Assembly (NCBI GenBank): GCA_025449115.1
Contig: JAHLKC010000141.1
Coordinates: forward strand, 44,159 to 108,158
Length of the DNA: 64,000 nt
Direction of reading: 5' to 3'
Source: Chytridium lagenaria
Lineage: Eukaryota > Chytridiomycota > Chytridiomycetes > Chytridiales > Chytridiaceae
Below are positions 1 to 64,000 of the stretch, piece by piece (position 1 is the first letter of the stretch; each line of letters starts with the position of its first letter). The position numbers and the translations under genes were made by a program. The notes under the pieces are model-generated. The model made no database searches and had not been told where the DNA came from. It saw nothing but the letters and a program-made list of their open reading frames with translations.

Positions 1-127
1 TAAGGGAGGAGAAGTGGGGAGGGGATAAGGGGAAAGCAAAATTCCCACTTAAAAAAAAAGGGGGGGTGCATGAAAAAGATCCAAAACGAAACTTAAGAAA
101 GATAGAAATAAGATAAATATCTTTCGT

Positions 128-2365
128 CTACTGGAAGTTGAACGTTTGCTGCCCCCCAACGCTCCATCCATCGGGAACGTAAACGTCCCGGTATTCGCAT
201 TCATCCCAGCGCCAACATTCTCATCTTCCTCATCCCCAAAGTAAGTACTGATAATCCCATAACTCTTTTTATAAATCTCTGAATTCTCATGACTCTGCAA
301 ATTGTAGATCCGATCAACTCCATTCGCCTCTTCGATAAACCTCGCAAAATAGTTCTCCCCTCCATGGACAGGCCGATCCATTTCACCAATCTTGAGGATA
401 TTCTCAAGACCGTCAAGCGCGACTTGGATGATCTTGGAGTCGTTAACTTCAAGAATGTCACAGAGTGGTTTAATGCAGCCTTGTGTGACAAGGTAGCGGA
501 TTTGGTCGGGCTTATGAATGCCTGCGGAGGTGGCGTTGGATATGGCCCAGCAGGCTTCTTTCTTGGTCTTGAAGTCGCCTTGAGCGAGGACGTTGATCAA
601 CGGAGGGATAAGGTTGGCGTGAATAACGGCCTAGGCATAAAACTTAGTTAGAAAAAGCTAGGGACCAAAATCGTAATAAACATTGAGGTGAATATACTGG
701 AATACCATACATCAATCTGCGAAGTATTTCCGGCAGTAATGTTAGAAATAGTCCAGCAAGCCTCCTTCCTAATAGCTTCCTTCGGGCTGACAAGAAGAGT
801 GTTCAAGGCATTCAGACATCCAGCACTAATCATGATCTGAGTTTGAATATCGTCTCCCGTAACAATATTCCCAACAGATCGAAGGGCCGGAGTCTGAACA
901 CTATGAGATGGGTGTCTGTTTTATTCCAAAAAAGGGTAGGGAAAGAATGATGTTTAAAAGAAATTATTTAAGGCATCGCCAACAGTTTCGTTACGTAAGA
1001 CAATACTTACGCAAGCAGGTCGATGAGACGACGGGCCACACCAGCATCGATCACAGCCTGAATCTTCTCGTTTGCACCATCCGAGAGGTAGGAGATGGCC
1101 CAGCAAGCATCGGTAAGAACTTCCTCATCCATAGTATAAATGAGCTTGGACAGCACGGAGAGGGCAGGGAAGATCTAAAAAGGCGCATGAGATGCCGCAT
1201 TCAAAATAAAAACACATAACAAAAAACGAGAGAGAGCATACAGTTTGCCAGTCAGGTTGAGGGTTCTTTCCACGACAAAAGTTGGACAAAGTCCACGTTG
1301 CGTTGCGAATCATAGAAATCTTATTCTGATTCTCGTTGAGAATGTTCAACAGAGGCTGAAGAGCACCCGCCGCGAGGACAATGTCACGGCATCGAGCACT
1401 ATCGCCCGCAATATTTCCAAGAGCCCAAACAGCCTGCTCGCGAACATCAGCAGTGGGAGAAGACAGGAGTCTGACAAAGACCGGGATGGCCCCATGATCA
1501 ATAACAACCCTAGTCTGGTCTGATGATCCAGACGCAATGTTGGTGAGCGCCCAAGCTGCTTCAAACTAGCGTAATATTCAGAAAAGGTATATAGTAAAAA
1601 GTCACCTGAAGAGATGGGTTATCTGAAAGCAGGAACTGAACAAAGTAAGGAATCACGCCGACAGAAATGACCTCTTGAATTGGAGGGTTCTTTTCCTTTG
1701 ATAAGAGCTTGCGAAACTTCATGGTGGCGTCGTACTGGAGATCACTGTTGTCTGACATGATACCCTGCATCATCAATGGGATTTGTTGCTGCAAATAAAA
1801 CAAGAGTAATGGTTTATAATTAATATATACGAGAAAACTGATTCGATATAAATCGGCTACGGCGACAAATTAAAGTCAATAACTTCGCAAATAAATTATG
1901 GTACTGGTAAACACGGTCCACTTCGTGGAAGTGATCTCAGTAGTTCTTGCATTCAAGGCGCCTATAATGATTGCTCATAATCATATACGCCAGTGGCCCG
2001 GCCTTCGGCTCTTGAAAAAAAATACTAAAACTCACCTGCAAAGCGAGGACCGGATTAACCAACTCATCATCTGAATCACCCAAGCTGGACAAAGAATAAT
2101 CAACCACAGCCAAGTTCCTTCTTTTAGAGATATTATCCTCCCTCTTTTGCTTTCGAATCTCCACAGCCATTTCCTCTCTCCTCCTCCTCATTTCTTCCGG
2201 CTTCATGTCACCACGGTTTTTAAAACTTGCGACTCTGCTGTCGGAGAAGCCTGCTGCTGCTGCTGCTGCAGGATTCGCGTTGAGAGCAGCTGCATTGACA
2301 CTCTGAATGTTGCTGCCGAAAGAGAAGGTTGAGTAGGATGGCTTTTCACCGGTTCCGCTCATCAT
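128..2365 (-). CDS. SRP1: Importin subunit alpha (karyopherin alpha)
   Basis: Nuclear import adaptor that binds nuclear localisation signals and hands cargo to importin-beta. The first exon (2036-2365) carries an importin-beta-binding type N-terminus rich in R/K ([19 protein letters not shown]), after an alanine run coded by a GCT/GCA repeat near 2255. Later exons (about 1606-1790, 1242-1565, and on to about 128) encode tandem armadillo repeats with the diagnostic [49 protein letters not shown] and [10 protein letters not shown] motifs, whose W and N residues form the NLS groove. At the C-terminus the read frame runs on to a stop at 49. A one-base change in the C6 run at 152-157 would instead give the family-typical FNF ending and a stop at 128-130, so I put the end there. 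The start is the double ATG at 2360-2365. Five or six short GT-AG introns interrupt it. Confidence 0.95.
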
Positions 2366-2720
2366 GAGGATTGATGACTAGAAGATAAAGCTTGATGTGT
2401 ATGACGGCGATGGAATGTGGTGTAGGGAGACGGTGTGTGTATCCGCGAAGGGTAGAAGGGTGGTTGTGTGTGGAGAACTTGAGTTGGTCGTTGGCAGGTT
2501 GTCCCAACTTTTTTGGAAATCCGCACACGAGTCCGAATTGACGAAATCAAAATTTTTTTTGTTGTTGTGGTTACTGCTCAAGTGTTGTTAAAAATAGGAA
2601 AAGAAAAAAAGAAAGCAAGTTTGAAGCCACGGCGATAAAAATAGACGCGTTACGTGAGGCAATAAATGATAAGCGAGGGCTAAGATATATCTATTGGGGT
2701 AGTGTGGGGCGCTGGATGAA

Positions 2721-4968
2721 TCATGTAGGGAAAGTATTAAGCTGTCTGAAGCCTTCTGTTTGAGACTCATACTGAATCTGGACTCCAGCATCACTCCCGC
2801 CAGAATCGCCCGTCTGATACCCATGCCCGAGATGGCACGACTTGACGATACTCAATATTGCACGCGTCTGCACAGGCAGCAGTGTACCAGTAACGCGCAA
2901 GCTAATAAACTCACTCAAGGCATTATTGCTATTCTTTTTGTCAAACTGATGATAAGCGCGTGGATCTCGTTCGATTTTCTTGTAAGCTACCTCCATCGTG
3001 ACCTTTGCTTTACGTGTTGCCGAATGCATAAAAGGGCTTGGAGAATGTAAGGTTGGTCGGTTCATGACACGATGGTCCGCTCTTGGATCCACCCTATCCA
3101 AAAGAAATCGGTAGAGTCTGTCAATGCTGTCCTTGGCGTGAATTTGTAAAAGGGCGTCCGGATGTACACCCCTTTACGAGATAGAGAATAAAGAGAATAA
3201 AGATTAATTGAACAACTCAATGAAAGAACTTCTATACCTTGTTTCCGCTGAGGGACCACGAGTTACCGTGTCATCATCAACCACCTCCTCCATTCTTGGC
3301 GCCTCCAAAAGCAGGCGTAACGATTGAGGTACAATCTCCTTAAATTTGACACCTGTGATTTACATAAATAACATATATTTAAGTCAGAACAAACCTGTTG
3401 TCTCCAAAGCTTTCCTAAGACCTGGCGAAGCCTTCGATACATAAACACATTTCTCCATGCTCACATCCACAACATCTTCCGACTTTCGTGAGAAAAACAA
3501 TGCAAAGTCCGCGGTAGTGTAGTAAAAATATCGTACCCGATTGTGATTGTAGAGGGTAAATAGAGATTTGAATGCGGTTTTCCTAAAAACAAACACTCAA
3601 TATCAATTGTAGAAATAATACTGCTTTCTTACCATTCCGCTTCTTGTTCGGATAAAAACAATAATTCACTCTGCTCATAAGGCTTTAAAGAAGATGGATT
3701 TATTTCGCGATTGGACCCAAGAATTTTACTGATCAACGCAGAGTGAGCTGGAGAAGGCTAACAATTAAATTTAGATTTCCTTTTTTAAATTAATCACCCA
3801 CTCGACTCGTAGGATATATCCAATTTATAATAGACTCTTGTAAAACACTCTTACTTGTATTTGATAAGGCTGCCTACCAAAACTTTAGAGCCATACATTA
3901 AAACTGTCTTTACATCAATATCATAGCACGAAAGCACAGAATCCCAGCCTTCCTTTTCGCAAGTCTTTAACGCCGCCTCTAATTCTGCCGATGCAGAGTT
4001 GACGGGCAATGATGCCACAATCCGTGTAACAATTCTCCCACCAACACGACTTCCCTTTAAATTCGTAAATAAAAAATCAAAAAGTTGAAAAAATACCATA
4101 ATATCAAAGTCGATCTTTTTTTGTCGCATCTACAATACTTAAAAAGAGTGTGCTAATGCTTGAATTACCTTTTTCTTTGACTGCGGCGTCGTAATAAAAA
4201 CAGGATCCAGATCTACGTTCATCTCCTTCATCGCCGCATCTTTCTTCGCATCCGTCTTCCCAATCTTTTCCACACGCGTAACATTCTCTTTGTTCACGTT
4301 TTCCGCATGTTTCCGTTTTGGGCTCATCCGCAAGCAATGATCAAAATAGCTCAATGCTTCACGTGTTTCCAAATCAATAGAATTTCGCCGCTGGGGGAGG
4401 AGGAAGCCGTGGATATCTTGGAATTCGAGACTGTTACGGGAGAGTTCAGAATCGGTGTCGCTTATGTCGTGGTGGTCATGAGTTTCAGCTGCAAAAGTTT
4501 CATTACTTTGTGAGTCCGTCTATGAAAAATATCAGCATCAAACATCGAGGGGGCAGTTGTACCTCTAATGACTCTAACACACTCATAGGGTTTCTGAACC
4601 GATAACTGTCCGTAAAGGTCTTGAACGTTGATGGTCGATATACTTTACTCGCACGATCCTCCTCCACAAGGACCTCTGATGAAAGTGATCTCTCTAATTT
4701 TGATGGAGCCAGCTCGAGGTTACTCGCCGTCCTTCTAAACGCTGCCGGCTTCTCAGACTTTGCCCCCCTCACTCCAAGCATCCGTCGTTTATTCCCCTCT
4801 GTTATCACATCGTCCTGACTTCGAGTCCTCTGCAACTCCTAGACACCACCGTATAAATAAAACCGTACACGTTTGAATAAATGGTACCCTTAACTGCCGT
4901 ATCTTTCCTCTCCCAAGTCCATCATGCTCCGTAGCCGCTCTCTTCAAGTTGGGGCGAGGCCCAAACAT
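2721..4968 (-). CDS. DONSON: DONSON (downstream neighbour of SON) homologue
   Basis: Replication-licensing factor; in animals DONSON delivers GINS to the MCM double hexamer during CMG helicase assembly. Several blocks match my knowledge of the animal family in the right order: VLQESIINWIYPT near 3800-3850; SLFTLYNHNRVRYFYYTTAD with FALFF near 3510-3580; SPGLRKALETTG near 3400-3430; LHSPSPFMHSATRKAKV near 3010-3050; and a C-terminal SEFISLRVTGTLLPVQTRA block near 2860-2910. The N-terminal part is basic and low complexity, with KR-rich stretches. The start is the ATG at 4966-4968 and the stop is at 2721. It is interrupted by several short introns. It lies 51 bases head-to-head from the next plus-strand gene. 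The family call rests on remembered motif order, not a search. Confidence 0.8.
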
Positions 4969-5019
4969 GTCCGACAATTTTGGACGTGAGAAATTCTACA
5001 GTGTTTTTGGTGTCCAGTG

Positions 5020-7125
5020 ATGGAAGAGTACGAGGATGTCGACAAGGAGAACCGAACAAACCCCATGAAGGAACAGTTGCTGATGTGGAAGAGGGAACAG
5101 GCTCAAAAGACTATCAGCATTAATCATCCATCGGTGAGATACCTTTTTCTGATACGGTTACTGACGCATGCGTTTGCAGAAACAACCGTTTGGGTTGCAG
5201 AGCAAGGTGAGGAAGGTGGGAGTTGGTAGCGGGAGTGGCTGACCTCAAAAAGGATGTACGAAAGCCGGGTATGCAGCTGTTTGATAAGAAGGCGGGGCCA
5301 TCGACGGTTTGCCATCCCACAACACCCTTTACTGACTGGATGTAAAGGATGATTCATCAAAACGCAAACCGACATTTAAAAAGACAAGGTCCTCCCAAAG
5401 CACAGACGGTATCTCCAAAACAGTCGTAAGTTTATTTATATATCAATGTATCTTATGTTTGCAGAAAATACGGTCACCCCTTGAAATCTTGGATAACCAA
5501 CGCAACGTTGATCAAGCGATCCGAAAAGCCATCAAAACACCAGCAGTAACCGACCTTCACCGTCTCTCGGAAGAAACATCCCAAGAGCTCATCTCTGAAC
5601 GCACTAAACGCGAAGACCTTGCAAAGGAAAACGCCCAACACGTTCAAACCATCACTCAACTTCAAGAAAAGCTCACCCAACTCACCCAACTCCATCAAAA
5701 GGATTTAGAAGATGAGAAAGAGAAGATGAAGACCCTTCGTCAAGAAATGGCAACAACGGTTATAAATGCTGAACGACATCGAACCAATGCATTGGCGTAT
5801 CAAAATCTTGTTGAGAGAAAGGATGGAATGTTAAGGGAGGCTGGTGAAGAGGTGGAGAGATTAAAGAAGATTGTGAATCCGAGTGCGTTTATTTTTGGAA
5901 CAGTTGTGAAGGGGTGCAATGGAGGTGAGGAGAACGTGGATGAGGAGATGGTGAATTTGAGGTTGCAGCTTGATAGTGAACGGAAGAGAGGGGTAGAGAT
6001 GGAGGGACAGGTAGATAGATTGAAAAGAGAATTAGAGGCGGCGAGGAAGGAGATGGGTGAGGTTGAGGGTTTGAAAGGGAAGGTAGAGGAGGAACGGAAG
6101 AGGGCGGATGAGTTGGACATTGAGTTAAAAAAGGTCGTTTCCTTGTTGGAGGCCAAGACTTTAAGACTTGAACTTGTTGAAGCCGAACTTTCTGCCAAAG
6201 AAACCGCGATCGAAGAACGCAAGCAGCAATCTGAACTTATTGAACAGATCGACGTACTAAAGGAGGAACTGGCGGATACCGTTGTGCAAAAGGGGAGGCT
6301 GGCGAAGAGTCTCGAGGAGGAGAGACGCGGGAGTGTGGAAATGAAGAGTATGTTAGAGGAAAAGGTGAAGAAGGTTGAGGAACTTGAGGTTGAGTTGAAG
6401 ATGATGAATGAGTTGATATTTGGAGGAGGAAGGTCGAGGTTGGCGTGAAAAGGAAGAGGGTAATGGTTGATGATGTGTCTTATGAACCTCACTTGGATGT
6501 ATCTGGTAAATGTGCAGCTATTATAGTAAAGCTAATCTTTGTGTAGGTGCTCACGACGAGAACAACGAAATCACCAACTTCGTAGCTGACGCGATGAAAG
6601 CGTCCGAGACTTCTGATATTGAAGCCTAAAGCTCGAACTTGAAGAAAAGAAAACCGAACTTCGGGATTGTTATGCCGTGATCGATCATTATCAACAGGAA
6701 GGGCGGGACAGCGAGGATCTTGAGGTTAAGCTTTTCGCGAAAGAGAAGGAAGTTGAGGAAAAAAGGCTGAGATTAAAACGCTTCGGAACGCGTTGAAGGA
6801 CACTTTGGATGAAAACGAGAAGGTATAGTTTGCTTTAATGCGATGATTTATTTATTTTTAGCTTCATAAGATAAGGAAGTGAGGAAGCGGAGGAGAAGGT
6901 ATGGTGACGACGTAAGTAGCATTGCTGAAGGAGATTTTTTTTTAGGGTTCTCGAGATGTTGTTCTGCAAGATAATGAAGCTCTTCCACGTGAGGTTTTGC
7001 AAAAGGAGACCTTGAGGAGTGAGGAGGACTTGTTGGAGGAGATGGAGGTGTCTTCAGAGATTTTTCCCATTGGTACGGAAGATGATTCGTCTGAAGGTGT
7101 CTTGCAGTGGGCGGCAGTCTGCTGA
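5020..7125 (+). CDS. Coiled-coil protein, function unknown
   Basis: Not recognised. Exon 1 (ATG at 5020) encodes an acidic then basic start with MKEQLLMWKREQAQK; short exons follow near 5180-5207 and 5255-5429. The long exon from 5465 to 6448 contains a continuous heptad-rich coiled coil of roughly 300 residues (for example EKLTQLTQLHQKDLEDEKEK). Further exons continue it to an acidic tail ending in LQWAAVC and a TGA at 7123-7125. The frame changes by one base near 5336, probably a consensus error. It could be a cytoskeletal or spindle-associated scaffold, but that is only a guess from composition. It shares a very short divergent promoter with the DONSON gene. Confidence 0.6.
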
Positions 7126-7235
7126 GGGAGATGATGTGTGTTGAAATTTTTTACATCGTCTTGTTTTATTATAAGTTAAGAATAACTGCACAAACCATAT
7201 ATTATATTGTATATTTACAAAAAATGACATAAAGT

Positions 7236-9131
7236 TTAAGTTTCGCGTTTAACTGATTCTTCACTACTTGATGCGTCAGCTTCCACTAGATTCACTTCTT
7301 CCGCCTCATCCATTTGCAAAACACCTGCTTCTGGAGATGGACTTGTTGTAACGGGTTGATTGGGGGGTGAGGTCCTCCAAGAAAACGCGTTGGCCTTCCA
7401 CGTTAGCAAAGAATTCAGGGACGATGATTTTGTGGAGCTTTCCACAACGTAATTGAAGAAGCGTTCCATGTCGGCGTTTCCCCGCGATATGCCGAGTTGA
7501 ATTTGGGCGAGACCAACACTTGTAGAGGCTGGGGGCCCATTGGCCGGGACATGGGTTCTTCTTTCTTCGGTTCAGGTTTCTTTCCATCTACCATGCGCAA
7601 TGAAAAATAAGTCCAACAAAAACAAAACAAACGAATACATACCATCTCCTGAGACAGCTGAAATTTGTCTTTTCACTAATGACGGACCATTGTGAATGAC
7701 ACTCGGCGTTTTCGGTTTGGTGCGTCATTCGCAATAGTGCGGACGAGAGAGAAATGCTTGTCAAAGAACTTGACAGCGAGATCGAATTCTCCAGTTTTGT
7801 TGTAAAGAATACCCAGTTGATTGCTGGCTTGAGCGATGGCTGGACGTTGGGATGGGATTTCTTCAGTCATAATGATAAATTGTTGGAGATGATCGATGGC
7901 GCGCTGAGGTTGCCCGGAGCTGAAAGATTGTGAGAAGTGCGGGGAAGAGAAGGTAGCTTACGCTTCATAGCAGGAGGCGAGGGCAGCTTGCGCGGGACCT
8001 TCTTTTTGACGGTCACCTTCGTCTTGACATCTTTTGAGGTATTCTTCAAGGAACTGTGTTTTTTTTTTGTGGTTAATCAATTAAAAGATGCGCTAAAAGA
8101 TCTAGATTATATATCAAAGTCTACCTGTATGGCTTTGTCGATTTCGCCAATTTGCCGGTATGTTTTACCAAGCCTAAATTTCAGGTCAAAGGCAAGAGCC
8201 TCATCAAAAGCGCTTTCTTGGACGATAGAAAGACATTGGATGTAGTGAGCTATGGCGCCGTTGCAATTATCTGCAGCTTCCAACTTTGTATATTTAGATA
8301 ATTGGTAAAGGTGTCGAGGATTTTTACCTGTTCAGCGATCTTGACTCTGACGTTGACAATATTACGGGACGATCGAGTATCGGCGTTGGTGTTTCCGGAA
8401 TCTCTTGCAAGTTTCCTGCTGATCTCGTAGTATTCAAGTGCTTCTGACGGTCGCCCTTAAAAAAATCCATAAGACAGCGATTACACAAAAAAGCCTTACC
8501 ATATTGCTCCAGAGCTGCACCCAAATTTTGAGACGCATCCACCTCGGTATCTTTATTGCTTATAATAGACTTTGACGAATCCAATGCCTCCTTGTAATAC
8601 TTTATCGCCATATCCGAGTTCCCCAATCCATGAAAAAACACCGCAATATTCTTTTTCGACTCGTAAATTGCTCTTGCATCTGTTGTGCGTTGACTGATCT
8701 CTGCAGAAACTAGAAGCTTTTTAAGCTTATGCAGGTGGTCGGAGGAGAGATCTTCTTCGCCAGATGTTTTGACGACCATATTGAAAAATCGCAATAGGAA
8801 CGGACGTGGCCGTCGGCGAGAAGGTCTAGGCATATAGCCTGGTCTACGGGGACTCTTGTTCTAAAACCAGTGGAAATTGGGGAGGGGTAAGAGGTGTCAA
8901 GAAACTCTTCCGAAAGACTGCAACTTACGCCGCATCAGAGTTCCTGTGCTGATGGTGGTGATGTTGATTATGGTGATGATGCCCTCCCCCTCCTCCATTA
9001 CTCCTCTTCTCCGTATTAGGCCATGGATTGTTCTGTCCCGCCTTCTGCACTCCGCCTCCCTTTGGTGGTTCTGTTGGTGCAAACCGTGTCAGTTTCGATG
9101 ACTGCTGCAAACTCGGGAATGTTGTGGCCAT
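7236..9131 (-). CDS. TPR protein resembling TTC29 (axonemal/flagellar)
   Basis: Tetratricopeptide-repeat protein. After a low-complexity N-terminus (Gly, His and Asn-rich; ATG at 9129-9131), TPR helices follow: KKNIAVFFHGLGNSDMAIKY with YKEAL, ASQNLGAALEQYG, RPSEALEYYEISRKLA, FRLGKTYRQIGEIDKAIQFL, AALASCYEASGQPQRAIDHL, and ASNQLGILYNKTGEFDLAVK with FFDKHF. The C-terminus has VGLAQIQLGISRGNADMERF then a LLTWKA motif and an acidic tail ending at 7236. The order and the C-terminal GxAxxQLGI plus WK motif resemble TTC29, which is linked to axonemal dynein and flagellar motility; this is a recollection and not a search result. Two one-base frame changes (about 7540 and 7720) must be bridged, otherwise the read-through ends at 7676. 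Several short introns. Divergent from RBM39 with about 400 bases between starts. Confidence 0.6.
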
Positions 9132-9535
9132 CTTTGAATTGTCACTTTGATACTCTCCCCTTTCAGAGAGAAGGATTTCGAAAAAAGATTTCAATCAAGA
9201 CTAGGAGAAGGGCAAAGCAGTCATCCCAATCCTCACACAACGACCAGCGAGCCAGCCAAAACGATAGCGAGCGCACATCCGTATCCACACCAGGCATCCA
9301 CATCAGCACCACATCTACTCTACGCCATCAGCAACATTACGGATTGAGAAGAGTAGAGCAGAGCAGAGCAGTAGAGCAGAGACGACTTGAAAATTACGGT
9401 TTTGCCTTTTACTCAGAAAGCAGAAACTTCGGCGGCTGTTTTTTTAGTTTTGACGCATTGCGCTTGATTGCTTAGGGCGTCCTTCTCTCGGTGCTCCATT
9501 GGTATTCGTCGTTGTCAGCGTAGATAGAAACAATC

Positions 9536-11795
9536 ATGGATATCAACATTGAAGAGCTTTTGGAGGCTCCATTCAGGAAGGAGGTGTGTTAGTTTCTGCA
9601 GTTGCAATGCATGCAGTGTCGTCGCCGGATTGTCTTTATTTAAAGTATTAATAGGATACGAAGAGGAGAGGTTCCGATGTAATGACCCCTGTCTCAACCG
9701 ATAATGGTTACAGAGTGGAAAAGGAGAGGAAGAGGAGGTAAGCTTTCTTTGTTTTGAATATTTACGTTATTGAGCAACAACTTACATGTTTATCAGCCGA
9801 GATGTTTTGGACGATTCTCGCACGGGTGAGGACCGTCGTCGAGAAGATGACCGGAAAAGTAAACGTCGTCGAAGTCGCTCACGTTCCAGACGTCATAGAT
9901 CTCGATCTCGCTCACGCTCTCGGTCCCGGTCTGGTTCCAGGGAGCGATCCCGCAAGAAGGAAAAACGTAGAAAGGGGTCTCGGGATGTTTCTAGGGAAAA
10001 GCGTCGATCTAAAGATCGGTCCAGGGATGTCTCAAGAGACAGGCGAAGGTCCGAAAAGGATGATAGAGGGCGTAGACGGTCTCGAGAACGTCGTGGAAGT
10101 GGTAGAGACTCAAGGTAAGGAGCTTGGCTTAGTAGGAGCTAACAATTTAGTTTCGAGGGCTCACCTGCAAGGGATATGAACCAATACGAAAGAGACAAGA
10201 GAACTGTATTTATTATGCAACTGGCTGCTAGAGTTCGTCGTAGGGATATAGCCAAGTTTTTCGAGGAGGCCGGCAAGGTGCGAGATGTCCGACTTATCAC
10301 GGATCGTCACTCGAAGCGCTCTAAAGGGTGTGTTTTAGAACATCTTTACGTAGAATAGCGATGCTAACATATTATTAGTGTGGGCTATGTTGAGTTTTAT
10401 GACGAATCTTCCGTTGAAAACGCTGTCAATTTGTCTGGTCAAAAGCTTCTAGGTATTCCCATCATCGTTCAGATGACAGAAGCCGAGAAAAACAGGCTGG
10501 CTGCCGAAGCAGATGCAGCTGCTACATTACTGTAAGTTCATTGTTACTGTCAATGCCAAACAAATTAAACTGTAAGCTATGCTAACTACTTTTTCCAAGT
10601 CGCCAACAGAACGGATCTAATGCTTTTAATCGTCTTTACGTCGGATCTCTTGACTTTAGTCTGACAGAAGAGGATATTAAAAGTGTTTTCGAGGTTCACG
10701 GTCCCGTTGAATTTGTCAACTTGCACAAGGATCCTGAGACTGGAAGATCATTGGGCTTTGCTTTTGTGCAGTAAGTTTATTTGCTACGTCGCGAATTCTG
10801 ATGGTTTTGCCAGATTTCGTTTTCCAGATCATGCGAAACAGGCGCTTGATAAAATGCATGGGTACGATCTTCGAGGACGCACAGTAAGACTAATCTAAAA
10901 TTACGTTGTACTCATAGCTTCTAGATTAAAGTTGGTCTTTCTACAGATAAAGGCACCACTTACAAAACAAGTGGCGGTGGCGGTGGCCCACAGGCTTTTG
11001 ATGATGATGAAAAGGGTGGTATAATGTTAAGTTCTCAAGCTCGAGTTGAGCTCATGACAAAACTTGCACGTAGTGACGATGCCCTTCTTGGATCTTTGTA
11101 AGTTTATGTTGTATTTCATTTTCTAATGATTGTTTATAGAAAACATGCACCAGCAGCGCCAGTAGCACCGCCGCCTGTGGTTCAGACACCTGCCACGCGA
11201 TGTATTTTATTAAAAAACATGTTTGATCCTGAAGAGTAAGGATTTATATGGCGGTCGATTATTGACTTTTATAGGGAGACTGAACCTAATTGGGATAGGG
11301 ATATTGAGGATGACGTGAGGCAGAATGTTCCTCGAAATATGGCAGAGTTGTTCATATCGCTCTTGATAAACATAGTCAGGTAAGAATTTTTTTTTTTCCT
11401 TTTAATTCGAAGGATGGTATGGGCGTGTGGATTAAGATTTTCTCTTGTGTTGTAGGGACATATTTACTTGAAATTTGACTCGATTCCATTTGCCCAACTT
11501 GCTGTGAACGGATTGAACAACCGTTTCTTTGCCGGGAAGCAGGTGAGATGTTCTTCATTTGAAAGCTAATTACTGACTGGACCACTTTCAGATATCGGCC
11601 ACGTTTCTTCCAGATTCAGTTTACAACAACAATTCCCATCTGCGTCACATTTCTGAATGTTTTTCTTTTTATTTTCATTTTTATCTCCTTTTTATAACTT
11701 TCTTCGAAGAAGAATGCTCATGCTGTGCTTTTTTCTTATCGTGTCTTTCGGCAGATACTTTATGTCCTCACCCACGGCTATTTATCAGGGATTGA
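9536..11795 (+). CDS. RBM39: RBM39/CAPER-type splicing factor (fission yeast Rsd1 family)
   Basis: SR-like pre-mRNA splicing factor related to U2AF65. Exon 1 starts at the ATG at 9536 ([16 protein letters not shown]). An RS domain follows at about 9800-10115 ([20 protein letters not shown]). RRM1 is at about 10170-10500 with RTVFIMQL (RNP2) and KGVGYVEF (RNP1, split by an intron). RRM2 is at about 10620-10930 with RLYVGSL (RNP2) and LGFAFVQF (RNP1). An alanine/proline linker leads to the C-terminal UHM-type domain at about 11300-11640, with GHIYLKFDS and [16 protein letters not shown]. The overall order RS-RRM-RRM-UHM is the family architecture. A one-base frame change near 11325 separates the two halves of the UHM. 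The in-frame stop is at 11793-11795, giving an unusual Phe/Cys-rich tail that other members lack. Confidence 0.92.
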
Positions 11796-12629
11796 TTTGG
11801 AGAATTTTGTTTCTTGAATATTATTGCCTTGATGTCAAATGAATAAAAAGAAATGTCTCGATAGGTTGTTTTTGTGCTTGTTTTTGTGGTGAGATCGTTG
11901 CTTTCTGAAATGCAAGCCATTTAGTTTATTAGTTTTAAAGCTTTTGGGAATCCGCCGTTACGTACTTGCAAGGAAACAATTCAAGATCAGATATATTAAT
12001 TGATGAAAAAGATCAAATAGTAGATACACACTTGATTTTTTAAAAAAATTGAGGGATAATATAGGCGGTTGGAAATAGCTCCAAGTCGGTGCTAATGATC
12101 GGAAAATGACTCGCTAGCTTAACTAAAGCTTTCACAAATCTTACTGCAACCTATCCATGCATTCATCGTCACTATCAATAATCCCTTTACCCTGATCATC
12201 CCTGTACAATCATAATTCTTTGGATCCATCATCTTGCAATTGCATCCGTTCTCACTGCAGTAAATCTGCTCCTTCTTTCTTTCATACTGATCATCAAGGT
12301 GTTTTACTCAAATCCTATTGCCAAACATGGGCCATGAGTACTGTATTTTTTGGTAAAGTCGGCGAAAGCCACGATTCTATAGGGTCGGAGCTTGAAATAT
12401 CACCACAATTTAAGTATAAGGATAGGAAGATGTTGACAATTCAATGAAAAGCCCGAATGAACGGTATATAGCTTCACGAACCCCGTAGCGGACGGTATAA
12501 AACCAACGCTATAAAAAAGAGGTGAAACGGAATGGAGTTGGGTTACGACTCTGCTATTTTCAGTCAATCAGTTAATAAATCTTTAATTTATATTTCCAGC
12601 TTTAGAGTGTTTATTGATGTCATATCGTA
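11796..12629. other. Intergenic
   Basis: 3' flank of the RBM39 gene and upstream region of the next candidate gene. T-rich and A-rich. Short open frames here, such as 12220-12447, show no recognisable protein. TATAAAA-like stretches occur near 12490-12520, but I cannot assign them to a transcript. Confidence 0.5.
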
Positions 12630-14035
12630 ATGCCTGCGAAGAGCCAGCCTTCTGCGCATACTAACTTTTTTGGTTATTTTACATGCTTTTATTGCCCTGA
12701 GTTTCCAAGCAGCTATCGCGACCGGACGGGAAAGAAACTTGCGCTGCCAACGTCGATGAGTTAATTATAGTATACTGATCAGGTGATGGTTCTCGAGGCG
12801 GCATTGTCCTTATACAACATGCTGTTTGCACTGACTCCATCGGCTTCCTGCAAGGTAACCACCTTGCTATGACAAATAGGTTTTCGCTGCATAAATGTCA
12901 ACGCTGCGGTAAAAAAATACTATTGTGACCTTATACAGATTGTCAAAGTTGCATTGCTGAACCACTTCACCGAACCGACAGTACCTTGCGGCATCGGTCG
13001 GCGAATGCCTTTCCCATTTCGGTTTCGCTGATCTCACTGGTGAACCTGTATAACGATGACCTCAAACGTACTTCATGATGACGACGACGATGTCATTATG
13101 GTCTCAGACAACCGCGAAACCATCACCGACGTTGAAAACGACATTAGAGCCCTCGAGTCCGTACTTTTTCTAATTTATGTCTAAACATATTCTGTAGGCA
13201 GAGTTCGCCAAACAGTGTGCTGATGGTGTTGAGATCAATCAGACTTTAGAAAATCATCAGTTTACGTTATCTGAGCTAAAAAGGAGTATGAAAGGGCTGA
13301 GAGGAATAGGCAGGAGTTTGAACAATTAAATATGAAGTTTATGGAGTTGGAGAAGAAAGCCTGGCCTCTTTCGGGAATGACAGTGGAACAACGGGATAAA
13401 ATTATGAGGAAATTAAAGGAGAAAACGGGGGATTGAAGAGAGCATTGAAAGTTGGAGGCTGACAAATTACGTAGCGTCATACCTTTCTAGCTTTCTTATC
13501 AGTTCAAAACTTTCCCCTGCGTATCCTGCATTTTTATGCTAAAACTTTTTGCTCTCAATAGAGTTCCGCCGAGCTTTACCTTCGATATGGATCTACCACC
13601 CAACCCCAGTACACGTTGTTCTCAAAAGGATCCCTATCATTCTTTTCACTGTCATACAGATGAAGGGATTAAAACTCGTTTTGGTAGGCTGCTTTTTTAA
13701 GTGTTCGCTTTTCCCCAACCAAACACGAGTAGAATTTTGCGGAGCCGATAGGAAGAAGATAGTTGACATGGTTTGGGACAAGAGCTGTAATATTCAACGT
13801 ACGGGGCGGAAGATTTGGTTGAGCGAAGGAAATGCGGCGACTGCAAAGATGTTTTTGGTGAGTACCTTTACAAGAGTTCAGCTTCAGTTAATGATAAGTT
13901 TGTTTTTTTCCTACCGATGACGCCATAATTAATCTAAAATACATATGTGTGTGTCGTCAGCTGGATACAGATGAGCATGCTTTACTCATGTACAGGAGTG
14001 CTATGGCCGTGAGAATTGAGTGGGAAAAGCAGTGA
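12630..14035 (+). CDS. Unrecognised multi-exon gene, Cys-pair plus coiled-coil
   Basis: Not recognised, and the exon structure is tentative. A possible start at 12630 opens MPAKSQPSAHTNFFGYF followed by CFYCPEF. Further Cys pairs appear as KCQRCGKK near 12895 and DCQSCIAEPLHR near 12940. An exon from 13053 is acidic (HDDDDDVIMVSDNRETITDV), is joined by an intron at about 13162-13198, and runs into a charged coiled coil ending near 13440 (EYERAERNRQEFEQLNMKF) after a one-base frame change near 13285. A last pair of exons encodes KKIVDMVWDKSCNIQRTGRK and, after an intron at about 13860-13961, LDTDEHALLMYRSAMAVRIE followed by WEKQ and a stop at 14033-14035. These could be one gene or two. Codon-like composition supports coding; nothing identifies the function. 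Confidence 0.4.
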
Positions 14036-14489
14036 GACTTGTTGTGAATTCGTAAATATTCGCCGTGTTTTCATGTCGCTTTTTTCGCTGTTTTTGATTT
14101 GTGGTTCATGCTGTTCGTTTTGTGAATGAAGAGAAAAAAGATTTGATGAGGTCTCCATCCACCTTGTCTTTTGGTCACGCACAGAATTTATGTTAGAAAA
14201 GGACAACGAAGAAGTGATTTTCTGCTCAATAGATGAAACCTCTTTTTCATCAATGAAACGAGGTGATTTAACATTGCTGAAAGTGATGGGGATTGTGCGT
14301 AGCAGCATATCAAGGAAGGAAAGCCATGCTCCAGCAGAATTACGACCTTTGAGGCGTCGATGAAATTAGGGAAAAACTTCACTTTATCAATGTGTAACGG
14401 ATAACCCACACGCCATTAATAAAACAACCATATACAAATGTTTAGGGGCGTTAGAAGGGGTGGTGAAGAAGAGAAGAGATAAATATAGG

Positions 14490-14880
14490 TAAATACAATG
14501 AGTCCCAAAAGAAGGACGGTAAATAGGGGAAACCCGCGGCAGCTATATATAACGCCACGGGAAAGACTTGGCACCATCTAAGTTCATTTCTTCTTCAAGC
14601 ACACGTGCCATACCACTAGCCTTCAGATTAGTATCAGGTAGTCTGACCAGAAGGTACCTCTGTCGGGGTTTAACAGCAGACCGCGTATGTTCTGAGATGT
14701 TGGGTGACCGGCTGCTGCAAGGCCCTTTTCACACACCTCACTTTGGCTTACAGTCAGTTATTCAGATGGAATATCAATGCAGCGTCCTGTCGTCATCAAG
14801 GTTTGTATATTGTCCTTCACTGGGAACCTTAAGGGTACGCCCCAAACACGTTTGTAGGAGCACTTACACGTCCTAGCTAA
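14490..14880 (+). repeat. Relic of a retrotransposon LTR related to that at 53455-54417
   Basis: From about 14620 to 14870 the plus strand aligns by eye with the reverse complement of 53740-53985 in the LTR of the Ty3/gypsy element. Shared words include TTAGTAT, ACCAGAAGGT, ACCGCGTATGTT, GTTGGGTGA and CGGCTGCTGCAA, in the same order and spacing. The homology is diverged by many substitutions. The segment 14496-14570 also matches the LTR (54190-54275) around a GC-rich hairpin, but in the opposite orientation. No internal retroelement sequence is attached, so it is an old solo LTR or fragment. Confidence 0.65.
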
Positions 14881-16055
14881 GTATATCTTGATTCCCTTTC
14901 TGGTTTCGTGATTGTATCCACCCTTATCCGCTTTACATTAATTCCTTTATCGCTGATCATTATTGAGTTCCACTTTCTTCATACTCTGGACATTATTTAT
15001 CTCTGTCATGCTTACTTACCTTTAGTTTTATGTGCTGACAGATGTTTCTCATAGTACCAGATCCTTTTGAAAGTCCTACCAAATCTTCGGATACGTGGTA
15101 GAAATTCTGTCTTCAAGATCATCTCTCGGTCAAGTGTTCTTGGAGAACAAAAACGTGGTTTGTTGTTGACTTGGAAGTAGGAATAGCACGAGGATCGTTT
15201 CTTTATTTTTGTAAATGTCTCTTTTGTATTATGGCGGAAGAAGAATCACTGTGTACTTTAGTTTAATGCAGTATTTACCTAACCATTTTGAAACTTTGCT
15301 GTAAAACCTAGTACAAGACTCCCGTCCACTGAACAGTAGAATGACTGAATGGGAGCTGAGTTGGATCGAATTGACGCCAATAGTGGTGCTCTCGCTTTAA
15401 CATGAATTTCTGGGTTTTCCACGGGCATGATACGTGATATGTGTGTGAAGCGTGTCTATGACAGAGTTCACAAGCCAAACTTCTTTTACGGTGTACATAA
15501 TGCACGTTGGAGATGGTACAAGGATAGGATCAGTGGATATTTTTGGCCACAGGAGTGAAAAAAGACTACAACCTCAACTATTGCTTTGCAATAGCTAGTG
15601 CATGAACCACGAGCACCATCAAATAATTCCAACGCCTTTGTCCGAATTTTTCAAACGCCGTCTCTACGCTAATCGCCATTGAGGATCATTAAAATTAGAG
15701 ACAGATCTCAGGTTGGATAAGTTGCCTCGTCAGCCAAACATTTCTTCCATCCTCACTTTAGAAGACTAAAGCCACTCTCCTCAGAAGCTAACTCAAAAGT
15801 GGTTTAAGCAACCATTGTATTGTTGGCTGATGATAACACTTGTTCTGCGTTATTCAAATATATAAACCATAAATAGATTCCCTAGACAGCGTTGATGTCT
15901 GTGCTCGATTGTATAATGAAAATGCTGGTTCCTGGCTTTATCATGAGGTCAAAAAAGAGAGAGTCGTCAGCTACCCCGTCATCAGATTTGATAGGTTGCG
16001 GTGCCCTTTTGAAGTGACAATCTCTTTTGGTGGAAAATTCTCTTTAAAATATATT
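14881..16055. other. Intergenic, no supported gene
   Basis: No convincing coding frame on either strand. Open frames such as 15308-15505 (-) and 15909-16169 (+) have no family features. This stretch lies between the LTR relic and the S28 gene and may contain more decayed repeat sequence that I cannot recognise. Confidence 0.5.
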
Positions 16056-16808
16056 ATGGTCAGTGTCCCTTGCGGTCATCAAGCTGAGAGAGGAGGGTTG
16101 GGGCCATCAAAACGTCGGGAGTGTCGAGAGGGGTGTCGGTGGAAAGCAGATGGATGCTACGGAAGATGACGAATGGGTAGAGCACGATATGGAGACCGGA
16201 TGGGATGGGATGGGATGGTATGGATGGGATGGGAAGGTCCACTTGAACTAGTTTTGAACTGTGAGCTGATGTACGGAATGGACGAGAGCTTTCCCGCCGC
16301 CAATAGAAAGCGCAAAAGAGTTGAATGTATGCGGAATCGGTTTGAAGAACGAAGGAATCCGGAGCTAAGGGGCCATTGATGGCGTCATGTTAGAACTAAA
16401 GGAGGCGTCATACAAACGATGGACTTCGACGTTATGGAAGGTTTCTAACCTTTCGTCAACAGGAATCTGCCAAGAGAGATATTCCCAAGCTCGCGCGTGT
16501 CGTTAAGGTTCTCGGAAGGACCGGATCCCGGTGAGTTTTCCCTCTCGCAATTCCGTCATGAAGACAATGGGCAGCATTCTAAGCCTTTTGTCTCTTAAAC
16601 AGTGGTGGTGTCACCCAGGTCCGTGTCGAGTTCATGGACGACCCTACCCGTACCATCATCCGTAACGTCAAGGGCCCCGTTCGTGAGAACGACATCCTTA
16701 CCCTTCTTGAGTCCGAGCGGTACGTTTCCACATAATTTATTCCCAACATCACCTTTGGTCCTTGCTGACAATTATGCTCTATCTAGTGAGGCCCGCCGTC
16801 TCAGGTAA
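16056..16808 (+). CDS. RPS28: 40S ribosomal protein S28 (eS28)
   Basis: Small-subunit ribosomal protein at the mRNA exit region. Exon 16463-16530 encodes [20 protein letters not shown]; exon 16603-16719 encodes [20 protein letters not shown] with [10 protein letters not shown]; exon 16787-16808 encodes EARRLR and the TAA. These match the family almost residue for residue and the length (about 68 residues) is right. The first exon is uncertain. I place the start at the ATG at 16056-16058, which is directly followed by a GTCAGT donor, giving a roughly 400-base first intron right after the start codon, as is common in ribosomal protein genes. Alternatives are the ATG at 16214 or the ATG at 16419, the latter needing a 32-base intron. 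A short GGGAT-type repeat lies at about 16199-16235 inside the proposed intron. Confidence 0.9.
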
Positions 16809-17541
16809 TCGCTCGATTCAATCGCCCTTGTCCACCTACAACTTCCTCCCTTATCGCGGAGCTCACTTTATCGTTCGGGAAAGCAGAGTCTTGTCGTCAG
16901 AGCAAGCTTCCATCCTTCTTCTGGACTGTTTGACAGCGGACATGATTGTATATTATTACTGCTCGCAAATACATGGAAGGAGAAAGCTCTGAATATCTGG
17001 TGTCAGTTTGTGTTGAATTTAACATGGTTTTGGATGAAGTAAAAGACTATGCATAGTCAATTGATTTCGAATCGTACGGAAAGTAGGGAGGATGTATGAC
17101 ACTCGTGCTTTAAAAATGACACTCGTGCTTTAAAATGCAGAGTTCCGACCCGCAAGCTTTACGTCGTATTTTTTAAAGCTTTCTGAAGGAGTGGAACATG
17201 AGTTCCAGCGAAATAGACTGCAGTAAAGTCAGTCAAGAATATTTTCGTTTTGCTTTGAAGCAGGTCCTAATTACGCGTTCATAAGCATTTCGCATCTTAA
17301 TTGAAAAGCAGGCCTGCAAAATTCATCATACGTTCATGTTTTATTTGCAGATCACAAAACAAAACACACTTGCAATCACTGTGAATGAAACTCCCCTCTG
17401 AAACTCGCGAATGACCCACGCAAGAGAAAAAGTGGAATCATCACTTCCACACCCAACAAAAACTTCAAATCCCGACCTCGCGAACAATAAAAAAAAAAAC
17501 GAAAAGAAAAATTCCCGGTAACCTTTAAAATCCTTCATCCA
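16809..17541. other. Intergenic with a 20-bp tandem duplication
   Basis: Convergent 3' flanks of RPS28 (+) and the 4E-T-like gene (-). Holds a perfect 20-bp tandem duplication at 17096-17135. No supported gene. Confidence 0.5.
17096..17135. repeat. Perfect 20-bp direct tandem repeat, two copies
   Basis: 17096-17115 and 17116-17135 are identical (ATGACACTCGTGCTTTAAAA). No further copies are adjacent. Confidence 0.9.
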
Positions 17542-20500
17542 TCAATAAAAGTTATTCGGCTTTCCCACATTCGGCATGCCATATCCCATCGGGGGTCCAC
17601 CAGGCTGATTCGGGTTCATCATCTGTTGAGGGAAAAAGGGTTGCATCCCAGGTGGTCCTTGGGGGAAAGAAGGCTTTTTGAATAAAACCAATCGTTAGCG
17701 TTTTTTATCCGTAAACCCCATTATGCACGGTAGTCAACAAAAGGGGGATAATTTACCTGTCCCATCGGGCTATCCATCATAGGAGGCCGGCCCATCATAC
17801 CAGGTCCGGGAGGTCCCCCAAACATCATACCTACAAAAGATGAAACCAAGAACATTTAATAAAGCGTTTCAATTTGTAAACAAAATTAATATCTCACCTG
17901 GCTCCACCCACCTCCCTTCTTTGCATTAATACTACTCTGCAACAACGCTGCGACAGGGTCCTCACTCCCCCCGAAATTCGCATTTACCGCATTCCGATAG
18001 AGCGATCCACCTGGCGGTTGAGGCATCCCCGGAGGTCCTCCCATCATAGGCCCAATAAGATGGGGCGGGAGGTTTTGAAGGTGTGGAGGGAACATGAAAC
18101 CGGGTCTTGGTGCTTCGTTTAGAAGATGCGGTGGGAACCATAGCGGGACCACCCATTCCCATTGGGCCAGGGCCCATTGGGGGAAAGGGCATATTTGGAT
18201 GCATGGGGTTCATGCGTTGGTGATTCTGAGGTGGAAGACCGCCTTGCATATCCATACTCTACATTAATTAATCCGATTAGAGAATGTCAACTAGCACATC
18301 TCTACAGAAAAGGAGAAAATTAACTCACGTTACCCATTGTCGACCTTTGGAGCATCGCCATGACTCGGCTCATCTCTGCATTACCACCCATAGGGGGTCC
18401 CCCTCCCATCATCCCACCAGGCGGCATCATCCCCTGCAAATCTCTCTCCCCTCTCATTCCAAAATTCGGCGGCATTCCCCTACCAAGCCCTCCATTCATC
18501 GGCGGTCCATTCTTCCCCATATGTACATCCTCCTCCAGATACATCCTTCCTCCACTCATACCCTGCAGCTGCGGCGGCAGACCCATAGGATTAATATTTC
18601 CAGCCCCTGAAGGAGGTGACTGACGCGTCTGTCCGCCAGTCGTAGGTGACGTGTTGCTCACAGGTTGCCCACCACGTTGCATCCTCAAAAATTCCTCCTC
18701 AGTCATCACGCGCGTCCCAGGTGGCGCGGCGACAAGCGGAGTAACATTTGAGATAGGTGCAGCCCCTCCGCCCGATAAAGACTGAAGAATCTGAGTCTGA
18801 ATAATCTCCTTCTCTGTAAGCCTTCTCCCTCCACCACCACCCATGCTGTTTGTTGCACCACTACCAAACTCCTTCGAGACCCCATTCGACGCCTGCTGCC
18901 CCTTGCTCATAAACTGCGACATAATCTCATCTTCCAGAAGCATACGGCGGCTCTGCGGTTCAAAATCTCCTTGGCCTGCAAGATGCGGGGGCGGCGGCCT
19001 CGGTGCCATACCTGGTCGATCCGGAACCTCAGCAGGTCCACCTGGGGGTATAACCCCAATTTTTCGCAAGAATATCCATCGACATTTGATGCTTCTCATC
19101 CCCGGGTGGCCCTGTAGGGCTAACGGTATCATTCTTTGTACTATCACGCCAGAGCTGCATCCGAGCTTGTGGGTCAAGATTGTTATCATTGCCCATTGTT
19201 GCTGGTGAAATTGATGTTGAGGGTATAACTTCCGGTGGTGTGCCTGAAGAATTAGAAGGGAAAGGGGGTGGCGTAGGAGGGTTTGTGGACTCAAAAAACT
19301 TGTTAAATCGGGAAACGGCGCGTGGATCTCCGGGTCTACGCGACGTAGCGGAGGACGCGGCATCACCAGACCCGTCCGTCGGGCTACCCAACGCATCAGC
19401 CTTGCTAGATTCGTTATCTTGTCGGAATAAATTTCCGGAAGGCCCAAACATCATATCAACAGTGGAGTTTGCAGAAGTTGCGGAAATGGGTCCGGGTCTG
19501 GTCTCATCAGGCGGCAAAATATTTTCGGGCTTCTTAAACGTGGGTGGAAGGGCTGGAGGAAGACCTGCTCTTTCTCTTTCCAGTCTCTCCCTTTCCTTCA
19601 TTTGAAGTTTAAACCTCTGAATCTCATCAAGCCCGTCTGGTCCAACTCCTGGGATTCTACCAGAAAGCGGAGCTCCTGAGGGTGATTGATCGGCAGGTTT
19701 CGATATATCCTCAGAGCTTAATGTGACAGGTTTGGAGGCGGCCTTGCCAGACTCGCTGAACCATTCCGGTTGGTTATCATGGCCGTATTCCCTTGGTCGT
19801 CGAAGTGCGCTGTTGTTGTTCGTTGAGGAACCACCAGTTCCGATAAATGATTTATCTCCATTGCCGCTACTGTTTGTATTAACGCCTCCTGGCCCACGCC
19901 GAGCTCCATCACGTCCGTCTACTCTGGTATCACCCATTCTTGCCCGCGGCGCTGCTAGAAAGAATGTAAATAAGACATTTTAACTGTACAATAGAGCACC
20001 CAACGATAGTTACCTTCATCACTTCTTTTATTTTTTAATACACTGAGGTCTCGCGGTGCAATCCCGTCCGCGTGGGATGACGGTGGGGGCAGTGGTTGCG
20101 GTTGTCGTCGTGCTGGTCTTTCTTCGTTGCTTTCGGTCGTCTTTTCTCGTTCCTTCCTAGTTGACAAGACAGGAGTTGATTCTTTGGTAGAGTTCGAGGT
20201 AGTGGAGGAATTTGCCGCTGACCGCGCATTTATACGATCATCGACGGAATACTGCAACAACGAAAAGTTAGAAAGATCTGGACATCCAAATATGACCTAC
20301 TTTCGGAGCTCGAGGGAAGGTGGTAGAGGTGGACGGGCCTGCCGTATTTGTAGAATTTTTACGTTGGCCCCCTGATAACTCCTCAGAGCTCACCGGAGTG
20401 GTGAGGGTGCGTGGTGGGCGGGAAGATGTCGTGGAACGACTGGTTGGCTCTAACGGAGATGATGAAGCAGGAGACTGCTGTGAAGAGCTGAAGTTCATCT

Positions 20501-20906
20501 TAGGTGGCCCAAAGACCATACCTCGTTCTAAAATAAATTTAAATTAGATTTCCACTAAATCGCATCAAAGATATACAAACCTGTTGTTCGTATATTAGCG
20601 GGCTTGGATGAAGAGCTGACCGACCGTCCACCGTCTTCGCTTCCAGAGGTTGCGGATGCATCTTTTCGCGGCGTTCGTGCTTCGGTTTCCTTGTTTTCGG
20701 GTTTTCTGAAGAACAATTTAGCCATTGTTAGTAATTTTAATTGAGACGGCAACAAAGAAGAAAAATGACATCACAAAAATAAAAATAAACACTAACGTAA
20801 AATAACTATCGATTGGGGGTAGACCCTCGGGCGCCTTGACCAAGGGGCTCTCAGCAAGAGCCAAAAGCACCTCGCGAGTGTACCGCAGTTTGGGTGATTG
20901 CGCCAT
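17542..20906 (-). CDS. EIF4ENIF1: 4E-T-like eIF4E-binding protein
   Basis: Probable eIF4E transporter, a translational repressor/P-body protein. Exon 1 (ATG at 20904-20906) encodes KLRYTREVLLALAESP, which contains the canonical eIF4E-binding motif YxxxxLphi (Y-TREV-L-L) at residue about 9, exactly where 4E-T proteins carry it. The remainder is long and disordered: Ser/Thr/Pro-rich (20270-20750), a charged segment with LDEIQRFKLQMKERERLERE near 19590, SRFNKFFEST near 19290, RMLLEDEIMSQFMSKGQQ near 18910, then a Met/Gly/Pro-rich C-terminus ending GYGMPNVGKPNNFY at 17542. Such low-complexity tails fit phase-separating P-body proteins. About seven introns. Frame changes near 19045 and 18140 sit at short G/C runs. 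The family name rests on the motif and architecture. Confidence 0.7.
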
Positions 20907-22207
20907 AATTACTCTCTTGCTTTAAAAGTGCGGTAAAGGATATGGCTATCTTGGGTAATCTTACGACTGCAGAGATAAATAGCTGCGGCCCCTCAGTACA
21001 AAGCTTCGATTAACCAAATTGTTTACGATCTCGAAAAGAGACAGAGAGAGTGAGGGAGAGAGAGAGAGAAATTGTAGGTGTGTGTGAGCGAGTGAGTGTG
21101 TGAGTATGTGCGTGCGTGCCCGTGTGTGTATGTAAGAAGTGGCTCTGAAGTAAAACAGGGAATATATAGTGTAATCTATCCAAGCGAAGAATCTAACAAC
21201 AGATTGGAAAATGTTACAAGTGAGAATAGGAATGAGGAGAAGGGGGAGGTGGATGTGAGAATGAGAGCTTTCTTTTTATCAAGGCGGATTGGTTGAAGAA
21301 TGTGATTTGAAAGTCGCTGTAGTTGAACTCTGCACTCGTGGATGGGACGAGAAAGGCAACGAGGTGGTTGAGGTAAGCAAGTTTGAACTTAAACGCTATA
21401 CAAAAAAACAACGTGAAGGACAGGAGCGCCTCACAACCTGAAATGCTCTCAGTCCAGACCGAGGGTACTCAAGCCTCCGTCGTTTGGGCCAGAAGAGGAT
21501 CCCCAGAAGCAATAATCCCGACGAAAAGTTCAAACTCGTCGCCTTGAATGCCCTTCACAAGTGCTTGCGGGAATTTTGATGATGCCTTAACGAAATACCG
21601 TTGCCCTTGAACGAAGCGCGGCTGGTGGGAAACGCAATGCAATGCTATTGCGAAAGCGCCAGTAAAATCTAACTGATCTCGATACTCCGCAATCCAATTT
21701 CTTTACAGATTAAATGCTTATCGACAGTAATGGGAGAATGGTATTGCTCCACCAGAAAGCTATGGATGTATGAGACCACAGTCGTAATAGCGCAATGCAG
21801 GAAAGGGCTATCGGAAATGCAATGCCCAAGGAGAGTATGCAGATGTAGGAATGCCTCAGAAGATGTACCTGCAGAGGTGCGTAAGCGTAAGGACGTCGAA
21901 TGGACTAATGTTGGAATGGGATGGACCAGCACAAGAAAGCAACGACGGCACCTGATATTTATGAATTTTTTAATTTCGAATTTTTCATCATTGTCCAACC
22001 TTCCAATACCCGAAGTCGATACGGTCGGCACCACCAGAAACTGCGACGTAGCGCGTCACCATAGCAGCACAATTCAACATCAGATACGCGCCAATCTTCA
22101 TAGATATACTTCTTATTATTTATAATGATGGAATCAAGAATAACATTTTGACTCGTGGAAATGGTGGAGGTCAACATGTCATTCCAGCAAGCTCATTCCC
22201 AGATACT
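20907..22207. other. Intergenic with GA/GT-rich microsatellite
   Basis: Upstream of the 4E-T-like gene. A purine-rich GA microsatellite and GTGT-rich tract lie at about 21035-21130. Open frames at 21669-22034 (-) and 21730-22125 (+) overlap on opposite strands with no family signal, so I support no gene here. Confidence 0.5.
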
Positions 22208-24192
22208 TCAAAAAGATAAAAAAAGCCTCTGAGATTGGTGTTGGTCATCATTCGATCTCATGAGGAGGTCTTCTCCCTCCGCATTGACGGCCAAATCTAC
22301 GTTTGTGAGTTTAAATGTATCGCCACCATCGAAATCAACACGCATAACAACGTCATTGTTGTCAACATCCTCCCCACATGCTTTATCAGAGGCAAAGGCT
22401 GTACCTTGTGGGCCGATACTTTTTGAATTTCTAGCCGGTGCCGAATTCCCAGAAACACGTTCAATGTCTTCAGGATCAAGATCCTCAAAGTAGAAGGCGT
22501 CATTATCATCAATTTCAAGTAATTCAGATGATGGCTTTGGCGAAATAGCGTCTGCATGTGCGAGGCTTGAGTTAGTATCTTCTTTGGACCGTGCTGGTTC
22601 TGCCTCGCTGACTGAGACCTCGTGGCTCCTCGCCTTGGAGAAGAAACAGGTGAAGAGTACAATGAATGGGTAGCCGATTTATACTCTGCAACATCCCACT
22701 GCAACATTTCACTGTCTTCAAAGTCATCATTGGAGCGGTCTGAGTTTGAAGATCTAGTAGACATATGTCTAAAAAAGCTAGTGGCTTTGGATCCCGACGG
22801 TGGAGGTGTCATGGGTGAGGATGCTGTGTTGCTTCCGTTCTTCAATGTTGAGGTTTTTTTCGAGTTTTTTTTGGTTGCGCTTCGTAACGTTTGTCTTTTG
22901 CTCGAGGTTGACTCATGAGAAAGCTCTACTGATGATGCCCTAACTTTATTGGCCGTAGCAATGGTGCTTGACTTTTGCCTTTTGGAAGGAGTCAGTTGGC
23001 CAACGTATCCATCACTGAAACTTCGCTTTAGTATGATTTTCCGTGGTGATCTGGCCCTCGGTCCCAATCCTGAGTCGAGATTGAAACCAGTGTTTTCTTC
23101 TCTCAGCTTCTCTAACCGTGTAGTTTGACCTTCTACGTATACATTAGAATAATTTCAAAATGAAGATAACCACCTTTTGTATAAAGCTGTATCATCCTCG
23201 AAAGGATTAAGATCCTTAGAGGAAGACTCGGATAAACCTTGAAACATTGATGTGGACTTGGAATTCAAACAGGGGATATCAAACTCCCCTAAATCCTGAG
23301 AAAAGTTCATGCTCCCATCACTGTTACTGATACGCTCTCCCAGTGTCATCATTTTCACATTGATTGCGTTATTAGTTGCCTTTGACCTTGGAGAATTTCG
23401 GGAGTAAGCTTTTCGCGGCTTCGCTACTTTGCGCCCACTGGGTTTGCCCCCGTCATCCGTATTGGAACTTACTGATAAGACCATTTCACCGTCAGCATTT
23501 GGGGCGACCAAGGCCGCAGCGGCAGCAATTGCAATGGCTGCAGCCTCATCTTGATTCAACCTCTTCTTGCTAGGAGTACAATGCTTGCGGGGCGAGCGTT
23601 TCTTTCCGCTTGGTGTAAGTTCAAGGTTTATAAACGTGCTGGGTGAACCCAACCTCTCTAGGGCGGAAAAAGGAAAGGTCGATGGACCTGTTAACATTGT
23701 CTGTAGTTTAAAATTGTAAGTATATGTAGACGCCTAATACTAAAAGAAAGATAGTTGTGCTTACTAAAGATTTTGCAGATTCAATAGCGATTGCATGCGA
23801 ATCATAGTGATCCATAGCCTCTGCGCTAAAATCCTGCAATTAATGAATTGATTAAGCGGTTGAGGTTTATAGGCGCTTCGTACATGATTATTTTGACCAA
23901 AAAAGCTCTCGAGAGAGTCTTTCGACGATCTATTGAGCAGATACGACCGTGAATTTTGAAGATGATCAGGCACGCCTTCAATCTTGAGTCTGTCTTGAAA
24001 CAATCTCAAACATTCTCCCAAAGAGTTTGCCGAGTTTGCTGCAGCGGAAAATGGAGCGTATTGTAAACCTTCTTGCTCTTTCCGGCCTTGAAAGTCGATG
24101 GCTGTCATTCTGCACTCTCCTATCAATTTGATTTTAGATTTTGAGCAAAAAAAAGAATTAATTATAGAGGAGAAAGTCCTATTTGTTGCCAT
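22208..24192 (-). CDS. Basic, Ser/Pro-rich nuclear protein, unknown function
   Basis: Not recognised. Start at 24192 or at the second Met at 24108 (MTAIDFQGRKEQEG). Two short introns (near 23830-23880 and 23700-23765) lead to a long exon with many (S/T)P sites beside basic residues: LTPSGKKRSPRK, CTPSKKRLN, LGPRARSPRKIILKRSFSDG, QLTPSKRQK. These look like CDK sites next to nuclear localisation signals. The region 22300-22600 is acidic (EDLDPEDIERVSG), and the stop lies at 22208-22210. To reach the acidic tail one must pass a one-base frame change near 22620; without it the frame ends at 22297. Could be a cell-cycle or chromatin protein, but nothing specific supports that. Confidence 0.5.
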
Positions 24193-25216
24193 ACAGCTTT
24201 CATCACATTATATGTTGGGTGCAAAGAAGACCTAAGCCAACTCGCGTGCAGGGCATCCCATTGTTCGCGCGCTATCCCCAACCAAGATGCTTTGACAATC
24301 TCAGATCAAATTCCGCGTGTCCGAAAATTGTCCAAAACACAGACGGTGACAAGTCCGACGAGGCTGCACTGACTGTGATGGCTCTCTACTAGACACATCC
24401 TCTGAGCCATCATCAGCGTACACGAGGGTAAGTTGGTAGGGAGGGGGTACTTTCCAGAAGTCTGAGTTGAAAAATGAAGCTTGCAGCCCATGATCATATT
24501 GAGATCAGAGATGTGGAGGCGTATGAAGGACATTCGCGGCGCATCCATAGTTGTTTTGGGTGGCGCAAGTTATTTCCATTAATAAACAGAAGAAAGCAAC
24601 ACTCACTTAAATGCGATGATAGAATGACATTATGAGTTTGGAGGGTTTAAGGGATGGGAACAGATAGTCATGATAGTGCAGATATGGTGTTGCTTCCAAA
24701 CAAGAGAATTGGCAATGGGAGCAGATGATCATGCTACGGGGGGTCTAGGGATGATAGACTAGGTAAGACTTACCTATTGCTGGCGTTGATCTCTAAAGAA
24801 AGCTTCTACTTGCGCGACTCACCCGAGGTTCAGAGATACTAGCGACAAGTCATGTGAGGCGCACCACGAGAGAGAGCTTACCTTTTGTCTAGCTCTGATC
24901 CGATGGAGAACAAGGGAAGGAAAGAAGTGAATGAAGTAACAATGAAGGACGTTGCGCCTGGGTTAGATCCAGAGTGAGACACGCTGATGATGTTTGGCCT
25001 CTTGAGACTAAAGTTGTTGGGAAGGATTTTCGTATTTTTTGGAAACCTCCGCTTAAAGAGGCACGTTGAAATTGTATGCTGGCGCGGATCATCGGAGTGC
25101 TCGCTTCTAAATGCCAATCAGACGTGAGGACGGCTTATAGTTCCGCTTCAATACTTGCCCATAAGAAGTACACCTGTTTGCTTCGAAGACACCACCAATT
25201 ATCTAAATGAAAATGT
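24193..25216. other. Intergenic
   Basis: Between the 3' end of the zinc-cluster gene and the start of the nuclear-protein gene, both minus strand. Small open frames such as 24878-25117 (-) carry no recognisable domain. Confidence 0.45.
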
Positions 25217-28200
25217 TTATTTCATATAACCCCACTGGCTGTTTGTGGGAGGATAGCTTTGTTGCGGAATATGGTGCTGCTCTTGCCTAGCTCTTGATGG
25301 CATCTGAGCAAATTGCGGCTGACCCATAGTGGTCGCTGGATAATTGATATAGCTGGTAGTCGCGGCTGGTGCAAAAGACGTAGAAGAAACAGAGCCATAC
25401 CCCGTCTGCGGATGAAAATGCTGTTGAAAGTGTTGCGGTCCTGCTGCGCCGCCAAACGCATTCAAAACAATGCCATTCTGCCCATTATGAAGTGACGGCG
25501 AGGAGTCTGGGAACCTGAATTGCTGCTGTTCGGGTGTTGCGCTCGATGATGATGCAAGTGTGGGAGTGTCGGAAACGAGACCACCGAGACCGGCGAGGTC
25601 AAAGAGGTTAGTGCCATCCCACCACATGCCCAAATCAATGCCGAGGAGAGGGGCATTGGTGCCAAGCATCATAGAAGGATCCGGACCAATAACAAGATCA
25701 GGATGAGTTTCGGAATGCAGTTTTCTGGCGCCTGTGCTGTTAAGGAGAGAGTCCATGGGAATACGGCTTTGGCGAGGCGACGGCATCATACTCTGCATTG
25801 GTCCTTTCTCTTCAGGTCGACGTGAATCGTTCGGCGCGACGTTGCCATTGCCCCCTTCGTCGTCTCCCGAAGGAAGCCTGATCCCTTTCATCTGTAAGTA
25901 TTCAGTCACGATCCTTCGCCCCCTATTGGCGGTCTGTGAAAGACCTCGAAGATTGTCAAAGGCATCCAGACAGCATTTGACATTCTCAAGGGATTCTTTG
26001 TTTCCCTCAGTCATGAACTTCGCAATCCATACTGTGCAGGTCATCAGGAGGCCATAACTGACAGTCGGGAAAATCACGCAGCACAGATCGGAGGTCAAAT
26101 CAATAGCTGGGAACGCCGATAGCATCTTTGTTACTGCAGTGGCAGAACGAAGACAGACACTATCGTCAATACGACTATAAGCCACACGATGGAATAAAAT
26201 GGAAGCGCTGTGATACCTGTATCAAGGAGAAAGGAGAAAATCAGTCAATGTGATTACAAAATCAGCACTCAACCAACATTAGTAACATAAACGCTCTCGA
26301 ATCCCATTTACTCCACACATCGGTAAGCCAGGACGTCTCGATAATAGAATACCACCGATTTAGCCTTGCTTCAATATCCGATATGAAATGCTCTCGATCG
26401 ACTGGACGAGCACGATTGGCGAACCGCGAGATACTGCCAAAAATTCCTGCCAATTCAACATGCCGCAGAAGATTTTGGATGTCCTCATTATCGTTTTTAG
26501 GATAGTCTGTATCCCAGTCATTCGGATGAATAGCAGTTGGCCGACCGGTCATAATGCTGAAAGGTCTTTTGTTAGCTTCCAAACGGAGAAAACCGGGTCT
26601 ACATACCTAATGTAAGTCTCAGCAATTAAAACGCAGAACCACGTCCTTCGTCTCGTCTCCATTATCGCCTCATCGAATTTAGGATGGTAAATACCTGCTC
26701 TCTTAAAATCTCGATGCAATCCAAGCTTTTGTTCCAAATAAGTCAAATAAATATTGTAAAATAAAACAAAAGCATGAGAAAAGGCAAAAACGATATCAAC
26801 GAAAAGAAAGGAACCAACCTCTTGGGCCTTTCTGACGGCCATTCCTGAAAAAGTCCATGTTGTTGATCCCTTCCCTTTTCTTCCGGCCGCCGATATAGAC
26901 AAAAGAATCATCGCTTGTACCGTCATCACGTCGGAATAATCCAGATGCTCATATAAAATGTTTTAGCGTTCGCCAAACAGACATTTGCCAGCTCCTCAGG
27001 CTCCTCCTTAATGACACCCCATCTTCTTAAAGACGGAGTGAACTCAAGCATCACCGTCACAAGAGAGATAAGAAGAAAGAAGAAACGGCCACTGTTCAAC
27101 TTCATCGACTTCACCCTTTGATACACATTCCTTCAACAATTTAAAAAATTCATCCTTGTCGACCATAGGGAAAACAGGCTACGTAAAGAGAACCAAACGG
27201 AAATAATTAATATACAACACGAATGTAAAAGGGTCAAGCTACTCACGTGAAATTGTTCGAAGTAATGGTTAATTAGGTGGTTAATAAGGTCGATAGGGCA
27301 GGGGATAACTGAGTCGATCGGGATTTTCTTTCTGGGATCCTCTGCATGCACAGGCTTTGCAAATTCTGCATTGACCGTCAAGACGCCGTGAGAAAACCGC
27401 GGATTGGCCCTGTAAACATTCATATTGTTACTCCCTCCTATATACAAGTTAAGAAAGGCACTACTCTTAAATTATTACAAACCTAAAGCACTAGTGCTTC
27501 CAAAGTAAATGAAGAATGATGACATCTCATTAGTGAGAAGGAATCCTCGGTTGTAGGTCTAATTGAAGGACGACGCGAGTCGTCAACAGTCGGTTGTTGC
27601 TGAGTCTGCTGGTGATTTTGATGTTGATTTGAAGAGCTGCCTCGAACCTCCGCTTGCTTAACCATCATTACTTGTTTGTTCTGCAAGCTCTGTGATTCTA
27701 CCGGGAAAGTTTTGTCGGGAGGCATCATAATAGAGGAGAATTGAGGGCTCTGTGGTTGTTGGTGAGGTTATGCAATTAGTGGCCCGAAAAAACAAAGGTT
27801 TTTAAATCAAAATCACTTACGCTCGGCATGGTCAAAGCTTCTAGTTTTACTTTCAGTATGATGCATCTGAAGGATTGGGGTACGAGGAGAGGAAGGTTTT
27901 CCATAGATGCCAACGCAGTTGGAGCAATCTTGTCCAGTACCATCTCAACCAGTTTAAGCCTATATAAGGTCAGGAATCCTATTAGTGCCCACTATTTAAT
28001 GCATACCTCTTCTCCATTGCTCCGACTTTGCTTCTCCGAACGATGGAGGTTTTCTCTTCCGTGCTGGTGACTTTCCAAATAAACATGAAGTTCAATAAAA
28101 GAAAATAAGCGTGTACACACATATACGCATGGTCCGGATTCTGCTTGCAGCTTGTACAAGGCCCTCCTCCAGAGCATTTGATCCTTTTCTTACGGCAAGG

Positions 28201-28373
28201 GTCGCATGCTCTCGTTGTCCTCAACCTCTTTTTGCTATTCCCATCCTGCGTCTTTGCATGATTCGGATCAACTTCGGAATTCCTCGACCCGGGATATCAT
28301 CTTCGGAATGCGAGTCTTCTTCGTCGTCGTCGTCCATTGAGGAACCATAGCCGTTATTGTTGCTGCCGTCCAT
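25217..28373 (-). CDS. Zn(II)2Cys6 transcription factor with Fungal_trans domain
   Basis: Fungal-specific regulator. The DNA-binding zinc cluster is at about 28130-28225: RACDPCRKKRIKCSGGGPC followed by TSCKQNPDH, with the usual CxxCxxxxxxC spacing for the first three Cys; the sixth Cys is at or across an intron. A Gln/Asn-rich linker follows (27480-27730). The middle homology region spans about 26260-27440 with AVRKAQELGLHRDF, MRRRTWFCVLI-type sequence (ETRRRTWFCVLIAETYIS), GRPTAIHPNDWDTDYP, all typical of the Fungal_trans family. The C-terminus is Gln/Ser-rich, a likely activation region, ending QWGYMK at 25217. The start chosen is the ATG at 28371-28373, which opens a very acidic segment; a one-base frame change near 28280 separates it from the zinc cluster. 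About eight introns. Confidence 0.88.
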
Positions 28374-30268
28374 CCCCGATTGCTGATAATAAGATTTGAA
28401 ACTGGAAGGTTGGACAGCAGTGTCTCAATTTCAAAAGATGATTAATCATTTTTTTCTACATTTTAGCATTCCCGTTCCGATCTGATCCTGACCAGAAGTC
28501 CAGAACGCATGCCATACCCGGCGCCAACGGTAGCTTGATGTGCACTGCTGGAGCGCGACAGTTGGAGACGAAGGGATCATCGAGGGCTATTACTGATGCG
28601 GGTCATTCCTCTTTTATTGTAATTATCACAACAATCACGTCCAGATAATTGAAAAGCAAAAGCTGAGCCATGATTCTACAGCTCGTCCTAAGATAAACGG
28701 GAAAGAAATGCTTGAAAAAACGGTAAAGAAGCGCAAAATACAAGGCGTAAATAACAATGACATATCATGAGACTCTGTCTCCGAAAGGGGAAACTGCACG
28801 GTCTACAGAGGGTTTTTAAACTGCAAAAAATCGTTGGTTGATGAAATCCAAATTCACACATGGAGCTTGTTGGAGGTGACGGAATCCTACTTGTCTGTAA
28901 CGACGAGAATATCGATAAACATGGCCTCTTTATCTGCCAAAGACGGTACGTCCAAAGGCATGATGTCACGCAATGCCTTCAGTGACGCTGCAGCGAGGAG
29001 CGAAGGATTTGACGTTGGCTCGACCTCAAATTGATTTAAGCCTGCATCCACCCCCATTGATTCTTGCATGCTGTGAGCATCCCACAGGTATTTGTGATTC
29101 CGGGAGACTCTCAGCCCTTCTGACTGCGCCACGTCACCCCATTATCGACACGCATCTTAAAATCGCTGAACGGTTTTACTTCTACGGTGTTTCGTCGTCA
29201 GTGGTATTTACAGGATCTTCTTTGTTCTCGTTTTGTCAGAGAGAAAAAGGTATTTGCACAAGGCCAATTGCTATTTTGAAACGAGCTGCTGCCAGTCTTT
29301 TGCAGCTATCTTTTCAAGTCGTAAAGTATATCTAAGATTCCTCCGAAAACGTGCTCAGTGATCATACCCTTGGCATACCCAAGGAATTATGCGGGGCGAG
29401 AGCCGTTAAGATTCTTTGCCATGCAATATTATACGCACAGAGATAAATTAAAAGGGGGCTTGATAGGGGATGATTACGAGACCAGTACTTTCAGATACTA
29501 CTACCCAATCCTTTTACAGAGTACTTAGGATGGGTTGAAGTCACGAGCAAAGTTGTTCCTGAATCTCCAAAAGGGCGGAAAATCTTGAGTCAACGTAGGG
29601 ATTAAGGGTGGGTTTTGTTGTAATTGTTTGTTTGTTACTAAGGTTCAAGTATCGACGAGTTTTCGATTACAAGTTATTTTGAATCGTAATGATGATGGGA
29701 TTTTTTTTTGGGTACATACAACTCCATTATTTCTGCTTCACTATCGAGTGTTTCCTGGATCTGGTTTTTTGTTTTTATCTCTTGATCTCTTGTTCGGTTT
29801 TCTTTCGTCGCCATACAACTGTCGAATTCAAGGTCATTCATTTTCATTCTGTTTGTTTGTTTTTTTTTTTGGGGGGGAGGGGGAGGCAAGCGACATGAAA
29901 AGAGAATAAAGTCCTAGCCTTACACGGGGATAAATTCAGGCTTCAAAAAAAAAAAAAAAAACACGGATAAAAAAGGGGGGAGAGGGGTAGGAACAACACA
30001 ATATAAATAATAGTCTTCTGATGCCAGACTTTCATAAATCTCAACATTATATACGGGGGAACGTGGGTGGCGGAAAAAGCTTTGAACTGTATCCGCATAC
30101 ACACATAAATATATGATACAACGCACAAAGGAGGGACGATAAGCAAAGAAAATGAAAACAATACATCAGAAACGAAGTTAAAATCATGTATCTTGCCTAT
30201 AAGACAAAAGCTTCTCGGTGCCAAAAACATTCATTATCTTCCACTATCTACCAATCCCCAATTCTTCA
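28374..30268. other. Intergenic, homopolymer-rich
   Basis: About 1.9 kb with no supported gene apart from one weak open frame noted separately. Long T and G runs at about 29701-29710 and 29860-29885, and an A run of about 18 at 29946-29963. Confidence 0.5.
28887..29132 (-). CDS. Possible short exon or small ORF, unknown
   Basis: An open stretch reading SLLAAASLKALRDIMPLDVP and ADKEAMFIDILVV has protein-like composition. It has no ATG at its start (an internal Met lies at about 29070) and no recognised domain. It could be an exon of an unseen gene or chance. Confidence 0.22.
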   Translation of the reverse strand: MAQSEGLRVSRNHKYLWDAHSMQESMGVDAGLNQFEVEPTSNPSLLAAASLKALRDIMPLDVPSLADKEAMFIDILVVTDK

Positions 30269-32710
30269 TCACTTCCTATACATTCTCTCAAACGTTTTCA
30301 CAACTTCCTCAAGCCGGTCTGCCGCTGCCGCGTCCTCCATCTTAAACAACGAAAAAAAAAAATGTTAACCACCATCACCACAACCACAAAACACTCACCC
30401 CAAAGCAATGCCTTTCCTTCAGCTCGTCATCATCAATCTCGACCCTATCCCCTTTGGCACAAAGCCTATGCCCGCCATGCCACGGAAGCCGCATGACCAA
30501 TTGTTGATCGTCGGAAGCCTTATAAAACACTAAAAATAGGTGAGATTGATTGATAGAGGAGGTTTACCAAGCGATCCATCTGCTTTGTCTTCCACGTCAG
30601 TGACAAAGGCCAGAGTTCCCCGTGTCCACACAAAATTCTGCTGAATCAAATCTTGCGGGACCACCATACGTAAATGAGCAATATCCTAAAACCACACAGT
30701 CAGAAACGTAGCGGTATGGACGAGACCCGTGGAAGAGCATACCTTGAATAAAACAGCATCCGAGTTCCAATAATCGGAATTAACATCTTGCAAATCGTTT
30801 TTGTCATCGATGGAAGTTTGTGGTAACTCGGATTTCTGAGCATCTTCCTCTGTCGGAGACCACCGTGATCTAGGTCTGAGGGCTAACGTCGACACGGCTT
30901 TGATCTCACCATCCATTGATTCATCAGGTCTCTCAACCACGGTAATGATAGGAGGTGGTGCAAAAACGGGTATCTCTTTTGCCTCACTCAAGTGCTTGTT
31001 CAGTTCAGATTGATTGAAAGTTTCTGAAATCCCCATGGCATTCTCAGTGGTTTCTGTGGACCGAAAAGAGGGACGGAGAGTCCGAGACATCGCAGGAACT
31101 TTGAAGACAGGGGAATTGAGGGGAGCGCAAACCGTTGACGTAGCTAACGTATCCGTACGATTCTCGACCGCCACATCAGATGAAGGAGAACCATCAGTGA
31201 TGAAAGGAGGATCAGCGGCGGGGGCGATGGGTGAAGGTTTTTGAGAAGAAGCGGGTGCGTTGGAGTTGGGGAAAGACGGCACAAGGTTTCCCGCGTCAAC
31301 TGCGGAGGACGAGGCCTTGACAGGTTCGGAGGTGCAAAGGATCACAACAGGTTCTGATGAATGATGTTGATTTGAAGATGTAGATTTCTTCAGCGGATCC
31401 TGAGACGATAAAAGCCATTGAGGGAATGCTTCTGATTTCTTAGACCCTCCACCATTGTTTCTGGCGTTACCATGGAGGCTGACGAAGGTGCTAGACGAGG
31501 AGTGCCAGAGGAATCAACAATATTCGAGCCCTGCTCGGAACCGGCAATCGGGATTTTCTGTTCAACAACCTTGCAGGCTTCATAAATAATCGCAATTTTC
31601 TCCGTCGCAAACCCCTGGTCCTTCAATGTTCTGTAAACATTCGCGACCTCCGGGTCCTGAATGAATGTTTTAAAAAAAAAAGGAAAAGAAAAATAATGAA
31701 GCTTACATCCAATGCTCGGTCAACCATGCCAACCATCCTGCTCACGACTTCCTTATATGTGTCTCTTTCTCGTTGCATGATACCAAGTTCCTGTAAAAGA
31801 CGAGCTTTACTCTCTTCGGTTTCACGGACGAGCAAAAGTAACCGCGTTTGCTCAGACGCAAACTTCTTATTCTTCATTTTTAAATCCAAGCTTCGCTGCA
31901 TGAATGTGTCGCGGTCTCTTGCCGTGTCGGCGTGCGCTCGAACCTCCATATCTAGCTTACTCTGCCATTCACGATTAGTTAACATCTATCGCGATAGACA
32001 AACTATAGACGAAATTGGGCAATTGCGATGATACTACCCACCTTTGTTGAATCAAGTTCTGTTTTGAATTGAACTGCATAGGTTTGGAGGCGGTCAAGAG
32101 CGACTCCGCAAAACATGGTCATCCGGCCCTTGTACTTGAGAGCTTGAGGCTTGACCGTTGTCTTCCGTTTGAACCATGGCAGCAGCCATGTCCTTGACAG
32201 ACTTTGTGCAGACTTCCATGGCGTCCTTAGTTGCCGATGTAGGAGGGGGAGAGACTTGGTCATTCTATAAAGGAAGGGGAACACTCCAGGTCAAAAAAAC
32301 CCCGAAACTTTCCATGCATTGGCGTTAAAGAAGTTTCTTACTGGTGGGGGAAGATGGTCTTGCGAAGTAGGTTTGACAAACGCTGCTCTTGGACTGGTGT
32401 TGAGACAAGATGCCAGAGGAACCTTTGCGAGTTGTCCGCAATGGTGGATTGACGGTAATCGCCTGAGAAGTTGAGAAATGGATACCGCCTTGATGATAGG
32501 TAAATGTTAGCACGAGTGGAAAGTGAGGTAAGACTGACTGTCGTTGCTGAAGTCGTTTTTGTGGATAGGGGGAGAGGCTGAACGGGTTGATGTAGATGGC
32601 ACCATTTGCTGTACCGGCAAAGGTGAAAACCCTTGCTCATCCACTTCTGCCTGCTTCTCTAACTTTATGAGTGGAGACGGCGAAGGTGGATGGTCCTTCT
32701 CAACCTCCAT
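30269..32710 (-). CDS. Coiled-coil protein with Ser/Pro-rich linkers, unknown
   Basis: Not recognised. The start is the ATG at 32708-32710 (MEVEKDHPPSPSPLIKLEK). After Ser/Thr-rich exons, a coiled coil spans about 31690-32130 (MLTNREWQSKLDMEVRAHAD; LVRETEESKARLLQELGIMQ), followed by VYRTLKDQGFATEKIAIIYE near 31590. A long disordered region with SP/TP sites runs from 30870 to 31480. The C-terminal part near 30560-30680 (HLRMVVPQDLIQQNFVWTRG) looks folded. The last exon, near 30269-30340, encodes EDAAAADRLEEVVKTFERMY. A one-base frame change is needed near 32150. About eight introns with clear GT-AG borders. Confidence 0.55.
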
Positions 32711-34627
32711 TTTCCGAACCTCAAGTTTGTTGTTGAGGCACACGCAAAAGTTGTGAAAGAAATGTCAGGGTTGTCTTGAGTTTGAGACAACAAGGAGGAG
32801 GAGCCTTTGAAAAGGAGCGAGCATCAGTCTGCAAGACAAGAGAAGGGATGCAAGGATCTGAGAGAGTTGAGGAACAGCCGCTAAGGGCAAAACGGCATCA
32901 AGCCGCATGATTTGGGCGAAAGTATTGGTGTGGGAAGGTGAATAGGTTTGGTCAAGGTCATTGGCGAATTGGAGATGCGAAGCGAAGTTAATTATTTCCC
33001 GCGGAAACAGGAGGGTTTCCTATATCCGAGTGATATTTGCCCCTCTTCCGTTTCCCCTAGGTGAGCTTCACTTAATTAAGCACATGAATACATTTCACAG
33101 TATTAATGCCGTTAGCTTATCTTAATATTTAAACCTCTCCCATCAAAAGTAGGTGGATTGCGAGCTTGAAGCTCTCATCTATTACATTACAATACGCAAA
33201 TCCGTTGGAACCGATGTAAACGGCATTATGTATATAAATATGTGGAGCATGCAAATAGCGTTATCATGAAGGGCCGAAGGATTGTGTGTGATATAACGAC
33301 GATCGATGCGAGCACCATATGCTAACAATATATACATTTTTTTGATCTGAGCTGAGGAAGACACAAAGAGGGCATAGAAACTTACGCTGCCCTGCATCAG
33401 TGGGTAAGATTGCGGAGACCGCTTACTTTAGTCGCATCTTACAAGCCGATGAATTCGTCAAAAAGCTGAGACGCAGCAAGGAGCACTATACGTAAATCGC
33501 GAGAACACTGAATGTTATGAATATATAAAGGAACCTGAATTTTGAGAAAATAGGTATGGTTATTGAGTGGTCAAAAATACGAGTTTCCGCAATGCATGCT
33601 CCAGTTTCTCTCATTTCACGTGATTATCCAAGTAGAATAATGCTTCTGTCGTTTAACGTCTTCGACCCGGCGACTTATCATTCCTATCGTTTCAAATGAG
33701 CCTTGAATTATAAATGATCTGATAGTGCAGGTTGACGAATTGGATGCGAGTTATTTCTCGACGTCAAGTCTTATACCCCGAACCATAACATGCGGAGTTC
33801 AGGTCGTTTCATATTTACATTTCGCTTACAGACGAAAAGGGGGAACCATAATCAAGTTTTGAGTTTTGAGAGACTCTTATCCGTGATAATGTCGAAGTTT
33901 CTTTATTTCACTGGCTTTACATACCGGTAATAAACTTTAATGGTAAACTGTGTGTATCGCAAAATAATATATCACAGAGTCAGAACAAGCATGAACCACG
34001 TTTGTACGCGTCAGAACAAGCATGAACCACGTTTGTACGCGTCAACAGTTATTTAAATTCGCAAGAGGAAGATTCGTTACGTTCCTCAACTGTTTTTGCA
34101 TAAAACATGATGTATTGTGAATAGCAACCAACAATACAAATTAGATCAAATCGAGATTTCTAAAAGTGATAAAAAAAGCTACCCGCCATTTAATACGTTT
34201 GCAAAACATTGTTCGAAAACTATCCCTTCACCTTCTCGCGAAAACCATCAACGGAAATAAATTATATGCGAAACGTTCCCCCTTCATGCATATTTATTGT
34301 CACTGACGCTAAACCCGTCCATCACCAAATCCCCAAAACAGCTATAACAAAAGAAAAAAAAAACAAACCCTCAACGCTTAAAAAAGCATCGAAAAACTGT
34401 GGTGACGACCCTGACAAGAAAAGAAGAAGCACAAAAACACAAACCAACATTTGACGAAAAAAAACAAAAGACAAAGAAGAGGGAAAAGATAGTACCCTTA
34501 ACGAAAAAAATAAATCACAGTTCAAAGGAAAAAGAAAGAATCTCCATCATCAGCACTCATCCCTCACCAACAATGTTGATCGCTCCTCGACCACAACACC
34601 AAGACGCGACCCGAAACCCCAAACATC
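32711..34627. other. Intergenic with 31-bp tandem duplication
   Basis: About 1.9 kb without a supported gene. Contains the perfect 31-bp duplication at 33980-34041. Open frames near 34209-34710 (+) are the antisense of MAPEG 3' flank and have lysine-rich low-complexity translations. Confidence 0.5.
33980..34041. repeat. Perfect 31-bp direct tandem duplication
   Basis: 33980-34010 and 34011-34041 are identical; each copy begins TCAGAACAAGCATG and ends TTTGTACGCG. The sequence after the second copy (TCAACAG) begins to repeat again for three bases and then diverges. Confidence 0.9.
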
Positions 34628-35555
34628 TTACACAAACGCGCCAGGCACCAAATAAGTCCTCGCAAACCCAGGCACAGCAGCAGCAACAAGCAACAAGACC
34701 AACGGAATAATCGACGCAATCCACGCCAAGCTTCTCAAAAAGTGCACATTCAAGAGGTACAACGTGTAATGTGCGAGGCGGAACAGGACGCTGAACGTGA
34801 TGAACCTATGAGAAAATGTGTTAGATGGGATGAGTGGACGGGTTAGGGTCTTACTGTGATCGGATGGATTGGGAAATTCCGGCTTTTGGGAGATGAGGAC
34901 GGCGGCGACTAGGAGGGGGAATCCTTCGATGGCGTTGTGGTGGGCCGCTTGCTGAGGGGGTTGATTAGGAAAGGAAGAAGGGAGGGAGACTTACGGCGCG
35001 TGCAGCGAGGCCAGTGTATGCAACGGTGCGGGATATCTAATATAAAAGTCAATGATTGAATCAAGCAGAAATAAGATAAAGGTTGAGACTAAAGACTTAT
35101 CAAAAGCATGCAGAGATGTTGAAGAAAGGAGCTTTTGGAATCGCGACGAACAAAAGCTCACTTCCAAAACCCCACAATCATCACATAAAAAAGGGGGGTT
35201 ATACTTACTCTGGGTTAATCCCCTCCCTAGACAGACCCTTTGCGACCGTCATCACAAACGCCGACACTGGATAAGTCAAAGCAGCCACAACGGCAACGCC
35301 ATAAAACGGAATATCCTTTGGCATCACCCCCAAATGGGTCTTGAGGTAAGGATAGACGTAATCCGGAATCAAGTTGTATTTGTAGATTTCAGATGAAAGC
35401 CAGAGGGTGACAACGTAGAGCATAAAGGTGACCATGGCTACGGCGAATGCGACAATGGGACCGCCAGAGGATGGGGTGTCCGAAGGAGGTGGGGAGGTTT
35501 TGGAGAAGACTTCGTCGACTTCCGAGGGTTTGGTGGGGCGGTTCTTTTCAGGCAT
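34628..35555 (-). CDS. MAPEG-family membrane protein
   Basis: Membrane-associated protein of the eicosanoid/glutathione metabolism superfamily (microsomal glutathione S-transferase-like). Exon 1 (35209-35555, ATG at 35553-35555) has a soluble Pro/Ser-rich start, then a first membrane helix (IVAFAVAMVTFMLYVVTLWL), then PFYGVAVVAALTYPVSAFVM. Short exons follow: TVAYTGLAARA near 35000-35036, AAHHNAIEGFPLLVAAVLIS near 34870-34955 (this carries the A-x-x-N-x-x-E motif diagnostic of MAPEG), and the last exon with RLAHYTLYLLNVHFLRSLAW and a terminal membrane helix, ending at 34628. Four membrane helices are as expected. It is longer at the N-terminus than most members. Confidence 0.82.
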
Positions 35556-36136
35556 GACGGGGGGGTTGTTAAAGTATGGGGACGAGTACCGAAGATGCGG
35601 GCTTTGATGGGTGGTTTGGATGTGAAGGTCCAGAGATGTGTTGGTCTAAAGTGATTTGTTAAAGTTGAAATTTCAGTTTAAACTTTTTTCTGCATGGTTG
35701 AGCTCATCGCTGAATAAAGCAATAAATGGTATGTATTTTAAAACCAAATGGACCAATGTGAAGGTTCTGCGACATGCTCTTTAGCATAATGATGCGCGTT
35801 AGCGTATGCACTAACAATAAAATGAATGGGATTCAAAGACAGCAAGTATCTGGATATTCAACTACTGGTGAACCGTGGAATGACATTTGACGAACAAAAG
35901 TATCATTTTTGATACACTTGAGCAGTTAAGTTACTGTCGTTGGCGTGTTAAGTTGGCTCGTTCTGGCCTCTCGTTCATTTTTTCACATAAAGTCGGTGAA
36001 TAGAGCGATAGGTAATGTTTATTACAAAGCCAAATGGAAGAATCGATTTGGATGGAATTTGGAATGTGCGATATGGTCCAACATAATGAGTGCTGATGAA
36101 TGCAATGGTTGAAAGACAAAGCCATGGCGATGCATT
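35556..36136. other. Intergenic
   Basis: Between the MAPEG start and the I78-type gene 3' end. No coding signal recognised. Confidence 0.5.
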
Positions 36137-36425
36137 TCAACCACTGGAGACGCTGGTGATGACATCTGCAAGACACAAAAACACATGTTAACGATATATA
36201 GACTTTCAAAATAGATAATGTAGAAGTTTAAAGGGGTTTACCATTTCTTGTGTGAAAGTTGACTCTCTCTGGCCTGTAGTCCATTGTGAACATGCCACCC
36301 TCTTGGAGCACTCTGTGAACGGTAGGCAGCTGTTCACGAGGAATGTCGGCGATGCGCCTTCCGACAAGGTGAGCATAGTTGGATGCAATGTTGACGAGGT
36401 CTGGGTCTTCGTTGATGCGAGACAT
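36137..36425 (-). CDS. Peptidase inhibitor I78-family protein
   Basis: Small protein of about 75 residues. Exon 1 (36242-36425, ATG at 36423-36425) encodes NYAHLVGRRIADIPREQLPT followed by VHRVLQEGG and TMDYRPERVNFHTRN; exon 2 (36137-36165) completes it with DVITSVSSG and a TGA. The TMDYRPERxN block followed by a short VITxVxxG ending is the I78 signature (inhibitors of serine proteases such as elastase and subtilisin). No signal peptide is seen, so it may be cytosolic or vacuolar like yeast protease B inhibitors. The intron (36166-36241) has a GTAAAC donor and a TTGCAG acceptor. Confidence 0.8.
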
Positions 36426-37040
36426 GGATCCTTTGTTCAATGTGTGAGCAGAGCAGAGTAAATGTATGGTGTGGTGTGGCTGTATTGGTATGTGTATGCT
36501 GCAAGGAACAAGATGTATAATGAAAAAATGCTGATAAATAAAGAAATAACCTCCACGAACTGTGTAATAAGGTTACACAACAAAAAGCTTGAATATTTCT
36601 AATGAAAAAAATATCCAAAAGCAAAAGATATTGACATTCGGCATTTTGGCTCTCCTTTTAAACCAATAACAAGTTAATTAAAGAAATACAGTCATGAGTC
36701 AACTCTGTAAATGTGAAATAGACAAAATATGTATTTACTATAAATAAACATACTTTTGTTTCTTATAGAGCTCAACTTATATAGTATTCATCACCTAACC
36801 GCCTGTTTATCGCCTTTATGCCTTTCTCGTGCGCGTCACAGTCAATCAATGGGACTGTCAAAAAGGAATTAATACATTTGCAAATATGTACGACCATAAA
36901 GAATTGTATAGAATCTCATCCCGTCATTGTCATGGTGTTTCTTCAACAGCGTCGCTTCAGGTTCAAGATCCCCATCCTTCATCCCCCATTCATCGCCTCC
37001 CACATCACCCGACAGTCAAAACTAACCATACACACACACA
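36426..37040. other. Intergenic
   Basis: AT-rich upstream region of the I78-type gene. No supported gene. Confidence 0.45.
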
Positions 37041-37496
37041 TTCACAATCGATCATAAACGCAGCCGCCGTGATCCCAAGATATGGTGGTCCCGCAAATAC
37101 CTCCCCACCAATCACCCGGACCACCCCACACACGAATTCAGCAACGCCCTCCTCGCTCTCAAAAAAAACGACTACACCCAACCCAACGGTAGAATCATTC
37201 GCAATCTCATCAAAGAATCCCTTCGTCAAGCTCGTCGCAAACTCGGCGCTGATCCCGTCCTCGTCCTCACGCACCAAGTTCATGGCCCTGGTCCCGCCAG
37301 TGGTGTGTTTGCAGAACTTGTCCGTAGCGTGGTGAATGCCTCATGTCATTATGTGGATGGGACAGAGTGGATGGTGCGGACGAGGAATATTGAGAAACAG
37401 GCGTTGAAGAGGGGGAAAAGGTATGAGGAGACGCATCTGAAGACGGTCCGAGGTCGTGCCTGGCGCTGCAGTCTGGCATTGTATACTTGTGGATGA
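37041..37496 (+). CDS. Open frame without a visible start, unknown
   Basis: A frame without stops for about 150 codons encodes THEFSNALLALKKNDYTQPN, IRNLIKESLRQARRKLGADP, VLVLTHQVHGPGPASGVFAE and VVNASCHYVDGTEWMVRT. Composition is protein-like and better than the antisense frames, but there is no ATG at its upstream end and I recognise no family. It may be the last exon of a gene, a truncated gene, or a pseudogene. Confidence 0.35.
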   Translation, partial: FTIDHKRSRRDPKIWWSRKYLPTNHPDHPTHEFSNALLALKKNDYTQPNGRIIRNLIKESLRQARRKLGADPVLVLTHQVHGPGPASGVFAELVRSVVNASCHYVDGTEWMVRTRNIEKQALKRGKRYEETHLKTVRGRAWRCSLALYTCG

Positions 37497-37794
37497 TGTG
37501 GTGACCAGTGGGAGTACGTTGTATGGGTGTATGAGGGTTTTGGAGGCGGTGGGGTGTAGAGACATGGTTGGGGTTGCGATTGGGAAAAACAGTGTAGAGT
37601 GGAGCGAATGGGACTATTGCATTTAAGTAGAAAGCACGCCAACTTTCTTTCTTGAGAAGAAACATTTTGAAAATATCGTTCATTCTTCAATCTTTCTTCA
37701 CGCGTAAGAAATATATTTTCATCCGTTCCAGTTTTCACCATCAAAAAAGCGAAAATATATATCTAAAGCAAAAAGCCTTAGCATTTCTCACTCT

Positions 37795-37890
37795 ATTCTC
37801 ATCCCCAACGATGAAAGCAGCGATGTCAAGTCCACCCAAAGAATAAACAACAATAAAAGATTATCAAGTGGACCCAAAGAATAACAACAA
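37795..37890. repeat. Imperfect direct repeat
   Basis: The word CCCAAAGAATAA(A)CAACAA with flanking AAGTSSACC and AGATTATCA occurs twice in tandem with small differences. Confidence 0.6.
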
Positions 37891-37974
37891 GATTATCATA
37901 GCAAACATCTACTTATAATACTTAATGCAAATCCCATCATTTCATGTAAACAATCATCAACGTACAACCCCCAT

Positions 37975-39486
37975 TCACGCATCCTTCCTCTCCACAACAG
38001 GATCCAACCTCCCACCCACAGCATCCTGATAAAGCGGGGGCATCGTCATCATTCCATGAGACGAAACTCTTCTCGGCGGTAACGGCTCTTCAAGCGCAAC
38101 CTCTGCAGGAATATAGGTGCTAAACAAGCATCTCCTTTTCCATGTTTCAGGGGGACGGGGGGGTATGGGACGGCGAGGGGTTGCGGTGAAGGTTGAACGG
38201 GGGGTTGCGTCACGGGTGGTGGAGGAGACATTAAGAATGGGGCGGGTGGTGGAGGGGATTGAGGGGCTTCTTTGTGTTTTTTGTGTTGTCGTCGTTTCCA
38301 TAGACACGCAAAGACGATAGCGCCGACGATAATGAGAAGGGCGAGACATGCGCCAACAATGATTCCGACGGTGATGTCTTTTGTTAACCCAGAGTTGTTG
38401 GTGGTGTTGCTGTTGTCCGTAATGGTGGCGGTGTTATTGGATGTGGCCGTAGGTAGTGCAGTCGACGTGGGTGAAGAGGTCGCGGTTGAAGGTGGATCCA
38501 AGCAATTCACGCCAGGTGATGCGCAGAACGCTCCATCAAATGTACCGTTTTCAAGAACGACAAAGGGGGTGTTACCGTCGGCTGGTGCAGATAACCATGT
38601 CACGGGACCACCCGTGAACCCAGTGTTAAAAAAGGTGGAGGTGGATGTAAAAGGTTTACGTGTTGCCCAGAGCGGTCCCGTCTGTAGATGCTACGTAGAC
38701 GTGGTTGTCGGTGACGGTGATGTAGAGTGAGTCTGGGGGTGGTGTTGCGCATATCGAGTCAAAGACGATGAGGCCACGGGAGCAGAGGGAGGTTGGGGTG
38801 AGAGTGTAAACGCGGTCACGGACGGCGATATCGGTGATGGAGTTGATGGAGAAGTCTGGGATGGAGAAGGAGAAGTCGCTGTTGAGACGGCAGAGGGTGC
38901 CGTTAGCGAGGGTTAGACCCCAGAGTTGGTTTGAGATGGTGCCGGATATTTTGCGGACGCTGAAGTTTGCGACAGTGTACCAGGGTTGGACAGTCAGAGG
39001 GAGGTCACGGAAAAAGAAATTAGAGGTTGTTCCAATAACGGCCAGATAGTTGCCATAGACGGTTGTTGAGTTCCCTGTATGTTGGATTTGTAAAATAAGG
39101 CATTAGTATGGAGATGCACAGTAAAGGATAACATTGTGTTAAAGAAGTGGGGGCTCCGAAGATGCCAGAAGAGAAAGGAGATCCATTCACTACACTATTA
39201 CATGTGGTGAACGAGTGGAGATGGACAGTATATGTCCACAGCATTCCATCATTGATGCATTCTCCATCACTCCCCCCGCCACCCACCGCCTATTTCTTGT
39301 AATAAAAGCTACCCACCAACTCAAAGCACAACAACAAACGCACCTAATCCCTCAAACTGCACCCCAATCCAGCAACCCAGCAGGTCTAAAGTACATGTTC
39401 GTACGACTGTCCGTCACATATGAGACACCACTCCGGATGGTGTAAGACGTGAAGGGCGGGGTGATGGGTGTGGAGCCTTGAGCCAT
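37975..39486 (-). CDS. Single-pass membrane protein, paralogue A of a tandem pair
   Basis: Not recognised. The start is the ATG at 39484-39486 (MAQGSTPITPPFTSYTIRSG). The ectodomain is beta-rich, with LAVIGTTSNFFFRDL, WGLTLANGTLCRLNS, VYTLTPTSLCSRG, HVYVASTDGT and FNTGFTGGPVTWL; a Cys pair follows (FCASPGVNCLDPP), then a Thr/Ser/Asn-rich stalk, a membrane helix (ITVGIIVGACLALLIIVGAI), a basic stop-transfer KRRQHKKHK and a Pro-rich cytoplasmic tail ending GGRLDPVVERKDA. The same blocks in the same order occur in the next gene, so they are tandem duplicates. No N-terminal signal peptide is visible, so an upstream exon may be missing. One-base frame changes lie near 38677 and 38155. A propeller-like fold is possible but not shown. 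Confidence 0.6.
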
Positions 39487-39847
39487 GGTTCAAAGTGTAT
39501 AGGTAATAGCAAGAGGCCGTTGGTGATGATGGCGATGAGACGGTGAGACAGAATTATGGTAATTTTAAAAAAAAAAAAACAACAAGATTATGTGAGACAT
39601 CAAGTCGTACTTTATTATAAGTTAAACAAGACAAGACAGAAGACCCTTCTTTTTAAATAATTACTAAAAACTCTTTCATTTCTCAAAGTGTATTTATTTA
39701 AAGCTAATTTTTTTTAAATAATTCCGAGTATTAACATAGAAAAAAGGCATGATGACTATGAGGTATACATCAACCATCGGTATTCCATCGACTTTTAGTC
39801 GTAAAGTACACAGGGAATGAGTTGATTCAAACGCGTCATTTCATCCA

Positions 39848-41030
39848 TCATCCCACAACACCAAGCACCGAAAGACAAACAAACGCAGCGAACCCAAGTA
39901 CGGCCCTCTTTGTAACTCCAGCACTAGTAGTCTTGGGGCTCACGTTGGTGGTGCTAACAGCGTTGGTGATCACAGGAGACGGTGCAGGTTTCCCCACCCC
40001 AGGTGAATTCTTTGGAGGATCATAACAGTTAAAAGAAGGTCCACTGGAAGCACAGAAACTCGGTTGATACGACCCATCGGCGTTGATCACGAACGGGCTG
40101 ATCCCGAATATACTCAACCAGATCACGGGTCCACCCGTGTATCCCGTGTTGAAAAAGGTGGTGGAAGGGGTGAGTGGGGTTCGTGAGGCCAGAGCGTTCC
40201 ATCGGTGGATGCGATCCAGATGTGACCGTTGGTTGCGGCCATGTACCGAGCGTTTGGTGGAGCCGATGCGCAGATGGGGTTGGAGGTGTCGATGCCACGG
40301 GAACAGATGGAGGATGTGGTGAGAGTGTAGATGAGGTCTGAGGGGTTTGAGATGTCGAGGATATCGGTGAGGGAGGGGTCTGGGATGGAGAAGGTGTCGT
40401 CTGATGGGTTGAGACGGCAGAGGGTTGAGGTGGAGAGGGTGATGCCCAGAGGTCGGAGGATTGGGAGACGATTTTTGCGAAGCGGGAAGTTTGGGACGGT
40501 GGAGGCGAGTTTGACGGTGATGAAGGCGCCGCTGAGGTTGACGCCGTCGGTGACGGTGTGGATGGCCAGGTTGGAGTCTGGCCCGATGACGGCGAGGTTT
40601 CGGTTGTAGATGGCGGCAGAGCTGCCTATTTCAGAGATCAACGAAAGAGGAGTATTAGGTACGTGATTACAAAACAACTACAGGGACATGCAGACTATAG
40701 GAAAGTATGTAAATAAAAAATATATAGAAAAGCGAGAGATCGGCAAGCGAAGCCGTTAAAAGACACGGTGTAGAGATTGCAGAATATGCACAAATCTAGG
40801 GATGCGTTCTGAGTCAACACACCAACACACTTCACTCTACCCCCACGACAAAAACCCCCATTCATGCTATAACACACACCTTTGCCTTCAATCTGCACCC
40901 AATCCCGATCCGTTTTAATCTCTCCTAGATATCGAATGAACATATCCCCTTGACCGTCCGTCATAAAATAAGTTGCATCGCGTCTCGCAAAAGACGTGAA
41001 TGGGCGAGCAGGCGTTACAGTTTGAGCCAT
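39848..41030 (-). CDS. Paralogue B of the tandem pair, hydrophobic C-terminus
   Basis: Paralogue of the gene at 37975-39486. The start is the ATG at 41028-41030 (MAQTVTPARPFTSFARRDAT). An intron near 40628-40880 leads to AAIYNRNLAVIGPDSNLAIH, GITLSTSTLCRLNPSDD, YTLTTSSICSRG, HIWIASTDGTLW and FNTGYTGGPVIWL. Then come FCASSGPSFNCYDPP, a Pro/Ser/Thr stalk and a terminal hydrophobic segment (AVLGFAAFVCLSVLGVVG) with nothing after it. That ending fits a GPI signal or tail anchor, unlike paralogue A, which has a true membrane helix plus cytoplasmic tail. A one-base frame change near 40185 falls at almost the same codon as in paralogue A. Function unknown. Confidence 0.6.
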
Positions 41031-41660
41031 TTAGCAATGTGAGAGGATGGTTTGTGAGAGAGGTGATGGAAGGGTGGGAGAGGAAGGCTCGTTGTTTTAT
41101 AACACAATTGAATCCACAATTAAGATTGTTTAATCCACAATATTGACGGCAGACTGAGACCTTTGAAGTCAAGCAGTCAAGCATCAACACCCGAAGGAGG
41201 CAGTGCATATGAATGGCCTCACTTCCAACCATCTGTGCCGATCGATCCCGTTTATCTAGCGTCCCCATTTCCCATCGCAAATGTCAAAGTGATTACTGGA
41301 ATTGCATGACTCACACAGGTCTGTGAGATGGAATCATTTTATTGTAGCGAGAAGGTCTTTGGAACCGGATCAAGGGAAAAGCTTCATAGTTCTGGAGTGC
41401 CGAATGTGTTTGGAGAAAAAGAAAAAAAAAAGCTTCTCTGTTAAAATTCCTACTCCTTCGATCCCACTTCCTTTTATTTCTGTAAGAAAACACATCCAAC
41501 AAAACATGGAACGAAGAGGTTGCAGTTGGAAGAAATATGGTTTCCGTGTAGGTTGCGGTCGTTGTGTACTTGTTTCCGAGGAACTGTACTGCCAGAGAAT
41601 AAATATATATGGTAAAGGTATTACAAATAATATAAATCGGATTCCAACTTTGCATCAAAC

Positions 41661-43264
41661 ATGCCACCAAAGTATAACAGCCAACCTCCATTCAAACGTC
41701 CAAAATTCATTCAAACGCGTATCGGTTAGTGCTATGATTTAAACTCAACCCATCCTCTGACTATTTATCAGCAAAGACGAAAGTCCGTCCACCCACCGCC
41801 AGGATGCCGTACTTTCTGGTTTATTCAGGGACAAGTGCCAAAAGAGACTCTTACAAAGATTCTCAAGTGGACCGGTGATTTGGACGTCTGCGTGAAACTG
41901 GAATCTCTGATTCTAGGACTTCCTTTGCAGCAACGGGATCCTTGCAATACCTTTGAGGGTATCAGCATTTCCCGATTTCCTGCTTCACAAGCCTTTGTTA
42001 ATGTGAGGTTCCTGAAGGCTTATCTCGCCTCTCATTCCATCCAGAACCTCGGTATAATCGCACTCTCCTGGATGTTACAATACTCTCCCGATTTTTGGGA
42101 TGAAAAGGCTGTACAGGAGATCGCTCTGGCGGGACGTGCAAGAGCAGTGAAGATGGTTTTTGCAAAATGGAAATCTACTTTAAATGTTTGGCTTGGAGTA
42201 CGTTTAGGTTCATTCTTTCCACCTACTAGTGAAAAATCGGTCGCTATAGCCGCTCGTTCAGGAAATCTTGAGCTTGTGAAGTTTCTATATAAGAAGCGAC
42301 TTCAAGTCAAGCCAGATTCCTTAAATGATGTGACAAACGAAATTTGTGCAGCAGCAGAGACAGGCCATTTGGGCGTCGTCCGTTTTTTTTGTGAGCCCCA
42401 AGTCGGCTATAGACATAACCCTGAAATCAAAGGCAGGTACGATACCTTTGTGTTTTTTGTTTTTTTTTTTGTTTTTTTTTTTTTGTTTATGGTTCATTCT
42501 ATTTACAGAGTCGGACATGCGATCGCCTACGCAGCTGAGTTTGGACACCTCAACATTGTCCGATATCTTCATCGTCGGTCATCTGTTACAGTTTTACTTG
42601 ACGCTTTGGACCGTGCAGCAGAAAAAGGACACCTTGATATCGTTCGCTTTTTAAACAGTAGCATGATAGAGCCAGCAAACGCCCGAGCTCTAGATTTAGC
42701 CCGCTCTAACAAACAAGACGCTGTGTATGAGTACCTTCTTTATCATACAAACGCAAAATGTTCGAACGATTTGTTGTGTACTATACTAGAATCTCCTGAC
42801 CCCTATCCGATGCTTCCGAAAGTAGTGGATCGTTTTGAAGATTCCTACATCTCTCAGCGAGCGATCGAACTTGCCGTCCGGACAAAAAAGTTGGAGGTCG
42901 TTCAAGAACTCCTCAGATGCGATGTTGGAGTTAAATGGGGGAATGCCATTGACTTGGCTGTTGAATTGGGGCAGGAAGATATGCTGGAATTATTTTATGA
43001 CGTCTTTGCAGCACAGCCTACCCGTGAAAGTGTAATAGACTTGTGGGCTGAGTTGGGTCAGGTTAAAGGAGTGAAATATATGGAGAGTAGAATGAAGTGT
43101 CAGACTACATGGCTTGCTATGATCTACGCGGTATCGAATGGGCATTTTGAGATGGTCAAGTATCTCTTGGAGAGTCGAGGTTACCAGGTGTATTCTTCCT
43201 ACATACAGGAAGCGAAGAGTGTGGGCATATGGAGATTCTAGAGTTCTTAAGAAGGTGTTTGTAA
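41661..43264 (+). CDS. F-box-like/ankyrin-repeat protein
   Basis: Exon 1 (41661-41724) encodes MPPKYNSQPPFKRPKFIQTR; an intron at 41725-41802 with a GTTAGT donor joins it in frame to exon 2, which opens with an F-box-like helix, VPKETLTKILKWTGDLD. Degenerate ankyrin repeats follow: IAARSGNLELVKFLY, AAAETGHLGVVRFFC, AYAAEFGHLNIVRYL, RAAEKGHLDIVRFLN, ELAVRTKKLEVVQELL, DLAVELGQEDMLELF, YAVSNGHFEMVKYLL. A T-rich intron (about 42436-42509) splits the repeats. The final repeat, with HMEILEFLRRCL and a TAA at 43262-43264, needs a one-base frame change near 43212; otherwise the stop is at 43239-43241. F-box plus ankyrin architecture suggests a ubiquitin-ligase adaptor, inferred only. Confidence 0.75.
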
Positions 43265-43559
43265 AAATGATGTTGACGGGTTGGATTTAGAATTTCAATG
43301 CGTAATTGCAGTTTTTCAAGGGGGTTTTTTTCCCCCTGATGATACGCAGGCTTTTCAACTTTGCTTCTGCTTTCGAGTTGGCTGTGCAGGAACTTTATTC
43401 TTACGTGAGAATCTCGCAAACGGTAAATCGCCATTAGTAGACGCCTTTTTATTTCGCGAATAAAAAATATTGCTTTGCTACACGCTTTTTAGTTTCGCCT
43501 TTAAAGATTTCTTGTTTGTTGCGAAACAGAAAAACTGATACACGGCACAGACCTAGTTA

Positions 43560-44560
43560 AGATGGTTACATGGAGCTCGTCTCCTTCACATTCCATCTCT
43601 TTCCTCCATTCCAAAATTATTTATCGTCCACCCAGGAATTGCTGATGCACTATGTTCCCGCAAACCCGTCGTTTGAGAGTGTTTATAGTTCAGTTACATC
43701 CACTCTTCTCTGCATGTTTTTATTTTGAGGCATTATTTTCTGCTTTTATTCATCCTGTAAAGTGATGATAATTGATTTTCATTTCCCTGCGTCTTTTCTT
43801 AACCCTTTTTTTTTCTGTCAGTCTTTTCTTAACCTTTTGTTTTTTCCGTCAAAGTATCGCTCGTATGAATACCCCCCCAAAGACTGCGCTAAACTCATCC
43901 AAGCCAACCGTGACCTCGGCCTCCACAACGGTGTCCTCATCGCCGTCCCCATTCCCAAAATAGATGTAGACATGACGCGCTTGAACAAGTTATCTTTAAG
44001 GCACTTTATGAAGCCGTGTGAGGTTATTATTTTTCTTGTTCTTTTTTTTGTTCCTTTTTTCTTTTTCTTTCTTTTGTTCCTTTTCTTTTGCTTTTCTTGT
44101 GGGAATTCAGCGATTTGAGGATCAAGGAAAAAAGTCACACCGGTTTTGTTGGATAGTTGACGGCTGGAGGATCACTGGCACCAAGTAAAATCTATATATA
44201 AGATGTCGTTTTCCTTTTAAATTAAGATATCGCCTTTATCAAGAACAACGCCTTGATATGTTCCCAACGCCAAAGAACTCTTACATTTCGATAACCCCGT
44301 TTCGTTTTTCACCTCACCCGACTTTGAACCGTATTGGTTGGAACGCGTTATGGATGTCACTACCATTATGGATACTTGCGGAGTCGCAGTTGGGGGACGA
44401 GGATGGGTGGGTGAGGTGGAGGAATGTGGGCGAGCCTTTGTTTTTTGTTTTAGGAGTGGAAGCAACCCGATGTTGGTGTCGGCGTGACGTTTTTAGGAAG
44501 GCGGTTTTGAGGGAGATGAAGGAGATGGGCGATGGTGAGAATTGCTGGAGAGGTTTTTTT
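43560..44560 (+). pseudogene. Decayed pseudouridine-5'-phosphate glycosidase/pseudouridine kinase fusion
   Basis: Fragments of a bifunctional pseudouridine catabolic enzyme survive in order but in different frames. Near 43640-43700 a remnant like the enzyme's N-terminal PVVxES block can be read. At 43870-43965, PPKDCAKLIQANRDLGLHNG followed by GVLIAVPIP is the strongly conserved glycosidase segment (A-xx-LGL-xx-GVLIA-x-PIP). Next come LEQVIFKALYEA and a LTAGGSLAPS-like piece near 44130-44185. Near 44380-44520 a PfkB-kinase N-terminal motif appears (GGRGWVGEVEECG then SNPMLVSA). In fungi these two activities are commonly fused, which fits. About 200 residues are missing between the fragments, stops interrupt every frame, and T-rich runs are inserted, so this is a pseudogene even allowing for sequencing errors. 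Confidence 0.65.
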
Positions 44561-45839
44561 TTTTTTGGTTTTTCTTGCTTGTTAAACTCGGTTATTCTAT
44601 TCTGAGTTATGTAGTTTCCTTATTTTATTGTTCGTCGTTTTTTCAAGACTATTCTACCCACTTCTTTCTTTCTCTTTGGCGCTTTTTTTTAAACCTTTCT
44701 TTTCATCGATACATGCATTGAAACAAAATTGAGGATACATCTGGCATCCAAAACTGTTGAAGGCGAGGCTGCGCGCCTATCGCCATTCACAGCGGGTTGC
44801 GTACGGGCAAGGGAGATGATAAGTGCCGCCGCGTATTCCCAAACTCCGTCCCACCATGCCCATCCTCGTCTCCATTGACGTCCGCCCCATTGTCTCAAAC
44901 CCCGCAATGATTTGAACGTCCTTGGTTTTGGGTGTGAAGAAACTTGACGTCCCTGATTGGGGGTGTTGTGGCCTGAATCTTTGGTGTCGTACTGCCGACA
45001 GGGAGGTGTTTGAGATGAATGCTTTGTGAGCGTTTTTCGTGGTGTGTGAAGGTGAGGGAGGGGGATTGTGGTTTTGAGAGATGTTGGGGTTTGGGGTGTG
45101 GGTTGGAAAGAGTATTGACGGGGGATGTGAGGAGAGGGTTGAGTTTGAGTTGGTGGCGGCGGTGCAATGACGTGATTGAGTGAAATGATGGGAGATGAAA
45201 AGGAGGGAGTGGAGGGGAGGGTGGATGAGATTTGGGATAGTTTTTTTTGGGGGTGTTGAAAGAGATGATTGCGTTTTTTTGTTGAGAGAGAAGGTTTTGG
45301 TTGCGGTAAGAGGTGTTGTTATGTATTTTTTTCGTTTATATCATAAAAGAAACCTTTTACGTGGTAAAAGCTTATAAAACCAGGTTTTTTTAATTGTATT
45401 ATTATTTCTGATAGTTATAAACCTATACAAGTTTTCTGCTAACGAGTTTGAATGTATTGTACACAGTAATAATGACATAATCACCCCCAATCCTATAAAA
45501 CCGCGAACCACTTGCACCAAAAAAATCAAAACAACCAATTTAAAAAGCGTTTTGAATCCCAAATTTGTATTTGTTTTTGTTTACATCACAAGTCATCACA
45601 ATATGTATACAGTAGTGTGCGTGTGTCCATCCAAAAGGAAAAAGGTTATGTCCAAGAAAAGGTTAAAGAGGCACAGAAAAGAGTCAGGGAGAAACAGTGG
45701 GGTGTTTGTTTTACAAAAACGATGAGGAGGGGGGTAGAGGGGGGGGTTGGTAGATACAAAGGGCGGGGGGGGAGAAAAAAAAAAGAGGTTTTTCAATACA
45801 GTAAAAGAGATGGGTTTTGGAGGTCAAATGTGTTTTGTT
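44561..45839. other. Intergenic
   Basis: Between the pseudogene and the glucoamylase 3' end. Several homopolymer runs (T-runs at 44555-44570, G-runs at 45730-45770). Could contain further remnants of the kinase half, but I cannot recognise any with confidence. Confidence 0.45.
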
Positions 45840-48393
45840 TTAAACAAGGAGTGCCTTGAGTTCCTCACGCGCCTCATTCGCGGTAATGAACGAAGCATAA
45901 GACCAAGTCAAATCCTGCACTCCGAGTCCATTGGCGGTACCATCCGACCTGAGGTACTGCTCACCAAACCTAAAGTTGATGTCTCCATGAAGCTTGGTGC
46001 GACGAATGTGAGAGTCAGCGAGGGAGGCGAGACCGTCCACAATGGCCTTGAATTCGGGGGTGTCCTTGGTGTAGGTTCCGAGGGCAATGTTGCCAGCTTG
46101 AACACCAGCGGGACGGCTAGAGGTGAAAAAGGCGCGGTTGAGAGGGGTGACGGCGACTTTGCCCGATTTGATAAAGTCAATGGCGGCGCGGTAGTAGGTC
46201 TCGCCGACAGCGTTGGTGGTGAGGTACCAAGGGTTACCCTGGGAGTTACCGAGACCGTTGTAGGTGTCACCATAGTAACGACCAATGGCGTAGGAGAGGG
46301 GGAGACCAGAGCCGTCAATCAAGGGACGAGAGTTGAGGGCGTATTCGGTAGCGAAACCACGAGAGAATTGGAAGAGGGAGTTGAGGACACGGTCGTCAGC
46401 GGGACCGTAGACACCGTCATTGTTGTAGGCGTGGTTGGCAGTGAGGGCAATGGCAGCATCGAGCTGACGAGCGTTGAGGGTGGTCATGAGGGTGTTGACG
46501 CTGGGGTTCCAGTATTTGGCGACTTCGGCATCACGGGTTGCGGCGGCGGCAGCGTACCTGGCAGCGGAGGCAGTGTCACCGAGGAAGGTGGCGAATTCGG
46601 CACCCTCCTTGAAGGCACGACGCTCAGACATCTGGGTGAAGAGTGGAGACCGCGTTGCTCTTCCCAAAGATCACATCCATCAGTGACGCCGAGCTTGGTA
46701 ACGCCATAGTCGAGATCGGGCTTGATGACACCAGATGCGGTGCTGTTGTAGAGCTCGACGACACGGGTGAGGGAACCGCCCTTGGCGAGGAAGGCCTTGG
46801 CGAAACGGATGAAAAGGGAGGCCCGGAGTGCTGGGCCATCGTTTTGCGGGCGGCACCAAGGGCCGTTGAAAGGTTCACCGTTGACAAAGTACTTGGGTTC
46901 ACCAAAGCCACCAGCAGAGTTGAGCTTGCCCTGGTTGATCTTGGTGACAGACTGGAAGTCCCAGAGCTTGGACTCGAGGGCGACATCACCGTCCTTGTAA
47001 AGGTTGTTGATCACGTCCATGACAAGGGAGGCGTCACGGATCCAGTGGAAGAAGTAGCTCTGCTGACCGGCTTGGATCTTTGGGGCAGCAACGACAACAC
47101 CCCTGATGGTCTCAGCGGGGGAGATGTTCTTGTAGAGGTACTGCTTGATGGATGGGAGAGCGGCGGCGAACCAGGAGGTTATATCGGCAGCGAGACCACC
47201 AGCGATGGGCGGAGCAATGGTGGCGGTGATGGGGTAGTTCTTGTCAGGTCCACCGTTGCTGTCATAGTAAGAAACACCATTCACATCGTACTTGACGTAA
47301 AACTTGCTACCAGTACCAGCGTTGGGGAAGGAGCCGAGGAAGGTCCACAACTCGTAACCGTTGGCAGCAGAGGAAGAGTAGGTGGCCGTGGTTGAGGCTC
47401 CCTCGAAAACTCCAGAAGCAGAAGACGCAATGATGGTGACAGCCTTGCTGAAGGCAAGGTTCTTGACCCACACACCACCAGACAAGGCACCACCGATGAA
47501 AGAGTACTCCTTGACGAGGACGGGGGCACCATCGGCGGCGGGGGGAGCGGCGCTGATGACGGTCACGGCGGGTTGGGGAGGCTGAGTGGAAGTCGGGCTT
47601 GGTTTAGAGGTGGTGACGGCGGTGGTGGAGGTGACGGTGACAGGGGGGGAGGCGGCGGCACAGTAGAAGTAGGAGGAACGGTGATTGCCCTGACGACATA
47701 GTTCTTTGCAGCATTGTTGTCGTAGTAGTTTTGGCCCGAGACGGTGTACTTCAAGTAGAACTGGCTGCCAGCAGCAAGAGCAGCAGGGGAAGACGAGAAG
47801 GACCAGACTTCGAAACCGTTGGTGGCGGGACCAGAGTAAGCCGCATCAACCTTGTTGGCAGTGTTCCATGCGAGCGCCGGGGTAGAGTAGAAGAGGTTGA
47901 CCACCTTGTTGAAGGCAATGTTGCGAATCTATTATTAAAGGATATGGATTTGTCAGATTGGAATTGTCATGAGAAATGTCAAAAAAAAGAGGGCAAGCAA
48001 GCAGGTGACCACCTCCTCCAAGCAATCAACAAAAGGGGGTCCCTTTGTGAGAGAGGGAAATGGATGACTGGAACAGAGATGGAAGCCTTACCCAGATGGA
48101 ACCACTAAAGACACCAGTCTCAGCATCGTAAGAGTACTGCTGGAGGACAACGTTGCCAGAGGTGGGAACGTTGGGAGAAGTAACGGTGACGAGAGCAGCG
48201 CGGCGACGAATCTAAGGAAAAAAAGGAAAGAGAGAGGATAAGTGTAAGTAAACATTATGAAAGAAGAATAAAAAGAATTGTAAAAAGAAAGAAAGGAAGG
48301 GGATGCACGAAGTAGGAGACTCACGTCAACCGAGTCAGCCGAGACAAAAGAAACAAAGGCCACAAAGGCCGCGATCAAGAATGAGCCGCGCAT
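45840..48393 (-). CDS. Secreted glucoamylase (GH15) with two CBM21 starch-binding domains
   Basis: Exo-acting glucan 1,4-alpha-glucosidase releasing glucose from starch or glycogen. Exon 1 encodes a signal peptide (MRGSFLIAAFVAFVSFVSA, ATG at 48391-48393). Introns at about 48210-48325 and 47932-48092 follow. The first CBM21 is at about 47690-48200 (YSYDAETGVFSGSIWIRNIA; FYLKYTVSGQNYYDNN); a Pro/Thr linker follows; a second CBM21 is at about 47250-47530 (YSFIGGALSGGVWVKNLAFS; FYVKYDVNGVSYYDSN). The GH15 catalytic domain is at 45840-47200: FHWIRDASLVMD, GCDLWEE (general acid Glu) near 46650, and GEQYLRSDG with the general-base Glu near 45955, followed by DLTWSYASF. One-base frame changes sit in the G7 run at 47643-47649 and near 46637, probably consensus errors because the surrounding domains are otherwise perfect. 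Confidence 0.92.
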
Positions 48394-50630
48394 GGATACT
48401 GTATTATATGAATATAGAAACAAACAGCACTGTCTTGTGTATTGAGGATATGAGGGATATGTAAAATAAAAGGGTGGATGTGAAGAAGGAGAATGGAGAC
48501 AAGGGGGAAGAAGGAGGGGGGGGATGGGCTCCCTTTTTATATGCCCAACTCACTTTATAATAGTATCATTCTATTACTATATATGAATGGGAATGAATGC
48601 TTTGTTTTGGTTAAACATTGATTTATTCATTAAAGAGATAAAGAGAAGAGAGAGAGAGAGAGAGGACAAGAGATGAATAAATAAATAATATGTAAAAGTG
48701 CAAGCCTTGAGTAAATATAATAAGCAAATATAGTAAATAAATAAATAACAGAGGATTATTCATTACATCATATATAGTAGTAATATGTACTATAAAGTCA
48801 CTAAAGACCAGGTGACTTTGTTTATCAAATGTCACTATTATTATTATTTATTAGATTAAAATTAATTAATTACAATCAAAAGTATTGCTATGTACTTGCA
48901 TCGCGTGCTTTATCTACTTATAATTATTGTAGTGCTGTTTTTTGTCATTCCTTATATTAATTATTATTATTATTATTTATTATATATTATTATTATATTC
49001 CCATTTTATTTCCATGGATCATGACTTTATTATGTATTATGATATTATTATTATTAATTATTAATATTACCCCACTTGTGTAAAGTGTCTATTCTTTATT
49101 CTTAAGAATATGGATGATGCGCCCATGGAACAAACAATAAAAAGAGTAATAATATAAAGGAATCATGTCTTTTCAGACAGATAAAATATTAAACTATTTA
49201 TAATAACAGACCAGATGACTTGATGCTTGTCATGACTATGCTTTTTCCCTTTTATGGCTATTTATGTTACACCAACTATAGGTTGGGCTTTCATATGTTA
49301 CACCGAGCTTAAAATTATCCGAATACAATCATATTAGAGTAGACCCGATGACCAGGCGTGAGTATGACATGGAACTGTGGGGGGAACAAAAAGATTGAAA
49401 AAAAAGACATTGACGGAATCTGGACAACAAGTCGCGTGAGTTTGTTCTTGAAAGCCCTTGCTTTCCTTTTTTATTATTGGTATCTGTTTTTTACAGTTTC
49501 CGTGTTTCCCCGATGATTGCCCCTCAATTCAGCATCCTTCAAAGCAAAAGGCAAAGGGCTTCACTCTATTACCTCCTCTCCCTTCATCCATAATTAGAAG
49601 GCACCTTTTCACTTCCTTCCTTACCCACGATGCTCGGGGCTGATCCATGGCTTGCCCTAGGTGCGCTGCCAATCATTAAAAAAGAGCGGCGGCAGAGCCC
49701 CTCCTTTGATTTCTCTTCAAGTATATAGTGGGTCGCCGGGGTGGTGAATGTGATATGAGCGTGACAATGGATCGACATCTAAAGTAGGAGCGCTTTGACT
49801 AAAATAAAAGTGGGATCAGCGGTCTTTGCCAAGGAAAGAAAAGAGTTCCGGAGGGCTTTCTATCTAGTAAAACGTCCTCACACTTGTCGAGTGTATTCAA
49901 AGAAGCTGGCGTTGTGATGGGAAAAGAGATAGAAAACGGCATCATGTATTTATTATGGAATGTCCTTTTCGCAGTGCACGAGTGCAGGCAAGTCCCATCA
50001 CAACCTTGCTTATTAGGACTCTGCCCCATTACATCTCTTGACCGTACGTTTGGGGGAGATCTGCATCAACTGCCTTCTTTCCCATACCACTCTTTTCAAC
50101 CCACTCTACTCCAACCTTTACCTCTTTGTCCATCACCTATTTCACCATCTTTTGCAACCTTTGTAAGTCATCTATCTCTTGCAAACATTTGGACCACATT
50201 GATCCTGCAGTTACATTCTTTACCCACAAACCTGCACAGTACAGCCCGTCGCAAACGTCAAACCATGTCCAGCTATCGACAAATTAGGCGGACCACCACT
50301 TTGATACCCCCATCCTTACAATTATCTGATAACCGTCAATGCGGCCTTCCTCCATCTCTATAACCTTTTTTGCGGTTAGTTTGTTGTACGTCCTGTTATG
50401 TTGAAAGTTGGAGATTTTGCTGGCGAAAGCATATCAAGGTGTTTACGCGACTCCATTCTAGCTTTCATCGTCACATTCCAACAGGCCACGTCAACTTTAA
50501 CTTGAAACCACTCGTTTTATTTCTTGACATTAACACATCCCAAATCCCAAACCATAAACATGTCACATACCAGTCCAAACCATAACCATTTCACAAAAGA
50601 TCGATCCCCAACTCTAAACCCCATAAACAT
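48394..50630. other. AT-rich gene-poor region
   Basis: The part from about 48580 to 49330 is strikingly AT-rich, with many ATTATT and TAAATAAATA runs and a GAGAGA microsatellite at 48640-48665. I find no supported gene in the 2.2 kb. Open frames at 49458-49643 and 49884-50363 (+) have low-complexity translations. Confidence 0.55.
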
Positions 50631-51507
50631 TCAAAAGAAAAGAACGGCACCCACACCCATAACAACAGCAGCGAAAACTCCAGTCATCTTGGCTCCCGCA
50701 GATTCGTAAAGGTTATCCGTCATCGTCACCTTCTTCCCATCACCCTTACTGGTCGTGGTGAGAAGAGCAGAGGACGCCGCAACACCATACATCTCCTCCA
50801 CACCCGTCGTGGTGCTCAACACCGTTGAGTCAACAACACCATCCGTCTTAACAAAAGGCCGTTGCGTCATCCTTTGCAAGGACACCGTGGAAGACGCCTC
50901 TGAAAGCGTGTGACTGGCCTTGACGGCGGCGGACGGTACCAAAGATCCCACCACGTCAGGTTGAGTGGCATCCACAAGGATAGAGTGACAAGGGGTCACG
51001 GTCCAAGCTGACAACCCAAACTTTCTCTCCCCAAGGACAACGTCCCCCACATACTCTTCTCCAGCGGTAGGATAAAATCCATCCCGGGATCTCACAAACG
51101 TCTCTGTCAAAAACCTCTCCACCGCAAACTCCTGTCTCACCCCTCCATCACACGGTTCCATCACAAACACCTTATCCACCACAGCCGCGCAAAGCCCATG
51201 TTCCGTCACGATGGTGGTGGATTCCGCATTTGGATCGAAATACAACGTGCCGGAGGATACGGTGTGAGTGTGGTTATCGTGCGCCGCGGTGACGCTCGAG
51301 GTGAGTGTCGTGAGACCGAGGGTGAAGTGGGTGTCGGTGTAGGTGATGAAGGCGTGGTCGTGGGAAAAAGGGACCGTGGGTGCCGGATGTGCGGACGAGA
51401 CGGGTGGGGTTGACGAGGACGTGGCAGGTTTCTGGGTAGACTTTGGAGAGGGCGGATGTGGCGAGAGCGCTGCAGGCTATGGCGATCATGAGGATGGTGT
51501 TTGACAT
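50631..51507 (-). CDS. Secreted GPI-anchored protein, unknown function
   Basis: The start is the ATG at 51505-51507. The N-terminus is a signal peptide (MSNTILMIAIACSALATSAL). The mature part carries Cys residues at ETCHVLV, HGLCAAVV, EPCDGG and TPCHSILVD, which could form two disulfides, and a Ser/Thr-rich stalk (SEASSTVSLQRM; TVLSTTTGVEEM). The C-terminus is a classical GPI signal: a small-residue region (ESAGAKM) followed by a hydrophobic tail, TGVFAAVVMGVGAVLFF, to the stop at 50631. No introns are seen. A frame change at the A5 run 51365-51369 must be bridged. No recognised domain; a surface or wall protein by architecture. Confidence 0.65.
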
Positions 51508-52118
51508 TGATGATGGTTGTGGTGGGGGGGTTTTGAGAGGAATGAGAGGGAACGAAACGAAAAACATCCTTTTCTTTTTATGTTCATTCCATCTCGTTCA
51601 CATAGTTGTTACGTGGCATTCAAAAAACCCTTACACTGTTTTATCGTGGCGCATGAACGTGATGGAAATTCCAGCAAAACCTGTCTCTCTTAACAAAAAC
51701 AATAAACCACACTATCCAGCATTCATGGCGCACACATTCAATTAAAATCCACAGAAAGAGGCACCGCCCAAACTGTATCTCGCGCAACGCTCTCTCGCCT
51801 GGGGGGGGCAACCATGACCACTATGAAAGAATTTTTCACTTTGTTTCATGGTCGCCCAGTCTACTCGCCAAAAAAAGCCCTTCCCTGAATTTTGACCATC
51901 ATTTTCTAGGCCTTATGTACCGAATCCCCCTTATTCATGGTACAGCATACCTGTTGTTTCATAGTGTGCCTCCTTATTGGGTGGGGGGGGTTATTGGGTG
52001 GTATGCCCCCAGTCTTATTCATTTTTTTATGGTACAATACCTACTGTTTATTTACATGGCGAGCCTCCTTGATATCCGTCCGAAGACGCCCTTTGTGGGC
52101 TGATGCGAGCATGCATGA

Positions 52119-52259
52119 TCGGTGGTAGAAGCAAGATCGTCATTTAGATGAATACAAATAAAATAACCCTGATGGGGCGTGAGATGAGTGGGGGGGTCGG
52201 TGGTAGAAAAAAGAGGATCGTCATTTAGATGAATAGAAATAAAATAACCCTGATGGGCG
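52119..52259. repeat. Direct repeat pair of about 61-63 bp
   Basis: Copies at 52119-52179 and 52197-52259 both read from TCGGTGGTAGAA through ATCGTCATTTAGATGAATA to AAATAAAATAACCCTGATGG with a few differences, separated by 17 bases. Confidence 0.8.
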
Positions 52260-52972
52260 ACGTGAAGGATGAGAAGGGGGAATTAACGGTTAGAGAAAAC
52301 GTTGAAAGGAGGTTGGAGGTTTGGACGTGAAAGGGGAAGGGCGTTGAGAGAAAGGTTGTGAATGGGGAACAGGGGTTTGAAAGACGTTTTCTTTTTTTTG
52401 ATATTCTACCCCCTTCATAAAATGTTTCCTGTCTATCCTTGCATTCGAAGGATGGGAGAAGCGAGGTTCGTGTTTGAATCGTGAACGACACCATTTGTGT
52501 ATATAGTTTTGTTGCCAGATATGCATACCCCTTGAATCCGTCATGACGCCTTCCAAGTTTCATCAAATTCCTTTTATTAAATCTCATAGAGCATTTGAAG
52601 GATATCATGGAGTATCTTACGTTATCTAAAGACAGAGGGTGATGCGCAGAAACTCGTCATTCTCGTACATACGTGGAAAGAACCCGACCTGCTGATACTT
52701 TTTTTTCCCCCACCCGCACACCACCACAAGTCTCTCGTGTCTCTTCAACTATAACGGAAAAGCGATCCAACTTTTTGTTTCAACCCGTTCAAACCTCCCA
52801 CCACACGAGCCGACTCAAAGCATCCATCTGCAACCTTTTCTGCATCTGAGCTACTCAAGCCCATAAAAAAACCTCCCTCACAATTTTCTTTCCAAAACAC
52901 CAAACAAAAACAACGAGAATCTTTCGAAAACACCAACCAAAAAAAAAACAACGAGAATCTCATAAAAAGCGG

Positions 52973-53239
52973 CTATCGTCGTTTCCCTTTTTTGGGGCTC
53001 TGTCCTTTTTTTTGTTTACCACCCATGGATTTACTTGATGAAGGGTCGGGAAGGGCAGGGGAGGTTGTTGAAATGAAAGAAATGAAGGGTTTCAAGTATC
53101 GGGCGAGGTTGGGTCCTTGACGTGTGTAAACGTGAAGTGTTTTTGGTGCTTCCTTTTGTGTAGATTGTGGAATTCTAAAGGCATGTAACGGGTTTGGAGG
53201 GGTCGCTACCTTTGTCATGAGATAGCTGGATTCCAACAT
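52973..53239 (-). CDS. Possible small basic protein
   Basis: An 88-codon frame with an ATG start, middle TLHVYTRQGPNLARYLKPFI and a Lys/Arg-rich end (KQKKGQSPKKGKRR). No recognised family, no intron signals. May be chance. Confidence 0.25.
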   Translation of the reverse strand: MLESSYLMTKVATPPNPLHAFRIPQSTQKEAPKTLHVYTRQGPNLARYLKPFISFISTTSPALPDPSSSKSMGGKQKKGQSPKKGKRR

Positions 53240-53468
53240 GTATGCGTATAAGTGGGGTACATACTTTTTATTAGAGATAAGAGTGTAGAAAGAGTTTCAT
53301 ATCTTTTTGTAACATTGCAGCGAAACAACAAAAGAAGCTCATTTACAAGTGATAGAGGGGTTTTTTTTTGTCTCGCCAAATATGACTATGTACAAGAGAC
53401 TGTGTTTCTATCTATGAAGAGCCTTGTGGGCTGACGTTTGGTTTTAATGAAAATTGTGAAACTACGGC

Positions 53469-53500
53469 CTCCTACCACGTATCCGAAGGTATGGTAGGAG
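53469..53500. repeat. Perfect 9-bp inverted repeat at the other LTR edge
   Basis: CTCCTACCA (53469-53477) and TGGTAGGAG (53492-53500) pair perfectly across a 14-base loop, 14 bases in from the LTR terminus. Confidence 0.85.
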
Positions 53501-54388
53501 TTTCGATAGGACTAGTACCTTCTAATGGTACATAGAACGTCTACACATAAATAAATAAAGTTTAGTGTACTTGACAAAGATAAACAATGTCCAGAGCATG
53601 AAAAATGGAGCTCAATGATGATCAGCGGGAATAAACGAAGGTAAAGGGAATAGGGGTGGATACAAGCACGGGACCAGAAATAAAGGATACTTAGCTGCGG
53701 TGTTTTCAAGAAGTCTTCCTACAACCATTTTTGCCCATTCCGTCGATCATCGCGGCGGTAAAGGCGTTTCCTTAGCGTTCCCGGTGCTAAGGGCAATCTC
53801 TAAACCCGAAACGACGATGACGAGGGGAAGCTGCGTTGATACCCATCTCACCGGCCGTGAGCCGAAGGGGGGTTGCTGATCGGGCTTTGCAGCAGCCGAT
53901 CACCCAACGCCACGGAACATACGCGGTGTGTCCGAGGACCTGACGGAGGCACCTTCTGGTAAGACTACTTAATACTAACCTTGGTGCCAGAGGTAGGCGC
54001 GTGTGTATGCGAGAAGACCTGGACCTGGACCTGGACTAGGACTGGGGACAGGTTTTGGGATGGACAAACTTCTCTATCTTTATTTGTAAGACCCTCTCGC
54101 TCAACATAAACATAAACAAAGAATAAATAAACATATAAACAATGGTATAAATGAGCGAGGGGATAAAGAAGAGATATATACAAAATAAAACAAAGTCCCA
54201 AGATACAAAAGGGCGGTAAACAGGGAAAACCCGACGGCGACATATATACAATGCCGTGGGAAAACCTGAATACCGTATAAGGTAAGTTAAGACTTACCAT
54301 GACGAATCCTAAAGACTTCGTTAGTGTACAAGCAGGAGGGGGTAAAAGGAAAAGCCGTACATATAGCATCTTGGGAAATATGCTTACG

Positions 54389-54416
54389 GTGAAATATCAT
54401 TTATTGAATATTTCAC
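54389..54416. repeat. Perfect 9-bp inverted repeat at the LTR outer edge
   Basis: GTGAAATAT (54389-54397) and ATATTTCAC (54408-54416) are perfect reverse complements with a 10-base loop. It sits right at the LTR terminus, where integrase must bind. Confidence 0.85.
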
Positions 54417-54417
54417 A

Positions 54418-54430
54418 TTCTCCCGGTTTT
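54418..54430 (-). promoter_or_regulatory. Polypurine-type tract at the 3' LTR boundary
   Basis: On the minus strand the sequence AAAACCGGGAGAA ends exactly where the LTR begins with TGTG. This is the place of the plus-strand primer for LTR element reverse transcription. Two C residues interrupt the purine run, so GGGAGAA would be the core. Confidence 0.65.
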
Positions 54431-54482
54431 TAAGTTAAGCCCTAATGGGGCAGAGGGGACTTAAACCAGAAAACAAGATGAG

Positions 54483-55762
54483 TTAATCAGAAGATAACTC
54501 ACTATCACTATTAAAGCGGAAACCATTATTTTCTTCTGGGGTCGTGAACTCAGCGTTCTTAGTGCGAGCACGTGTGCGCATTGTGAAAGGTACGAGGGGA
54601 GCCTTGGGGGGACGACCTCGTTTTCGTTGAGGGAATTTGGCAGACAAACCAGAAGAACCGACGGCGTCGGCAAGTCAATAGTGGGTCCAACAACTACGGA
54701 GGGTTGCGGTATAGTAGGTGGTGGTGGATCGGCGGAGGATCCACAATCTTTCGAGGACGGCCGCGTACTTTAGGGGGCCGTGAAGCTTTGGCCTTAAGGA
54801 AAGCCATGCGTTGCATATGCATAAAGGGAGACCGAACAAGGACGTCATTCCAGTAATCCTCAACGAGTAACTTGGGAAGATCTGATTCAAGGTACCATCG
54901 ATTCTGATGGGAACCTTGTCCTAAATACTTAACAGAATATCGATAAACGCGGTCGTCTTCATCGAAATCATGGTCGGCGAGACGCTCAATATAAATTCGG
55001 GATCATCAGGATGTGCGTCGGCAACAGTAGGGTCGAACCGTCGAAATAACTCGCGATTTACACCAGGATGTACTTCAATGTGAGCGGGTTTACGCTGGAG
55101 AACTTCTAATTCACGCCATGCTTTAACTTCTGCAGCAAAGTCATCGTCCTTGGCTTGGGAAGCGGCATCAGAGGCAAGATCTGAAGGAGGTAGATTACGG
55201 AAAGGCCGTAAACGAGCCGCATTAGCCCATCGAGGCATAATACAACCATTGGGTAAGTACTCAACGAGGTTAAAGTGATTCCGATCAGAAGAAACACTGA
55301 TAATGCGCATAGGGCCAGCCCGAAAAGCAAACTTAGCTGACACTTCAGTGGGGTGAGGGACAGATAACCACACCTGGTCACCGATGGAGAATTAAAAGGT
55401 TCAACAGCTTGGTTGGCTTTGGATAGAGCATTTTCACGATGGTACTTAGCTAACACACCTTTAGCAAGGGCTAACCGAGCAGGTAAGCGGGAAGCATAGT
55501 CTTTAGCAGCAAGGCGGTGATCATTTAGGGCACGATCAAGGAATACCTCGAGGTTTTCGTCCAGAGTGAGGAAGATCGAGGCTTGGTCACGGTAAGTCTG
55601 TCGCGAGACAAAACGGCCATGATGGTCGATAACAACATTACCATCAGTGGAGGGAGTTGAACCACTCACTGGGTTAGATGAGGGACTTGCAGTGATGGGG
55701 AAGATATGCGGTGATGAAGCCGAGTTGGGCCATAAAGGGGTGAGGTGCTCGACTGAATCCAA
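54483..55762 (-). CDS. Integrase C-terminal region with chromodomain and two AT-hooks
   Basis: C-terminal part of the pol polyprotein. The segment 55430-55760 is Ser/Pro-rich, then helical (DRALNDHRLAAKDYASRLPA). At 55200-55380 there is the GPxRI-type integrase module (FRAGPMRIISVSSDRNHFNL; LPNGCIMPRWANAARLRPFR). After a frame change near 54980 a chromodomain follows at about 54850-54990 (IERLADHDFDEDDRVYRYSV; KYLGQGSHQNRWYLESDL). Next come an AT-hook, KVRGRPRK, near 54750, and after another frame change a second, KRGRPPKAP, near 54615. The stop is at 54483-54485. Chromodomains of chromoviruses steer integration to histone-marked chromatin; AT-hooks bind the minor groove of AT-rich DNA. Confidence 0.8.
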
Positions 55763-56187
55763 GAGAGAGGGACTTATGAGGATACTATCTTGGTAAGAGA
55801 GGATTCCTGTAGGCCGATCAAAAGTGAAAGGAGAGGTAGGATCAAAAGAATTGATAAGTCCAGAACGAGCATAGACTGCTACGAGATAATCACATGTCGG
55901 TGTTTAAAGCGGACAGACCGGATATTATAATAAGGTATGGGGTGTCCATCAAAGTCGACACCAAAAACGCGACCAGAAGGATAACTTTGGGCGTTATTTT
56001 CATGAGTATTATACGAAGGTAAGGATATCTAACTTAAAATGGGATATTATGGAAGCGAGTCGCTGAGCTACGGTCATGTCAAGGCGGTAACCATGAGTTT
56101 GCTTAGACCATAGATTCTTTATTTTATTCCAGCAGGTAACAGAATGTCCAGCAACGAGGTAAGGAGATGGAGTCTCGACAACAGAGG

Positions 56188-57000
56188 TTAGGATCTCCGT
56201 AGGATCAACGTCTCAGGCCATCGTTCATCTTCGAACAGGTCCTTAGTAGAGAACCCAAAACGGAGATCGGCGGGCGTTAAGGCCTCGCGACCAAACATCA
56301 AAAGGAAGGGGGTTTCCTGAGTACCAGGGTGGACAGTCGTCCTATAAGCAAATAGGATGTAGGGTAAAAGCTCATCCCAATCGCCGTGGGTATTCTGATC
56401 AATGTAAGCGCGGATCATCTGACATAGGGTTTTATTAAAACGCTCGACCAAACCATTAGCGCGGGGCCAATATGGGGCAGAAAAGGATTGATGGAAGCCC
56501 AAGATTATACTAACCTTCTTCATCAGTTCACTCATGAACTGTGAACCTTGATCAGAGTGCATAGTAATGGGGACTCCATACCTACAAAAGCATTCCTCGA
56601 CGATAACGCGAGCGAACGGTGGCTGCTTCAATATCGGGGACTGGAAAAGCATCAGCCCATCGGGTGAAGTAGTCGGTAAGGACGACAATGTAGCAATTAC
56701 CTCGAGTACTGGAGATAAGAGGTCCTAGGATATCAACTGCACTCTATCCATGGTTTATGACCAAAGGGGACAGGTCGAATGGAACCTGCACGAAGGGGTA
56801 TATCTTTATTCGTTGGCATGAGATACAGGAGGAGACGTGATTACGAAGGTCACGAGAGATGGTAGGCCACCAATATCGATCAAGCGTGGTAGGTAAGATC
56901 TTCTGATCACCTAAGTGTCCAGAAAAGAGGTCGTCGTGGACTGAATGCACACAGCCTCGTGAAGAGGGCGAGGTACACAGAGTGAGACCCTTACAGGCGA
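56188..57000 (-). CDS. Integrase zinc-binding and catalytic domains of the Ty3/gypsy pol
   Basis: The HHCC zinc domain lies at about 56840-56955 (HSVHDDLFSGHLGDQ ... YWWPTISRD ... CISCQRIK). After a frame change near 56750 the DDE core follows: the first Asp in VDILGPL near 56730, the second in MHSDQGSQF near 56550, and the Glu in NGLVERFNKTL near 56440, with the family's 35-residue-type spacing. APYWPRANG and GDWDELLPYILFAYRTTVHP are typical of Ty3/gypsy integrases. It follows a linker (QRQDPDYKEV near 57140; SLCVPRPLHEAV near 56970) like that normally joining RNase H to integrase. This shows that the unusual nuclease module was inserted exactly at the RNase H-integrase joint. Confidence 0.9.
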
Positions 57001-57123
57001 ACGTTTTAGAAGGTAGTCGTGAACATGAGTAACACGGTACAGTACTGATTACGAAGAATCATAGTTCGCGAGTCGCGAGGACTCGTTTCTGATCATCATC
57101 ATTCTCAGGTAAAGTTCCAGACT

Positions 57124-58609
57124 CTAAGAATTCATTACCTCCTTATAATCAGGATCTTGCCGTTGAAGTTCACGGAAATGTTCAGGAGTCTCACGGAAGA
57201 GATTGAACTCACTAGTAAGTTGTGGGAGTTCTTGTCGACGTTGGTATCCATCATTAGCCATTATTTCTATCAGAGAAGGTAGGGAAATGTCATCATACCT
57301 GGGGTCAGAGTTGGTCTTCATAGTAAAATGAAGGGCGGCATGGTCGGTGAGTCCATTAGGGTGACTGTGATCAACGCGCCATGATGAGGGTAAGTCAGCA
57401 TCAATAAGGATGTAATCTATCCGCCAAACGGGCTTGAACCGTTGTTGGGGATTATACCAAGTGAAGCCAGGTGATGAGGGTGACGTCTCTCTAAAACCAT
57501 CTTTGAAACCAAGGCTCAAGAGCTTTGTAAGCCATTGACGTTCTTCAGGTAAGAAGCCAGAGATGTGTTTATAGATATGAGGGGCACTAACATCTTTGTA
57601 AGTATGGGCGATGTTGAGATCGCCGGCGATAATGACGTAACCCATATTACGTAACTTTTTATTGAAGTCATAAAGCAGATAGGAATTGCATCTTATATTC
57701 CTGTCGATGAACAAGTCGGGTGCCGTTGGGGACATAAACGTTAACAACACTCAGATAGGGAAGTTGAACAGTAAGGCATCTACCTTCTTCTCCATAGGAG
57801 CCGATCTCAGGAGTTTCATCAGGATTATAAGACTTACTAAGGTCTAAACCTTGGATTACCTTTAGGATGGGGATATCATCCCTGATCATGGTCATTACTC
57901 CATTTCGTCCAGGTTGGTTGGGTTCATTGAATAATACATGCCAACCAGGTGTGTGCTTAAGTGCGTTGCGCATCTTATGGTCTCCAAGCATTGTTTCTTG
58001 GAGACACACAATAGAGAAGTTCTCGTTGTCAAGGTATTGTGTGAAGAACTCGATTTCATCAAGCTCCATGCTTTCCTTCTTATGATAATAATACTTCTTT
58101 AAGAATGCACGGAAGGAATTAACATTCCAACTTAGGATTCTGAAATCCTGATCAATGTAGAGTGAGGTGGCTACCTCAGGTAGAGGCCATAGTATCTCTA
58201 AGTTACGAGCCTCATTCAAACAAAGTTCAATGGGAAGTTCTGGTCTTGAATGAAAACTAGATGTGATGCCGTAAGTTTGGCGTAAAGTCTGTTCGTTGAT
58301 AAACGACTTAATTCGCTGTATCTGGAGGATTGGGAAGGCATAACACTTGCTAAATCTTTCAGATAGAGTCCCATAAACATCATATGGTTCTGGGAGTTGG
58401 CCTGGTGAAATTGAAGGTCCTACAGAGAGTACATGGCTAAGGTAGCCATCCTCGTGAGAAAAGATCCAGAGGCGTATTGCACCAGGGATATCATGTTTTT
58501 GGAACTCATAGCGACGTGATCCACTAAGGAGCTCATCAAGACGTTGTTTATTTAAACTCAATAGATAATCAGTGGGGATATCACTAGCTTCTTTTTGAAT
58601 CACATTCAC
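57124..58609 (-). CDS. ASCH/PUA-like domain fused to exonuclease III/AP-endonuclease-family nuclease, inside pol
   Basis: Two domains in one pol segment. The first (about 58250-58590) reads DYLLSLNKQRLDELLSGSRR, YEFQKHDIPGAIRLWIFSHE, then AFPILQIQRIKSFI and LRQTYGI. The G-x-R-x-x-E-F start and hydrophobic strand pattern fit ASCH/PUA-like folds. The second (about 57290-58150) has all exonuclease III hallmarks: RILSWNVNSFRA (Asn), VCLQETML (metal-binding Glu), VNVYVPNGT, YVIIAGDLNIAHTYKDVS (catalytic Asp/Asn), GFLPEERQWLTKLLSLGF, WRIDYILID, and LTDHAALHF (Asp-His). A one-base frame change near 57670 splits it. The GFLPEER and RIDY blocks look closer to bacterial XthA-type enzymes than to non-LTR retrotransposon endonucleases. 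Likely roles are abasic-site or 3'-end processing during cDNA synthesis or integration; this is inference. Confidence 0.85.
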
Positions 58610-58629
58610 AAAGGTCTGACCGTCAGGGT

Positions 58630-58644
58630 CATTCTCCCGGTTTT
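58630..58644 (-). repeat. Internal copy of the polypurine/LTR boundary sequence
   Basis: The 15-base word CATTCTCCCGGTTTT (plus strand) at 58630-58644 is identical to 54416-54430, which spans the polypurine tract and first LTR bases. It lies between the RNase H and ASCH domains. Confidence 0.8.
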
Positions 58645-60644
58645 CAAGAGTGACGTCCGCAACGGACGAAGGGGAGGAGTGGAAAAGAGACCACGATTGA
58701 GAGAATGGCGACGACCAATGTAGATGGTGTCGCTATGAAGGACATAGTCGGGGGGGATCTCATCAATAGGGGCATTGGGAGGGAGGGTATCCTTAAAGGC
58801 GCGTGAGAGGGCATCAGCAACAGCTTGACTTTTGCCAGGAGTGTGAACAAGCTCAATATCATGATCATGTAAAGCATACGCAAAACGCGCAAAACGACCC
58901 TTAAGGTCGCCGCGTGCAAAGAGTGGGAGAAGAGCAGAGTGATCAGTCTCGATCCGATAAGAGGTATTCCACGTGTAGTGGGAAAAGGTGTCGGCAGCCC
59001 AGACAACAGCAAGGCCTTCACGGTCGGTGTTGGAATAGTTTTGCTCAGTATCAGATAAGGTGCGGGAAGCAAAAGCAACAGGGTGGTAAATACCATTATC
59101 GTTGATGAAAAGGGCGCGCCCATGCCATATTTAGAGGCATCACAGGAAATAACAAGCTTATCACCAGCAACAGGAAGACGGCACGTGGTGTGTTGTTTAA
59201 GAATCTTAATTATAGTATTAAAGGAAGATTGACAGGAGTCAGTCCATACAAATGGTGTGTTGGTTTTCAAAAGAGAGGTGAGAGGATACGCGATGTCAGA
59301 AAAGTTGGGAACAAAGCGACGGAAGTATTGGGTGAAGCCAAGGAAGGTAGAGATATCCTTGGCGCACTTAGGAAGAGGATATTCATCTAAAGAACGAAGT
59401 TTCTCAGGGTCGGCACTTAAACCATCTTTGGAGACAACATGACCAAGAAAGGGAAGGACATGAAAGCAAAAGAAACACTTCTTTGGTTTAAGCTTGAGAT
59501 TATATTCACGAATACGATCAAATACCATACGAAGGTTGGTAAAGTGAGTATCGGTGTCATGAGAGAAGATGATAATATCATCAATGTAAACCATGCAAAT
59601 AGACCATTTGAGTCCAGCAAGAACGAGGTCCATGCACCGTTGGAAGGTTGGAGGGCTGTTAGTGAGGCCAAAAGGCATGACTTTGTATTGCCATTGACCA
59701 CCAGACGTGACAAAAGCGGTTTTGTGTCGGTCACTTTCAGGGATCTTAATCTGCCAAAAGCCAGATAAGAGGTCAAGCGACGTAAATAAGTGCATACCAG
59801 CCAGACGATCAAAGGTTTCGTCAATGCGAGGGAGAGGGTATTTGTCTTTGACAGTCACCTCATTGAGCCGACGAAAGTCGGTACAGAACCTGAGGGTGCC
59901 ATCTTTCTTCTTGGCGAGGCAAACGGGAGCGGCATAAGAGGAGCGCGCAGGTTCAATGATATCGTCGTTAAGCATCTGTTCAATATGAGACTTGATAATC
60001 TTAGCACGTTCAATGCCCTCAGGATATGGGGCAGAATTGGGAGGACGAGCATAAGGCTTTGTTTCAATAGTGTGTTCACCAGGAGATTTGGTTGAAGTAA
60101 CAACATGGGGATCAAAGATGTCGCGATATTCAAGAACGAGTTTATTAAGCTGATCAGTTAAAGTAGAATCAGTGATGTGAGAAAAGTCAAATTGACGTAA
60201 AAACTCGTCATCGGAAGTGACGGGAGGGTCGCGAAGATAATCCATTTTGTCTTCTTGGGACGTGTCCTTAGTTCGCATACGAACTTTAGGATCGGGGGAA
60301 GGTATAGCATCCACAGAGAGAGGAATGTCTTCAACGGAGATCGCGTCAACGGTGTCAGAGTCCAGAGTAAAGGAAAACATCTCATCCAGAAGGGGAGATG
60401 CGGGTGGGCTAGGTAAGTGAGTATGAGGTTCACAATTACTGAGAGGGTGAGTAACCAATGGTGGAAGCGAGGCAACAGCAGTAAGGGTAGAAGCCAGAGG
60501 GGACTCAGTGACAGGAGTCGGGGAAGGAGAGATGTGAACATCCGATGGAGAGGAATCGGTAAGGTTGCAATAATGTGTGTAAACATCGTGGACAGAGTTG
60601 AGCTCGGGATGAGAAGACAACTCTTGGATGAGGGATAACATCAT
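58644..60644 (-). CDS. Reverse transcriptase and RNase H of the Ty3/gypsy pol
   Basis: RT core at about 59400-60060: PYPEGIERAKIIKSHIEQML, SSYAAPVCLAKKKDGTLRFC, TDFRRLNEVTVKDKYPLPRI, LFTSLDLLSGFWQIKIPESD, VMPFGLTNSPPTFQRCMD, and the active-site box VYIDDIIIFS near 59580. The connection has FLGHVVSKDGLSADPEK. RNase H begins near 59170 with ISCDASKYGMGA (first Asp). A one-base break at the C run near 59118 shifts the remaining RNase H into another frame, where DREGLAVVWAAD and IETDHSALLPLF carry the next acidic residues and VADALSRAF closes the domain. N-terminal to RT is a spacer with Ser/Pro-rich and acidic stretches. Confidence 0.93.
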   Translation of the reverse strand: MMLSLIQELSSHPELNSVHDVYTHYCNLTDSSPSDVHISPSPTPVTESPLASTLTAVASLPPLVTHPLSNCEPHTHLPSPPASPLLDEMFSFTLDSDTVDAISVEDIPLSVDAIPSPDPKVRMRTKDTSQEDKMDYLRDPPVTSDDEFLRQFDFSHITDSTLTDQLNKLVLEYRDIFDPHVVTSTKSPGEHTIETKPYARPPNSAPYPEGIERAKIIKSHIEQMLNDDIIEPARSSYAAPVCLAKKKDGTLRFCTDFRRLNEVTVKDKYPLPRIDETFDRLAGMHLFTSLDLLSGFWQIKIPESDRHKTAFVTSGGQWQYKVMPFGLTNSPPTFQRCMDLVLAGLKWSICMVYIDDIIIFSHDTDTHFTNLRMVFDRIREYNLKLKPKKCFFCFHVLPFLGHVVSKDGLSADPEKLRSLDEYPLPKCAKDISTFLGFTQYFRRFVPNFSDIAYPLTSLLKTNTPFVWTDSCQSSFNTIIKILKQHTTCRLPVAGDKLVISCDASKYGMGAPFSSTIMVFTTLLLLLPAPYLILSKTIPTPTVKALLLSGLPTPFPTTRGIPLIGSRLITLLFSHSLHAATLRVVLRVLRMLYMIMILSLFTLLAKVKLLLMPSHAPLRIPSLPMPLLMRSPPTMSFIATPSTLVVAILSIVVSFPLLPFVRCGRHS

Positions 60645-61717
60645 TGGGATGTCATCGGATAACGCTTGAGGTAAGCGGAGGAAGAGGGAAGGAGCTTCGC
60701 GAGGATCGTCACGATGTAACCGAGACGGGTACCCTGAGCAATGAATAAGTCAGAGTCGGAGATACTGCGAACCATAAGAGGTAGGGTGTAAGAAGCTGAT
60801 TCAGGGTCAGTGAGGTCTGGAGGGCAGAGCTCGGCATGAGGGACACGAGTGCGAGGCACAAGAAGACCACGATCAATATGAGATGCAATAGGATTTATTA
60901 TATAATGTGATAAAGGAGCGTCGGGAGGACGCGTCAAGCGACAAGGAATAGGCATCTCAGAGTGGGGAGAGATAGTAATATCAGAAGAGGCAACAACGGC
61001 AATGTGAGGATTGGGGTGAACAAAGGTAGGAGTTGTTGCAACCAATTGAAGGGGAGTGATGAAAGGAGTAACAACATCATTACCGGCGGCATCAGGGCAA
61101 AGGGACCAGAACCGGAGGATCTCTTGACTACCTAGCAGATCCATCAAGAAATGGTTGATGGTAGGTGTACCAAGGATGATGTCTCGAGGACACTTGCGGA
61201 CGACTTGGAATTCTAAAATGGCTTTAGCACGATAGTCAGAGCCAGGGGATATAGATAAATAACAACGACCAATAAGAGGTTCACGGCCACCAACACCTGT
61301 AGAGTAGAGTTGACGGGTGTGAGGACGGAAGTGAATAGGAAAGGTCCTATTGTGGAGTTGCTTAAGGTAAGATAAAGAGATAACATTAGCGTTAGAGCCA
61401 GAATCAAGTAAAGCATTTGTAACAAACGTACCATGGATGCGGGCGCAGATTTGAGCTACCGTGTGTTTATCACGAGTCGGTAGGGATTTTGGGACCACGT
61501 CCACAATAACGGGATCGGTTTGCGTAGAGGTAGTTTGATTATCCTTAATCGTAGACGAAAGTGGTGAGGGAGAGACCATTGCATCCGACAGGGGAGCGTT
61601 TGGTTCAGAGGCGGCGGTATCAGACTTGATGACGGAAGCCACCGAGGATATGGAAGGAGAACGTGAGACGCGAGGTAGAGTTGAGAGAAGCGTTAACCAC
61701 TCAGACCGTTGAGACAT
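60641..61717 (-). CDS. Aspartic protease segment of the Ty3/gypsy pol
   Basis: After a Ser/Thr-rich N-terminus, the retropepsin-like domain runs from about 61460 to 61130: HGTFVTNALLDSGSNANVIS carries the DSG active site, and CPRDIILGTPTINHF is the ILGT-type C-terminal motif. A frame change near 60715 separates this from the RT frame; the two frames overlap by four bases around 60641-60644. The break may be a consensus error or a genuine frameshift site. Confidence 0.82.
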   Translation of the reverse strand: MSQRSEWLTLLSTLPRVSRSPSISSVASVIKSDTAASEPNAPLSDAMVSPSPLSSTIKDNQTTSTQTDPVIVDVVPKSLPTRDKHTVAQICARIHGTFVTNALLDSGSNANVISLSYLKQLHNRTFPIHFRPHTRQLYSTGVGGREPLIGRCYLSISPGSDYRAKAILEFQVVRKCPRDIILGTPTINHFLMDLLGSQEILRFWSLCPDAAGNDVVTPFITPLQLVATTPTFVHPNPHIAVVASSDITISPHSEMPIPCRLTRPPDAPLSHYIINPIASHIDRGLLVPRTRVPHAELCPPDLTDPESASYTLPLMVRSISDSDLFIAQGTRLGYIVTILAKLLPSSSAYLKRYPMTSQ

Positions 61718-61908
61718 ACGATCCTCATCACTAATAGGTGACGAGAGGAAGTCATCGGGAACGGGAGCGACATTACATGCGAGGACGTGAAGGGGAGCTG
61801 ACGATTCGGCGGTGACGGAGTACGTTGCCGTGCCGTGGGAGTACAGGAGAAGAGACCTGAGTGGACTTCAAAGCGGCAGAAAGCAAGCGAGAAGGCTGCA
61901 GCGGTTGA

Positions 61909-62379
61909 TCAGTTAAGAAACGTGTATAAAACAACGGCATACATGATGGAGACTCGGGATGAGGAATCAAGGCTTGTACAGCCGTCGGGGTGTAGCCAGC
62001 GGGGAGATAGTAGGATCGAGATGCCAGGCAACCAGAGATGGTGTAGAAGTGATGGTATTCCAATCATCGGATTTAGGAAGATGGGAAGGGGAGCTGAAGC
62101 GCTAAGGCGCTGTAAGATTGCCGAAAGGAAATCAGGTAAATCAGCTGGAAGAATAAGGACTCCAGACCGAGAAGTCTGGAGGAGGCAATGGAGAATGGTG
62201 AATGCCTCGGACAAAGAGGCCCAGTATAGCGTAAAAGGCGTCAACGACGCATCACTCAAAGGTGACAATAAAGAAAAAGGCAATAAAGCAATATTAGACG
62301 TCACAGAGAAGCTTTTATTAATTGACGGAGTCAATACAACAGGGCTGAGAGAGTGACGTTGAGGGAAGAAGTAAGCCAT
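61909..62379 (-). CDS. Extra open frame between gag and protease, unknown
   Basis: Open from upstream of the Met at 62377-62379 to 61909. It encodes a Leu/Ser/Pro-rich, possibly globular sequence (TLYWASLSEAFTILHCLLQT; SGVLILPADLPDFLSAILQR). I recognise no domain. It sits after the gag stop (62519) and before the protease, where most Ty3/gypsy elements have no extra gene. It may be an N-terminal domain of pol or an accessory protein. Confidence 0.4.
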   Translation of the reverse strand: MAYFFPQRHSLSPVVLTPSINKSFSVTSNIALLPFSLLSPLSDASLTPFTLYWASLSEAFTILHCLLQTSRSGVLILPADLPDFLSAILQRLSASAPLPIFLNPMIGIPSLLHHLWLPGISILLSPRWLHPDGCTSLDSSSRVSIMYAVVLYTFLN

Positions 62380-62518
62380 AATGGTAAAAAGAAAGAGGTC
62401 AGGAATGACATTAACTGAACGTTCATCTAAGGAAGCGGTTTCGGAAGGGAGTTGTAGGTGACCCTCTAAAATGGATTAGAAGGATGCACGAATAATGGAG
62501 ACTTACTATCAAAAAGTT

Positions 62519-63982
62519 CTAGGAAAGTTCCAGCCTCGATAAGCGGGGACATTGCTCAATAGGGTGAAGGCCACGACACAGGCGGCAAGGACGTCGGTCG
62601 TCAACGAGGGCAACAGGACGATCATCAGAGGTAGAAGTCCCAGCAGGTAAGGGTTCCTGGCGTTCAAAACGAGGAGGAGGACCAGGGCGAGAAAATCCAG
62701 ACTGACCAGAGCGGCTAGGAAAGGGCGTTGGTCGAGAAGGGTTGGAGGAATCGAAGGGAGGACGACGATCATCGCGAAATGTAAGACCTTCAGGACGATA
62801 ATTACCGCGTCGGTAATCATCAGTGTAGCGACGGAAGGTCTGCTGAACGACATGACCAGGAGGACGTTGTTGCTCGGCGGCGTAGAGTTCGAAGGCATAA
62901 GACTCAAAGGAGGTGAAACAAACGTCGCGATCATCAGGATGCGGGATGGCGAGTTCCTGATCGTTTTCAAGGCAAACATCACCACATAGTCGAAGAGGTG
63001 AGTGTTGATATCAGGCTTGCGGCGAGACATTTGCTGAATGGCCTTTTGAACTTCCGGCGGTGATATGACGCTGAACGTCGGCAGGGGAGAGTCCAAGGGA
63101 AGAAGAGGACGAAGCACCAGCAGCATGGTGTTTAAACTGCTCGGTGATGATGGTGTAGGCGGAAACATCATCATGATCCCAGGAGACCATAGAGGTGCCG
63201 CTAGAGGTTGTAGCCGTATAGAGTCCAGTTTTGGCGTTAGTGCGCCAACGAGTATCAGAGCAGCCAAGGAGGAAACGTTCCTTGAGATCCTTCGCAGAGA
63301 GCTGGAGGTGTGAAGGGAGGAGAGAGTTTTCCTGCTCGAGAGCCATGAAGACTTTATCGGCGTCTTCAGCGATGGTGGGAGTCCAGGGGACGTTCTTGAT
63401 GTCTTCAAGCCAAGAGACTTCATCGTAATAGCGGCAGGTAAGTTTCATGGCCTGATTGAAGGCCGTCCAGGTTTGATGGTCCAAGAGGGCGGCGCTCATT
63501 GAGACAGCGTTGCCGAAACCAGGAAGGGCTCTTGACGCTGTTCCAGGCGTCATCCCAGTCGCTAAAAGGTCGTTGGGCATGGGTGACCTGAGGTGGAGGC
63601 AGCGATAAAAGGGATCATGTGACGACGGAGTGTGGCCAGGAATCGGTAGGTAGCTCGTGGTGAAGAGTTATCGTACCGTAGGGGGAGAGTGCGGCGTTGA
63701 AGCTCCTTGATGCGAGCGGCGGCGGAGGACATGACGGGAGAAGGTGTTGAAGGTGAAGACAGCTTTAGGGGGGATCAAGTGAAGAAAAACTGGAAAGCTT
63801 GTCAGATTTGTCGGGGATGTCTTAACCGAAGGTGGGGACTCTACCTTAATTACGGGTGATAGTGACCGTTCAGGGAGGGACCCAGAAGGTGCATCGGCAT
63901 CAAAAGAACCGTGGTAAGTAGAGGCGTACCGGCGTCCTGCAACAGGGGTGAGTTTAGCAAGGTATTCATAAGCCTTAACCAT
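62519..63982 (-). CDS. Gag of the Ty3/gypsy element
   Basis: Nucleocapsid/capsid precursor. An N-terminal Met lies at 63980-63982 (MVKAYEYLAKLTPVAGRRYA). The capsid-like region at about 63060-63580 is helical (LDHQTWTAFNQAMKLTCRYY; LSAKDLKERFLLGCSDTRWR). The C-terminal region near 62560-62880 is Arg/Pro-rich with RPPGHVVQQTFRRYTDDY and ends in a zinc knuckle, CRLCRGLHPIEQC, that is CX2CX3HX4C, one residue shorter than the classical CX2CX4HX4C. The stop is at 62519-62521. Frame changes near 63640 and 63020 must be bridged. The true 5' end may extend past the window. Confidence 0.75.
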
Positions 63983-64000
63983 ATCAAAGCTTCCAGACGT

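Follow-up and report, generated by a model that had tools for sequence, protein, structure and literature searches.

Enzymes of the exonuclease III type clear abasic sites and blocked 3' ends, and retroelements are thought to leave abasic-site cleavage and the 3'-end repair of their cDNA to the host. In some lentiviruses a dUTPase sits at the joint between RNase H and integrase. Other nucleic-acid enzymes captured by LTR elements include, besides dUTPase, an archaeal-type second RNase H and an AlkB-type m6A demethylase (available text of PMC6431247, PMC5348765 and PMC9289625); these belong to families other than the one considered here, and none is an AP endonuclease. In the portions of the literature available to us, the extra domains named for fungal LTR elements are chromodomains and complex nested insertions (PMC3248453), an AP-endonuclease is mentioned for Helentrons (PMC6431247), and an article that covers chytrid Gypsy elements names an apurinic endonuclease for LINEs (PMC9926174).

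Here we report on an element in a 64 kb stretch of the Chytridium lagenaria genome (the window), which is almost certainly a broken member of a large Ty3/gypsy group that has acquired, in pol and at the joint of RNase H and integrase, an Xth-family nuclease (exonuclease III/APE1/ExoA type), accompanied in several families by a single ASCH-fold domain or a pair of them. With the chromovirus-like Ty3/gypsy elements the group shares the order of reverse transcriptase (RT), RNase H, H2C2 and rve domains, the LTRs, the polypurine tract and the 4-bp target duplication, and the locus L028 has a chromodomain match below the cut-off; the group differs from those elements in the Xth-family nuclease and the ASCH-fold domain or domains at the RNase H-integrase joint. 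The first-pass annotation of this DNA knew of no description of such an architecture, and our survey agrees: no LTR element with ASCH or ExoIII was found in the literature searched, a scope that leaves aside subscription papers, Repbase and bioRxiv, and the architecture is absent from the available portions of PMC3248453, PMC9289625, PMC6431247, PMC5348765 and PMC9926174.

The window copy

The pol copy lies on the minus strand, where Pfam matches and a predicted fold give the domain order RT, RNase H, ASCH-like, nuclease, H2C2 and a piece of rve. The ASCH-like and exonuclease III module that the first-pass annotation had placed between RNase H and integrase is present there, on that strand, and the motifs GSRRYEF, LQET, GDLNIAH, WRIDY and TDHAA are all legible in its translation. 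The features are as follows.

53455..54417, minus strand: 3' LTR, beginning TGTGAAAT (repeat search, query position 4) and ending TTTCACA at 53455
about 54418..54435, minus strand: 3' polypurine tract adjoining the LTR (sequence)
56467..56601, minus strand: integrase core (rve) piece (Pfam PF00665, 9.9e-6, 26.2 bits, below the cut-off of 32.6)
56804..56950, minus strand: integrase H2C2 zinc-binding domain (Pfam PF17921, 5.1e-15)
57340..57687, minus strand: Xth/ExoIII nuclease, C-terminal half, in its own frame (PF03372, 7.8e-9, profile 131-225; TIGR00633 130-234)
57746..58135, minus strand: Xth/ExoIII nuclease, N-terminal half (PF03372, 1.5e-6, profile 1-116; TIGR00633 2-131)
58187..58576, minus strand: predicted ASCH-fold domain (AlphaFold2 model with Foldseek/VIA-align)
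58631..58649, minus strand: internal polypurine-tract copy at the module start (17/19 bases)
58867..59103, minus strand: RNase H domain (Pfam PF17917, 8.6e-21)
59436..59912, minus strand: reverse transcriptase (Pfam PF00078, 5.4e-33)
61328..61444, minus strand: weak aspartic protease-like stretch (PF13650, E 0.027, 15.6 bits, below the cut-off of 24.3)

The copy is decayed, since its pol domains and nuclease halves sit in different frames: frameshifts have left RT, RNase H, both module pieces and integrase each in a different one, and near 57.67-57.75 kb the nuclease breaks into two overlapping frames. Contig C141 stops at the right end of the window, which comprises its final 64 kb, so that the 5' end of the element is missing; no gag was found by Pfam in two upstream frames of the window. 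The 3' LTR has 40 related places in the same genome by repeat search.

The internal polypurine-tract match (17/19) compares with 14 at the 95th percentile of 100 codon shuffles, and the near-identical copy L009 shows the same 17/19. The match is 15 in L016 and 14 in L028, both within the RNase H-nuclease stretch, and at chance level in L013 (12) and L012 (13); in L010/L011 the best match (16) lies far upstream. The internal copy is placed as a central polypurine tract might be, and is weak or unseen in other families. Elsewhere in the window we observed a glycosyl hydrolase 15 frame at 46487-47845 on the minus strand (1.5e-22, plus a sub-threshold CBM_21), an ankyrin-repeat frame at 41730-43238 on the plus strand (5e-22) and a 56-bp direct repeat (52121-52176 and 52202-52257, 88% identity, spacing 81).

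Other copies in the genome

Used as query against the genome (42 Mb in 356 contigs), the module frame of 354 residues returned 86 matches, several of them within long open frames, which excludes a chance occurrence. Twenty stretches around these matches were taken, and the four longest module-bearing frames were scanned with Pfam. L011 encodes RT, RNase H, Exo_endo_phos (3.4e-19), H2C2 and rve in a single frame of 1604 aa; L028 encodes the same series in a single frame of 2572 aa (Exo_endo_phos 5e-12), with a weak chromodomain match (Chromo, 20.7 bits against a cut-off of 25.1); the L025 frame holds RT-RNase H-nuclease and the L013 frame nuclease-H2C2-rve. The rve match exceeds its cut-off in L011, L028 and L013. 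The contiguity of RT, RNase H, ASCH, nuclease and integrase that the first-pass annotation proposed to check holds for L011 and L028, in which RNase H-ASCH-ExoIII-integrase forms one uninterrupted frame, but not for the window copy, which frameshifts have broken.

Counted as lower bounds and as places rather than independent events, some being near-identical duplicates (e.g. C11/C137), H2C2 occurs at 84 places in the genome, TIGR00633 xth at 117 and RNase H at 82; Pfam ASCH has 0 places in the whole genome at E <= 1. Pairing by strand and distance puts an xth-family nuclease just upstream in 48/84 H2C2 places, always with a gap of 280-587 bp; RNase H and then xth lie upstream in order in 30 of the 84, and in 18 the xth match has no RNase H within 4.5 kb. 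Another 26 have the ordinary joint, with RNase H directly upstream (gap 199-496 bp) and no xth, and 10 have neither.

The distance from RNase H to xth in the 30 ordered places varies with the ASCH-like content of the copies read. Six gaps (157-334 bp) are too short for an ASCH domain; 11 (721-949 bp; 726 in the window) correspond to one ASCH-like segment in the copies read, and eight (1216-1331 bp) to two in those read (L028, L025, L036). The remaining five (503, 595, 1491, 1582 and 1592) reflect, at least in part, late-starting matches. After merging, 29 of 77 xth places have no H2C2 within 2.5 kb downstream; of those read, L040 and L042 are fragments of elements and L039 is a host exon resembling an AP endonuclease. 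The latter, on C26, is the sole non-element Xth-like match read that resembles a host AP endonuclease; it is broken up, probably intron-bearing and APE2-like by eye, and introns may hide others. EndoIV/Apn1 (PF01261) has no match in the genome.

The nuclease

The NCBIfam xth model (TIGR00633) scores 151.3 bits in L011, 155.5 in L013 and 127.8 in L028, against a curated cut-off of 99.05. The closest solved sequence is the exodeoxyribonuclease 5cfe (9.2e-28), with further ExoIII and APE1 entries, and the model of P0006, a protein of Phlyctochytrium bullatum, superimposes on an ExoIII homologue with a target-normalised TM of 0.87. The active-site N and E are each present in 13/13 rows and the Y in 14/15 (the exception is a fragment row); the D and N of GDxN are kept in 13/13, the D of WRIDY in 12/12 and the D and H of the last motif in 11/11. 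Profile, fold and active site together bear out the exonuclease III identity first read from the motifs. An endonuclease of LINE type is ruled out, the xth model being above its cut-off while PF14529 stays below 27.4 bits (18.3 in L013, 16.0 in L025, 21.3 in P0006); the non-LTR APE-type endonuclease is related at the level of the nuclease superfamily, but here it is the xth model that matches, and the target duplication is of 4 bp, as made by integrase.

With ExoIII, ExoA and APE1 the element nucleases share passage of the curated cut-off, the active site and the fold; they differ in residing in a retroelement polyprotein and in the loop before WRIDY. In the ASCH-type clade, taken to include L032, all 10 rows that could be scored have 13 residues in this loop; the two L029-type rows (L029/L030) have 14, with NVG kept, and 142/142 scorable non-element relatives have 16; a further 90 proteins did not fit the pattern. 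In APE1 this loop contacts DNA at abasic sites, and its shortening by three residues means that the specificity of the element nuclease may have changed.

In the nuclease tree, a check proposed with the first-pass annotation, eight element nucleases (five from this genome, P0005, P0006 and P0125) form one clade with SH-aLRT 100, and the C half of L032 joins it with support of 96. L029 is a very long branch, and a single clade with the other element nucleases is not rejected (AU test p 0.516). Among viral contigs, two loci match the nuclease part of the module; on the IMG/VR contig L038 an ExoIII-like protein of 298 aa is encoded close to a frame of 1075 aa (ORF listing).

The ASCH-like domain

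The AlphaFold2 model of window positions 58157-58597 (pLDDT 80.7, pTM 0.77) has a predicted ASCH/PUA-like fold, with ZmASCH as the best structural match by both Foldseek and VIA-align. The Pfam ASCH profile matches 0/6 module members, and a profile search of the PDB from the ASCH alignment returned nothing. The ASCH/PUA-like segment of the first-pass annotation is thus upheld by predicted fold and not by sequence-profile match, and the name 'ASCH' refers here to a predicted fold and a partial motif, not to a sequence profile. Measured against the motif form GxKxxxxR (available text of PMC5615036), L011 (GNRRYEFR) and P0009 (GNRKVEYR) conform except that R replaces K, and the window (GSRRYEFQ) and others are incomplete.

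The domain resembles ASCH proteins such as ZmASCH and TRIP4/ASC-1 in predicted fold and part of this motif, and differs from them in lacking a profile match and in being fused to a nuclease within pol. Among known members, ZmASCH cleaves single-stranded RNA and YqfB, an ASCH protein, acts on N4-acetylcytidine (available text of PMC5615036 and PMC6972931, respectively), and structure comparison shows the fold to be common to YTH and EVE readers; the ASCH fold alone says little about function.

Other species and selection

A profile of seven modules from this genome was run against 5.8 billion proteins, and the best 120 of 8000 scored candidates were considered. The best among the matches listed is P0005 of Irineochytrium annulatum (1.6e-78, nuclease only); P0006 of P. 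bullatum (3.9e-76) has ASCH-nuclease-H2C2, P0007 and P0009 are also from P. bullatum, and cellular exonuclease III follows the chytrid proteins. Both species belong to the Chytridiales. A further search yielded P0125 and P0126 of P. bullatum, the latter comprising the RNase H end, an ASCH-like segment and the nuclease. The architecture is also seen outside this genome, a check that the first-pass annotation had proposed: P. bullatum shows both module borders, on different partial proteins, and I. annulatum has the nuclease. No full-length pol of another species was found with P0001 residues 790-1300 among proteins of 882-2807 aa.

By the NG86 method dS was defined in 9/18 comparisons and undefined in 9/18, and across the nine usable ones dN/dS was low, at 0-0.29. 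Between L013 and L016 the ratio is 0.20 for ASCH, 0.10 for the nuclease and 0.11 for integrase; for the nuclease it is 0.02 between L013 and L021 and 0.14 between L016 and L021. L011 and L010 give 0.29 for ASCH and 0 for both the nuclease N half and RT, and L011 and the window give 0.25 for ASCH (dS 2.0, near saturation). ASCH changes faster than the nuclease, yet by point estimate stays below neutrality in every usable pair; some element copies are decaying.

Nuclease without ASCH

In a distantly related gypsy clade the nuclease occupies the RNase H-integrase joint with no ASCH beside it, which may reflect a separate capture. L029 (C11) encodes RNase H, Exo_endo_phos (5.7e-14) and H2C2 in a single 653-residue frame, with no ASCH-like segment between RNase H and nuclease, and its RT is only 26-31% identical to the RTs of the window's clade; L032 (C135) also has no ASCH-like segment, yet shares 60-64% RT identity with that clade. 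The integrase of L035, a nuclease-less element, is nearest to those of L029/L030 (35-41%), and when L035 is aligned with L029, the RNase H and H2C2 matches are separated by 41 residues in L035 and by 322 in L029, the pattern expected of an insertion at this joint. Firm groupings in the RT tree are limited to the two with support of 100 (L029-L031 and all others) and the L014 group. The WRIDY loop lengths of 13, 14 and 16 lean towards two captures, and the AU test on the nucleases is compatible with a single clade.

Insertion mode

Paired LTRs are 98.1% identical over 966 columns at C95 and 98.25% over 972 columns at C63. In the window family, sampled at 11 places (10 solo-LTR places and the C63 element), exact 4-bp duplications were found by script at 6/11 (C44, C219 and C114, C45, C23 and C25(+)), where C219 and C114 share flanks and are one duplicated locus; visual inspection added C133 (CACG) and C25(-) (CGCG), whose LTRs begin with variant bases. 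No target duplication was seen at C346 or C63, and C74 was unscorable. The script found 5/10 in the L011 family, namely C33 (TCTA), the C39 solo LTR (CTTC), C53 (TTAC), the C50 element (ATAT) and the C39 element, where the duplicated bases are As (1 to 5 of them); visual inspection adds C159 (CATG) and C206 (GTAT, one base off the LTR end, with flanks that resemble a tandem array), with no clean duplication at C15 or C66 and C82 unscorable. With target duplications mostly of 4 bp, ordinary integrase insertion seems the rule. The integrase-independent route that the first-pass annotation had offered is not borne out as the usual mode, given these duplications and the integrase domains in long frames.

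At C95 a 216-bp direct repeat (L043:512-727, L044:618-834; 97.7% identical) abuts both LTRs, and the 5' LTR is short of about its first 9 bases, a configuration unlike the 4-bp duplications at other copies. L011-family LTR pairs on the same strand, 1.8 to 5 kb apart, at C33, C206, C212, C82 and C39 suggest short non-autonomous derivatives.

Discussion

Our structural and comparative data suggest a model in which the nuclease acts on the element's own cDNA. Placed after RNase H and ASCH and before integrase, and with its active site kept, it probably works while cDNA is being synthesized or shortly afterwards; we favour cDNA processing because RT and integrase are both impeded by abasic sites and by 3' ends that are blocked or untidy. 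The nuclease would be made and packaged together with RT, RNase H and integrase; it would cut the cDNA at abasic sites and strip blocked or over-extended 3' ends to leave a clean 3'-OH, which RT could extend and integrase could join. The ASCH domain would hold the nuclease on the RNA/DNA complex, and the insertion step itself would fall to the ordinary integrase. We give this explanation as a whole, architecture and cDNA processing together, a probability of about 0.5; the functional part, a nuclease that clears abasic or blocked 3' ends with ASCH as its anchor, we advance tentatively, at slightly short of even odds.

A precedent comes from HIV-1, for which host APE1 is one of the three DNases of the SET complex and its knock-down raises autointegration and lowers both integration and HIV/SIV infection (available text of PMC2644782). 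The promotion of HIV-1/SIV infection by APE1 shows that an enzyme of this kind can be of use to a retroelement. The authors of that work place the role of APE1 in the suppression of autointegration, not in the clearing of cDNA, and the element nuclease might by analogy guard the preintegration complex against suicidal autointegration, as the position of the module beside integrase would suit. This is the first of the rival readings, and an unlikely one: MLV infection was not significantly lowered by APE1 knock-down (PMC2644782, available text), so the need for APE1 is not general. The module also directly follows RNase H, and the fold nearest to its ASCH domain is that of a single-stranded RNA nuclease, ZmASCH. 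ExoIII enzymes themselves possess RNase H activity. Nuclease and ASCH might then help RNase H to remove RNA, whether primers or template remnants, but the elements retain an RNase H domain of their own, the ASCH motif is kept only in part and the nuclease is also found without ASCH, and we consider such a role unlikely too, ranking it behind the suppression of autointegration.

That the ASCH domain might recognise modified or damaged bases in the nucleic acid of the element and steer the nuclease to host marks there, as counter-defence, is suggested by the fold it shares with YTH/EVE readers and by the action of YqfB on N4-acetylcytidine (PMC6972931, available text); with no host mark known here and a nuclease that exists without ASCH, we hold it to be improbable. 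Still less credible is target nicking, in which the nuclease would provide an integrase-independent insertion route as the non-LTR endonuclease does. The C95 copy, with its 216-bp repeat on both sides and its 5' LTR about 9 bases short, could be read in this way, but 4-bp duplications were found by script at 6/11 and 5/10 places in the two families and at more by eye, rve is above its cut-off in L011, L028 and L013, and the nuclease is of xth type with the LINE-type PF14529 below cut-off. Had only the window copy been at hand, broken and at a contig end, a functionless passenger gene, a nested insertion or an assembly artefact might have come to mind; the same joint at 48/84 places, the long single frames, the P. 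bullatum junctions and dN/dS of 0-0.29 in nine usable comparisons leave that reading next to no probability. A nested gene or assembly artefact is ruled out by the first three of these.

Returning to the processing of cDNA, it is possible, if somewhat doubtful, that at least two captures of an ExoIII-type nuclease took place, in two gypsy clades with RT identity of 26-31% and at one and the same RNase H-integrase joint, and that duplicated ASCH domains were added later, as a selected cDNA repair or end-processing step. To our knowledge, a selected function of this kind has not been described for LTR elements. The list of enzymes captured by LTR elements (dUTPase, second RNase H, AlkB) is extended by an ExoIII-type nuclease, and elements with their own APE1 relative offer a natural system for asking what such a nuclease does for a retroelement.
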